Source: Liolophura sinensis (Eukaryota > Mollusca > Polyplacophora > Chitonida > Chitonidae). From it: a stretch of DNA of 64,000 bases. The notes under the pieces are model-generated. The model ran no database searches and was not told where the DNA came from. It worked only from the letters and a program-made list of their open reading frames with translations. The position numbers and the translations under genes are program-made. The stretch lies in NCBI RefSeq assembly GCF_032854445.1, contig NC_088296.1, positions 18,899,485-18,963,484 on the forward strand, given 5' to 3'. Shown one piece after another: positions 1 through 64,000 of this stretch (its first letter is position 1; each line of letters opens with the position of its first letter).

Positions 1-65
1 GAGGGAAATAATTAATTCATAAAAAAAATACATGACGTGTAAATATTTTCGTGTGTCCCATGAAA

Positions 66-345
66 CCAATCAGGAGGCAAGCCACAGGCGAGGCAGGGCG
101 CAACTGATTGACACGCTTACCTGATCTCACGCATATAAATTTACGGTATAAATTTAAACTGTTGCCTTTCATCGGGTATATCAATCTATTGTTATCCTCT
201 CCTCAGGGCTTTAATTTTGACCAATGAAAACGAGAACGGGAGCTGAAATGTAGGAAGAGGAAAACATTTTCGTCAGCGAATCAGAAAGAATGAGGCGTTC
301 AGTACTGTGTATATAAAGAAGGTCGTTTTGTCGAGATTAAGTATA
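66..345 (+). promoter_or_regulatory. TATA-box promoter of the galaxin-like gene
   Basis: A TATAAA box lies at 312-317. CCAAT pentamers lie at 66-70 and 221-225 on the same strand. A start of transcription near 340 would give a short noncoding first exon ending at 416 (…cagcag) before a good donor (gtaa at 417). The coding exon opens after a pyrimidine-rich acceptor ending at 817. The arrangement is consistent, but no transcript evidence is available, so the start site is inferred from TATA spacing only. Confidence 0.6.
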
Positions 346-417
346 CTGAGTCCTCACAACAAGACCTTCTCCAGCTCTTCATTATATCTGGGTTCTGAAG
401 AACGATTGACCAGCAGG

Positions 418-420
<3 letters not shown>

Positions 421-458
<38 letters not shown>
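421..458. repeat. (TA)n microsatellite in intron 1 of the galaxin-like gene
   Basis: An uninterrupted run of TA dinucleotides of about 38 bases directly follows the predicted splice donor. The rest of intron 1 (to 817) is AT-rich and shows no other recognisable feature. Confidence 0.9.
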
Positions 459-460
<2 letters not shown>

Positions 461-819
461 AACATGTTAAATGTTAATATGTTAATGATGTATACGGCCG
501 GCTGTAGATGTGAGGAAATAGGTAGCATTAGGCGTTTAGATGGTTTGAGAAGAAAGAGGAATTAGTAACATTAAATATGGTACTGCTATAGACAATAACA
601 CTTTGAATGTCTTGAGCGATTATGCGATTAGGAGCTTATGCTACGGCCTAAATATATTTGTATGATTTGCAAATTCATTGTACGAGTCTAATGTGTAATA
701 ATCTCTCAATGGTGTCACACTCATCGTGATGTGGTAGGAGTTCGAATATTGTGTTTCACTGGCCATGGATAAAAACATATAGTAAATTGAATTTTTCTTT
801 TATTTCTTTAATTTCAGAT

Positions 820-1977
820 ATGGCTCACAAATTGCTTGTTGCGTGTTGTGTGCTTCTCTGCTTATACCTCATTTCTGCCCAAGGGACAAGAGGCAATAGA
901 AATGATAGGTTTAAACCCAGGGAAACCACCACCACCACCACAACAACAACAACAGACCCCACATCACCTGCAACCGTAGCACCGACAGGGTCAAGATCCC
1001 TGGCTACCGAAGGAAGGAAGGCTGCTTCACGGACGGCATCGGAAAACCGACGTGCAACGGCCAATAAGCGTGTGGCCAGTGAAGGGCGTGCCGATATACC
1101 GGAGCCGATAGTTGTGGTAAAGGTTCCCAAACACGCATCCGCTGGAAAGGGAGATGATCCCGACGATGAAGTTGTAGTGATTGGCGGGTACAATTATAGT
1201 AAGCAAATCTATACTCTTTATGACTACTTCTCGTTTAAGGAACAAAATATAACTCGAATATAACGACAGAATAATAATATAGAGAGCAAAACCAGAGCAT
1301 CGACGTCAGTATGACAGTGAGCAAATGGTCATGAATACAGGTGAAATACAGCGTTTTGTCAAGGGCCACATATCTGCGTATAAATGTAATCTATTCAAAT
1401 TAATTCTATTTCAACATTTTTCTTTATTTATGTTACAGCGGTTTGTCGTGGTGCCCAAGGAGACACCTTGATTCCGATTGACTTTTATATTTGCTGCGAT
1501 GGCGTGTACTTCCAAAACACGGACAAAACTGACCCTAAAGCATGCTGTGGAAAAGATTACTACCTTCCTAGCACAGAAATCTGTTGCGTTGACAAGTTCT
1601 ACAAGAAAATTGACGAGGATACCGGACTTCCGGCAAAGTGCTGCGGAGATGTGTACTATATACCAGACATTGAAGTCTGCTGCAACGGAGAATATGATGA
1701 CAAGTCCGCGTTCGGTTGTTGTAACGAACAGTTCTACTCTCTTGATACCACTGAATGTTGTAACGGCGTCGAACACCAACGACGCGGAGGTTTTAAATGC
1801 TGTAATACTTATTATGGTCCGTCAGATTTCATCTGCTGTAATAATTTACCATACCATTCATTCTTTTATTCTTGCTGCCACAACAAGAACCAGTATATCC
1901 CCAGCACCCACCATTGCTGCGCGGACGGAAGTGTTTTGAGTCACGGAAACATTTGTGGTTTCCCTGCAAGGAAATAA
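820..1977 (+). CDS. Galaxin-like secreted di-cysteine repeat protein
   Basis: Two coding exons, 820-1198 and 1439-1977, join in phase (phase 1; donor gtaagc at 1199, acceptor …ttacag ending 1438) to give 305 residues. The ATG at 820, two bases after an acceptor, is chosen because it starts a clear signal peptide (MAHKLLVACCVLLCLYLISA). A low-complexity Thr run and a basic Ser/Ala/Arg-rich linker follow. Exon 2 encodes eleven Cys-Cys pairs spaced about 10-20 residues apart (ICC, ACC, VCC, KCC, ECC, HCC), the hallmark of galaxin and galaxin-like proteins known from coral skeleton and from other invertebrate secreted matrices. A matrix or mineralisation role is inferred from the family only. A polyadenylation signal AATAAA lies at 2130-2135. 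The gene is compact and appears intact. Confidence 0.8.
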
Positions 1978-2200
1978 TTGCCATAGTGACTATCATAAAG
2001 TGTCAAAGACGACTTTGACTGGCTTATTGTCAACAAAGGACATGACAATTGTTGACCAAACAAATAACAAAGTATTTATTGCAGCGAGGGTGTGTCAGCC
2101 TATACTTGTAACTTGGTGCTGATATTTATAATAAAAATAAAAAAATGTTTAAAGGACGGATATTTTTTTATTTTTTGTGTTATTATTTACGCATTAATAT

Positions 2201-2463
2201 TTATTTATTTATTTATTTGGTGTTTTACGCCGTACTCAAAAATATTTCACTTATACGACGGCGGCCAGCATTGGGAGGACACCGGGCACAACCCGGGGGA
2301 AACCCACGACCATCCACAGTTTGCAGCCAGACCTTCCCACGTACGGTCGGAGAGGAAGCCAGCATGGGGTGGACTTGAACTCACAGCGACCGCATTGGTG
2401 AGAGGCTCCTGGGTCATTACGCTGCGCTAGCGCGCTAACCAAATGGGCCACGGAGGCCCCCAT
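2201..2463 (-). mobile_element. Full-length tRNA-derived SINE (family A) with 11-bp target-site duplication
   Basis: On the minus strand it starts with a tRNA-like head (ggcctccgtggcccatttgg) and A/B-box-like segments. It continues through a conserved body (tgcggatggtcgtgggtt) and ends in gtacggcgtaaaacacc plus an (aaat)n tail. The flanks carry a perfect direct repeat, cgcattaatat, at 2190-2200 and 2464-2474, showing retrotransposition. This is the best anchor for the many partial copies in the window. Confidence 0.9.
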
Positions 2464-2515
2464 CGCATTAATATATAACCCATTCGATGACCGAATGGTT
2501 AGAGTATTTGTGTAA

Positions 2516-2700
2516 GAATTGGGTTATACCAAAGACTGAAAAAAATTGTACTTGCTTGGAGCTCAGCACAGTGAGGTGAGAGCAAAGTAGCAGGATTGAT
2601 TGGCCCAGTGTCAGAATATTGTAACTGAGAGGTGCGTCAATGTCTGTTGTGTCTGACATGGCACTTCAGTTGGAGCAGGCCATGGACTTAACACAACAAC
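2516..2700 (+). mobile_element. Partial SINE-like fragment (family C, related to family B)
   Basis: The segment contains gggttataccaaagac, ttgcttggagctcagca, gattggcccagtgtcag and a short 'gtgtctgacatggcact' block. This order resembles the body of molluscan tRNA-SINEs such as the family B copies at 14.7 and 25.6 kb. Neither the tRNA-like head nor the usual tail is present, so it is a decayed fragment. Confidence 0.5.
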
Positions 2701-3560
2701 TGACTCCTTGTTATCAACTCACTGAAAACATTTTCAGTCCGGCATGAAACCCCAAGCATACATGCAAAGGTACATACACACATATATACATATTTACTCT
2801 ATAGAAAAATGAGTTCTGCTCCTTATTTTATTATTACTGACATTCATAATTTTGTGACTTGGTGGAAAATGACGTATTGTGCTAATAAACTTACTTTGAA
2901 ATGAAACAAATTTCCTTTTGGCCACCTTATATTTTTTGAGAGGCGTAAGATACCAGCAAAAACGAGTAAGCGCATAATTGTGTGGTGCTTTTGTATCAGG
3001 CAAACGGACGACCATAGTGGTGACCGGGGTAAGATATGCAATTTCTCTCATCAAGAGCTGGATCAGATGTCCATTGGGGTCAACTTCGTTCAAAGCTCTG
3101 GTACAATCACAGCATGTTTCAGCAAAGACGGATTAATCCAGTTAAGACTTAAATAACATTAAATTTTGACTCCTCGTTGAACCCCACCTTTCTCCAGATC
3201 AACCTGTTTTGAAACCAACTTCAACGCTTGATGCTCACAAACCCAAAAGGATAGGTAAAATGAGAAATTTGTTGTCATGGGCTATCTTTTTAGTTGATTG
3301 TCGTTTAAGGCCATGATGACTAACACTCATAAGACACTGGTCAGTTTTATAGGTGGATAGGTAGAAACCTACGACATCTGGCAAGTTGCTGACAATAATG
3401 CCCACATGTGACGTGTGTTAAATCCAGTTTCATAACACCTGATTGTGCGATACGAAAAAGATATTAAGGGACGGAAAGCCTATGCTACAGCTGTTTTAGC
3501 AAATTTCAACAAGTAAAGTTTTTTTTCTGCAGTATGAAGAGCGGTAAAAGCCGTCTTCGT
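2701..3560. other. Intergenic stretch with no recognised gene
   Basis: Only short ORFs occur, the longest being about 99 codons on the minus strand at 2794-3093, with no domain I recognise and no supporting splice sites. AT-rich, no clear repeat. Confidence 0.5.
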
Positions 3561-3569
3561 ACCATAGAA

Positions 3570-3960
3570 CAGTGTTCCATCGTATGACCAGGCTACGAAG
3601 CGATGGTACAATAATACGAAGCGATGACTTCATTGTACGACGCGAACTAGTAAAACACGGGAAGAAGAGCTACAAATAAAATGTCAGAAAGTACCAGTAG
3701 TTTCATGATGAATCAATGATAGGATGACACGACGGTAAGATGCGATGTCGGCAATTTGTGTCCCATCACTTCACCTCATTGTCCTATCGCTTTGTGCCGT
3801 CACTTCACCGCTTAGTGCCATCGCTTCGTGCCATCGTCCGATTGCTTCGTGCCATCAGCTCCCTCGCTTCGTGCTATCTCCTCGTGCCATCACCCATTCC
3901 CTTTGTGCCATGGTCACATGCTTAACATCATCGTGGGACGAAGACGAAATGATGGTACGA
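3570..3960. repeat. Short tandem/inverted repeat cluster based on CGCTTCGTGCCATC
   Basis: From about 3780 to 3920 the motif cttcgtgccatcg/a recurs at least five times with variable spacing. The complementary motif cgaagcgatggtac occurs twice upstream at about 3595-3630. The region could therefore fold back on itself. Plus-strand ORFs here (around 3740-3970) are a by-product of the repeat. Confidence 0.55.
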
Positions 3961-4074
3961 TACTGGACTTAAGCAGCTTCAGTTTATAAAGCTGTTTAAT
4001 TTTTGAGAAAGACATTTATTTCTGGCGGAAGACGTGTTTTAACCATTTACAAAACATTGCCTATTCGAGCCGTG

Positions 4075-4335
4075 CGGCCTCCGTGGCTCAGCTGTTCAGC
4101 GCGCTCGCCTAGCGAAATGACCCAAGAGCCTCTCACCAGTGCATTTCCTGTGAGTTCATCTCCTTTCCAGCCGTACGTAGGAAGGTCTTCCAGCAACCTG
4201 CGGATGATCATGGGCGTTTCCCCGGGCTCTGCCCTGTTTCCTCTCACCATAATGCTGGTCGCCATCGTATCATTGAAATATTCTTGAGTACGGCGCAAGA
4301 CACCAATCAAATAAATAAAAAAAATAAAATTTCAG
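4075..4335 (+). mobile_element. Full-length SINE family A, diverged
   Basis: Begins gcggcctccgtggctcag and keeps the alignment to family A through the caacctgcggatg block to gtacggcgcaagacacc and an A-rich tail. Several substitutions and a small internal deletion relative to the copy at 2.2 kb. No clear target-site duplication was seen. Confidence 0.85.
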
Positions 4336-5077
4336 GCCGCAGTAATAGGGAAGTCAACTCGATGGATTTGGCAATAAGACTGACTATGGCTTCTTGCATC
4401 GTCCCTTTTTTCTGCTTTGGTTTGAAGTGTAAGTTTGATCGGTTTGAAGTATATGGTTTGATCGAATGTCAGTTGGAACCACAGCTACAAACGTCTATAC
4501 GGGAACGCGACCGCAGCAGTTACGACGATCCCGATCAGCACAGTGTGCCGATAGTATATTTATTATATACCTTGCAAGAAAACATTTTCTCGGCACTTAA
4601 CAGCCAGATTTATTCACGGACTCTGTCATCTGTCGGATTTCTTACGCGCACGTGATGTGCCTCTGTAGCACAGCCAAGTTATTCGACAATGGCATCGTGT
4701 TGGAAGCTGTAGGCCCTTTACACGGATTTTACCAAAGTTGTGAATAAAGGAAACAGTTTGCCACTGTGTATGTATACTATTGGTGATGCTCGTGTACAAG
4801 TTGGATCCGTTTGACTGATTCTAATATTAAAACATCCTAAATTGCCTTAGCTGAGCAACAACAATAACAACACCGGGCCGGATGTTCGACTGTTTCTCTT
4901 CATTGCTTCGTGAAATCACCGCATGTTTTGATTCGGGATAACTTACTGTCTGATGAAGAATGCTTCAGTGGATTAACAAATACAAAACACAGTTTTATCA
5001 GTTTTTGTAATGCGCAATGAACATTGATTGCAAAGAGAAAAAAAATGTTTCATTTTTTTTCGCGAAGTACCTGGGCC
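4336..5077. other. Intergenic stretch with no recognised gene
   Basis: Contains only a 123-codon ORF at 4284-4655 that begins inside the SINE and has no recognisable domain. The rest is AT-rich and unremarkable. Confidence 0.5.
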
Positions 5078-5272
5078 CAGTTTCATGAAGCAATCTTAGA
5101 ATAATGTAAACCATAATTTGCCCGACACATACCAAAAATGTCATTCTGGTTGTATAAGCGAATGATGTAATTGAGCATTATTAGCTTCCAAAGCAGTTTA
5201 GATACATTAAGAAAAAATACCTAACTTTAAGATGGATTTTCTCACTTAGTCTAAGCTTACTACATGAAACTG
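5078..5272. mobile_element. MITE-like element with ~22-bp terminal inverted repeats
   Basis: The left end cagtttcatgaagcaatctt (from 5078) is an imperfect inverse of the right end ctaagcttactacatgaaac (from 5251). It spans 195 bases, AT-rich and without coding capacity. The outer sequence gggccc immediately precedes the left end. The superfamily cannot be assigned from these ends alone. Confidence 0.6.
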
Positions 5273-5865
5273 AACAGGTTTGTTATTAAGGCTTTTTTCA
5301 GAATACAGCACATGTACAGTTATCATACTTGGAAGTCAATACAGTACCGCTAGGTTAATTCATTGTAATCGTTCAATAACAAGTTTAAAGGTTTCTTGCA
5401 ATTCATTTTAAAGAGAAGCATATAAATGTGCAGCTGCTTCCCTTTCACAAATTTACATTTTTAAGTAATAAACTCTTCTGTACAGTAGTTTGGAAAAAAA
5501 ATGTGACATACATTGTACTCAAATTAAAAGTTTTGAAATGTCCATACAACTATATGAGGCCTTGTATTTATTCGTCAATCTGTTCATAATTTCAGACCTG
5601 TTTATCTAAGAAATCAGGATAAATAAAATTAAAGTTAAATGTGCAGTTTTAAAAGATGGCCCCCTAAAAGACATCTGCTGTGATTTGAGACATCGTGTTA
5701 TTACATTCGACACATTTGGGCATATTTCTCTGAGAACTGATACCTGTGACATTTGAGGTTTCATTTGGTAGGAGATGGGAGAAAGACAAATGACAACCAG
5801 ATATGCTTGGATTTACAGTTAGTATTCTTAAATGGTGTCGGACAGGTTAGAATGTAATTCCTTTT
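5273..5865. other. AT-rich intergenic stretch, nothing recognised
   Basis: No ORF above 60 codons, no repeat structure seen. Confidence 0.5.
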
Positions 5866-6087
5866 TTCCTGCATTTATAATAAAGCGGTTGCATAATTGT
5901 TAATGGTTTCAACATTCTTATGTCCTGTAAGCTGCATAATGATTGTAGGAGCTACCCCAGCATGTACAGGTTGACTTTCCTGCATTTATAATAAAGCGGT
6001 TGCATAATTGTTAATGGTTTCAACATTCTTATGTCCTGTAAGCTGCATAATGATTGTAGGAGCTACCCCAGCATGTACAGGTTGACT
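5866..6087. repeat. Perfect 111-bp tandem duplication inside a recombinase fragment
   Basis: The segment starting ttcctgcatttataataaag at 5866 is repeated from 5977 at a 111-base offset, with no difference that I can see across the unit. The unit is 37 codons long and covers the C-terminal active-site end of the Crypton-like pseudogene, so it is a recent duplication or an assembly artefact. Confidence 0.85.
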
Positions 6088-6660
6088 TTCTGGCAAAATG
6101 GTTTGCCTTCTTGCCTGGAAGGTTTGTTTTTTCGGCCATTTTGTTTTAACATAACACTTAGGCAGTTCTGGTCCAGTAGTTGTGATTTGTACCACACCTC
6201 ACTCTCCGCTTTCCTTTCGTAGTTGATTGAAAGATAAAATAGACGATCTGGGTTACAGGTTTTCATGGGTCGATGATTCCTGAAGGCCTTGTATGTCTCA
6301 ACGGGAGAGCATTAATTTTGTAGCAACGCAAACCATTTTTGAACTGAAACGGCGATGATGTCCACTTGTTTTTGTTTGTCTCTCAAACAATTCAATAAAT
6401 TCTACACCTCGTTCATCCGTTTTCAAGCACACATCCCGCACTTTAATTTTACATTTTTCATCTGTACTCCTTGGACCAAACTGCACGGTACTGCAAACCC
6501 ATAATTTGTTCAGTAATGCCTCAGGAGAATGGCTACCCAAAATACCTTTTTCATACTAAACAAAATAGTTTTTGGTCAACGTCTGTGCACGATTGGGACA
6601 GTTTTCTTCCCTTTTTTGTTTTAATTCTGTACGCTTAGAGGCGAAAATGTCGCGATTTGT
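5890..6660 (-). pseudogene. Crypton-type tyrosine recombinase (DUF3504-like) fragment
   Basis: Read on the minus strand, interrupted frames give in order LLNKLWVCSTVQFGPRSTDE, VCLKTDERGVEFIELFERQT, NYERKAESEVWYKSQLL and, at the end, MQLTGHKNVETINNYATALL. This order and the terminal GHKN…Y motif match the DUF3504 tyrosine-recombinase domain of Crypton DNA transposons and of host proteins derived from them (KCTD1/ZMYM type). The Y of NNY would be the nucleophile. At least one frameshift and several stops separate the pieces, and the C-terminal segment is duplicated by the 111-bp tandem repeat. The protein is not expressed intact from this copy. Assignment rests on motif recall. Confidence 0.7.
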
Positions 6661-7769
6661 TTGGAATTCATTGTCACCCAAAAGACTGTAGGGTAAATCC
6701 TTCTCCTTAAGTAACGAGCCATTCCCCGGTGGTAGCTGGTTAGTGTATCGGGTTCATATTCCGAGCCGTCAGATTTTCTCACTGGTAAGAGAAAGCATCC
6801 TATTATTGTTCAACTGCGCCGGGGGGATATAGGTGGTATCACGCGTCTCAGAACTGGGAAACATAAGCAACCATCTTGTGAACGTTTTCATAACATTCTG
6901 AATTTTATTTGCAGTGTTTACATTTCTCATATTTTAAGTAAAGAAATTTCTCCTTTAGCCTGACTTTCTTGAAACTTGTAAATAAATGATTGGATTTTGC
7001 TGGGAAATTGCTTGATTGATTGGACCCTGACGTTGTCCTCATGATCAGAATAAAACCCTAAATCAAAATGCCCATATTTCACGTCAGAACTACCATGGAA
7101 ACAACATCGACAGACAACAGAGGTCAGCGGGTGCAAAAGTAGTCCCGCGTTTTTTAAGGATGTCGAGCGAGGATTGAATTTTTTTTTTTTTTTGGCGCAG
7201 TCCAGAAAAGTTGACATTCTTCATATATACGGAATTTTTTGGATATTAATTTTAACAACAATTAGGATAAAACAGCAGATAAAATAACCTAAATAAAGTG
7301 AGCTGTGCTCCCACAATAGCCTGGTTGGATACAGGGCTCAGAGCCTTGATTGGCTGGCTATTTGTCCCACGAGAAAAACTTCACCCACGCTTACAGTGGG
7401 GACGTGTCCTTTGGTGATCACGGATTACTTAAGCCACCCCACTATAGATATGTCAAAGCCACCATCGCTTAATCATGTTTGAGCAGTAATCCAGCCGTTT
7501 AAACTTTTCATTTGAGTCCAACCAATATCCGCCATGTTTTGACTTTGAACATGCGCCAAGGTATTTTTCATTGGAAATTTATTTAGTTTTTACCCTTTTT
7601 TGTTGGCTGTCAAGAATAAGAGAACTCAAGTCATTGGATTTTCTTATCACAGTTTTTTTTTGAAGAAGAAGAAGCCAGCATGTACCTTGCCGGAGTTTCG
7701 ATCATAAACCTGGCGGCCATTGGTTGCATGCGTCGATTCGAAATTCTCAACAGCTGCATGGATTGCTGT
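6661..7769. other. Intergenic stretch up to the gap, nothing recognised
   Basis: A short segment at about 6725-6860 (cggtggtagctggttagtg…) has a weakly tRNA-like look and may be a decayed SINE. No convincing ORF. Confidence 0.4.
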
Positions 7770-7969
7770 NNNNNNNNNNNNNNNNNNNNNNNNNNNNNNN
7801 NNNNNNNNNNNNNNNNNNNNNNNNNNNNNNNNNNNNNNNNNNNNNNNNNNNNNNNNNNNNNNNNNNNNNNNNNNNNNNNNNNNNNNNNNNNNNNNNNNNN
7901 NNNNNNNNNNNNNNNNNNNNNNNNNNNNNNNNNNNNNNNNNNNNNNNNNNNNNNNNNNNNNNNNNNNNN
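7770..7969. other. Assembly gap of 200 N
   Basis: Exactly 200 unresolved bases, probably a placeholder of arbitrary length. ORFs crossing it are meaningless. Confidence 0.99.
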
Positions 7970-8224
7970 TTTAAACGAGATTTCCATGTAAGTGCTGTGA
8001 TGTTAGATAATATGAATAATGCACATTGTATTCACTACGCACGTAGATCTCTGCCCTGTAAGTATTACAACCATGTCTGGTGATTATATTTGATGACATT
8101 GTGATAATTTCGCTCAGTGCAAATCATATGTTTTAGCTGTCTTATATGCTTTTCTTAATAAATGTATATGCGTTGATTATACTGTATTTATGCGTGTGTC
8201 AGTTGTTTAAGGATTTTGCCGAAA

Positions 8225-8375
8225 GTGGGAAGGTCTTGCAGCAACCTGTGGATGGTCGTGGGTTTCTCCTGGGCTTTGCCGGTTTTTCATCCCACCATGA
8301 TGCTGGCGGCGGTCATATAAGCGAAATATTCTTGAGTACGGCCGACACAATCAAATTAATAAACAAGTATTTTGT
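8225..8375 (+). mobile_element. SINE family A, 5'-truncated, inserted in dispersed repeat copy 1
   Basis: Runs from gtgggaaggtcttgcagcaa through atgctggcggcggtcatata to a degraded tail (cttgagtacggccgacacaa). The homologous position in copy 2 (around 36380) has no SINE, so this insertion came after the two copies separated. Confidence 0.8.
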
Positions 8376-8959
8376 TCAGAATTATAAACTGTGTTTGGCT
8401 TGGATGTGCTATTCCGTGAACTGATAGGTGTATTGTTGTTACACCGTTTTGCTTTGGTTCTTCTTTTTTAAATTTTGATGTGAACAATCATGTTCACAAT
8501 TTTTCTTTCAAAAACCTAGTCAATTTATATCGTACTTGTACTGAGGGCTAATTCTCTTTTATTGCATACATGTATGAAAAACTACAACATGAGCTGTCTC
8601 CCTTCTTATGTTTCATTAACTTCACCCAGGTCTGTATACCTTCACGTGCTTAAAGTAAACTGACATGTATAATATATACCCTGACATTGTCTGCTTGTAA
8701 GAAACTCACAGCCAGCTTGTAATGGCACGTATGTGTGCTCTACAGAATGGGTAGATAGTTCCATTTTAAGTTTAACCTCACAGACCTTTGTATTCTAACT
8801 TCGGAGAAATGTGCTAAATAAAAATGAATGATTGTGTATTGTGTAATTCTCGTTTAATGGTTGAGGTAGTGTCAGTGAAATGTAGTTATACACACTTAAA
8901 ATCATGAACAGTATGTAGTATTGTTACACAATTTTTTACGTATACAATTTCATAGCCAA

Positions 8960-9905
8960 CATATTTAAGGTACCTGATGGGTATCTTATCAGTATTGCTG
9001 GGTTTCCTCTCAAATACCGAGTCCTTCCATTACCTGATCTGTGTCTTCTCAGGAGAGCTGGTTTTCCTCTCTTTCTAATACCGTGTCCACACATTACCTG
9101 ATGTGTAACTTCTCAGGAGAACTGGTTTTCCTCTCTCTCTTATACCGGGTCCGAACATTATACACGATGTGTAAATTCTCAGGACAGCTAGTTTTCCTCT
9201 CTCCCTAATAACGGATGCACGCATTACCTACTGTGTAACTTCCCAAGTGGGCTGTTTTTCCTCCCTCACTAATACCGGGTACACGCATTTACCTAATGTG
9301 TATCTTCTCAGGAGAGCTGGTTTTCCCAGCTCTCTAATACCAGGTCCACACACTATCTGATGTGTAACTTCTCAGGAGAGATGGTTTTGCTCTCTCCCGA
9401 ACAACGGGTCCTACACATTTATACACGATGTGTAACTTCCAGGAGGGCTGGTTTTTCTCTCTCTCTAATACCGGGTCCACACATTACCTGATATGTATCT
9501 TCTTGGAAGCTGGTTTTCACCTATCTTTCTAATACTGGGTCAACAAATTACCTGATGTGTAAATTATTAGGAGAGCTGACATTCCCCCCTCTCTAATACT
9601 GGGTCTACACATTAGACATGACTTGTAACTTCTCAGCTGAGCTGGTTTTACGCTCTCTGTAATACCGGGTCCATGCATTATACATGTTGGGGTAACTTCT
9701 CAGGAGAGCTGTTTTTCCTCTCTCCCTAATACCGGGTCCACACATTACCTGATGTGTAACTTCTCTCGACGGATGGTTTTCCTCCCTCTCTAATACCAGG
9801 CCTACACATTAGACATGGTTTGTAACTTCTCAGGAGAGATGGTTTTTCTGCTCTCTCTAAGACCGCGTCCACACATAACATAATTTGTAACTTCTCAGGA
9901 ATGCC
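8960..9905 (+). repeat. Minisatellite, ~60-66-bp unit, about 15 copies
   Basis: The unit reads approximately acctgatgtgtaacttctca, ggagagctggttttcctctc, tctaataccgggtccacaca. Units are 60-66 bases long and diverged by point changes and small indels. Related units recur at 37215-37570. Confidence 0.85.
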
Positions 9906-9939
9906 CACATGGGACAAATAATTAATAAATCTCATGAAG

Positions 9940-10930
9940 TATTAAATATCAAAAGAAGTGTATCTGGGAAATCCTGGGGGGGGGGGGGGGGGTGGCAGGG
10001 GAGGTGGGGAGGGATTGCAGATAGGCAGTGTTTTCTTTTACTGTATCGGTTCCTTAATCCGTTCTCGGCTGGACTACTACTGCTGCAGATTTGTACCGGG
10101 GTTACGATTGACGCCACTAAACGTTACGCAGGTTTTCTGTAAGGAGTGGCGCTTGTGCATCCGTCGGCGTCAACACACTCTGAGAGTCTCTCTAATCCTT
10201 AAGTCTTCTGTTAATAACTCTCTGCTGTTCTTCAAACTTCATTTTATGATTGCTTATATAATTTACGTCGCTGTAGGTTCAAGTCCAGCTCATGCTGGCT
10301 TCCTCTCCGGTCGTAAGTGGGAAGGTCTGCCAGCAACCTGCGGATGGTCGTGGGTTTCCCCCGGGCTGTGCCCGGTTTCCACCCACCATAATGCTGGCTG
10401 CCGTCGTATAAGTGAAATATTCTTGCGTACGGCGTAAAACACCAATCAAATAAATAAATAAATTATATAATTTACAGGATTCTCATGCAGTACCTTTTAG
10501 TTTAATATCCAAACAAATTTCTTCCTTATCGCAGTGTAATGATTTAAATCTTCAGTTATCTTCTGTACCTCATTTCGTCCGGTGGGAGTTGCACATACCA
10601 TATACATCCACGGAACTACACTCAATGATCAGTCAATGTGACAATTCAGCTGTCTCACTGTTATGTGCCAAGGATCAATTTCATTGTAATTGGTCACAAT
10701 ATCTTCACGTATTTACAGGCACTTCAAAATGTGATACAGATACCAAATAGTGGGTTTCATCCTTCACCGTACCAACGTATAATACATGGTAAATGGTTTA
10801 GAATATCTGATTTAATTTCAGTTTTTACAGCTGAATCGACTGCCATTATATCTTTTTAAATGTGTTGTGGGGGAGGGCATTGACCATTTACTGTTCCATT
10901 GTCACGGTCATACTTACGCTCTAAGTTACT
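9940..10930 (+). pseudogene. Decayed 3' part of a LINE related to the one at 16.4-22.3 kb
   Basis: Translated fragments match the better copy in order. RSVSGKSWGG and LLLYRFL at the start correspond to MRCVSGKSWGAEKKSLLLLY. FRISDLISVFTAESTAII corresponds to the RNase H segment FRLSNFVSVFTAELTAII. DHLLFHC at about 10890 corresponds to AHLLFTC. A G-run (about 9976-9993) disrupts the start, and a SINE is inserted at 10267. Endonuclease and RT core are missing. Confidence 0.75.
10267..10462 (+). mobile_element. SINE family A, 5'-truncated, nested in a LINE fragment, 13-bp TSD
   Basis: Starts within the tRNA-like head (ggttcaagtccagctcatgc) and ends gtaaaacaccaatcaaataa plus (aaat)n. It is flanked by a perfect direct repeat, ttatataatttac, at 10254-10266 and 10463-10475. 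Confidence 0.92.
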
Positions 10931-11002
10931 TTATAGATAATTACGTACCTTTGGTATAATGAGGATGAGTACAATATCCATTTTATGTCCCACTAACAAC
11001 CA

Positions 11003-11620
11003 CAATAATGTATTTCAAGCAGTTGCCAATTTTTTAACACGTTTGCTATCGTTTTTTTTTAATTTATCCTAGGATATAACGGCATTCTTTTAGTCAATAA
11101 CATGATGTTATCATTAAGACATATCATTTATGATAATAAACAGTTGCCAGTTTTTTTAACACGTTGCCATCGTTTTTAACTTTATCCTAGGATATAACGG
11201 CATTCTTCTAGTCAATAACATGATGTTATCAGTAAAACATATCATTTATGATAATAAACAGTTGCCAATTTTTTTAACACGTTGCCATCGTTTTTAACTT
11301 TATCCTAGGATATAACGGCATTCTTCTAGTCAATAACATGATGTTGTCAGTAAGACATATCATTTATGATAATAAACAGTTGCCAATTTTTCAACACGTT
11401 GCCATCGTTTTTAACTTTATTCAAGGATATAACGGCATTCTTCTAGTCAATAACATGATGTTATCAGTAAGACATATCATTTATGATAATAAACAGTTGC
11501 CAATTTTTTTAACACGTTGCCATCGTTTTTAACTTTATCCTAGGATATAACGGCATTCTTCTAGTCAATAACATGATGTTATCAGTAAGACATATTATTC
11601 ATGATAATAAACCCAACATA
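11003..11620 (+). repeat. Tandem repeat, ~118-bp unit, five copies
   Basis: Units start at about 11022, 11143, 11261, 11379 and 11495 (gttgccaattttt…cgttgccatcg…atataacggcattctt…tgatgttatca). Copies differ mostly by T-run length and single bases. ORFs at 11338-11532 are by-products. Confidence 0.9.
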
Positions 11621-13120
<1,500 letters not shown>

Positions 13121-13124
13121 TGTT

Positions 13125-13235
13125 AATTTGTTTGATGGTGTTTTTCGCCATACCCAAAAATATTTCAATTAAACGACGGCGGCCAGCACTATTGTGGGAG
13201 AAACCTGACATAGACCAGGTGAAACCCATGACATC
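13125..13235 (-). mobile_element. SINE family A, 3' fragment
   Basis: On the plus strand: ttgatggtgtttttcgccat, aatatttcaattaaacgacg, gcggccagcac, then truncated near gtgaaacccatgac. Diverged. Confidence 0.75.
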
Positions 13236-13377
13236 AATTTACTGATGACCTTTCTCTCGTGTGACATATAGATATATGAATAACGGTTCATTTTTAATGT
13301 GACAAATCAGAGGAGTTGTTGTTCAGTTAAGAAATAATGACTTTTTATGGAGTCATTGATCGTTTTTTTTTTATTTC

Positions 13378-13515
13378 ATGCATTTGATTGTTTTTATACG
13401 GTTCTTCAAAAGTATTTCACTTAAAAGAGGGCGGCTAGTATTATCGTAAAAAATCGATTAGAGCTCAGGGAAAACCCACGACCACCCGTAGGTTGCTGGA
13501 AGACCTTCTCACTTA
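13378..13515 (-). mobile_element. SINE family A, diverged fragment
   Basis: Keeps aagtatttcacttaaaagag, cccacgaccacccgtaggtt and gctggaagaccttctcac in family A order. Many substitutions. Confidence 0.7.
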
Positions 13516-14037
13516 AAACAGAAACCTATGTGTTTTTCTATGATGTGGGGCCTTATTATGTAGCCCTCCTGTCTCTCACTAATCAGTCAGGGCTAGAACA
13601 TTCAGACCTGTGTCCTACTTTCTTCCTGGTTGACAGTCAATGAAAAGGTTTCAAAACGCGTACTGACGACAACTGATCGTTCCTTTACCACTGACGTCAC
13701 GTGGACGGGGGGGTATGTCAAGGAATTATCTTTGTCCTTCCTCTCTATTTAGAAACACTGACCAACGTCAAATAAGTAGTACGATGTTAATTTCCTAATT
13801 AAATAAATCACTTTGAAAGATAAATAAGGCTGTAATACCTGTAGAGAATCTCACAGACGTAAGCTGATGTAAGACTGCACTAAACACTTCATGCAAATTC
13901 GACCAGAGAACAATAGGCTAATTTTAGGTGTGATTTAAGAACATAATACATAGTACTATGAAAAGTGAAGTGTGTTGTTTTGGCAGGAGCGCAAATTGTA
14001 GAAATAATAAAATAACCAGCCCAGATCATATAATATC
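13516..14037. other. Intergenic stretch, nothing recognised
   Basis: No credible ORF or repeat. Confidence 0.5.
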
Positions 14038-14205
14038 CATCTTCCTCTCCGGTCGTACGTGGGAAGGTCTTCAGCAACCTGCCGATGGTCATGGGTTTCC
14101 CCCGGGCTATGCATTGTTTCCTACAACTATAATGCTGGCGGTCGTCATAAAGGTGAAATATTCTTCACTACGGTGTGAAATTTCAATGAAATAGATAAAT
14201 AAAGA
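14038..14205 (+). mobile_element. SINE family A, 5'-truncated
   Basis: Starts at cttcctctccggtcgtacgt, contains cctgccgatggtcatgggtt, and ends in a degraded tail (ctacggtgtgaaatttcaat). The flanks taatatccat and gaatattcat are only approximate duplicates. Confidence 0.8.
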
Positions 14206-14700
14206 ATATTCATTTATTATACAACAGACGCACACTATAAAACTGACTTTGAGCTTGTTGAGGAATTAGTGTAATTTAGACCAGATGCCGCTTGACGCAA
14301 TACAATTGGTTTGTCACCACGTGACGCACATTCACCAAGCATCCTACAGCGTTGCAACATAGGTGCACTTAGATGACTTCTCGTGAAACTGAAGTCGAGT
14401 GCACCTGCGAGTGCTGGCTTGTGCGAATTCAGAGGTGATATGGGGGATTGCACTGGGTACATAGCGTACAAGCTAAATGATTGTTGTTGTTGTCAGTGGT
14501 AATGATAATATTGACTATTATGGTAGTGCCATCGTTGTCATTGTAACTTTCCTGTTTGTCTTCATGTTTACCTTTTGGACACGTAGTGGCTAAAATGTTC
14601 CCAGCGTTGCGCTAAACAATAATAATACATCAATGTATTCAATCAATCATTCATTAATTCATTCATTCACTCATATTTAGACCCACCTCTGCCTTTTAAT
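14206..14700. other. Intergenic stretch with a short ATTC-type simple repeat
   Basis: A degenerate (attc)n tract lies at about 14635-14675. No gene recognised. Confidence 0.5.
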
Positions 14701-14707
14701 GAGTCTG

Positions 14708-15002
14708 GTCCCGATAGCACAGACCTTAAAAGAGGAAATTGTAACTTCCTCGCTTGGCGTTTGGCATGAAGAGGATAGTGAAACGACTAGTTGACCCGTA
14801 TCAGTATAATGGCTCGGGCGGTGCGGCTTACTTGCCTTCGGTAAGACGCCTCATTGAAGCAGCACTAGATAAAAGGGCAGTGGACATCCGTCCTGCAATA
14901 AGGAGGTACACTACATGCACTCTAAGGATTCCTTCGTCGTCATATGACTGAAAAGTTATTAAGTACGACGTTAAACCCCAAGCGCTCACTCACTCGCTCA
15001 CT
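14708..15002 (+). mobile_element. SINE family B with deletion in the tRNA-like head
   Basis: Begins tcccgatagcacag, then jumps directly to accttaaaagaggaaattgt, so the B-box region present in the 25.6-kb copy is missing. The body (ttgacccgtatcagtataat, ggcttacttgccttcggtaa) and tail (taagtacgacgttaaacccc, then cactcactc) are well preserved. Confidence 0.85.
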
Positions 15003-15537
15003 CCTTTCATGAACAATGCTGTACTGTTACAGCATTTCATGCAGGTACAGGTCTGTGCTTAAATTGCCGTCAGATTCCTAACTTGAATTTTTCTTTAAGT
15101 CCATGGACATTTGTGCATCGAAATGGCTGATGATGATAGTACAAACTATTGTCATCTCGTCAGGTTTGTATTTAATTTTATTTACTATGGTTAAAAAAGC
15201 AAATTATAAAACCAACTGATTTATTACCAAGTACATGTAATTAACCAATATCTTCTGTCTGCATACTGAGGTCAAAATGAATCTCCGTAGTCAACTATTT
15301 GACTACAGACTGCAATACAGTGGGATTTGAACCCAGACCTTCCCTGTCCACAGAAAGCTTGGACTGTAAAGATATACTGGACAAGCACCACAGCCGCAGC
15401 ACATCCGAGGGCAGCACTGTTTGCTTGTAACATCAGCATTCCAAAGATTTTTCGTAAACCAGGAATCAAAGCTACATGTATTGTTTTTATCATGAAGGAA
15501 TCATGCCCCGAAAAAGGATCTTGCCTAAAGGTGTTTC
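15003..15537. other. Intergenic stretch, nothing recognised
   Basis: The antiparallel ORFs of 73-81 codons at 15272-15572 have no domain support. Confidence 0.5.
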
Positions 15538-15635
15538 TTATTTATTTATTTTATTGGTGTTTTACGCCATAATCGAGAATATTTCACCTATACGACGGCG
15601 AGGAGTATTATGGTAGGACAAAACCATAATTACAT
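15538..15635 (-). mobile_element. SINE family A, 3' end only
   Basis: On the plus strand: tatttattttattggtgttt, acgccataatcgagaatatt, tcacctatacgacggcg, then truncated after about 95 bases. Confidence 0.8.
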
Positions 15636-16310
15636 GTTACCTCTTCTATAGGACTTGACATCTTGTATATCCTGTGTAAAAGCGTAAAGTCTGTGTGGGC
15701 TTCACTCTGTCCTCACACGTGGCAGCCATTTTGTTTGTTTACAACGAGCGAGTGTATGCTAATATACGGTTCTGAACTCAGCTCATTTTTCAGGTTACTA
15801 GTTGTTTCAGCATGTTCTGAATTTTTGTAAGTCTTCCGAGAATAATTTTTCACTTTGTTAAGAGAAAGTTTTGATGTAAGCTTTTTCTGATGTGGACTTT
15901 TTTTTTGCGTGACATTTCCCTACGCTCCCAGAGCAGTGCTTGGAGTCGGGAGTAGGGGGACATTCAACTGTGTTTTTTATTAGTTGGGTAATATTGCTCC
16001 TCAGAATATATTGTTAAGAAAACAAAATCGCCTTGGTCATGCTGATCGAAAGAATTCTTACCACGGTCTGCACTTGACACTGCGTAATGTGGAAGTGGGG
16101 ATAGCCATACGCCAAACTGTTTGATCCCTTGTTAGCTTTTTGTCAATTTTCCTTATTCAATGTACATATTTGGTGCTTTGTAAACTTCAAGAAAACGCTC
16201 TCAAAAACAAAAACGTACAAAAGCTCTTGTTATATAAAGTTTTATAGTTACAGTTTTCTGTGCTTTGTCTGGAAAAAGTTCTCAAAATCTGGCCGATCAG
16301 TAAAGCTATG
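15636..16310. other. Intergenic stretch, nothing recognised
   Basis: No credible ORF, repeat or RNA gene. Confidence 0.5.
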
Positions 16311-16315
16311 TCCTG

Positions 16316-16387
16316 ATTGGTTGACTTAGGTCACGTGACCATAGGCCTTTGGCGTATAAATACGGGAGCCTTCCCAGTATTTGGGAT

Positions 16388-16390
<3 letters not shown>
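16316..16390 (+). promoter_or_regulatory. Histone-like promoter (inverted CCAAT, E-box, TATA)
   Basis: An inverted CCAAT (attgg, 16316-16320), the palindrome gtcacgtgac (16331-16340) and TATAAATA (16355-16362) are spaced as in many replication-dependent histone gene promoters. The start would fall near 16385-16390. The ATG at 16466 downstream begins a histone N-terminus, which supports the reading, although (TA)n now separates the two. Confidence 0.55.
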
Positions 16391-16426
<36 letters not shown>

Positions 16427-16433
16427 TATATAT
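16391..16433. repeat. (TA)n microsatellite at the 5' junction of the LINE
   Basis: A run of TA dinucleotides interrupted once by 'aat', lying between the candidate target-site duplication and the histone-like start codon. Confidence 0.9.
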
Positions 16434-16465
16434 TTCTACTTGCTCAGCTCGATAGAAGGTATAGA

Positions 16466-16534
16466 TATGTCTGGACGTGGTAAAGGAGGCAAATGTCAAC
16501 TTAACCCCCTTTCTTGTACAGGCGCTTATTGAGA
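16466..16534 (+). pseudogene. Histone H2A/H4 N-terminal fragment (MSGRGKGGK)
   Basis: The first nine codons read MSGRGKGGK, identical to the N-terminus shared by histones H2A and H4. The match then breaks into CQLNPLSCTGAY and a stop, with no splice donor at the break. No remaining histone coding sequence was found after the LINE end near 22.3 kb. Either the fragment is the remnant of a histone gene, or it is histone mRNA captured at the 5' end of the LINE. Nine residues is short, but the histone-like promoter just upstream raises the likelihood. Confidence 0.55.
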
Positions 16535-16926
16535 GTGGTTTTTCATAGTGTTGTATATTTGATATTTTTTGGATTTATTTGTAATAGCTTTCGGTCTTGT
16601 GAATTCGAAATTAATAATACACGTTTGTTGCTTAGTATTGGGCTTTTTGACAACAATTTTTTTTTTTTTGGCTGATAAGCAGTCACACCTGATATTAGAA
16701 ATATAGTTAATCCATAGAAAAAATTTCTATAATTGATTGTATATATAGTAATATATAGTGTATAATAGTAATATCATTAGTATTATATAGTAGCATAGGC
16801 TATAAGTTGCTATACTTTAGGTATAGTGTACAACTGTGGGATAGGAAATCCTGTACTTATACTGTCTCTTCCACACCTAACAGAGCGCTTTCGTCTTTTC
16901 TCCCATAACTCAGCATAACAACGCTG

Positions 16927-17830
16927 ATGGGAAGGGATGTCTCCTGCAGGCTGCACTCCAATATCACCCTGTCACGTGGGGTGATTTATGGGTTAGGGGA
17001 AGACATCACTGAAGAAGAAGTACAACAAGCACTGAAAAAATACAAAGTAACGAAAGCAGAGCGTCTGACTACAGGGAAGGAAAAAACTAAAACCAGATGT
17101 ATGTTGTTATATTTTAATTCGGATGCTCTACCGGAAGAAGTTTCTCTCGGTTATGAAATATTTCCTGTCAAGCAATATGTTCCACCCGCCATACGTTGCT
17201 TCAAATGTCAGTCCTTTGGGCATATTTCAGGGGAATGTAGGGGGCGCCAGCGATGCCCAAGATGTGGTGGCCCCCATACATTTGATGAATGCAATGACTT
17301 GGATCGCCGTAAATGTGTCAACTGCGGGTCCCTGAGCCATAGCTGGGCGTATATGGGTTGCCCATATAGAAAGCAGGTATGTAAAGCGCAGTTCATAAAG
17401 GTTACCAAGAAAATTTCTTTTGCTGATGCTTTAAAATCAGTTGGTGAAGAAGATAACCCCGATAGAATTTACCCAGAAGGGCCAAATGAGCGAGCTGTGA
17501 CAGAAGGGCCGGTAGTAGATACCCCCCCCCCCCCCCGAACAGCCCAATTCTATTACGATTACACCTGTCAAGCCAATCCTTAGGTCCATAGCCACTCAAA
17601 CCCCACGTGGTGAACCCACTCAAACAGACGGTATGTCTTTCACAATGGCCACAAGGCTTATCGCCATCTTTTCGGAAATACTAATAAAAGTCTTCGAAAT
17701 TGAAGACCCTAAGAGTCTGGTACAAGTAGTGTTTAGCATCGCTCAGAGTCGTCTTGGCTCTGAGGCTGTTGATTTTAAAAGACTGAACAATATTCTATTT
17801 ACTGCGTCCTCGGATGATGAACATTCATAA
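16927..17830 (+). pseudogene. LINE ORF1, gag-like zinc-knuckle protein, frameshifted in a C-run
   Basis: Frame 1 (16927-17521) encodes an N-terminal domain, then three consecutive zinc knuckles: CFKCQSFGHISGEC, CPRCGGPHTFDEC and CVNCGSLSHSWAYMGC. The frame is lost in a run of 15 C (17522-17536). In frame 2, translation continues directly (EQPNSITITPVKPILRSIAT) and stays open to TAA at 17828-17830. A change of C-run length therefore splits what was one ~300-residue nucleic-acid-binding protein. The stop overlaps the next ATG (taATG, 17828-17832) that opens ORF2. Confidence 0.8.
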
Positions 17831-20800
17831 TGTATACTTTATATAATATAAATATATATTCCTATCTTGTTTTACCTTTTTTATCAATGGCTTTTAACAT
17901 GTTACATCAGAATATTTGCGGTCTTGGCGCTCATGGAGAGGAATTCAAGTGTTATATTCAAAATCTTAAGCCCGCTCCTCATGTTATATGTCTTCAAGAA
18001 ACTTTTTTAAAGCCACATATGGATTTTACTTAACCTGGGTATTTTATAGGTAGAATGGATAGGAATACAGACGGGAGAGGGGGCCTGGCCATGTTTCTAA
18101 AAGACGGCCTATCCTTTTCAGAAGTAAAGTTACCTCCCTTTAAGAGTATTGCGGCACAATGTTTTAATATTGCTACGAGGTCTGGTGCACCCACAAGTGT
18201 GGTTAATATATACAATCCTTCTAGTCGTATTGATAGAAAAGATTTTGATACTCTTATGTCTTATATTAATAACACTTATATATTGTGTGGGGATTTTAAC
18301 GCTTACGGACCCTTATGGGGTAGCATTACAACGAATTTCAATGGAAGGGTAATGACTGCTCTAGTTAATGATTATGAAATGTGTGTTTTAAATGATGGGA
18401 CGGGCACTCGTGTAGATCCTCAATCTGGTAATCTGTCTCACTTAGACCTTGCTCTTTGCTCAGCAGATATAGGTCTGCCTTTTAATTGGTTCGTGGATAC
18501 CATAAGCCCTTGTCCTAGCGGCCATTTACCAGTTCTAGTCACCTGTAATATAGACCATCATGTGAATCCTGTAGGCCAGCCCCCCAGATGGTGTGTGAAA
18601 AGGGCAAACTGGGATGTATACAAAAAAGAATGTATGAGGTCTTTTTCTCAGGATGTGTATAATAATGATGTTGATATTTTTGCAAATAATGTACTTAATG
18701 CCATTGATGTGGCTGCACAAAAGTGTAGTCCAAAATCCTCAGGTAAGGTGTCTGGTAAAATACCTGTTCCTTGGTGGAACGACGATTGTTCTAATGCTAC
18801 AAAAAATCGGAAACGTTTAAAAAATCGTGCAAAACGCACTCGCCTATACCAAGATATTGTTTTATTTAAACGAGCTAAAGCTGTAGCACAGGGGGTGATT
18901 AAAACAGCTCAGAGAGACCACTGGCGACAATACTGTTCGAATCTATCTGAAAATACAAACACCAAAGAAGTCTGGAATAAAATAAACTCGATTAAAGGTA
19001 AAAGAAAATCAAATAACACCCCAACTATTGTTCATAATAATAGTAATTATGTTACTAATATTGACAAAGCCAATATTTTGGCAGACAGTTTCTCTTTCGT
19101 TTCCAGTTCAAACAATTATTCTCCTGAGTTTATATCCCATAAGGAAAATATTGAAGAAATGCATCCTTTCAATAATATTCTTTTTGATGACATGCCAATT
19201 AACAATGATTTTTCTTTACTAGAATTAAAGCAGGCCTTATCTTCATGTTCGGATTCGTCACCGGGTGAGGATACTATTACGTACTCCATGTTGTACAATT
19301 TGCCATATCACTGTATGACTATATTACTATTGCTCTACAATGCCGTTTGGTCTAGTATGAAACTCCCTGTTAAATGGAAAACGGCAATTGTTGTGCCCAT
19401 TGCTAAACCAGGTAAGGATCCCTCGTTCACATCTTCGTACAGGCCTATAGCCCTCACGTCCTGTCTCTGCAAGGTCATGGAGCGTATGATAAATTCTAGA
19501 TTGATGTGGTTATTGGAGAAACACAACATACTTAGTCCAGTACAGAGCGGTTTTAGAAACAAACGTTGTACTACTGACCATGTGGTTAATTTAGAAACCT
19601 CCATCAGACACTCTTTTAAATATAAAGATTATCTACTTGCCGTGTTTCTCGATATAGAAAAAGCGTACGATATGGTTTGGAGGACTGGGGTGTTAATTAA
19701 GCTACGTAATATTGGTATTGGTGGGAAAATGTTGGACTTTTTAAAAGATTTCCTGTCCGGACGTTTTATTAAAGTTCGAGTGGGACAGAGTTATTCTCGC
19801 ATGGTTCCGGTGGAGAATGGAGTTCCCCAGGGAAGTGTCTTGTCTCCCACTTTATTTAATATAGCCATAAATGACTTACCCAATGCCATATCCCCTAAAT
19901 TAAATTGCACGCTTTTCGCTGATGATAAATCCATGTGGTTTTGCTCTAGGTCCCTTGCCTCTTGTGTCAAGCATATTCAGCAAGGTCTAGATGATATTAT
20001 GAAATGGAGCAGGGACTGGGGGGTTTAAGTTTTCTTCTGTCAAAACAGAAGCTGTTGTGTTTACACGGCGCCATACTGGTAATGTTTGTCTGACCCTTAA
20101 TAATTCGACGATCAAAATCTCCTCTTCTTTTAAGTATCTGGGGGTTATATTTGATAATAGGCTTACTTGGGGTAGACATATTGACTATTTGATAGCAAGG
20201 TGTGATAAAGTTCTAAATTTAATGAGATGTGTATCGGGCAAATCTTGGGGGGCTGAGAAAAAATCATTACTACTGCTATATCGCTCTCTCATCCGTACCA
20301 AACTTGATTATTGTTGATTCTATGATTCTGCTTGCATTACGCTTAAAGAAAAATTAGATTCTGTTCAGTGCGCAGCGCTGCGGATATGTACAGGAGGCAT
20401 GCGCACCACACCACTTAACGTTCTACAGGTATTCTGTAACGAGTGGCCATTGTCTATCCGTCGGCGCCTGCGCACCTTCAAGTTCTTTTTCAGGCTCAAA
20501 TGTTCGGTTAATAATGCTTCGTCTCGTTTGCTCGAACCTTCCTTTTATGACAATTTGCATGACTTAAATAGTTATGCTGGGTTACCATTTAGTTTGTGAT
20601 CAAAGAACATATCTTCGTCTTTAGATTGTGATAATGTTGCTTTGCAGTCCTCCCGTGTTCCTGATTTCCCCACACGGAATCTAGAACCTCTCTATATTTC
20701 GACTACTCTGAACGATGATAGAAAAACATCTGATAATCCGAATGTTTCCTTACTATGTGCTACGGAATATATACATACAAACCTATCCCATTACTTGCAG

Positions 20801-21645
20801 GTATACACTAATGCCTCCAAGTGTCCAGACAGCAACAGAGTTGGTGCAGCTTTTTGTGTTCCAGAGTTAAAATATTCCAAATCCTTTAGATTATCCAATT
20901 TTGTCTCAGTATTTACAGCAGAACTTACAGCTATCATCTGTGCTCTTCAGTTTCTCCTCGACCTAAAACCTTCCAGGGCTGTTATACTTACCGATTCTTT
21001 ATCATACTTGCAGGCCATGTCAAATTATGTCTGGTATAAATCTTCATCACTTGTGTTTGAAATACTACATTTATGCACCACTCTTCGTTACCAGGGCGTC
21101 TCTGTGAGTTTTGACTGGGTGCCAGCTCATGTCGGCATTGTTGGGAACGAAATGGCAGACACCCTGGCGAAGAGAGCTTTATCCTTTTTTGATATATCCT
21201 TTCACGTGCCATTAAACATTAATGAAATTATGAGTTATGTCACACCTAAGTTTGTGGATATTTGGCAGCGGCAGTGGGATGAATCTAATAAGGGGAGGTT
21301 TTTTCACGAGTATAACCGTTCTGTTTTGTTAAATTCGCCGTTAGCATTACGTTCCCGACGAGATGAAACGCTAATTTTTCGCCTTATTTCTGGACATGTG
21401 TCTATTTATTTTGAATGAATCTGCACCCATCTGGGCTATGTGATAGATGCCTAGTTAACGATGATATCGCTCATCTCTTATTTACGTGTACCCGGCACTC
21501 TAACGCTCGCCGTGTTCTTTACCGGGACTTACGCTCCATTGGCCTTCGGTTTTTTACCTTAGCATCTGTTTTAAACCCTAAAACGAACCGAAATAAGACT
21601 TTCCAGGCCCTGGTCAATTTTCTTAGCAGATGTCGTCGTTTTTAA
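17830..21645 (+). pseudogene. LINE ORF2: endonuclease, reverse transcriptase and RNase H, broken
   Basis: From the ATG at 17830 (or the internal ATG at 17887) come the endonuclease motifs HQNI, LQETF, VNIYNP and GDFNAYGPLWGS. The final S-D-H motif reads PSGHLP, so the catalytic Asp is Gly. RT motifs follow: YRPIALTSCLCKVMER, QSGFRNKRC, AVFLDIEKAYDMVW, NGVPQGSVLSPTLFN and LFADD (about 19911-19930). RNase H (20790-21180) has YTNAS in place of YTDxS, then AELTAI, LTDS and NEMADTLAKRA. Breaks: TAA at 18031, a one-base shift in the G-run near 20020, TGA at 20315 and 20597, and a shift near 21415. The C-terminus has a CxxC…H…C-type finger (CDRCLVNDDIAHLLFTC). Confidence 0.85.
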
Positions 21646-22459
21646 TAATCCGTAGTATGCAGAATATAACACTCATATGATTGTATAAATATAATTTGCC
21701 TGAAGTATTATTAATTATATGAAGGTATATTTTTTAGTGTTAACATGGTTGGATCGGCCTATCTGTCGCTTTTATAGTGGTTATTGTCGTTTTTTTTTTT
21801 TTTTTTTTTTTTTTGTTACCCATACAGAACTGATACGAGCTGACGCTTCTACTGTTTTTGTCCAGGTATTATCTATGTATACTGTTCAGCTCTTCCTATA
21901 CTATACTCTGTGTTCCGTATATGTTATAACATCTTGAGTGTTCTAACGCCAACCTTTCCCAAAAATCTCTTTAACCCATGTACCTGCCCCTCTTGTACTG
22001 TAAATATGGATTGTATAACTACATTAAGTAATGGTCATCATAGTGAATAATGACCCTTTACAAACACTTATATTTTTCTTTTAGTAATCAAGCCCAAAAT
22101 TCGTCGGCTATAATGCTATAAATGTTACAAGCTACAATGTCCATAGCACTAGTATTGAAACTTCTTCGTCTTGTTCTAAATAATATACTCTTCCTTTATA
22201 TATTGTCCAGGTTAAAAGCACTTTCAATGACGCCAAGTTTTGGCGCGCATCGGCCCTTTGGGCCGGAAAAGCGCCAGTGCAAATCAGATCCCCACCCCCC
22301 CTATTTGGGATGACACACAGCATCTCAAACGGTAAACATCTAACTATGTAATAATACATCCTTTAGTAAATACCACTATATTTAGTGGTGAATATATGGA
22401 TGATTTGGTATTATATGTACATAAAATACCGTGGTTTAATATGGGAAGCTGGGCTTATT

Positions 22460-22505
22460 TATTACTGAAAAATTGTTAGGTACGACTTTAAGCACTTACT
22501 CACTT
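22460..22505 (+). mobile_element. SINE family B, tail fragment
   Basis: Only the 3' end remains: attactgaaaaattgttagg, tacgactttaagcacttact. About 45 bases. Confidence 0.6.
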
Positions 22506-24255
22506 CCTTTTCAGGAATATTCATTTCTGGGATCAATTGAATATGGGTCACGACGTGTTCTACATTGAGTGGTGGCCGCTGGAAAGCTGGTTTGACGAGA
22601 CTACTTTGTTTTCCCGTCCGTGCCTGCCACATAGGAAGGGGAAGAAGCCGAACTTCAAGGGCGTGTATTAGGCTCTGCAAGAACTGTGTTACAGATATTT
22701 TATCAACTGTGTATATATTGAGATTCCGTGTGTTACCTCCAGTTTAAAGATATCAGAAATTCGGTGAGTTTTACTTCTTCCTAAATTGTATATCTGAAGA
22801 ACAGCAAAACGGACTTGTACAGTTCCCAGATTTCAACACTATTAAAAACAATGATTTCATACACTCTGCACTTTATTCTGTCCAAATGTGAGCTATGTAG
22901 TCGTCCTGTTTGCGGAAGGGTCCAATTTTTAGAAAGTACTAGGTTAGCTGGCAGCCATTTTGGCCTGTCAACATTCAGTTGTAGGGCTGACCCTGAATGG
23001 CATTATGCAGAGTTATGCTGAAGGTCGATTACTGGCGGTGACGTGTCGCCCGTGGTATACAAAGCCGGGACAACCCAACCAGGGATCGCTGTTTGCTTGT
23101 TCTTTGCTTACTTGTATACTTTGCTTACCACGCTTGCCTGCCTGAACCAAATATAAACACTTGTATATAAGCGACAGATGTATATTTATGCAAGAAGTGA
23201 CTGCATGTTGTATTAACGCCACACACAGCAGACATTACAGCCTTCCCTAAGATCACGGATAATTGAGGGTGTCACTTGACACACTTAGCCGGTCAGGACA
23301 GCCACATACAGGTCTGCTGATACATTAGCCAGGGTTGTCTGTGTGAAGTTTACACAGACACTAACCTACTTCTACAGCGGACAGCTTACATATCTCCTGT
23401 CCAGGCTGGTAGGTTGTCTTTATATTGTACCGCTACGATGGTGGCAGCCCTGTATCTGTCTAGACATGTATGTCACATTTCTGGTGCGCAACCAAGTCAG
23501 CACTTACAGTTTAAACATTGTGTGTTTTATCAGTCTTATTCGCACGATACAGCAGCATTATTGTAGTCTGTACTCCTGTGGTTTCTCACAATAACACAAA
23601 CACGGGAAGCTAAAGAGGTTGACCTGTTACAAGTTTTTTTCAGATAGAGAAACTTTAGACATTCGTCCCGATTATCGTATAATGTCTGGTTCTCTTCACT
23701 ACCGCTGTAGTCCAGACGTTTGACTCGATTATCATACAGGGTGATGCTTCCTTCAATATCGCTATAGTCCAGATGTTTGACCCAATTATCTTATACAGTA
23801 CCTGAAGTCCCACCGTTTCTGTTGAAGGTGTTTGCTAATTGGCTGGTCTTACCTTTAAATCAGCAGACTCTCGTTCTCACACACCAATCTGCTATTCATG
23901 GATGGAGCTTTTTATAAAGGTGTCATCACCTACAAACATGTCTGGCCAAACTGGCTTGACCAGATGTTTGTCAAAAAAATGTCTCATACATGATAAATGC
24001 TTAAATCGACAAATGTCTAACTAAGCAGTTATTTCTACTCAGGGAAGCGAGGCGCTCAAACTCTCATATACTATATGTATAGTAATGCTGCTTCAGCAAT
24101 AGTGACAAAAAATACTGTACCCCATATGTTGTTGGAAGACAGAAACAGGTACTGAACTGCAGATGGAGACTGTGTACTGTGTTGAAATTTTATATTTTCA
24201 TAAATGGGAAGACCTGTATTGGTACCAGAGAAAGTAATTAGCTGGTTTTGTTTCA
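22506..24255. other. Intergenic stretch upstream of the TRIM gene, with a small tandem duplication
   Basis: No gene recognised. At about 23699-23815 a unit of roughly 60 bases is repeated once (gctgtagtccagacgtttga then gctatagtccagatgtttga). The TRIM promoter and 5' exon probably lie here or further upstream but could not be placed. Confidence 0.45.
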
Positions 24256-24274
24256 GTGAAAAACCGAGCGTGTA

Positions 24275-27200
24275 ATGGCTGAAAGCAAGGAAAATCCTGA
24301 AGAGGTTCTCACATGTCCAATATGTGTGGAAACATTCCGGAAACCAGTAATGTTACTTTGTCAGCACAGTTTTTGCAGAGAGTGCATTGGTGTGTATGCT
24401 GACAAATCTAAACCTGGACAGACAGATGAGGTCTCCTGTAGCACGGGGAGTGAGGGTGTTCACCAGCTGATCTCATGCCCTGTATGTCGGACACCAACCA
24501 GTCTGGGGATAGAAGGTGTAGCTGGTCTGCCTCCCAACTTTCATCTGGCTGAAATAGTGGAGAGGTTCTCTTCTGCCGTGAAATTTGAGGATGACACCCC
24601 ATATTGTTCTCTGTGTGATGATGATAATCAGACTAAAGCTGTCAAGTTTTGTACCGATGGTTGTTTTCTGTATTGTAAAGACTGTCTGGCTTCTTGTCAT
24701 CCCATGAGGGGGGCTATGAAACGTCACCGGCTGATTTCGTCCTTGGAGTACCTCTCACAGGAAATCTCACAGAGACAAACCAGCGGCAGGGATGAACAAT
24801 CAAATCAGCAAGCGTCATGTGCAAGACATGGTGAGCCATTCTGCTTGTACTGTGTACCGTGCCGGATGGTGATCTGTGTGGGGTGTGTGGTTGACCACCC
24901 GGAACATGCTGTGCGGGATATACCATCTGCAGCTGAGAATCACAAGGTAATGCGAAAAAGATATTCTTATATCAGCCAACAACCAAAATGGATGTTCTGG
25001 GTCATTAACTGTAACGTTAATTCCCAGTGCAACGATTAATACGAAAAACTAAAAAATTGTGTAAGTTCAAAATTACTTTGAAATCATGCAAAGAGAAACA
25101 GTAAACAGTTTTCAATGATGTTAGAAAGACGCAAGGATGTTCTACGCGAATGACTTAAATCACAATCTAAATCGTGCACCACTCTAGTATATAGGTCTAT
25201 AGTCAATGTAAATATGTCATGATTTGGAACCAAATATTGACCCTTAGTTTGTAATTTATAGTGAAGAATGGGGCTTTTTGTCTTGTACTGTAGTGGCTTG
25301 AAAAGTGGATTTTGTAATGTAGCATCTTTTCCATTACAGCCAGGTGTGTTGAACAAGATTAGTGAACTGGAGAAAGTGCTACAAGAAACTAAAGAATCAC
25401 TGTCAGGAGTTTCAAGGCTGCACAATAAGATACAGGTTGGTATTTTTGATGACGTGGTCAACATGTGATTTATTGCATACTTGGTGACTCATTTTGCATA
25501 TGTAATTTATTGCTATCATTCACAAACTCAGGAAACATACAGCTGTTAATTATGTACCGACAACTCTAATACATCATTGCCGATCATACACTGTCATAAT
25601 ATCTATATTGTATATAAGTACTCCACATATGTGATGAGGACTGGCCCCGATAGCACAGTTGGTGGAGTGTCCGCTTAGATCCAGGGTCAAACCTGGGTGA
25701 AGTAACGCCTAAGACTTTAGAGGAAGAGGAAGTTGTAACTTACTCCCTTGGTGTTCAGCTTGAAGGGGATAATGCAACGACTGGTTGACCCGTATCAGTA
25801 TAATGGCTCAGGCGGGCCAGCTTACCTGCCTTCGGTAAGGCGTCTCACTGAAGCAACTAGATAAAAGAGCTGTGGAAATCTGTCTTGCAACAAGGAGGCA
25901 CATTACATGCACTCTAAGGATATCTTCATCGTCATATGACTGAAAAATTGTTTAGTACGACCTTAAACCCCAAGCACTCGCTCACCCATATGTGATGGTG
26001 CGACACCTGGGATTAATAGACGTCTCTTAATCCAAGGGTGACACTCTTGGTGTTTGAACCAAACCACTGGTGATCACAGCATAAGGGCGGCACCATCTCA
26101 CCCTGCACGGACCACCAGTTGTGATATTGAAGTTGAACCAACAACGTTTCTGAGTCGAAATATGAACCCCGATAGACTAAAGTGAAATCCCCTCCAGCCA
26201 GGAAGTACATTGTAGATACAGTTGTGTATAATCTCTTGAACACACCTGTAATGGTCAGGATGAGATAATAAACATTCTTTCTGTTTGTCAGGAAACTCAG
26301 GAACTTCACACTCAAGAGGTAGAAAGGGCTTATTGTGCAGCCTTGGAAGCCTTACAAGCCTGGAAACAACATTCCTTAGATGGCATAAAAATCCACTATT
26401 CACAGTGGAGTGTGGAGTGTAGTGTTGTACTTAAACATTTCCAGCTACAGGCCCAGGAAATGGAGAGGATGGTACAGGCTTCCAAGGATTTAGTAGCGTC
26501 AATGGACGTCGAGTTTTTACAGGTAAGTCAGTCATGCACAATCTCTAACATTGGTTCAGCTACCTCAACTCCAGTTAAATACTTTTCAACTAACCACACA
26601 GGACAACCTGTCAATAATTTTTCAGCTTCAGAGAACATATATAGTTTTCTTACATGTATGGGCTGTAGATATCTTGGCTCTGACCGCTCATTTGTAAACA
26701 AATGTGATATGTATGTTGTGTATGTACACAGAGGCATCTCATTTACCTTTGTCGCATTATTGAACCTGTGACCAGCCTCATACAGTGACACTAATGAACA
26801 GTGATGAGGTGTTCAAATCAATCTCATGTTGCCAGATCTACTTTTAGCTCCAGGGTTTAACTGCTTCACTTAGTTCAGTGGTTCTCTCCGGTCGCCCTCT
26901 ATTGTTCTATCCATAAACGTAACCGCTCTGCGATTAGACTAATAAACAACTCCACGATCCTATCTATGTAATATTAAAAAAGAGTACGTTGTTTGATGTT
27001 TTTTGAAATGACGTGTATATACGAATAGTAATAAAGTCCTTATCAGTGTTTGAAACAATAAATTAACCAATGTACAAACCGTATATAGACAACCATATCT
27101 CAGTTGATGACCCCCAGGCTCTGCCCAGTTTCCTTCAACCACAATGCTGAACGCCGTCATATAAGAGAAATATGTTGAGCATGACGTAAAACACCAATCA

Positions 27201-30200
27201 AACAAACCATCATGTCGTGGCTCAGTATGTTGTCCAAATTTTCAGTCATCCGGATGATATCGTCTGCTTCCTGATCAGAAAGTTCAGACCCATAGGCGAT
27301 AAGCCATTAACACACGGCTACTTTCACAAGTTTGTAACACACAAAATATGATAGCGTTTACTATGTTTGAGGTATTTGTTTTTGTGCAGTTTTAAACATC
27401 ATCTTTACTTTATGAACAAATATATTTCATTTAAATCTAAAGTTTGCTATAGGCTATTGTTTTCATAAACATGCCGTAAAATAACCATAAAACAGCCGTA
27501 ACAAAGGACAACTAACAGGAAGACCAGAATTAAACCATTTTTTCATTATGCTGATACCATTGGTTTATATCCCTCTCTTTAGAACACTTCTACCTTGATC
27601 TTCTGATTTATGGTCTTTGCGCAGCTGTTACGCGAAGGGGAGATAACTCTAGTGTCTTTCACTATTATAAAACTTTCTGCCAAAATACTTGTGAAATTGA
27701 TAAAGGATTGCTTCTCTGACAGTAGCATAGAATTAAATCCTTATCACAAGGTAGGATTTATACAGCGATTAACTTCAAGTTGTTTACTGTTTTACTTGTA
27801 CTCGGTGGAATAAATGGTTTCATTTTCAACAAAGATTGGGTGATCGGGAAATCTTTGGGTCAAAATTGTACTGTAAAAAGCTCCATAGAATTTATTACAC
27901 TGGAATTTAGAGCTGATTTTGACTGTGTGATTGACTAGGAAGTGGTCTAATTGTTTAAGGGAAGAGCCAATGGCCCCTGTGTACTACAGGGGATGTAAGA
28001 CATTTCAATTTTAACTGTGTCCTTGTTACATGTTGTGGTGAAAGTATACCCCAATTCTTCTAAAACTTGAGACAGATATTAGTAGTGTTGAAAGTAGAAT
28101 ATTACATTGCTTTACCAGCCATTTGGAAAAGTAAAGATACAAGTATGTTGTCCATTAGATGGTCTAACCATGTGAGAGAAAAGAAACTCAATATTTCTGC
28201 TAGGATTATAAATATATTGGCTAAAATGAGCAAACCAGGTGACCCAGAGTTTAGAACGAATAGAGTAGGTAAAGAATCTTTGTTTCAGTTTTTATGATTA
28301 CATGATTTTATACGATGCTTAATTCTGTTTGTTGACAGGGTTCCACGGACTTCACCAAAACGTATGTATAAATGTGTTATAAATCTCTAGGTTTGTTATA
28401 CATGTGCACATGACAGTTGTGAGCAGATGTGTTTCTGTAACACTGAGTAACAGCACTGTAGTTGTCCAAAACATGACCCAAGTGTAAAATATATCTAGTG
28501 TTCAAACATACATTTCTTCAGACAAATGAGACCTAACCTGCTAGGTACATCATGACATTTTCATAACTGTGTGATAAACAGGATTACCACACAACTGTGT
28601 TTCTTTGTTTTCTGTCCTCTGTTCACAGAATTGATGACCAACTGAATGAGATAAGAGCCGATCTGGAGAAACATGAGGTCAGCAGACAAAAGCTTCTAGA
28701 TTCTCTACAACATGACCAAGTTGTTCCTAGACAGGTGACTGTAAAAGAAACAGTGCAAGAACGTCAGGAAGCAGCAGTCGGTGGACCAATGTCACCCCGA
28801 TGTGTTACAAGTAGGTTCTTATATGTATAAAAGGTGTACAATAGGGTGTGCTCAGAGGACATAAACGACTTTAGGGTTTACACTAGGATGTGCATCAAAG
28901 ACACAAACATAAAGTGGAGAAGGGGCACAGTTGTGCGTGTGCAAAACACATGGCAGACTGTGTTAAGAAGAAAGCAAACCATAATAAGCTGTAATACAGC
29001 AGGGGGCACCCAGAAAATGAACAGTATTCCAAGAGTAACAAAAGTGAGAAGAGTTTACAAAAAGCATAGATAGTTTGAGGTCTACATTAGTGTGTGAACA
29101 AAACACAAACTGATGTCAGACTTACGATAGGGTGTAGGCAAAACACACAAACTAATGCGGTGTAGAATAAGGTGTACACAGACGACACAAACTAATGTCA
29201 GGCATGCATTAGGGTGTGCAAAAAAGATACAAACTCATGTGAAGCATGCATTAGTGTGTGCAAAAAAGATACAAACGCATGTGAGGCATGCATTAGGGTG
29301 TGCAAAAAAGATACAAACTAATGTGAGGCATGCATTAGGGTGTGCAAAAAAGATACAAACTCATGTGAGGCATGCATTAGGGTGTGCAAAAGAGATACAA
29401 ACTAATGTGAGGCATGCATTAGGGTGTGCAAAAAAGATACAGGCTCATGTGAAGCATGCATTAGTGTGTGCAAAAAAGATACAAACTCGTGAGGCATGCA
29501 TTGGAGTGTGCAAAAAAGATACAAACTGAAGTGAAGCATGCATTAGGGTGTGCAAAAAAGATACAATCTCATGTGAAGCATGCATTAGGGTGTGCAAAAA
29601 AGATACAAACTAATGTGAGGCATGCATTAGGGTGTGCAAAAAAGATACAGGCTCATGTGAAGCATGCATGAGTGTGTGCAAAAAAGATACAAACTCGTGA
29701 GGCATGCATTGGAGTGTGCAAAAAAGATACAAACTGAAGTGAAGCATGCATTAGGGTGTGCAAAAAAGATACAATCTCATGTGAAGCATGCATTAGGGTG
29801 TGCAAAAAAGATACAAACTCATGTGAAGCATGCATGAGTGTGCAAAAAGATGCAAGCTCATGTGAGGCATACATTAGGGTGTGCAAAAAAGATACAAACT
29901 AATGTGAGGCATGCATGAGTGTGTGCTAAAAGGATACAAACTCGTGTGAAGCATGCATGAGTGTGTGCAAAAAAGATACAAACTCATGTGAAGCATGCAT
30001 TAGGGTGTGCACAAATATAAACTTATGTCCTGCATTAATTAAGGTTTCCACAACAGGCACAAACTAATATGAGGTATACAGTAGGTTATGCCCAAAAAGT
30101 GATATTAACATTTTTGCTGACGACACGTCACTATTGGAAGAGATCAATAATTTAAGTGACTCAGAGGCTAAACTAAATCGAGATCTTGATCGTTTGTCAA

Positions 30201-33200
30201 AATGGGCAAGTCAATGGGTTATTAACTTTAAAGCTCTTAAATCTGTTTACTTGTTTATATCTTTAAAATGTAACCCTTGCAATCCTAATTTAATGTAAAG
30301 AGCGTTCGGTCCCACAAACACCCCGTCATCATTCTGCAATATAATGGTAAGTAAAACAAACACATTCGAGCTGTAGTAAAGAAATCAAACAGGACATTAA
30401 GCATTTTCTACAGAGCAAAGAAAACTCTCTCCAGAAAATGTCTCGTCACTCTCTCCCAAAGCTTATTAAGGTCGTCAATCAAATATGGCAATGTTCTGTA
30501 CGACAACTCTGGCCTTAAATCGGCAAACTCTCTTGAAGCTATCAAAAGACGCCTGGCAATTCTCTGTACTGGAGGATAACGTCAGACATCATACAATAGT
30601 TTATTAAATGGACTCGAATGGGAATATTTACATAATCGATGTCGATGCCATAGAATTCTTCCATAAAATTGTAAATGGACTCTCCCTTATCTAAAAAGGA
30701 TATTAGATGGCAGAAATATCACTGATACAAACACATACAACCTTCGAAACAGGGACAATGTTCGACTTTTTAAAATTTGCATTCAATTATTTTCCTCCTC
30801 TTTCTTCCCCAAAACTCTCAAAGATTGGAACATTTTTACTGTCTCATATCCGCAATGCCTCAGTTGGAATAATAAAGCAATTTCTGTTTTTCAAGAAAAA
30901 TAAAGAACTCACTCAACTGTACAACATGTTCGATTCGTACGACTCTGTTATTCAGTGCCGAATGAGAATGGGACTTGGCGCTCTGAATGCTGATCTTTTT
31001 AAGTACAATTTAAGCAATGTTTGCATGTGCCCAAATTGTAATCATTTATGTGAAAATTTAGTTCATTATTTCTTTGAATGCCCCTAATGTGCCACTCAAA
31101 GACTGCATGTGCTCGAACAAATTACATCAACAATATCTCCAAGCGTAAACTACTCAATATTGATTCTTTCGTGTTTAAAATATGTTGGTAATGTAGTATT
31201 ATTTGGAAAACAAAAACAAAATTGTCTTAAAAACTATGCATAAATTTATTGCAGAATCAAAGAGATTTGAAATCGATGGGTAACATGGAAATTTGTTTCT
31301 TATATTAAATGATAATGATAAATATTATTTCAGTAAGTAGTCATTATGTCCTTGCATTATAGCCTCATTTTATTACATATGGTATGATTCATTCTTTTTA
31401 TAGTGTACATACTTTTGTTGTTACATATATTACATACATATGTGTATAGTCTATTCGGTCTATTATCTGTCTACATCATTACTTTTATTTACGTTTGTAA
31501 CCAATTCCTTGTTGTGCCCTATATTTATGTTATATGTTGTCGAGGAGACCCCCGAGTGGCATTACGTTGCAAAGACACAAATTAATGTGGGGTATATACT
31601 AGGGTGTGTACAGAGAGCACAAACTATTGTGAGGCATACAGTAGGGTGTGCCCAAAAGACACAAAATGATGTGAGGTATACAATAGGGTGTGCACAGAAA
31701 ACAGAAACTGATGTGAGGTATACAATAGGGTGTGCACAGAAAACAGAAACTAATGTGAGGTATACAATAGGGTGTGCACAGAAAACAGAAACTGATGTGA
31801 GGTATACAATAAGGTGTGCACAGAAAACAAACTAATGTGAGGTATACAATAGGGTGTGCACAGAAAACAGAAACTAATGTGAGGTATACAATAGGGTGTG
31901 CACAGAAAACAGAAACTAATGTGAGGTATACAATATGGTGTGCACAGAAAACAGAAACTGATGTGAGGTATACAATAGGGTGTGCACAGAAAACAGAAAC
32001 TAATGTGAGGTATACAATAAGGTGTGTACAGAGAGCACAAACTATTGTGAAGCATACAGTAGGGTGTGCCCAAAGGACACAAACTGATGTGAGGTATACA
32101 ATAAGGTGTGCACAGAAAACACAAACTGATATGAGGGATACAATAGGGTGTTAGAACAGGGCAGTAGATAGTGTACCGGTCAGTGTCTGGGTGATGTTTA
32201 CCTCATGCTTACAAATCAGCAAGTGCACTGTTAGAACAGGACAACTGGCAGGGTACCTCTCACTGTCTGGGTGATATATACATCATGTGTACAAATCAGC
32301 AAGTGCACTGTTAGAACAGGACACATGGCAGGGTACCTCTCACTGTCTGGGTGATATTTACCTCATGCGTACAAATCAGCCAGTGCACTGTTAGAACAGG
32401 ACACATGGCAGGGTACTGCATGTTTGCAAATCAGCAGGTGTGCTGTTAATACGGATTACATATTGTTCCCCTGAGTGCAGGGCAAAAAAGATACAAACTA
32501 ATGTGAGACATTCAACAGGGTGTGCAAAAAGGATACAAACTAATGTGAGGCAGGCAATAGTGTGAGCAAAACAGATAAAAATTAATTTGAGGCATACAGT
32601 ACGATGTGCACATAGGATATAAACTAATGTGAGGCATACAGTAGGGTGTGCACAGAAGACGCACACTAATGTGAGGTACATGTATATGAGAAGATGTTCC
32701 CAGAAGACACAAACTAATGTGAGGTATACAGTAGGATGTGCACAGAAGACAAACTAATATGAGACAGATGGAAGTCTTCCCATCAGTGTCTGGGTGATAT
32801 TTATCTCGTGTACAAATCAACAAGTGCAATGTTAGAACAGAACACATGGCAGGGCACCCTCAGTGTCTGGATGATATTTACCTCATGTTTGCAAATCAGC
32901 AGGTGTAGTGTTAATACAGAACAGATAACATATTGTACCCTTGAGTGAGATTTACCTCATGAGTGTGGGTGTACTGTTAGAAGAGGATAGATAACACAGT
33001 GTACCCTCTGTAAAATAAAAAGAAAGTAACTCTGAATATTGAAGTGATAATATAAGTGTGTGTTTCTATCACTATGTTTGTGCCATCATCAGGAAATATA
33101 TATGGTAAAGAATACATAGGCTTATGTACATGTAGGTGCGTAGGTATACAATGCATGCATGTATAAAGACAAAACAAAGTGTGGTAAGTTAGAAGAAAGG

Positions 33201-34652
33201 CAGGAATGGTTGAGCCTGAATTACATAATGTTAAGCTGGTATTGTATGAAAACCTGAAGAAAAGAGAATAAAATGTAGAGTTGAAGCTAGAATTTCAAAA
33301 ACAGGGTGGTTTTGTGGAGGGTGGTGAATATAATATATATATATATAACAGATACTGGTGAAAACAAGACATGTTTTATTATTATTAAAGGGCAGAGAAT
33401 CCATGTATGTTCGTCTATATATTAATAATTGTTGATCTACATTTATCTCCTCACTTGATATACGTTTGATTTTTTTAAATTTTGAAATATTTAACTCTAT
33501 TTAAAAATCTGCTGCAGAAAATTTAAGCGAATACTTCTTTATTACTAATAATTGTGATAAATAAAATAGCCTTTGAGGTATTGTGGCAAAGAAAGTAAGT
33601 TGTGTGTGGCGAGTTACCTCCCTTACTACACAGACCGCTTTGGCAGGGTGTTACGCCACGAATGCCAGCAAGCTTACTACAGCATCATAGTGACTTTTCT
33701 GTTCCAATGTGCCATGGCTGACAACTAAAACCCTGTGTCGGATAGAGGAAGGTATTGTTCTTGTTGTAGGTGATAAGTTTTAAACAAATTAGAGCGTTAA
33801 AAGGCTGTATTTTAATCCAGTACTTGGTCTGTCGTACCCGTCATTTAGTGATGGATCCAGTTCTTGTCGAAGCTCAACTCTTTTGAACCGTCTGAAAATG
33901 ACAGAAATTTGTGTATAAATTACATTCTTGTCACAGCAATATGTGTGATTTTATTCCAAGAGACTGTGTTCAGAAAGTAAAACCACTGTATGTGTACAGG
34001 TATTTACAGCTCTGTCTTACAGCGTGTGTTTATGGTTTGCTGTTGTTTATACTGCTTCTGTTGTGTTTTTGCAGAGCCGACGCTGAGATTCACAGAGACA
34101 GACGACAGGAAGCTGAGAATCACTGACGGCGGCTCAGTGGTAAAGGCTGAGGACTTGTCCGTGGGGAGGTGGATGAGAGCTGTGACAGGCGGGCGTTACC
34201 AGACGGGCAGGTACTACTGGGAGGTGCAGATCACCCGTTCGCATGACTGTAACTGTGGTGTAGGAGTGACACAGGAGAGCTGTGGCGTGAGGGGGAGGAC
34301 AGACCCTGGCCGTAACACCTGGTACATTGTGATGGCGTACCGTGGTGATGAGGTCAAGTGTTATAGTCACAGTGGAGGTGAGATCAAACCTGGCTATCTA
34401 CAGGACAGACGTTACACACGATCTCATCACCTGGGTGTGTACCTGGACTGTGATGACCACACACTGACAGTCCTGGACTGTGACAACAACCAGGTAATGT
34501 ACACTTACAGTGATGTTATCGTCACAGAGCCTCTCGTGCCATCGGTTGAGTTTTTGGTCGTGTCTGGATCTGGATCTGTGTCTGCTCGTCTGGTAACGGG
34601 TGACTCTGTGACTCTGCCTCAAGTTCTCTGTGATATGATAAGCACTTCCTGA
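24275..34652 (+). CDS. TRIM family E3 ubiquitin ligase: RING, B-box 1 and 2, coiled coil, PRY-SPRY
   Basis: Six coding exons join in phase: 24275-24946 (672 nt), 25340-25435 (96), 26292-26522 (231), 28339-28361 (23), 28629-28810 (182) and 34075-34652 (578). Together they make 1782 nt, 593 residues. Exon 1 holds the RING (CPIC at 14-17, CQHSFC, CPVC at 68-71) and two B-boxes (from CSLCDDDNQ and from CARHGEPFCLYC). Exons 2-5 are coiled coil. Exon 6 is PRY-SPRY (LRFTETDDRK, YYWEVQI, LGVYLDCDDHTLTVLD). By family knowledge it would be a cytosolic E3 ligase with the SPRY domain binding targets; target and role are unknown. An acceptor at 24255-24256 shows a 5' noncoding exon upstream. All splice sites are GT-AG. 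The 5.3-kb last intron is repeat-filled. Confidence 0.9.
25637..25986 (+). mobile_element. Full-length SINE family B in TRIM intron 2, 11-bp TSD
   Basis: The tRNA-like head ggccccgatagcacagttgg has an A-box, and ccagggtcaaacctgggtg contains a B-box-like element. The body and tail (gtacgaccttaaaccccaag) match the 14.7-kb copy. A perfect direct repeat, catatgtgatg, flanks it at 25626-25636 and 25987-25997. Confidence 0.92.
27100..27213 (+). mobile_element. SINE family A, 3' fragment in TRIM intron 3
   Basis: gatgacccccaggctctgcc, caatgctgaacgccgtcata and gacgtaaaacaccaatcaaa follow family A order. The head is missing. The rest of intron 3 (26523-28338) shows nothing else recognisable. Confidence 0.75.
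29080..30080 (+). repeat. 42-bp minisatellite, block 1 (TRIM intron 5)
   Basis: About 20 units of tgcaaaaaagatacaaacta / atgtgaggcatgcattaggg / tg. The 42-base period is a multiple of three, so long repeat ORFs appear on both strands (14-residue period, such as HALGCAKKIQTNVR). They are not genes. Confidence 0.92.
30087..31250 (+). pseudogene. Decayed 3' part of a LINE reverse transcriptase (different family), in TRIM intron 5
   Basis: Pieces read FADDTSLLEEINNLSDSEAK, RDLDRLSKWASQWVINF, later YNLRNRDNVRLFKI, then MRMGLGALNADLFKYNLSN, and end with CPNCNHLCENLVHYFFEC. This matches the end of a LINE ORF2 (FADD catalytic box, thumb, C-terminal CxxC…H…C finger). Many stops and frameshifts. It differs in sequence from the 16.4-kb LINE and sits between two blocks of the 42-bp minisatellite. 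Confidence 0.75.
31560..32150 (+). repeat. 42-bp minisatellite, block 2, diverged variant
   Basis: About 14 units of acagaaactaatgtgaggta / tacaatagggtgtgcacaga / aa. It has the same period and alignable core (aaactaatgtgaggYat, agggtgtgc) as block 1, so one ancestral array was split or expanded twice. ORFs here (31440-32154 on both strands) are by-products. Confidence 0.9.
32150..32470 (+). repeat. 80-bp tandem repeat, four units
   Basis: Units start at 32150, 32230, 32310 and 32390 (gttagaacaggacacatggc, agggtacctctcactgtctg, ggtgatatttacctcatgcg, tacaaatcagcaagtgcact). The last is truncated. Related units return at about 32765-33000. Confidence 0.9.
32470..33010 (+). repeat. 42-bp minisatellite block 3 followed by more 80-bp units
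   Basis: 32480-32765 again has 42-base units (aagatacaaactaatgtgag, acattcaacagggtgtgc). 32770-33000 returns to the 80-base unit (gtctgggtgatatttatctc, gttagaacagaacacatggc). The alternation suggests duplication of a composite block. Confidence 0.85.
33011..34074. other. Rest of TRIM intron 5, nothing else recognised
   Basis: AT-rich with a short (TA)n near 33331. It ends in a good pyrimidine tract and acceptor (gttgtgtttttgcag). Confidence 0.6.
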
Positions 34653-36234
34653 CCATCGGGTAATTATTCATTACATCTTTTCCATCATATTATAATTTGT
34701 TTCAAATAGAGTGGTTAATTATGTCTCTTGGAACAAATTTTTGCGTATAAATTTTAGTTAATGTCAGCAGTGTGGCTAATTCAGTAATCTGTCACAAGCT
34801 TACAGCTTGGTGTAGTTGTACACAGTCTGTCTGACTTGTCCTGAACATCAGTGTGAGGTTTTTTCCAGACAAAATACATGTAGATAATGACTGGGTAGTT
34901 TTAGTTTTAGTAATGGAGATTTGTGAGAAAGTGGCTGAGGGTATAAAGAATTATTTTTCTTACCATGATCTGGCCGGTATGTCATAACTCAGGGGTGGTT
35001 TCAGATTAAATCGTCAAAAAAGATCAGATCAGATTCACGTTGTTGTTGCAGCATGCTACGCAAGACAATTCTATTTTGAATGATACTAGCGATGTTTTTT
35101 GAGAGAAATAAACCATAATTTGTAATGGGTTTGAGAGTGATTACCTGGCTGAAATGGTATTACATAACTAGCGACAACAAAGAAAAAGATCACATGGATG
35201 AGTACAGGTAGAGCTTTTGGCACCTGACCTCAAATGCAGATTGGGCTAGAACAGGTTGGTTGGATAAGCTACATGTAGTCATCTAGGTTGTGTTATGTAA
35301 CTTGGATGTAAGTTTTGGATAAAAATGAGAGAAAAACATAACCTGTGGGCCATTTTTAAATTAATACTGTCTCTTTTGAGTGCAATCCAACCAGCCCTCC
35401 AATAAAGGACCCCACTTGAAAGGGTGTTTTTCTTAGAAGTTTCATTACCCAGAATGTACAAGAATTCCCTGTGGACCGACCCTATTTTGTCTCCATGATG
35501 AGGTTAATCCCATGCCGAACAAGGACTGTTTTTAGGATGCTGTTGTCAGCTGTAAGTTTCTCGTTTTCTGTATATTTCTCTATTTTTGAACTAAGTTTAT
35601 TCAAAGATTTGCGTTCTTAACACTTTGTCATGATCTGGGCATAGTTTGTGTATCTCATATGATAACAGTAGTAAACATTTTAAGCTGTTTATCAGATTTT
35701 TATCTTCAGTCTAAACACAGTGATATTTTAGTGGACTATTTGTGTTTATTGAATACATCTACCGCATTACTATGTAAACATCTGACATGTTTTCTATAAT
35801 AAACACTTATGTCTTAGTCACTGAACAGTTTTTTATGAATAAATACCAGTTGGCATTAATTCATACTGTAATAAAAATGTGTTTAAAAACAGTTATTTTT
35901 AATGTGTACAGTAAATCGTTAACCTTTTTAGCCCCTAAAAGTGTTCACTGGAATCTCTGCAGATATTTAATATGAAATGATTCTAAAATGATTTGTTTAT
36001 GTCAGTCAAGACGTAAGCTTCATAAAACTGTGCCAATTATTTATCTACACTCTGTAGTTCTCTAACAATATTTCCAATTATCGGTTAATGAGGTGGCTGA
36101 AGAGGTTGAAGAGTTAGGGTAAGCACTATGGGGAAGGTTGAAAAAATTAGGGCAAGCGATATGAGGAAGGTTGAACAATTAGGATAAGGAAGGATACCAC
36201 AGATATATATTATAGATATAACCTTTTTTCCTTT
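34653..36234. other. 3' flank of the TRIM gene, no gene recognised
   Basis: Contains probable TRIM 3' UTR. A ~33-base unit (aggttgaaaaaattagggca…) is repeated about three times at 36095-36190. Confidence 0.5.
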
Positions 36235-37580
36235 AAATGACTGTTACATGTAAGTGCTGTGATGTGACATGTATTATTGTATTCACTGTCGTGTAAGCAT
36301 TACGGCCACATTGTGATATTTTCTAATAAATAGCTTCTAAATACATGTATATACATTGATTATGTTGCAGTTTATTCAGAATATAGTTTGTTTTTTTCTC
36401 TCTCTTGCATGCCCTTAGCTTGATGAAGTGATTAAAGTATCATTGTTACATCGCTTTTCATTTGTTTTTTTAGATTCAGACCCTGTCCACACTTTTTCTT
36501 TTATAAATGTAATCAGTTTTTCTTGTACATGTATTAACGTTGACTCTCTTTTATTGCATACATGTATGAATAACGACAACGTGAGCTGCCTCCTTGTTAT
36601 GTTGAATTAACTTCACCCAGAGATGCAGACCTACACATGCTTAATCCCCTCTTTAGGTTTAACCTTCAAGACCAGCTTTGGTCTCCAACTTGATGTGCAG
36701 CTCAAATCATGTATCCAAAGGGCTTCTGTTGTCATCTGTGACTTTGTCTGGGTGTTTTTTGAGTTCCCGTATTTTCAGTAAATCACAACAATGTGTCAAT
36801 GTAAAATCAGCTGGCAAATCATCTTTGATTTCTGTGATCTCTGAACTTAGCAAATATGAAAGTGTGGCTTGTAGCTGATTTACCGTAGGAAGTGGCTTCA
36901 TCCCCAGTACTGTTGCTATGACAACCTGTGGTCAAGATTATGAGGTCACTGCACCATTTCATCAGCTTGCTGTTATTTTAATGTCAGTTGTTGTTGTATT
37001 CATGTATGATTCGGTGATATTTTGCCATTCTCTGCCTTTTGTGTTTCAACTTCTGAAACATATGCTTAATAAAAATAAGTGATTGTGTAATGTGTAGTCG
37101 TTTGAATGGTTGAATTACATTGTTAATAAAATGTAGTAATACAAACGTAAATCATGCACAGTATGTCGTATTTTTACACAGAGTTATACATATACCAATT
37201 TCACAATCAACACTTTCAAGTTACCTGATGTGTCTCTTCTCAGTAGTGCTGGTTTCCTCTCTGTCTGATAACTTGTCGGTGGATTATTTGATGTGTATCT
37301 TTTCAATTGTGATGGATTTCCTGTCTGATACCTTGTGCAAATATTTACATGTACCTGATGTGTATCTTCTCAGGTGTGATGGGTTTCCTGACTCTCTGAC
37401 ACTTGGTCCACATATAACCTGATGTGTATCTCTATAGGTGCGGTATGTTTCCTTTCTGTGATACCGTGTCCGTATGTTACGTAATGTGTTTCTTCAGCTC
37501 TACAGGGTCCACACATTACATGATGTGTAACTTCTCAGGAGGGCTGGTTTTTGCTCTCTCTCTAAAATAGATTCCACACA
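36235..37580 (+). mobile_element. Dispersed repeat, copy 2, with short ~60-bp array
   Basis: Aligns in order and strand with copy 1 (7975-9905): acatgtaagtgctgtgatgt, tcttttattgcatacatgta, ttaacttcacccag, gcacagtatgtcgta. It ends in about six diverged units of the ~60-base repeat (acctgatgtgtatcttctca) at 37215-37570. The SINE present in copy 1 is absent. Confidence 0.65.
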
Positions 37581-37629
37581 CTAGCTCTACTCATATTGAA
37601 GGCTGGGTTTTATATTCCCTTATATAAAG

Positions 37630-37757
37630 AACGCCAAGTCCAGCTCATGCTTCCGCTCCGGTCGTACATGTGGGCGGAACGGTCTACAGCAACCTGTGGA
37701 TGGTCGTATCAATGAAACATTATTGAGTGCGGCGTAATACACCAACCAAATAAATGT
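37630..37757 (+). mobile_element. SINE family A with internal deletion
   Basis: ccaagtccagctcatgcttc, ccggtcgtacatgtgggcgg, acctgtggatggtcgta, then directly tcaatgaaacattattgagt and gcggcgtaatacaccaacca. The middle body is deleted. Confidence 0.8.
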
Positions 37758-40273
37758 GTTTTAAGAAGGTTCCTTATTAACTCTCCATCGGTGAGGTTCT
37801 AAAAGCACCAAGGCTAGGTTTCAAACTCCTGTGATGGGCAGGACCCAACATTTTAACTGACGATTTCCTGGCGGAAACATAACTGATAGACCCACAGTGC
37901 ATGTACTGCCTAACTTCCTATGTGCGGGGAAGGAATGAATTTAGTTAATCCACGACCTTTTCCCTTGTGTAGGATGACATGATTTCTTGATGGAATGAAG
38001 ACATGACGAGCGCCATATCATGGACTTCGTCCCACTCTCGGCCCACGAGACTCACGTGTAAGGCCGTATGGACAGCCTTGCTCCTGTCTTCAACCAAAAT
38101 AGTGTAGAAATTTTGAGTATTTCGTACTCCATGTATTTAGTATACAACACCTGGAGCCTGTATAAATATTTCGTTACCCCCTCACCCCTCACCCCCACAC
38201 ACCTCCCACACACACATATATCACCACCCCACCTCATTACCCCCTCTAGTTGGATATAGCACGTTTTGGGGAACTTCTAACGGGCTTATTTTTTGTGGTA
38301 AAGAAACTATATTCAAGAAAACTTGACTTTTTGTGTTCGAACATTCCTGAATGTGAGACATTCCAATGAATCCATGTCTTTTGAGTCTGGCTGCGACTTT
38401 AGGTTAACTTTGCTAATTGTTTTCTTAAGGGCGGAAAATTAATTCTGGCACGCCGGTTTCCCGCACACCCATAGACCGGACCGACGTGCTGTGAGTGATC
38501 AGTTCTTATGTACGATGTTTAAACACTAATCAGATAAATGCTATGAATAAATTAACATGGTTATTGGTGGCAACACGCATATGAAAAGGAAAATATAGTG
38601 TGACAAACTTGAGGTTGTTAAACAGGTTAAATTCGTGACTGCTGTCAAATCGACTTGCGTTATTCTGTAATGTTTGTATATTTTTAAGCATATTTTTGTT
38701 TAAAAGGTGTTATTTTTTTGTTCTTTCTCAGTTATGATGTTAGCCTTTGCTCTTTCTTTATTTTCCATCAGTGTGCATTTATGGGACTATGACGGTTCCT
38801 TTTTGGGGGTTTTTCACTCGATTTGACATTTTATCGACATCATTTTACACTACAAAAATAAATAAACTTAAATTTAACAGAAAGTATGTTGTCTGAATTA
38901 TAAAATATATAAAATAAAATGTATTCTGCCATTGCAGCGGATAATTCTGTTCAATTTAACACATATTCTATTAATTCAACATACATATCCTATTACACTG
39001 AAAAGAAATTACGTTGATAGAATATGACAGAATATTATGTTATAACAACAAAATACATTTCTGATAAAGTTAACAGATTAATTTTTTGAGTGCGCCGAAC
39101 CCCTGCGGTTTCCTCGTTTTCTGCCACACGTATAACTAACGGCCATCTTTTGAGTGAATGCAGCGATAGAAATAACTGATACAAGAAATAAGAATATTGT
39201 ACATCGTATTAACCGTGAAAACACAGCAATTCCACGTATACAGTCGTTTTGCAGGAGCTACAGGTGGATCTGCTTGGGGAACTTTTCGAAAACTGCATTT
39301 GAGCATTGGACAAGCTGTTTCCATACATTTCTCTGATTGAACGACGAGAGACATTTGTTCATATATCGATTGTCTCCGTTATCAGCTGTCCCATTATCAG
39401 TGACAACCTGTTTATCTAAGTAAAGATACTGCAGGTAAATAATCATGTCTTAGAGTATCCTCTACTTTCCTATAGCACTGACAATTTTTATCATCATATA
39501 TGATTTATATGGTTCATATGTAGTAAATCTCTACAAATATGCCACGTTCTATACCCAGGCACAAAATCATGTCTCTACTTCACACACATAGCAGACAGAA
39601 GTACCCATAAACAAAACTAGGTATATCATATATGCCAGATCACAGAGAACTGTAGCGTAGGCGTATGACCGATGACATATGGTTGGAGGGCATATGTTAA
39701 CCTTATATAAAAGGTTCAAAACGTTATGCGTAATTAAAGCTACTTTCAAATACGTCTTGTATCCAAATAGCAATTAGTTGTTTCGGTAAACATTTATGAC
39801 TGTACCAAATATCTTTTCAAAATTTTGACGCTTCAAATATAGCTTTTCTTTGTTCTTTAGCCAATATAAATATTTGGCCCGTCAAGGGTCTGGTGAAATC
39901 AATCTCGATACCGCTCTTCGCTCTCCTAAGACCCTGTCCTTTGAACTTGATCATGAGTTAAAGCAACTTGTGAGTGTTTTATAGTTCTAGGCTACAAAAA
40001 CGTCCTTAGGTTAAGTCCTCGACGTATTGCGGCCCGACGCTGCCTGTTGGCGGGGAATCCCCGTATTTGTCATCTTGTGTTCGAACTCTCTTAAAACTTC
40101 ACTGTGACGATCACGAGGAGTGACTGCACTTATAACAGTTACATGTATCTGACCAGTTTTATTAAGTGCTAATGTTTCTACACTTTTCAAGGGTGTACAT
40201 ATTTCTACTCCATTAAAAGTGAAAAAAAAATTTAACTGTGTTTCAAGTGTTTGTTTACAATGTTGATTAACCA
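37758..40273. other. Intergenic stretch with no recognised gene
   Basis: A pyrimidine/CA-rich low-complexity patch lies at 38176-38250. Minus-strand ORFs at 39136-39354 and 40011-40274 are short, without domains I recognise. Confidence 0.45.
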
Positions 40274-40285
40274 ACTTTTAATGGA

Positions 40286-40454
40286 TTTATTTATTTGATT
40301 TATTTGATTGGCATTTTACGCCGTACTCAAGAATATTTCACTTATACGACGGCGACCAGCATTATGGTGGGTGGAAACCGGGCACAGCCCGGGGGAAACC
40401 CACGACCGTCCGCAGGTTGTTGGCAGACCTTCCCACGTACGACCGGAGAGGAAG
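40286..40454 (-). mobile_element. SINE family A, 5'-truncated, perfect 12-bp TSD
   Basis: On the plus strand: tttatttgattggcatttta, cgccgtactcaagaatattt … cgtacgaccggagaggaag. It stops inside the element's body, so the 5' end is truncated. The flanks acttttaatgga at 40274-40285 and 40455-40466 are identical, showing that truncation happened at insertion. Confidence 0.95.
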
Positions 40455-40869
40455 ACTTTTAATGGAGATGGAATGTGAAAACTTTGACACTCTTATAAAA
40501 GTGTCCTGATAATTCTTATAAATTCAGTCCCTCCTCGCACATGATCTTTACAATGTTAACTTTAACATTTTAGCTTTAAGAGTAAAAGGTCATCATACGT
40601 AACGCCACCTTTGCTTCACACTAAAGACACTCACTGACGACTGGCATCATAGGTTCAAATCCAGCATTCGCTGATTTAGCAGCAACTTAAAGACAGGTAA
40701 TCGTATCTACCAGCCGTCAACAAACATGAGGGTTTCGGATCAATAGTCACAAGTTCAGTTCCCAAACAGACGTTTAACACGTGCCAACAAAACAACTAAG
40801 AAAGTATATGAAGTATACGAGAATGGTAATGGAATGGTTTAAGGGAGTTGTTTTTCTTTACCCATAAAT

Positions 40870-41120
40870 ATGCGCGACGACCTCAGCAGAAGTGGAATGC
40901 TATTAATGTGACTGCGTGTTAAATGCCATGACAACACAGCATTTTGAGTATTTCTAGACCAGTGACGTCTAATATATTGCTATTAAATTCATAATTCTGC
41001 CTAAGCCATGGTGCTAGGAGGCGTGTAGATTGCTACTATTTATGCATTTACTTGAACAGTTAAAATAAAACCCTGACTGAGACAAATTGATAAGAGGTGG
41101 TGTTTCACCGGTTACCTGTG
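40870..41120 (-). repeat. Dispersed repeat R4, copy 1
   Basis: Read on the minus strand it contains cctcttatcaatttgtctca, gtcagggttttattttaact, gcctcctagcaccatggctt and agacgtcactggtctagaaa. Three other copies lie at 46375, 53225 and 62560. Confidence 0.75.
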
Positions 41121-41359
41121 ACAAATTGTCGGCTATCCCGTTGTCGTCGATGCTCTGGTTTTACTCTCTGTGCTGTGCGTCTTTAATTATATTGATTGCG
41201 ATGTATATAAAAAAAAATTGATCAAATAGGAAAATATAAATGTATTATAAATATAGGAGAAATGTCAGGTATACCTGGCGAACAGTGTTGACTTCCAGAG
41301 GGCTTTATCTAGTGAAGAAGAAAATCGGTTAAGAAATTCAAGTTATGTTGTTTGGAGGT

Positions 41360-41472
41360 TTGTTTCACTTATAAAAAGACGGTCAGCATTATGGCGGGAG
41401 AAGGGCAGACAGAACCCTGGAAAACCCAGGAGTACGCAGACAAAACGTCTCACGCACGACTAGAGAGGAAGA
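41360..41472 (-). mobile_element. SINE family A, diverged fragment
   Basis: On the plus strand: tttcacttataaaaagacgg, tcagcattatggcgggag, cacgcacgactagagaggaa. Family A order retained, many changes. Confidence 0.65.
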
Positions 41473-41845
41473 TAAAGAAATAAGAAGTAAAACAGATTTA
41501 ACGTCCATTTTATCAACAAACAGCAAACATATGCTCAGATTCAGCAAGAATGCGGATACATTTTTTTTCAAAAAATCATTTCAATTTGTTTCCATGGAAA
41601 CAGAAATCTTTACATAGCCATGCTAATTGGCAGGTCCTTTTTGCTTTCCACTTTTCCCTGACATAAAACCTATGCATAAGCAATGTGGAGCGAATCTTTT
41701 GATTGGACCATACTAACCCTTAACATAACTCGTGATCTCGTGAGTGTATTATAAATCGACTTTGTAATTCAAGCAAATCAACAATCAGAAGTATGTGAAT
41801 TTGGCAACACATGAAATAGAGCAAATCTCGCGTGATTTATATTAA

Positions 41846-41998
41846 TTAGTTTATTTGATTGGGGTTTTACGATGTGCATATGGATATTTCACTTGTACGA
41901 CGGCGGCTGGCAATACGGTGGGAGGAAACCGGACTCTGGCCTGGAGAACCCCACGACCATCCGCAGGTTGACGCTGGACCTTCCCACGTCCAGGAGAT
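41846..41998 (-). mobile_element. SINE family A, 5'-truncated
   Basis: On the plus strand: tagtttatttgattggggtt, atttcacttgtacgacggcg, accatccgcaggttg, ccttcccacgtcc. The head is missing. Confidence 0.85.
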
Positions 41999-42289
41999 TT
42001 TGTAAACAGGACGGTGGGGTAAACATTTAAAGTCACCTTGTAATCTAAAAACGTTTCAAGGGCATAGCCTTTATATGATTTTACCGACACGGAGGGTACA
42101 GATGGAATACGTACCAATGAGAAAGCAACAAGATATTGGTCGATGCCTGACCGTGTAGACATACCCGAAAGACGTGACGTGCAGTCTGCCAACTGGAGAG
42201 ACCACTATTCTGAATGACGCTAGTATCTATGCCATCGATAAATAGTGCAAAACATTAAGTTGTAACAGTGTAGTACCAGTGCTGTGACG

Positions 42290-42368
42290 ATGGCAGGGTT
42301 AAGGGCTAAGAACGTGTTACTCTTCGTTGTGGTGTTTTCTGTGATTTTATGTAGCACATGGGTATCAG
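42290..42368 (+). CDS. Possible first coding exon (signal peptide) of an unidentified secreted protein
   Basis: The ATG at 42290 opens MAGLRAKNVLLFVVVFSVIL followed by CSTWVSG: a basic start, a hydrophobic core and small residues suited to signal-peptide cleavage. A strong donor (cag|gtaagacc at 42369) then follows in phase 1. A TATA-like gataaata lies at about 42235. No downstream exon could be joined with confidence, so the product is unknown. A chance ORF cannot be excluded, but the signal peptide plus consensus donor is more than expected at random. Confidence 0.45.
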
Positions 42369-42543
42369 GTAAGACCATTTCACACACTGTGATTAAATCA
42401 AATAATTTAACTGTTCGAAGAAAAAAACTGCATCATTTTACAGTTTGCCAATTGACTGGTGAACGTATTCACGATATGGTGTACAACATCAGATGGAATG
42501 AATTAACTAATACCAGTATCTACTCATCATCCTAGAAACACTG

Positions 42544-42545
<2 letters not shown>

Positions 42546-42611
<66 letters not shown>
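42546..42611. repeat. (TA)n microsatellite
   Basis: Uninterrupted TA dinucleotides for about 66 bases. Confidence 0.95.
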
Positions 42612-42613
<2 letters not shown>

Positions 42614-45379
42614 GGTTGGATCTATTTTACATGGATTCTCAGTTAAATTCTGGAGCTATTGGCTAATGGGACTCGTTTTAATTACAGTATGCTACAGCAT
42701 AAGGTCGTTTCTAGGGAATTTAAAAACACTGCCTTTCTTTGGTGGCGTCACATCCTGCTACAGGAATACATTTTCTCTCCCTTGCTTAAGGTATCAGACT
42801 GATATTACTCTAAGGTCGTTTGACAAGCGTCTCCGTCGTATAAGTAAAACACTCTTGACTAAGACATAAAACAGCAATTAAATCAATTTGAAAAGAAGAC
42901 ACGACCACTTCCGGGTTTACATTACGTCACACACGGCGGTTTTTATATTTGGCATATTACAATCATATTTATTCCCCACATCAAAGAGACAGTTTAAAAA
43001 CAGTTCTGTCCCGTTAAAATGTCTCAACTGGACCTATTTTCTCGCTTTTTCATTGGTAAATAAAAATCAGATTGGCATGTATGCGACATTTCTTTGTAGC
43101 ATATCTGCTCGAGCTAGTCTTGGAATTACCAAATCAATATTGTCTATTATAACAGGCTATGCCAATGGTTTTGGGAAAATCGGTAATTAAATTCTAATTT
43201 GATAACTGAATCCAATATGAGCTCAAACAATTAGCACTAGCTAAATTTGTTTAAACCCATTCGATTATGGTCAAAAATGCATATTACGTAATCAAACATG
43301 GTCGCCAAGCGGAGAGATCTACATTACACTGGTTAGCTGCCATGTTTTATACATACATATCTACCATATACATGTACGTGTGAAATTTCTAGCCTCAGTG
43401 GTGTACATTCTGGGAACAGTGAACAGCCATAGAAAAAAACATCACCCATACAACATGGCTCAGAAATTATTCTAGAAACCCTAGAAGTGAAAGTTGAGAA
43501 ATGTTCTTTTATGCATTGACAGAGAAAGATAAAACTTATACCCATTCATGAACATTTTTGATTGCTTTGTTTGATTTACTTACCTATGCACCACAGTATC
43601 AGTGATCGAGAAGTTTTCTTTATTTCCGAGTAGCACAATGCCGGGCAAACACAAGTCCCGCGGCAAGACGCCTCATGTCCACAAATCAGCCATGTTTCAT
43701 GCTTAACAGGAAAATTCCCATCTAGACAAACAATACACAAACATAGTGTATATATATCCAGCATATCTTGGGAGAATTTCCTTCAGTGCCCATATCATAA
43801 CGCAGAGCATACTTAGAGAAATAACACATGGATATCTTTGTAACTTCCTTCAAAGTTTTATTTTTTTTTATTTATATATTGCCTAACGCTATTGTCTGTA
43901 ATTGTCCACATAGCCGTTGGTTTTATGAGTGATAGAAACTTGTCTTCAAAGAAAGTTAGACTTTGCAAACGCCCACTCCAGCGACGATAAAGGCTTATTT
44001 TCAACAATTCGCCATTTACATTGCGAGCGGGGAAAAGTACAAATTCGAAGAAATCCCTTTCCAAGAAATGACATAACAAATAATCATTACTTTTGCCAGT
44101 TTTATGTGATTTATGTGAACTGATATTGAGACCATGTCTTAAATACTTACACACAAATATTTGAATCCCACAGACACCGTACGTGAGGTTAGACAAACAA
44201 TGTTGATTGATAGCAATTTATATTGGAAACAAACAATCTCGCATACACGTGTTTCGAGTGGCATATTTCTTATTTACGTTAAGCAGAGTAGATTTTCTTT
44301 CAAATGTTCAGATTCGATATGGAGCAAGACCTTTGTTTTCTTTGACATGTTGCCAATCTCTGCGACAGGTTTTTTGTTGTTGGGTACATACCAAAATGAA
44401 AAAAGTGGCTTCTCGGTTTCGTTCCTAGGCACTGTTTACACATACCTGGACATGTATAAGGACCCAAATGGCATGCGCAAATCGACAGTTTATATCACTT
44501 TCTTTAGAGCTTCGACTGTACCTTTTTCATACAAGCCCAGTATTTTTTGCCTGGTTTTCTGTTTCATTTTCGATCTACATATACTGTTAATCTCGCTTAT
44601 CCAATGGATAAAACAGACGTGTACGTAAGCTCTGGCATTTTTTGTCTACATATGGAATTATTATTGTGTGTGTGGAATGGGCATTGGCACAGCGATTTAA
44701 GCGCTTCTCGGATGCTTGCTCGGATATACATAAACTGTAGGATCAGTTCTGGTCATACCAATCTTAACTGTATCAATCAGAAAAATGCTTGTACTGAAAT
44801 ATTCACGTCTATAATTCCATGAGCTGCCAAAGCTAACATTTGTCTCCATATGTAAAAATGTAATCTTTATAATGAGATATGCTTTGACATATTATGGCAA
44901 GCTTAAAATCCATGTTTCTGTCCTAGTCCTTAAGGCGGTCACCATAGTACGATGAAAAAAATATATTTCAAAACGAAAACAAAAACAAATGTGATAGGTT
45001 ATACAAGGCTGTCATGGATATAACTTAGCCTCACTCGATTGACAGAAAACAGGAGAAGAGGATTAAAATAGAACTGGAAAAAGAAGTGGCTTAAGAGGTG
45101 TGTCAACAGATGTCACCCACAGCTACAGACAGTCAGTTTCCCTTCTTGTGGTGCATAGTTTCTTGGGTGGATTCCCCGTCTTACCATATCAGTCCTTTCA
45201 TCAGATAGGGACGGAGATTTTCCATACAGTGCAACGTATTGGTACATGTAACAACGTCATTTCTGAATTAAAATTCTCACGAAATGTGACAGCGACTATA
45301 CCAGGCTAGATACATACATCCCATATACGCGGAACATACAACATTTCTGTCTATTTTTAGTAACTGGATCAAAAGCACA
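42612..45379. other. Stretch with no recognised gene
   Basis: ORFs up to 155 codons (44161-44628, plus) have no domain or codon pattern I recognise. A Cys-rich 62-codon minus ORF at 43576-43764 is noted but unsupported. Around 42808-42885 there is a weak SINE family A tail-like sequence (cgtctccgtcgtataagtaa). Confidence 0.4.
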
Positions 45380-45628
45380 GGGGTGCCTCCATGGCTAAGT
45401 TGATTATCGCGCTATAGTCCAGAAGTCTCTCACCAATGAGGTCGCTATGAGTTTAAGTCCAGCTCATGATGACTTCAGCTCCGGTCGTAGGCCCCCCCCT
45501 ACGTCTCCAGCAACCTGCGGATGGTCGTAAGTTTGAGCCCGATTTCCTCCCATCACAATGCTGGCCGCCGTCGTATAAGTGAAATATTCTTGTGTACGGC
45601 GTAATACACCAAATAAATAAACAAAAAA
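45380..45628 (+). mobile_element. SINE family A, near full length
   Basis: Head ggtgcctccatggctaagtt, then tctctcaccaatgaggtcgc, agcaacctgcggatggtcgt, tggccgccgtcgtataagtg and tail gtacggcgtaatacacca. A C-run (ccccccc, about 45490) interrupts the body. Confidence 0.85.
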
Positions 45629-45861
45629 TACGTACCTGTTTGAAAGAATACTGCTAGGACACATAAAACAAGTAGCTCACTACAGCCTCCTGACACGGCA
45701 TGGGGCACCATTGTACTTCATGAGAAGAGAAACGCTAATGAGAATGATATACGTGTAAGTGTGGACGCGTCTAACCATCAACGCTAAATCTCAACGCCGC
45801 ATAAAGAGGCTGTGTGTACCCTGAATGACACATAGTAAAAGCTCTCTGACACATACATACA

Positions 45862-45864
<3 letters not shown>

Positions 45865-45945
<81 letters not shown>
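45865..45945. repeat. (TA)n microsatellite
   Basis: About 80 bases of TA dinucleotides. The minus-strand ORF with alternating Tyr-Ile is an artefact of it. Confidence 0.95.
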
Positions 45946-45946
<1 letters not shown>

Positions 45947-47049
45947 TCAGCGCTCTGGGTGACTCTCAATATGTTGTTTTTGTTGCTGAGTGATCTGTCG
46001 AGTGGGTCAGGCTCACATGTTGATTACTTGTCACTCTATTTTTTTTTTACTTACCTTTTTTATTTAAAGTAAAAGGAAGCCAAAATATGATGTAATGTTC
46101 ATCATACAGACCGCAGAACTTTTTTCATAGAATTTGTTTAAGAGTGTTGAAAGGCATTCAGATTTTTGAATTCTACTGACTTTCTCCAGGTACGATGAAA
46201 AAATAAATGTCTGCAGAACAATTCTTTTCAATAGACTAAGTGTACTTTACTCAACAGATATAAACCCGGATGTTCATAAATATGTTGCTACTGGCAAGGA
46301 GTGCAGACAGTAACAGAGATAGCGTGCTTAACATGGAGGGTGTGTTTATTTGAGTAAAATCCAGAGCAGCGACGACAGTGTCCTCATTGCCAAATGGTCA
46401 AATATAACCAGAGAAATCCGACTTCTTGTCAATTTACCTCAGTCTGGGTTTTATTCTAACTTCATTCTTAAAAAGTAGCAACTTAGGCGACTCCTAGCGC
46501 CATGGCTTAAGATGTCCACTGAAGTTAATTGCAATTTATAAGACGTCACTATTCTAGAAGGCCAAGAACACATAGCTATATTAATTTTTATATATATTTA
46601 CTATTGACTAATTTTTTGTTCAACTGACCTGTTCTCTTATCCCTCTTGCTCTCCCAGGATTGTTGATGATTCTTATGTCCCATCAAACACAAGGAGAATT
46701 AACAGTACAATTGCGGCACTATTCAGCTCCAAATACTTTATGCCGATTTAGATAGAGGTAAATGGAAAAACAACAATGATCATTTCTAAAAAAATGCTAT
46801 CAATTTATTTTTTAATATCGTCAGAGATACAGCTTTGAGGAAAAACCTTTATAGATATACAGTTTAAGTGAATGACATGCAAATTATTCCAGTATATATG
46901 CATGAGCCTAAATGATCATCTTCGTAAAAGTTCATGAATTTCCTTAAAATCAGCTTAAACAGTGTGTTTTCACGAAAAAGAAAATAGTGGATAGCATGGA
47001 AATGATTTAAGTATAAGCCTGCAAAAACTGGAGAAACATTTTACCATAT
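45946..47049. other. Intergenic stretch containing dispersed repeat R4 copy 2
   Basis: R4 copy 2 spans about 46375-46565 on the plus strand (gacttcttgtcaatttacct, cagtctgggttttattctaa, ctcctagcgccatggcttaa). Nothing else recognised. Confidence 0.6.
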
Positions 47050-48040
47050 TCGATGTGGTTTCTCCTCATAGTTGTACCACGAACAATATGCCACAAAGAG
47101 GTTTCCCTTGTGAACAAACCAAGAAAAGTATGCCACATTCAGCGACGTTTCTTCTGTGACGATACCATGAACAATATCCCTCGTTACCAGACACAAAATC
47201 CGTCATTCTGGCAGGTTTTCGTGTGGGGTTACCAGACACAAAATCCGTCATTCTGGCAGGTTTAAGTGAGGGGAATTCTGTAATTCTGGGAGGATATTGT
47301 GAGGGGATAGCAGGAGCAATATGTCTCATTCTGGGAGATTTCCGTGAGGGAATGCCAATAACAATACGCGACATTCTGGCAGGTTTCCGTGAGTGGATAC
47401 TACGGAAAATATGCGTCATTCTAGTTGCTTTCCGTGAGGGGAAAACACGCACACTATGCGTCAATCTCGAAGGTTTCCATGAGGGGATACTACAAACAAT
47501 ATGCCTCAGTCTGGCAGGTTCCCGTGAGGTGATAACACGCATAATATGCGTCATTCTGGCTGGTTTCCGTGAGAGCATACCAGGAACAATATGCGTTATT
47601 CTGGCAGATTTCCGTGAAGGGTTACCACAAACAATATGCCTCATTTTGGCAGGTTCCCGTGAGGTGATAACATGCATAATATGGGTCATTCTGGCTGCTT
47701 TCCTTGACGGGATACCACAAACAATATGCGTCATTCTGGCTGCTTTCCTTGACGGGATACCACAAACAATATGCGTCATTCTGCCTGGTTTCCTTGACGG
47801 GATACCACAAACAATATGTGTCATTCTGGCTGGTTTCCGTGAGGTGATAACGCGCACAATATTCATCACCAGGAACACTCTGCCTCATTCTGGCAGATTT
47901 CCGTGAGGAGATACTAGGAACAATATGCGTCATTTTGACAGGTTTCCATGAGGTGATAACACGAACAATATGCGCGAATCTGACTGGTTTCCGCGATGGA
48001 ACACAATGAACAATATGTCATTTTGACAGGTTTCTAGGAA
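47050..48040 (+). repeat. 45-bp minisatellite, about 22 units
   Basis: Unit: ggtttccgtgaggggatacc / acaaacaatatgcgtcattc / tggca. A period of 45 keeps frames open on both strands, giving a 270-codon minus ORF (47066-47878, 15-residue period RKPARMTHIVCGIPS) and a 227-codon plus ORF (47223-47906). No start context, splice site or domain supports either as a gene. Confidence 0.92.
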
Positions 48041-48262
48041 CAAGATGGGTAAGGTCATTGTAAAAAAATCTTTGTTCTAAACGTGATTTGCATTTAAAAA
48101 CAGAAAATAGACGTTTGCCAAAGCTTACCCTTTGAAGGGGTTGGATCAGGTGTCGCAGCATCTGTAAGCGAGACAAACATGACGCTTAAGAAGATATTTA
48201 GAACTATACTCAGGTTCTGAGTAAAACTTTTCCTGTGTTAGAGTCCTTGATGGCAATATTTT

Positions 48263-48545
48263 CCCAATAAACATGAATGTACTGGTCCAATTCCGGGACT
48301 TAACCGGTTTGTTACGGCAGTACCGGCAGTTGGAGAGTTTAACAAGGCCAGTGCTGAACCATTTCCGGCTTGCCGCTATTTTGCCAGTGTTATGATCGCC
48401 ATATCTGGCCCAGCGCTGGCCCAGTTTAGTTTTACCGATATTCAAAGCATGTACTGACCCACCCTCGGGCCATTATTGGCTGGCCATTATTGAGCCATTA
48501 AATATCGCCGTAACTTGCCCGTTGCTGACCCAATGAAGCTTTGCC
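48263..48545. repeat. Left subterminal repeat region of the EnSpm-like element
   Basis: Motif instances: actggtccaatt (48281), ggccagtgctgaacc (about 48347), ctggcccagcgctggcccag (about 48405), actgacccacc (48453), gggccattattggctggcca (about 48467) and gctgacccaatg (about 48524). Irregular spacing, both orientations. Confidence 0.7.
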
Positions 48546-49660
48546 GTTATGGAGACTTTAAAAAATCCCGTCAAGTCCCACGAAGCGCAAAATTTTCTTT
48601 AGATAAGTTTGCACAGGCCTGGGTCCAAAGAAATAAAAAGAATAATATTGAGTTGTGTTTTGTTTTTTGTTTGTTTGTTTGTTTTGATTTTTTGTGTGTG
48701 TGTGTTTTTTTTCTGCTTTTTTTTTGTTTGTTTGTTTTTTTTAGGGGGGGGGGCTATTTATTTTTTATCAGCATACAGTGGCAGATTATTACAACTGATT
48801 TAAACTTGAGATATTTCAACATAACCAAATGTGAGTTTCTGTTTACATGGAACGTGAAAATAACTGTTTTCTGGAGCTAAAGCTGCATGTAGATATTATA
48901 AAAATATGACATATTTTGTTTTCGCACAACTCGAAACATTGGTCGGGGATTTCCGTGCCTTGTTGCACCTGACCGGAGTTGAGCGAAAACCTCCGAGCGA
49001 TGTTCCGATTTGACTCGCTCGTAAGCGCTCGGAAAAACGTTCGGAGTTTCCGTACCTTGACCGGAGTTAAGCGAAATCTCCGAAAGATGTAGGCTGACGA
49101 GTACTGTTGGGTTAACGAGCACAAAAGTACGAGACCTAAAATGTACGAGACGTTCTGTTCCGGCGCGCTCACCGGCGTGATACCGGGCCAATGCCGGACC
49201 GGAGGATAGCCATTCCTTAACGAACATTCTGTAACAGTGAATTCTGGGATCTGGCGCCAAGAAAGCTGTCGGCTGCTACCTAGAGCTACGGTAAGATTGT
49301 CTCGAACTTTTATCACGAAAACGTAAAAACTACAGACTGTTACAAAAACATAATGAGTGACGGCAATTCAGTACATTTCACTTTCACTTTCCATTTTCAA
49401 TTTCTAGATTATAGATACATACGAGTAGGCCAAACGAAGGCCCTGTCTACCTATATTATCAGTTTGGTACGGACAAGGATAAATTTACATGGGGACATTG
49501 TCAATCATTGGGAAGCACTGAAATTGTAAAGGCTAAAGCAGACATGCTGCATTCTTTACTTCGTTTTTGATGCCATGCTTATTTATTGACACAGATTGCA
49601 ATCAGTGAATCACTAAAATAGTGAGTACATGTGACTTATTAAACAAAGTCAGTTGACAAT

Positions 49661-51856
49661 ATGTCGTACTGGACTAAAAGAAGGCGGATACATGAAAATG
49701 TAAATAAATATCTGTCCAATATAAGCATTGCTCAAAATAGTTCAAGGTCATGTCAGCTTAAAGGCCAGCAAAGTAGACAGACAGCTTTGGAGCATGGTTT
49801 GGTGAAAGGTCAAGAATTTGTCTGTATTAACAATGATCAATCTAGTGGAAGTACCAGTAGTACTACTCCATCTGGCATTGGCAGTAGTAGCCGTACTACA
49901 GCCGATGTCTCTATCAATACTGCCACTTGTTCCGTTGACAATACCACTACCGACATTAATGCTAGCTCCAAACAAAATAATACATTCACAGACAAAGCAG
50001 AAACCAATGATGTATTATATGACATAATAGACAATGAAGGGACATTTCCTAACAGCATACCAACAATGGATGTAGACAGTGATAGATTTAATGATTGCGG
50101 TAGTACTGATTCAGAGGAAGAAAATGTTTTGTCGTCAGATTTGTTAGCTGCATGGGCAGTTGAAAATAACATCACTCACACAGCAGTTGGCAGGCTATTA
50201 GTCTTACTTAGAAACCATCATCCAAATTTACCTAAAGACCCCAGGACTCTTTTGGATACTGGACATGTTGTGGGGATAAAGCAGATATGTGGGGGTTCTT
50301 ACTATCATTTTGGACTCCAAGGTTGTGTAATTCGAAGGATAGAATTGAACAAAAATATGGAATGTATCAAAGTCATAGATGTTCAGGTGAATACGGATGG
50401 ACTCCCCATTTTCAAAAGTAGTAACACTCAGCTGTGGCCTATTTTGGGAATGATACAAAATGAAGCAAAATGCCAGCCGTTTGTCATTGGGTTGTTTGTT
50501 GGACAAGAAAAACCAAAGGATCCTTCTGAATTTTTGAAAGATTTTATCACAGAGTATACAAAGCTAAAACTAGAGGGGATACAATACAAAGGTAGGCATT
50601 ACCAGATTAACATAACATCCTTCATCTGTGATGCACCAGCACGTGCCTTTATCAAACAAATCAAGTGTCACGCAGGTTATTCCGCATGTGAAAAATGTAC
50701 GCAAAAAGGCGTGTATAATGGGAAAATGACATTTCCTGAAACTCATGCAACGCTGCGAACTGATGAATCATTTGAAAAGCAGGAAGATAAGAACCATCAC
50801 ACTGGAACAAGTCCGCTTTGCAATTTGTTCTCTATGGTGTCACAGTTTCCAATTGACTATATGCACTTAGTGTGCCTCGGTGTAATGCGTCGTATCCTTG
50901 TGTTATTGATAAGGGGTCCACTTACAATTCGCTTAGGGCCTCAGACAAAATTACGCATTTCAGCTGCCTTGCTTCACATGTGTAAATTTATACCTAAGGA
51001 GTTTGCACGAAAACCCCGTTCACTGTCAGAGATAGACCGATGGAAGGCAACAGAATTCCGCATGTTTCTTTTGTACACAGGAACTGTTGTTTTAAAGGAC
51101 AGTATCGCTGATGAGTTGTACAAAAACTTTCTTCTGCTCTCAGTCGGAATTACCATACTTATAAGTCCGTCTCTCTGCTATCAGTTAGTGGGCTATGCAC
51201 ATGAGCTTCTAGTAAGCTTTGTCCAACACTTTGCGCACCTTTACGGTGCTGACCAGGTCGTGTACAATGTCCATAATCTGGTCCACCTTGCTCAAGAGGT
51301 GAAAATACATGGTCCTCTTGACACAATATCAGCATTTCCTTTTGAAAACCACCTGAAAACTCTGAAGCGGCTTGTGCGGAAGAAAAGCTTGCCATTACAG
51401 CAGCTTGTCGCAAGAATGAAAGAGATCTCTCAGATATCTCCCTCAGCTGCTACATTGCCCACAGCTGCTGATGGTGGACTGAAAAAGCAACATTTTCTTG
51501 GTCCAATTCCACAGGGATATAAATACCAGAACTGTGTCCAATACACAGAAGTTGAACTGGACCATTTCTGTGTTGTAACAGAAACCGGCAACAATTGTGT
51601 TGGGGTAGGGTCAAAGGTTTGCCTCATCAAAAATATTTTGTATTGTGGTGGAGATGTACTGGTGGTTTATCAGTCATTCAGATCATGTAGACCATTTTTC
51701 TCTTACCCTCTCAATTCAAGTGAAATCAACATCCACATGGTCACCGACCTCTGTGACAAACTCCATGTTGCTCCCATCCAGGAAGTGGTTCGGAAATATG
51801 TGTTGTTGCCATATAAAACTGTACATGTCGCAATTCCTCTTATTCACAGCTGTTAG
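49661..51856 (+). CDS. Tnp2/CACTA-like transposase, intact single exon
   Basis: The 731-residue open frame starts at ATG 49661. It has a Ser/Thr-rich N-terminal third, then a catalytic-type region: VNTDGLPIFKSSNTQLWPIL (D of DG), SFICDAPARAFI (second D), HAGYSACEKC (zinc-binding type), FPIDYMHLVCLGVMRR, RWKATEFRMFLLYTG and ISAFPFENHLK (candidate E). This order parallels Tnp2 transposases of plant En/Spm elements (DG…WP, D-PA, GY-C-C, D-MH) and a widespread animal family annotated as uncharacterised or transposase-domain proteins. It would bind and cut element ends in the nucleus. A possible 5'-UTR intron runs from a donor at 49291 to an acceptor at 49594. No stop or frameshift is seen. Superfamily assignment is from motif recall. 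Confidence 0.8.
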   Translation: MSYWTKRRRIHENVNKYLSNISIAQNSSRSCQLKGQQSRQTALEHGLVKGQEFVCINNDQSSGSTSSTTPSGIGSSSRTTADVSINTATCSVDNTTTDINASSKQNNTFTDKAETNDVLYDIIDNEGTFPNSIPTMDVDSDRFNDCGSTDSEEENVLSSDLLAAWAVENNITHTAVGRLLVLLRNHHPNLPKDPRTLLDTGHVVGIKQICGGSYYHFGLQGCVIRRIELNKNMECIKVIDVQVNTDGLPIFKSSNTQLWPILGMIQNEAKCQPFVIGLFVGQEKPKDPSEFLKDFITEYTKLKLEGIQYKGRHYQINITSFICDAPARAFIKQIKCHAGYSACEKCTQKGVYNGKMTFPETHATLRTDESFEKQEDKNHHTGTSPLCNLFSMVSQFPIDYMHLVCLGVMRRILVLLIRGPLTIRLGPQTKLRISAALLHMCKFIPKEFARKPRSLSEIDRWKATEFRMFLLYTGTVVLKDSIADELYKNFLLLSVGITILISPSLCYQLVGYAHELLVSFVQHFAHLYGADQVVYNVHNLVHLAQEVKIHGPLDTISAFPFENHLKTLKRLVRKKSLPLQQLVARMKEISQISPSAATLPTAADGGLKKQHFLGPIPQGYKYQNCVQYTEVELDHFCVVTETGNNCVGVGSKVCLIKNILYCGGDVLVVYQSFRSCRPFFSYPLNSSEINIHMVTDLCDKLHVAPIQEVVRKYVLLPYKTVHVAIPLIHSC

Positions 51857-52379
51857 GTACAGAAAAGTGATATACACGTGACATTATGCAGGGTTGGAGT
51901 CTTATACATGTAGAATCAGTAGCAATAGTCTTTTTTGTGTGTTTTTTAAATTTAATCCAAGAGCGATAATTTGATCAAATCTTTTTGTTGAGAAAGCCCC
52001 AAATGCCTGCCTTACCATAACTTTCTATTTCCCAGACATTGCCAATATATATGTATGTATGTATATTGATTTAATGATACTGTGGTTCAAGTTTCTAATA
52101 TTTGTGAAAACATTAGAGGACCAACTAGAGGGATTGTCATTGAAAATGGAAATGTACTTCAGTTATTAGACAATAAATATCTACATACTGTACATACATG
52201 TATTTAAACCTTTCCAAGCTTGAACTAGCCTAATCATGACACTGTTTAATTATTGTTTCTAAAAGTCTAGTGAAGGACTATAAAAGAATTGAAGAACAAT
52301 GTTGTATGTGACATACACCCCAAATGTAATTGTGATTTGTGTAAATGTACTGAATTTGTGAATCCTTTCTTATTTACAG
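51857..52379. other. Spacer between transposase and DUF4806 gene
   Basis: AT-rich, no ORF of note. It ends with the acceptor (cttatttacag, 52379) of the first DUF4806 coding exon, so that gene needs an upstream noncoding exon. The region therefore may be transposase 3' UTR and intron of the second gene at once. Confidence 0.6.
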
Positions 52380-52385
52380 ACATAC

Positions 52386-55300
52386 ATGTCATTGACAATG
52401 TATGCCGTCGTAGTTTTTGTGGAGACGGATGAAGTAGAGCTTGTTGCTTCCAACTGGTTACAGTCTCAGACAAAAACTTTTTGGCCACCGTATCGCAATA
52501 TGTCTAACGTAACTAAAGCTGTAAAAGACAGAGTAGCAGCTGACAAAACTTGGCCAAGTTACAGCATTCGCATCCTGTCTGCTTGTGGTGAGTATCATGT
52601 AAAACGTTTCATTATTAATTTTAACTCATTATATTACATGTCAGACATACAGTTCAGAAAATGGTGATTCTAAGGTTCTAAATAATGCTGCATATACTTC
52701 AAAGGGAAAAACTAACCATTTTAAGACGTGTAAACCACATATTAATTAGTCTCTTGTTACCTGCAGGCTGCAGAACTGTACATTCATGGGGCAGTTTTGA
52801 CCTTCAAACCATCAGAAAATAGCTCCAATGTATTCCTTTTTGATATCAAAAAATGAAAAAAACCTCTGTGATGGTGAATCATTACAATCATGTTCGCCGA
52901 CAACACACTCAGATGAATGACTTGAGGCAGGTTTTCCATGCATTGTTTTACAGGTCGTGCAGAAAGTGTCATGCAAAAAATTCATCTCAGGTGCTGCACC
53001 GATAGCCTCTAACGATAGCAATTAAGCATCTTATATTGGTGCAGCAATGTTTCACTGGTATCACAAGTGTGCAACAAAGCAATGGTTTACTTCTAGTGCT
53101 CTAGTTTCCTCAATGTATGAAGTTGGTGGCCGTTGTGCAAATACATGTAAGGTAATATTGAATACTTAAATGATGTTAAAACAAAACAAAATGAACGTAC
53201 AGCGGAAAGAGAATAACCAAAGCAGTGACGTGTGTGAGACATTGGGATATTTGGCTCACACAGCCGAATGAAAATGTCTCCCTGTCACTTACCTCAGACA
53301 GGGTTTTATTCTAACTGTTCATGTGATTGCAAATATACTACCACACATGCCCCTTAGCAGCGCGGTTTGAACAGAATTAGGTAAAAATAAATACTTGTTT
53401 AAGTGTTGACAACTAAGAAATTGAGAAAACTCGGTTCGCTGTATTGTTTACACATAACAATGGACAATATGAAAATGAAATGCATAGGTGCCAGGCCTTG
53501 GGGAACAAATGCCCCCCACAGCAAAGTCCCAGAATATGCTGGGATAAACCACAATTGGTCAGTCAGGTTTAAACCACAATTGATCTATCATCTTATCGCC
53601 TAATTCAGATATTCTTGCCTGTGGGCCGTGGCGCAGGGAAGCCAGTGATCAACATGTTGGGATGCAAATTCAAACTTTTCGAGAACAATGATGCTAGTAG
53701 CGCTGTGAAAACAGAGCCGCATTTGCTGGAGAACTAGCGCATTCCATCACTGTATAATACAGGAGGGAAGTTGTCGGTGACTTGCCAAAGGTCAACTGGT
53801 GGTCAACTGGTGGTTTTTCCCTGGTTTTTTTCCACCCAACCATAAATACTGACCTTTTGTCATATAAGGGAAATACTCATGAGTACGGTGTAATAAAAAT
53901 GGACTGTAATCAGTCAGTCAGTCAAATGTTCTGCATTTTCCATGCAGATAGCTATGAGGATGGCAGAAGAAAGCTTCGAATGGCCGAGGAAACCTCAGAC
54001 ATACAAACAGATGATGAAGTTGGAATGGGGAAGGGTGCAAGAAGGTACATAGAGAGAACAGCATTAAAACAACACTATTACAACAATAAGTCTCCTGTAA
54101 AGAATAAAGAGAAACAAATCAAAACTTAAAACACTATCGCCCACAGCCATGGAGTAGTGGCTAGCGCTCTTGGCTGCTGAAGTGCTGGTCAAGACATCCC
54201 GGGATCGATTTCCCATAGTGTCAGGGAATGTTTCTCTCATTCCAGGCCGTTTGGCTGATTGGTTATGAGGCTATCTTTTGCAAGGTGGACGACAACGCTT
54301 GTAAGTACCAAGAAAAATCAGGTGATATTGGTATTAATGGACTGCAATTCGTTTGAGACCTCCTGCTGCCCACCTTTGATTATGTGGAGAAGTTGTCAGT
54401 GACTTGCCAGTGGTCGGTGGTTTACCCTGGTTTCTTCCAGGGGTTTCTTCCACCCGAGGATGCCCAGAAATACTGACTCGCCATCATATAACAGAAATAC
54501 TGAAAGGAACGATCTCAGCCTTGCTTCACAGAGCAAATTAAGATCGCGCTGCTTCCAAACTCGCATTTTTTTTCTGACAAGAGCACTATCATAATTTGAT
54601 AGTGAACAATAATGTACACATGTTATAATGCACCGATTGCCTTACTGTACAGGCGCAAAGAGCGAACACTATACAGCGACACAGACGATGATGAAGCTGT
54701 TGCCGGACCAGTTAAACGCAAACATCTCCCCCCAGCCCCGCCAGTCCCACCTTTTCCAAGCCTCCATGTTCCTGCTGGTATACAACTGGACAATCGACAA
54801 GGTACCGTGTCCTATCTTACACAAATTTAACATGTAAGGCTTGTTTTTGGAGTTCAAGGTCAAATGCCACATTTTTAATATTCGTTAAAACAACCATAAA
54901 CAGCATCAACTGGAATATGTGTCATCAGGGGCAAGTATGAATAAAGCAGCGTACTGATGACGTCGCGACGTTCTGAAAAGCAGGGGCGACAAGCAAGGGA
55001 GATTTGTTTACATTCAAGTGCCACAAGGCTGTGGTCGATAGATATGAGTCGGAATTCGAGAATACACGCGTGAAGTACACAAAATAGTATCAAAAATGCA
55101 AAAAGACAATCATTGTGCAGGTAATGTGATTAGTCAACAGCATAAATACCGGTACATCACGCACTGACACATCGCACTGAAAGGACCGATGATGTAACTA
55201 AATCAACAGCCTGATCTTGAAAGTTGTGTGACAACAAATAACACTAGCTGTAGACAGATTTCATTAAATCTAAACAGCGTGTACATTAAATATAGTTATA

Positions 55301-58300
55301 ATGCTCTTTTTTCAGCCACAGACAGAGAAATACTAAAGGCTATCAGTGCTGTCCAGGTATCTTTGGATGAAGTCCGCAAAGAGGTTTTGTCCCAAAGACA
55401 GCTGCTGAACATGATGATCAGCAAAGAGGCATCAAGTGGCACCACAGATGTGATGGATACCTTTCCAATAAAGTCCATGGAAGAGCTGGATGGAATGGAA
55501 AACAAAATTGAAGATAAAGAAATTGCTAAATCACTGGTAAGTTTGTTGATGTCTGTCTGTTCATCTATCTGTAAGCAAGCTTAAGCTGACAACTCATCTT
55601 CTCGTACTTCAAGATGCTGCTTCAATTATTTCTGAAGTTTTTGCCCTATTATGATAGATATTAATGATAGTAAATTCTTGTCCGATTTTGGACAGTATGT
55701 GCCTATACCTGCAAGAGAGCTTGTCAACGCATCTGCTCCTAAACTCATCACAGGATTCTCTTGTAATGTGGTAAACAAAACGGATGCCATGCTGGGATGG
55801 TCATCTCGTCTTGGGTGTTACATGGCTGCAGATATTTCCGGAGTTGAAACTTCGTGGACATGATGGATTTCTTATTTGGATCCAGCTGCTACAGTGTTTT
55901 CCAAATGGTATTGTCGTGGTCAAAACCAATTGAGTTACCTCAATGAAACTTGGTGGGCTGATAATTTTTTTGTACTGGTATGGCAATTTTATGTCACTAT
56001 TGTGCCTTATACTTTATTCTATGTGTTTTTTTCTACCTTCCTATGGCTGCCGGTAGATGTAGAGGGCGGGGGACATGGGTGGGAGGTCTTATGGTACATA
56101 ATAATCTATGGAGGAGGGAGTACATAGATAAATATGGTCCACAGCGGCTGATTTGGATGGGGAGTGGGGGGGGGAAGCATGGTACATTAGGCCTACTATT
56201 ATCAGCGGCGGGGGATTTAGGGGAGAGGCTTGGTACATAATAATGATTAACGGAAGAGGATTGGAAGGGCAATGGCAGTACATAAAGATGGTCTATTATG
56301 GAAAATGGACAGGGGGTTGGGTGTGGCAGTATGTTAAGGTGCCGTTAAGAAAGAAAATAAGGTAAGGCAGCTTGAGTAACATCACAGAATTTGCAAGATG
56401 ATATTTCAGGAACATGAGATGTTTCACCTTAAGGATTGATGAATAGAATTAGTATGGGGAGTTAGAGTGATAATTTCAATTTCAATTTATTATTCAAGCA
56501 CAATTTATACTCACATATAAACATGGCTCAGATAAGCATTAGGAGGGATGAATTCACTTAGTATTACTTGAGCCCTCGGGTCCAGGGGTTTTTTGTTAGC
56601 GCAGCTTCATGTTCAAAGAAGTAGCACTTGACTCCCACCCAACCCATCACCACCCTAGCCAACTTTTGGCAAACAACTGTATTGCTTTACAGCTTGAAAA
56701 TTTTCACTTAGCATCACCTTCAGGATGTAAAAAAAACAATATAGGTAACCATCAATGCTATTTTGGCTTTACAACACAAGGTTATTATACCAGTATGTAA
56801 TATTATTGTAGGTCAATCAACTCAGCCTCATCGGGGGTTCTAATCTTAAGGAGGCGACCAGACGGGTGATGTCTCAAACCATATCCCATAATGTTGCTCT
56901 GAACCTTAATTGGGCAGGGAGGAAGGGCTGGAAAGGTCAGCAGACTGAACCGAAGAGAGCATTTGGTGGTCTGCGCCTATGCGCTGCAATGAAAAGTAAG
57001 CATTTTACTGAGCATTTGTTTTTGATATTAATGTATCCTGGACAAAGTTTATGTGCCTGCATTTTGGTCCTTGGCAATTTGCTTCCCATCTATCGCATTG
57101 GTGATTGGTGGGTTAAATATTATAGTTTTTCATTCTCTCTTTTTTTTTCATGACCTAATTGGAGTTGAAGAATGTTCATTTTGTCTGTTTTACCTCAGTC
57201 TTGTATTTTGAGGGGAAGAAAACTAAAGAACCACAAGTATCCTAGCTAAAAGGGCTTTCGTTCCTCATTCTATAGTTGGTTGTACTTTTGGTAGCATGGT
57301 AAACTGCTAATTATGCTAATTACTGGGAGCTGCCAACATTGAACTGAACTATGTTCTGTCGTGGAATAAGTTAAAAAAATTCTTTATGTACTATCCCCTT
57401 CAAATATTGTTGTTGCTTTTTGTTACATTTAATAGAGATGGGAGATCGTAACAGTGCTTTTAGAAATATAAGTTGAACTGTCCTGATCATAAAAAGTGCT
57501 TGAAACAATCCCTACCTACAAAGAAGAAGAGTCTAGGAGATCAAAAATGGCAGCTCCAAGTAACTACCATAATTGGCAGTTGATTGTGGTGTTGCAAGTC
57601 GTAATTTCAAAGTGCGTGCAACTATACAGGTGGAATGAAAGGCCTTTAAGCTAGGATAATTGTGGTTCTTTAGTTTTCTTACACTTAATGAAATAAAATC
57701 CTGTCAGGTGATTCAATCGCTTAAATAATGCACTATCTTACAGAATTGACCTTTTGTTTGACAGGCAAAGCGGCAGGCATGAACGCTCAAACAACTGGTC
57801 CATACTGATTGTCCATTATGTAGTTGATTAGAGGCCCTGAAGGAGACTTTTATTTCTATTTCCCATAATAAATCCTGTCAGGGTCATCAGGTCGCCTTGA
57901 TGAATTGACCAGTTGTTTTTGGGCTCCAGCCTTCGGCTCAGGGGTTTAGCCAGAAATCTGAAGCAAGGTGTCCAATTTGCCCGTTTAGAGGTCATTTTTC
58001 TTGAGAAGGGTGTCCAAAATTGAAATTTTCCTATCTCACTCATGTTAAAACTGTTGAAAATAGCCCGATAAAATGGGACCAGTTTCAATTTTGCCTATCC
58101 AGTTGGAACGTTGCTTGGCTTCTCCCTTAATTCCGTTTGATAATCCATTATCTAGGCTGTTAGTTGACACAAATAACACAACAGTACCTGTAATAGTATG
58201 CAGGGCGCAAATTATAATATTAGAATTTCCACTCATCAACATTGCTATTATAGCAAGTTAACAACTCCGAGAAAAGACATACAATTCATTTTGACTCTAT

Positions 58301-60224
58301 ATTTAGGTACCTTGCTACATTTCGCAAATTATACAAAGGGTATTGCAATTCCGAATTGAACACAGAGTATTCTGCCAATTCTTTTGTTATGCCACAAAGA
58401 CCTTAAAAGCATAGTAAGGGTTGATAACAAGTTAGTCTCAAATGAAAAATGGTTCACAAAAATATTTTTATTTATTGTCTGCGATTTTTTCTTACAAAGT
58501 TATGAGGATTTGAAAATTTGACTTTATGGAAGCCTATTGAGAACCGAAGAACCAGTGACGTCACAGGAATTTGTTAATTCCGCAGCAATTGTTTATTCCG
58601 GCATCAAACTTTCATGATTTAATACGCAAGCCAATATCACCCAAATCATTTTAATCGAAGACGTAGTATCCATCCATCATGTATGATCTACAGAAATGAA
58701 AGCAGAATTATGACATCACTGGACCTTTTTATGGCCGAAACAGGCCTCCATTGAATCTAAAATTTCAAACGCTTATAACCTGGTGAGGAAAAATCGTAGA
58801 AAAATAATAAAAATATTTTTACCAACAATTTTTTATTGCCTTTCATATGACGATAAACTTCGGTGAGGCCTTATTTTCTTTTCTTTTAAATGGGCTATGC
58901 CGGACATTTTCAGCAAAAAGTGGAAGTGGTAGTCGCAAATCAATCCAATCCTATGCCATTATTAAAGAACAGCCCAAAATATTGCCCTTTACCATAAATC
59001 AGGCTCATTGATGCACGCCTTAGTGTTTAGAACAGCAGATAAAGTTCAATAAAACCGTTAATTCGGGTCGAATTAGCAATTTTATCAACTTAATCAACGG
59101 GCTAAAACGTGCATGGATGAGGCTGATTTTTGGTGGGAAGTATTATTTTGCCTAGTTCTTTACCAATAACATAAGATTTGATTGATTTGTGACTATCAAT
59201 TTTTTTTTGCTGAAAATATCCGGTATAGCCCCTTTAAGTAATTTCTTGGTTATTGGATTGGTCAATTACTGCTGGTTACAAAACTCGTTACATACTATAA
59301 AGGGATTTAGTTGAACTTGTCATTTTATAAGATTGGAAAAACAGATACATTAAAAGAGCGGCATATACAAAACCTTAATAGTGTAACCGACGTAGGAAAG
59401 ATGGCTTAATGTCACTTGTGCATTGTACTGTGACGTCATTTACACTGGTGTTTGTCTTGATGCTGTGTTGTGTCGTCGGTATAAGGTACGCTATTGTGAG
59501 AAAACAATAAACAGTATTTTATTCCGACAAGAGTAGCAGAATGGGATCGGCAAACAGGCGAATGAATAATGTTCATGAAAAATTATGACCAGTTCTAATC
59601 AACCGTATTACAGAATCCGACCTCTTGACACTGTCCTTCCAAAATTTGCCTTGAAAGTGCCATTTTTATCAGAAGTAGCTATAAATGGGTAAAGTTAGGT
59701 TACCCAACCGTCTGAGGTGCCCCTTTAGTTTAAGTATGCTTGCCCCTCAGCATCTTGAGTAAGGCCTATGTGATATTTTTTGAGTGTGAATGCATACAAA
59801 TTATTCACATGATCAGTAGTACAAGCTGGCCTCATAAAGACATCCCGTGATCTCAAACCATCTCGAATTGGATAATTTGAAAGCCAGTTGTTTTGTTTCT
59901 TTAAATGGGCTTATTCTCAGAAACTTTCAGTTTGCCTAGGATGATTCTATACACGTTGACGTGTAGTTATTTCGATACAGTTGTATTCAAAGAAACTGGC
60001 AGTTAATTTGCCTTGTGAAATGTGTGTTCACAGAAGCGATGCTGAAGAACGTTGCCTACAAAACAACAGAAGACCAGGTCGAGAGAGAAATGATGATATG
60101 GCTTCGCAACGCCTGCGACAGGCATGGGGGCAGGAAGAGGCGCGCTGAGTCTCAAGCCACTGTGTCAGTAGTGACTGTTTCGGAAAACAGCAAAATCGCT
60201 GAAATCACTGAAAATGAACTTTGA
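52386..60224 (+). CDS. DUF4806-type protein, partner gene of the transposase
   Basis: Six coding exons join in phase: 52386-52587, 53948-54044, 54653-54801, 55316-55536, 56812-56995 and 60034-60224. Total 1044 nt, 347 residues, all introns GT-AG. Exon 1 gives a globular N-terminus (VVVFVETDEVELVASNWLQS, FWPPYRN, WPSYSIRIL). Exons 2-3 give RRKLRMAEETSDIQTDDE and an acidic/Pro-rich linker. Exons 4-6 give the DUF4806-type C-terminus: a coiled-coil stretch, TFPIKSMEELDGMENKI, LSLIGGSNLKEATRRVM, LNLNWAGRKGWKG and VEREMMIWLRNACDR. Proteins with this layout are common in insects, cnidarians and molluscs; their function is not established to my knowledge. Its place inside the element suggests an accessory transposition protein. 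A host origin remains possible. Confidence 0.8.
53225..53385 (+). repeat. Dispersed repeat R4, copy 3 (DUF4806 intron 1)
   Basis: tccctgtcacttacctcaga, cagggttttattctaactgt, tcatgtgattgcaaatatac. Diverged 3' half. Confidence 0.65.
53635..53930 (+). mobile_element. SINE family D, copy 1 (DUF4806 intron 1)
   Basis: Decayed tRNA-like head (gtggcgcagggaagccagtg), body gttgtcggtgacttgccaaa, and tail tcatataagggaaatactca / tgagtacggtgtaataaaaa. The tail is clearly related to the family A tail, while the head and body differ. Confidence 0.65.
54145..54510 (+). mobile_element. SINE family D, copy 2 (DUF4806 intron 2)
   Basis: tRNA-like head (ccatggagtagtggctagcg … cccgggatcgatttccc) with recognisable A- and B-box-like segments. 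Body gaagttgtcagtgacttgcc and tail ccatcatataacagaaatac shared with copy 1. Confidence 0.7.
55537..56811. repeat. DUF4806 intron 4, with a degenerate G-rich tandem repeat
   Basis: At about 56055-56345 a unit of roughly 65-75 bases recurs about four times (gggaggtcttatggtacata, ggggggaagcatggtacatt, ggggagaggcttggtacata, gggcaatggcagtacataaa). A 70-codon ORF at 55651-55863 has no recognised domain and is not needed by the splice model. Confidence 0.55.
57215..57692. mobile_element. Long-inverted-repeat element 1 (MITE/foldback) in DUF4806 intron 5
   Basis: The left arm (gaagaaaactaaagaaccac, tatcctagctaaaagggctt, ggtaaactgctaattatg, tactgggagctgcca) matches the inverse of the right arm (ggcagctccaagtaactacc, aaggcctttaagctaggata, gtggttctttagttttctta). 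Arms about 140-150 bases, spacer about 180. Non-coding. Confidence 0.8.
58428..58868. mobile_element. Long-inverted-repeat element 2 in DUF4806 intron 5
   Basis: Left arm ctcaaatgaaaaatggttca, aaaatatttttatttattgt, ctgcgatttttt, aagcctattg. Right arm, in inverse, gtcatatgaaaggcaata, aaaatatttttattattttt, ctacgattttt, aggcctgttt. Arms about 130-150 bases, diverged. Confidence 0.7.
58890..59233. mobile_element. TTAA-flanked MITE with ~130-bp inverted repeats (piggyBac-type target)
   Basis: Left end atgggctatgccggacattt, and right end in inverse aggggctataccggatattt, continuing through cagcaaaaa, cgcaaatcaatc / cacaaatcaatc, taaagaac and atgcacg. TTAA lies immediately outside both ends (58886-58889, 59234-59237). 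Length 344, no ORF. TTAA target use is typical of piggyBac-type elements. Confidence 0.75.
59238..60033. other. End of DUF4806 intron 5, nothing further recognised
   Basis: Ends in the acceptor tgtgtgttcacag (60033) of the last coding exon. No ORF or repeat seen. Confidence 0.55.
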
Positions 60225-60660
60225 TCGGTCCGAGCTATTTTCCTGTGCTTGATTTAAGAGTCAACTCTTTTTGTGCCATTGGTGCAGGTGGGATCAATTA
60301 AACTATTTGAAACTTACATATACATGTTGGTTGAGTTCCTTACTTTATAAATGTAAATAAGTTCTGAAACTGTTTTGGTGATTCACTGGTCTCCCACCAG
60401 TTTGTATTCTTCATCAAACCTTTTGCCAAGAGCTGCTATGGTAACATTTTCAACCTTAAAGCCAAAGGTTTTGACAGTCGTACTGTTTGGCATATATGTT
60501 GCTTTCTTGTCGACCAATAGAAAAAGGTTAAAAAAATATCAAGGTAGGGTTACTGCAAATATCAATTTAACAAATGTCGCTGAATGATTACTTTTATTCC
60601 TAGGAAAAGCAATGGATTTGATTGGGGATAAGCATTCTGGGTCTTCACTATATCTGTTTA

Positions 60661-60970
60661 GGACCAGTTATGAGCAAAGAGTACATTGGCCCAATTCTAA
60701 ATGTACTGTACTGGCCCTATTCTTACAAAGATTGGCGCTGTATTGGCCTAATAACTTTATGCAACTCTGGGCCAATCAATGTATTACTACACTGGTCCAA
60801 TGCATGTTTAAAAATGGATACATAATGGTGAAATTCCCAAACCAGTACTGGACCAGTGCCGCGCCACTGTGCAAAACGTGTATTGGTCCGATAATTGTTT
60901 CCCCAAATGGCCCAATTGAATACGTGTCAGCGTGCCAATATTGGTCCAATGCTTTTATGTTTCTTGGGTT
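60661..60970. repeat. Right subterminal repeat region of the EnSpm-like element
   Basis: Motif instances: acattggcccaattc (about 60683), actggccct (60710), tattggccta (60741), ctgggccaatc (about 60767), actggtccaat (60791, identical to 48281), accagtactggaccagtgcc (60841), attggtccga, atggcccaatt (about 60907) and attggtccaat (60940). Overlapping ORFs here are by-products. Confidence 0.7.
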
Positions 60971-60975
60971 GTAGG

Positions 60976-62078
60976 CGATACTTTGGAATGTAATATAAAA
61001 TTAGGTAAAAATCAGCCAGTCACTATCTTTAGGTGATACACTTTAATTCATCAGTAATTTGATGGATTCTGAAGTAGGGTTTAAGAGAAAAAATTAAAGC
61101 AATATGATGTAATATGATCATTTTCAGTGTTCCACAGTCATCGCACAGGCCCATGTCATGGAAAGCCATTGACGAGCTAGTATCGCGCCACTGGGCAGAG
61201 TCGTGGCGAGTACTACGAAATATGGCACATTACATATAGCGGTATAGAAAGTAGAAAAGTCACTACTTAATGTAAAATTAACGCTAAAGAAAATGATGTA
61301 ACTCATTTTGCAAAACTCACGAGAAATGTTGACAACATTTCCACACAAATAACATGAAAAACCGTTTTAAAACATCAGACAGCTTCTTTACATAAACTTT
61401 TAGTGCCGGTTTTTATGTGTAGTGTTGAGAAATTGCATATGAAATGTTGAGAAAATTTTCACACAAATCACGTTTAAAACGATTATTATCAAGTAGAAAT
61501 ACATTTCTGGTGACAAATTTATTGGAAAATTTCACTTATGGTGAAGACTACACATTTCTCTCTTTATTTTGAAGCCAAAATTCACCACTGGGCTAAACCT
61601 TCCAGCTTTAGTCACGCTTGAAAAAAATCTGCCATATCTAAAATTCAGCTTAAGAGATTTGAGATTTGCTTCTCTCACAAAATCCAACGGCAATCATTCA
61701 ATCACCCAACCATTGTTCATGTAAGGGTTATACATGGGTGTCCTCACCGTACTGGCTCACGAAATTGTCCATTCCGTCGCACGTTCTTTGTCTCCATATA
61801 TACTGAATTGTGATGTGTTAGAATCGACAAACAACGCCACAATCCCGCATCATCAGGAATTCATCTGCAACACACTCAGTAAGTAAGTCAATCCGCTAAG
61901 TGTACATCATACTACATGTAATGATTACAAAGTTAAGAGGTGCAGAGATTGCATCAGGTTTTTTACTATTTGATTAATTTATGGCATAAAGGTTTTAATG
62001 ATGCCATAAGGCAATGCGACGAGTAAACGAAAGTGAAAATTCCAGCTTCGTGCATGAGATGAACATGAACGGAAGATT
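60976..62078. other. Intergenic stretch, nothing recognised
   Basis: A ~50-base segment (gaaatgttgaca…ttccacacaaata) is imperfectly repeated about 115 bases downstream (61322 and 61440). No gene. Confidence 0.45.
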
Positions 62079-62256
62079 GTTGGCAAGTCTCCATATTCCT
62101 CTTCTGTCGTACCTGGGAATATCTTCACGCAATCCGCGGTTGGTAGTGGGTTCCAAGAGTCTCTGGCGAGTTTCTTCCCACAATAATGCTGGCCTCAGCT
62201 GCATAAGTCATAGGATTGAGTGTCGTGTAATACACCAGTAAAATAGATAAATAAAT
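62079..62256 (+). mobile_element. SINE family A, diverged, 5'-truncated
   Basis: ttcctcttctgtcgtacctg, cacaataatgctggcctcag, tgagtgtcgtgtaatacacc plus (aaat)n tail. Confidence 0.75.
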
Positions 62257-62559
62257 CCTCTGTAATCACGGGAAATCAATTACCTCAATTCGAGTGAACG
62301 AAGCCTGGCATCTTTACCTCTCGAATCTACCTGTCGCACTTGTTACAGGCACAAGTTTTCCAGTAGAGTCATTTTTCGTATAGGGTGTCTGACATAATGG
62401 AAGAAAACACTAGATCTTCACGTCACAACAGAGGAAGAAATATATATCATATATACCATTTGTTCTTTATTTTCAGTCTCATTTCTTTATCAGAAATACT
62501 CATACCTCATTTTAATTAAGATCCACAATATCGAACTAAGACCAGAACACAGTAATCGG

Positions 62560-62835
62560 TGAAACATGACCTCTTGACAATATACCTTAGTTTGGCTTTT
62601 ATTCTAGCTCTTTATGTAAATGCATAGACAGTAGCAAATTGCAAGCCCCTAGCACTATGGCTTAGTTAGAATTAGATAAAAAAAACGCAGTAAAGTGAAC
62701 TGCAATTGATGTCACTGGTCTAGAATTTACCGGTACTCAAAATGTTATGTTGTCATCACATTTAACATACAATAACTTTAAAACAATGCAAAGGGACGAG
62801 ACCTCAGCATTGGAATCTATAACGTTCAATGACAG
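62560..62835 (+). repeat. Dispersed repeat R4, copy 4
   Basis: gacctcttgacaatatacct, tagtttggcttttattctag, gcccctagcactatggctta, gatgtcactggtctagaatt, gttatgttgtcatcacattt. Aligns over about 250 bases with copy 1 at 40870-41120. Confidence 0.75.
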
Positions 62836-62967
62836 AGCATAGTTATTGTAACATTATTATAAGGAGGTGCATTGCTAAAAACAATAAAACATTTGTCAAT
62901 GAATAAGGTATAACTCAAGCTCTGGTTTGACCGGCCAAAGTACCTGCAGAGTTCAAGGGTCTAAAGG

Positions 62968-63097
62968 CAGGGCCCGTATTTATCAAACAGCTTAAAGCGT
63001 CACTCCCAAATTGCAAGTGCTTAACTCAGAATAGGAAAGAACTTTTATTCTGGTTAGCACATGGCTCTGCATTAAAGAGTTCGTGCATTTATAAACT
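62968..63097. mobile_element. Possible short MITE with imperfect terminal inverted repeats
   Basis: gggcccgtatttatcaaaca is weakly inverse to gcatttataaacttcc. The gggccc-plus-inverted-repeat layout resembles the element at 5078-5272. Weak. Confidence 0.35.
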
Positions 63098-63170
63098 TCC
63101 AAAAACAAACAATTTTAATTGTAGTCGTGTTTGAAATGTTTTAGTTAAAGACGCTTATTACTGGACCCAG

Positions 63171-63427
63171 GCGGCCTCTGTGGGTCACTTGGTTTGCGCG
63201 CTAGCGCAGCGTAATGACCCAGGAGTCTGTCACCAATGCGGCTGCTGTGAGTTCAAGTCCAGCTCATGCTGGCTTCCTCTGGCTGTAAGTGGGAAGGTCT
63301 GCCAGCTACCTGCGGATGGCCGTGGGTCTCCCCCGGGTTGTGCCCGGTTTCCACCCACCATAATGCTGGCCGCCGTCGTATAAGTGAATATTCGGCGTAA
63401 ATCAGCAATCAAATAAATAAATAAATT
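63171..63427 (+). mobile_element. Full-length SINE family A, 10-bp TSD
   Basis: Starts gcggcctctgtgggtcactt, has A/B-box-like head, conserved body and (aaat)n tail; the tail lacks part of 'aatattcttgagtacggcg'. Perfect direct repeat ctggacccag at 63161-63170 and 63428-63437. Confidence 0.93.
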
Positions 63428-63565
63428 CTGGACCCAGTATTTCAGCAGCATGCCACGGTTATCAGGCACGCACTCACTGTCGATCCCCCGCTCCCCCCCC
63501 CCCCCCCAGTGTCCCTCAATACGATGATCTGTTAAGCCGAGTCATAGACATCCTCTGAAGAAAAC

Positions 63566-63778
63566 CTTCTCCAATAGCTGCCTGAAGTCCGGGTGCTTTC
63601 TTATCAAATTGTCGTCAATCATGGCAAGTTGCCCGCCACGATTTCCACAACGTCTTTTGGCCTCATACCATGCCAGCAAGTAGTTCAGCTCGTAACATTT
63701 GTTGTCGTATTCGCACGGAATACGACAAGGATGCGGACACATTTCCTTGGTTGTTACACAAGGGTTGGTCATGATGTA
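63566..63778 (-). CDS. Exon of a putative C-type lectin-like protein (partial gene)
   Basis: The minus-strand exon follows an acceptor (ttatttgcag, just above 63778) and ends at a plausible though weak donor (gag aag|gttttc). It is 71 codons, phase 0 at both ends. It reads a Cys-rich lead (CVTTKEMCPHPCRIPCEYDN), then CYELNYLLAWYEAKRRCGNR and GGQLAMID. The C-Y…W-x-x-A…C…GG-x-L-A-x-I pattern is typical of the first half of a C-type lectin fold. The rest of the domain should lie further on the minus strand (below 63566) but was not found before the SINE at 63.4 kb. Other exons may lie outside the window. Carbohydrate binding cannot be judged. Confidence 0.6.
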
Positions 63779-64000
63779 CTGCAAATAATGTATATTTATT
63801 AAACAGGCCATCTTAGACATAACTCTTAGAGACATAAATAAATTAGTAAAAGTATAATTATGTAAAGTTTTATTGGTCTTTCTTTTCAAGTATTTTTACA
63901 GATTCTTTCAAAGTACAAGATTTGTGGGTATGCCTTGTTTTCTGCAATGTTTATTTAATGAATATTTTAATGAATGATTGATTGAGATTGGCTGTATTTT

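Follow-up and report, generated by a model that had tools for sequence, protein, structure and literature searches.

The plant En/Spm transposons encode a transposase (TnpD) together with a second protein (TnpA), and carry repeated motifs near both ends. When animal TRC elements (Schistosoma SmTRC1 and the TRCs of Tribolium and Aedes) were described in 2006, a TnpA-like DNA-binding partner was proposed for them as well (PMC1636069). According to passages of that paper, these elements share CCC termini, a 2-bp target-site duplication (TSD), more than one protein product and a transposase with motif I, a metazoan/fungal motif A and two aspartates about 80 residues apart. SmTRC1 is about 4.5 kb long with 54-bp terminal inverted repeats (TIRs), and the authors' BLAST found no relative of its second protein, PrA, in other TRCs. 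Spongebob (EnSpm-4N1_HM) of Hydra belongs to the same TRC branch, with the TIR CCCAGCCAACATTGAC, a 2-bp TSD and a 5.8-kb consensus; its authors had difficulty in locating the exact transposase, and a second gene is not mentioned in the passage on this element (PMC4298943).

Here, we compared with these systems a locus of the polyplacophoran mollusc Liolophura sinensis, contained in a window of 64,000 nucleotides (contig NC_088296.1, positions 18,899,485 to 18,963,484 of the forward strand; all positions below are those of the window). The first-pass annotation had proposed a two-gene EnSpm/CACTA-like unit, for which the same genome was to be searched for copies sharing both ends. Among ten copies examined (window included), all have the left end in common and eight have both ends, and each of these eight is flanked by a perfect 2-bp TSD (TT, AA, GG, TA, AG, AG, GT and GA, i.e., seven different dinucleotides). 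The left end reads CCCAA in all ten copies and the right end in the eight that retain it, and identity exceeds 99% in 9/10. Empty sites were found for one copy (C3a): the element is bordered by AG on both sides, while the paralogous sequences L028, L029, and L023 contain a single AG without it, and a fourth, more distant paralogous empty site (L030) agrees save for small gaps. The segment 48263-60968 is a recently mobile cut-and-paste DNA transposon. With copies on several contigs that have exact shared ends, TSDs, and an empty site, the reading of two neighbouring host genes amid chance repeats was rejected and has next to no probability.

The proposed TIRs (48263-48291 versus 60940-60969) are real, although imperfect (23 of 29 bases pair, both beginning CCCAA), and the copies shift the right boundary by one base, from 60969 to 60968. 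Their score was equalled by 8 of 20,000 random 60-bp pairs drawn from the window's first 47 kb, and the left TIR has 13 genomic matches with at most three mismatches (none for a reversed-pattern control). The motif ACTGGTCCAAT was found, as claimed, at both 48281 and 60791. The two same-strand genes of the proposed unit, a 731-aa open frame and a predicted DUF4806 gene, both lie inside the shared ends (Table 1). Both are intact in three copies (the window, C3b, and C10b). The element is probably autonomous or was so recently.

Table 1. Positions of the transposon, its termini, and its two genes in the window.
Feature	Position	Strand	Basis or detail
Complete transposon, 12,706 bp	48263..60968	+	start common to 10/10 copies examined, end to 8/10
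Left target-site duplication copy, TT	48261..48262	.	copy comparison
Right target-site duplication copy, TT	60969..60970	.	copy comparison
Left terminal inverted repeat, CCCAATAAACAT...	48263..48291	+	23/29 vs right end
Right terminal inverted repeat, inward CCCAAGAAACAT...	60940..60968	-	last 30 bases same in 8 right-ended copies
Left subterminal region	48263..48592	.	GGNCC cores 22, 145, 156, 205 from end
Right subterminal region	60639..60968	.	GGNCC cores 22, 56, 80, 115, 171, 196, 252, 277, 304 from end
TRC/CACTA-type transposase gene, 731 aa, single open frame	49661..51856	+	stop codon 51854-51856
Transposase residues			D246, D324, CxxC 343, HxxxH 538, E562; motif I at 239, motif A at 398
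Putative splice acceptor just before DUF4806 start codon	52378..52379	+	acceptor-like AG
DUF4806 coding exon 1	52386..52587	+	gene prediction
DUF4806 coding exon 2	53948..54044	+	gene prediction
DUF4806 coding exon 3	54653..54801	+	gene prediction
DUF4806 coding exon 4, domain start	55316..55536	+	gene prediction, Pfam
DUF4806 coding exon 5, domain core	56812..56995	+	gene prediction, Pfam
DUF4806 coding exon 6 with stop	60034..60224	+	gene prediction

The transposase frame is intact in seven genomic copies (window included; 99-100% identity). The transposases of both family A, that of the window, and the diverged family B carry motif I together with motif A of the metazoan/fungal type (among 20,000 shuffled proteins, motif I appeared in none and motif A in 5), with the two aspartates 78 and 79 residues apart. 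The interval from the second D to the last E is expected to hold C(2)C and H(3-4)H in a CMC(T) transposase (PMC12730594, in part); here it holds CxxC 343 and HxxxH 538, which, like E562, are invariant between families A and B. The profile check suggested for the 731-aa protein did not come out as expected: Pfam Transposase_21 (PF02992), the Tnp2 profile, had no match at E ≤ 1 in either family, a difference from the animal TRCs as presented in PMC1636069, while DUF4218 was matched in family A (E = 1.1e-6, above its cut-off) and in family B (E = 1.7e-5, below it). The TRC placement was kept despite this absence because the residue motifs given for that domain in PMC1636069 are present. PDB sequence searches with the transposase gave no useful match, and its alignment against viral and bacterial/archaeal contigs returned pattern matches and no relative.

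By these residues, its CCC termini and its 2-bp TSD, the element belongs to the TRC branch that animals have within the CACTA superfamily. The EnSpm/CACTA-like label holds for the superfamily, while membership of plant-type En/Spm was rejected, as the termini are CCCAA instead of CACTA and the TSD has 2 bp instead of 3. Like plant En/Spm, the element combines a transposase with a second protein and has repeated motifs near both ends, and acceptor positions suggest a shared transcription unit here too; unlike in the plant elements, the second protein has a DUF4806 domain and no TnpA/TNP1 match in Pfam. In comparison with SmTRC1 it is longer (12,706 bp) with shorter TIRs (29 bp) and, unlike PrA, its second protein is conserved across lineages. 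In families B, C, and D the sequences regarded as ends likewise carry CCCA, and the Spongebob TIR given in PMC4298943 resembles those of all four families, most closely the ones of families B (CCCAGCCAGCATTC) and C (CCCAGCAAACATTG).

The DUF4806 gene is predicted to comprise six exons (52386 to 60224, GT/AG boundaries) coding for 347 aa, and the protein matches Pfam DUF4806 (PF16064) with E = 9.6e-10 and 39.1 bits against a curated cut-off of 25; the domain stretches of 3/4 lineages match the profile at E ≤ 10. The gene is broken in three of nine copies checked, and in one more an acceptor is altered. An acceptor-like AG occupies the same place before the start codon in families B and C and was not evident in family D. 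Elsewhere in this genome the two genes also occur together, as would be expected of a unit: 24/43 transposase loci and 24/33 DUF4806 loci are paired, with DUF4806 following the transposase on one strand and in one order, and among transposase loci spanning at least 1 kb the proportion is 22/24 (counted from the locus list). Both checks that could have refuted the unit, on shared ends in other copies and on joint occurrence of the genes elsewhere, supported it. Of the 19 transposase loci without a listed DUF4806 gene, ten belong to a tandem array of a single short fragment. Paired lineages reach far in divergence, transposase identity to family A being about 39-44% for B, about 42% for D, and 58-74%, depending on the stretch, for C.

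Gene capture is known from the CACTA superfamily and, together with the 9/33 DUF4806 loci that have no listed transposase within 4.5 kb upstream, could speak for a captured host gene hitchhiking in one transposon family. Late capture, however, would appear in one family only, whereas order and strand are the same in lineages B, C, and D, and the DUF4806 exons are collinear across the paired lineages. Moreover, comparison of A against C gave pN 0.26 and pS 0.79 for the DUF4806 gene (319 codons) and pN 0.20 and pS 0.64 for the transposase (512 codons), which shows purifying selection on both genes. Late capture was rejected on the conservation of the gene pair across lineages, and we regard a hitchhiking host gene as very improbable. 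As the first-pass annotation had supposed, the DUF4806 gene is, judging from pairing across diverged lineages and the signature of selection, a true component of the transposon, the two genes travelling as one unit.

Subterminal motifs had been noticed on both sides, and palindromic TGGNCCA-type sites are indeed clustered there: the element has 14, of which 9 fall in its two terminal 330-bp stretches, and the count of either end was reached by none of 5,000 single-base shuffles. The sites are denser at the right end than at the left, and their geometry is kept in right ends only. Between the right ends of families B and C the sites coincide within 1 bp at four places (reached by 5/20,000 random placements) with 26% identity outside the sites, the family C end being represented by one copy and chosen from a scan for the TIR of family A, in which it was second-best (15/24 vs 16/24 elsewhere). 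The right ends of A and C can be aligned in part (49% identity beyond the cores they share), and simple homology accounts for some of their agreement; that between A and B is weak (reached by 174/20,000 random placements and 2/285 circular shifts). The left ends of A and D share nothing but the TIR-internal core at 22. Searches for the left end in family B and for the right end in family D did not find them.

DUF4806 has been stated to be a DNA-binding subtype of the BEN domain (PMC11075544, in one passage citing Pan et al. 2023). Neither a PDB sequence search with the protein (for BEN chains) nor a Pfam search with the protein and the lineage domain stretches (for BEN matches) found one, and in the passages of literature naming DUF4806 a link to transposons was not found. 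Insv, one of the BEN proteins, binds to CCAATTGG in dimeric form and also forms multimers (PMC6317261, in part). The sites of Insv and Elba contain CCAAT, as do many subterminal sites of family A; the half-sites differ in arrangement (CCA-AT-TGG vs TGG-N-CCA here), and Insensitive and Elba are host regulators, not transposon proteins.

Clustering of the sites, the kept right-end registers, the reported BEN affinity of DUF4806 and the behaviour of Insv together suggest a TnpA-like role, and we consider it probable that the locus is a TRC transposon organized as a two-gene unit, with the DUF4806 protein as end-binder and alternative splicing of both mRNAs. The 731-aa DDE transposase would cut at the CCC termini and insert with 2-bp duplications. 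The DUF4806 protein, in the part of plant TnpA, would bind the candidate TGGNCCA-type sites in roughly the outer 300 bp at either end, pair the ends, and recruit the transposase; the flavour of the site differs from family to family, and several right-end sites hold register. The acceptor positions suggest that, as in En/Spm, both mRNAs may arise by alternative splicing from a shared upstream promoter.

In a genuine TRC transposon the DUF4806 protein could also do another job, i.e., transcriptional control or repression, formation of a chromatin boundary, or evasion of host silencing. Drosophila BEN proteins have roles in insulation and repression (parts of PMC6317261 and PMC6911014), and sites are also present at the left end, the expected promoter side. 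Nevertheless, this alternative seems unlikely to us: sites occur at both ends and more densely at the right, where some distances to the terminus are kept across families, so assembly of the ends fits better than promoter control alone. Both roles can moreover coexist, as described for plant TNPA in part of PMC2613891.

The end-binding role, if it holds, allows a wider and rather doubtful conjecture, in which DUF4806 would be the long-missing TnpA of animal CACTA/TRC elements, and the BEN-type family would descend, or have been repeatedly recruited, from such end-binders. The BEN family, including host insulator and repressor proteins that bind palindromes with CCAAT, would then owe its site preferences to the recognition of transposon ends.

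For the partner proposed in 2006, this genome supplies a gene conserved over several diverged lineages and with a nameable domain, together with candidate sites for binding near each terminus and young intact copies that suit assays. In two Hydra genomes, 69 and 54 DUF4806 genes are tabled beside many transposase domains (PMC7642931, in part). Based on one genome, we suggest that part of the DUF4806 genes in animal annotations could be transposon genes and not host regulators. A transposon origin is thereby offered for at least part of the DUF4806 family, and with it a way into the question of how BEN-type regulators originated.

A DNA transposon of 12,706 bp occupies positions 48263-60968 of the window. 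It belongs to the TRC branch of the CACTA superfamily, an already known kind of transposon, and carries a transposase gene (gene 1) and a DUF4806 gene (gene 2). The genome (609 Mb, 632 contigs) was searched for further copies, which are named here by contig, and ten were examined, i.e., the window copy and nine of the 13 other loci with a transposase ≥ 83% identical over the main match (those at C2:24.76, C2:24.83, C10:1.86, and C4:7.53 Mb were left out). All ten start at the base equivalent to 48263 and eight end at that equivalent to 60968; because the bounds were set by these shared ends, they are independent of the statistics of the inverted-repeat match, whose score was equalled by 8/20,000 random 60-mer pairs drawn from elsewhere in the window. 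The right side of C10a is an assembly gap, and the right end of C4 (92–96% identical, with inserted blocks) was not found within the stretch fetched. Perfect 2-bp duplications (TT, AA, GG, TA, AG, AG, GT, GA) flank all eight two-ended copies; the first-pass annotation had proposed to look for further copies and to align their ends to define target-site duplications of 2–4 bp. The target of the C3a insertion was a transposon of family D, one of the diverged, related families (B, C, and D) of this genome; the site is element-free with a single AG in three paralogous sequences, and a fourth agrees save for small gaps. Identity to the window copy was 99.3–99.7% over long aligned pieces (examined copies without C4), and therefore the window element's family, family A, moved recently. 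Its copy number is low, since a search of the genome for the terminal inverted repeat (TIR) pattern with ≤ 3 mismatches returned 13 left ends (reversed control: 0).

Coordinates, termini and site positions of the element, related copies and other features (window positions unless a contig is given; termini read inward)
Feature	Position	Description
Left inverted repeat	48263-48291	23/29 bases match right repeat
Right inverted repeat	60940-60968	23/29 bases match left repeat
A left terminus		CCCAATAAACATGAATG; ten copies
A right terminus		CCCAAGAAACATAAAAG; eight copies
B right terminus		CCCAGCCAGCATTCAGC; two copies
C right terminus		CCCAGCAAACATTGCCG; one copy, selected from a scan for the TIR of A
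D left terminus (C8 copy)		CCCAGTAAACATTACCA; point where the C8 copy ceases matching others
A right-end sites (distance from terminus)	22, 56, 80, 115, 171, 196, 252, 277, 304	
C right-end sites (distance from terminus)	33, 56, 80, 115, 127, 171, 196	
B right-end sites (distance from terminus)	22, 32, 56, 80, 114, 145, 176, 322	adjacent sites merged
Pair in family B	C11:17.20 Mb, C2:5.24 Mb	transposase 39–44% identical
Pair in family C	C6:82.47 Mb	transposase 58–74% identical by stretch
Pair in family D	C8:54.41 Mb, C3:18.07 and 18.18 Mb	transposase ~42% identical
Variable block	59446-59795	350 bp missing in C10b and C8; such blocks distinguish copies
Within last intron of DUF4806 gene	58886-59237	imperfect inverted repeat (~72%), possibly a nested small element
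Minisatellite	47185-48034	45-bp unit, ~230 bp upstream of element
Long open frame	18034-20028	LINE endonuclease/reverse transcriptase-like by eye
Open frame	24260-25039	RING/B-box protein-like by eye
Open frame	63542-63895	resembles C-type-lectin-like exon by eye
DUF4806 exons	G000 (genome) C2:2485438-2486435	no listed transposase near; pair of matches without internal stop, could be a solo remnant or host-adopted gene
DUF4806 exons	G000 C3:6984386-6984523, C6:24009336-24009925	no listed transposase near
Tandem array	G000:C3:18088883-18168433	ten copies of short transposase fragment, spacing mostly ~8.74 kb; units include part of an old TRC element
DUF4806 repeats	G000:C3:16385383-16405949	exon 6 (mostly exon 5 too) matches every 3.9–5.5 kb; TRC pieces apparently amplified in tandem here too
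Family C copy (fetched stretch L025)	C6:82475775-82479395	mariner/Tc1-like transposase sequence in 5' part, by eye; TRC transposase decayed; DUF4806 exon matches without internal stop

The frame of gene 1 (731 aa) matched Pfam DUF4218 (E = 1.1e-6); the Tnp2-type profile match expected earlier for this protein failed to appear, Transposase_21 being absent at E ≤ 1 in the Pfam search. Both of the TRC transposase motifs listed in PMC1636069 are present (motif I, IDVQVNTDGLPIFKSSNTQLWPI; motif A, IDYMHLVCLG), together with aspartates 78 apart, CxxC, HxxxH, and one glutamate, all of them common to the diverged family B protein. Gene 2 is predicted to comprise six coding exons, bounded by GT/AG, which together encode a protein of 347 aa with a DUF4806 profile match of 39.1 bits. 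The transposase frame is intact in seven copies, including that of the window. The gene 2 frame was checked in eight other copies (C4 left out) and was open in C3b, C10b, and C13, in C10a up to the gap, and in C3a with one acceptor altered; it was broken in C11, C12, and C8. Thus, both genes are intact in the window copy, C3b, and C10b. Exon 3 is 9 bp longer than in the window copy in all eight (C11: 10 bp).

Judged from its recurrence across genomic loci, gene 2 is a component of the element and not a passenger. Genome searches with the transposases of families A and B gave at least 71 and at least 69 matches, respectively, and the DUF4806 protein gave at least 117 exon matches; clustering of the matches listed resulted in 43 loci for the transposase and 33 for DUF4806 (31 by search and two family B loci added by hand). 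Among these matches, a same-strand DUF4806 gene lies ≤ 4.5 kb downstream at 24/43 transposase loci, distributed over families A–D, and at 22 of the 24 listed loci spanning ≥ 1 kb, which upholds the earlier proposal that it is no unrelated neighbour. The pairs represent few independent lineages, as 14/24 belong to family A or near relatives. Nineteen listed transposase loci are without the gene, ten of them being one short fragment repeated in a tandem array, and at nine DUF4806 loci an upstream transposase was absent among the matches listed. Exon order is conserved where the entire DUF4806 gene was read (B, C, and D on C8). In the A–C comparison, which covered alignable stretches only, pN was 0.26 and pS 0.79 (saturated) for the DUF4806 gene (319 codons), and 0.20 and 0.64 for the transposase (512 codons).

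For comparison with the tabulated termini, those of Hydra Spongebob and of an Aedes TRC are given as CCCAGCCAACATTGAC (PMC4298943) and CCCAGTCAAC (PMC1636069). The right end of C scored 15/24, second to 16/24 elsewhere, and was selected for its CCCAGCAAACATT. Palindromic GGNCC-centred sites lie just inside the termini, with TGGNCCA the predominant form in A, C, and D and GGGCCC in B; of the element's 14 TGGNCCA sites, 9 lie within 330 bp of one end or the other. Right-end site positions were compared with random placements, leaving out the TIR and counting sites within 1 bp as coincident. A and C share five sites (reached by 0/20,000 placements), B and C four (5/20,000), and A and B three (174/20,000, and 2/285 circular shifts). 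Identity outside the cores in common is 26% between B and either A or C, and thus the site register was retained in B where sequence was not. Between A and C it is 49%, and simple homology therefore accounts for part of their agreement. Beyond the TIR, the three comparisons involving left ends gave no common site.

In the relevant passages of PMC1636069, SmTRC-PrA is proposed to perform the DNA-binding job of TNPA, and its relatives were not found in other TRCs. A link between DUF4806 and transposons was not found in the available literature naming DUF4806, though earlier notice in Repbase or in subscription journals is possible; a Hydra table in PMC7642931 has DUF4806 beside many transposase domains, without comment there.

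In families A, B, and C, the start of the DUF4806 gene is directly preceded by an acceptor-like AG (in family D it was not evident), and in family B the DUF4806 match begins 48 bp past the end of the transposase match in the same stop-to-stop frame, which suggests that the DUF4806 mRNA should splice past the transposase gene, starting inside or upstream of it. It would in this resemble En/Spm, in which splicing of a single unit yields the transcripts (PMC1636069). In En/Spm, TNPA recognises subterminal repeats, and both TNPA and TNPD are needed for transposition (PMC2613891). DUF4806 is stated to be a BEN subtype (PMC11075544), and the BEN protein Insv is described as a dimer on CCAATTGG that also multimerises (PMC6317261). 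In the mechanism we propose, the transposase would perform the cutting step, while the DUF4806 protein, as a dimer or higher multimer, would bind the palindromic sites and, once bound, may draw the two element ends together.
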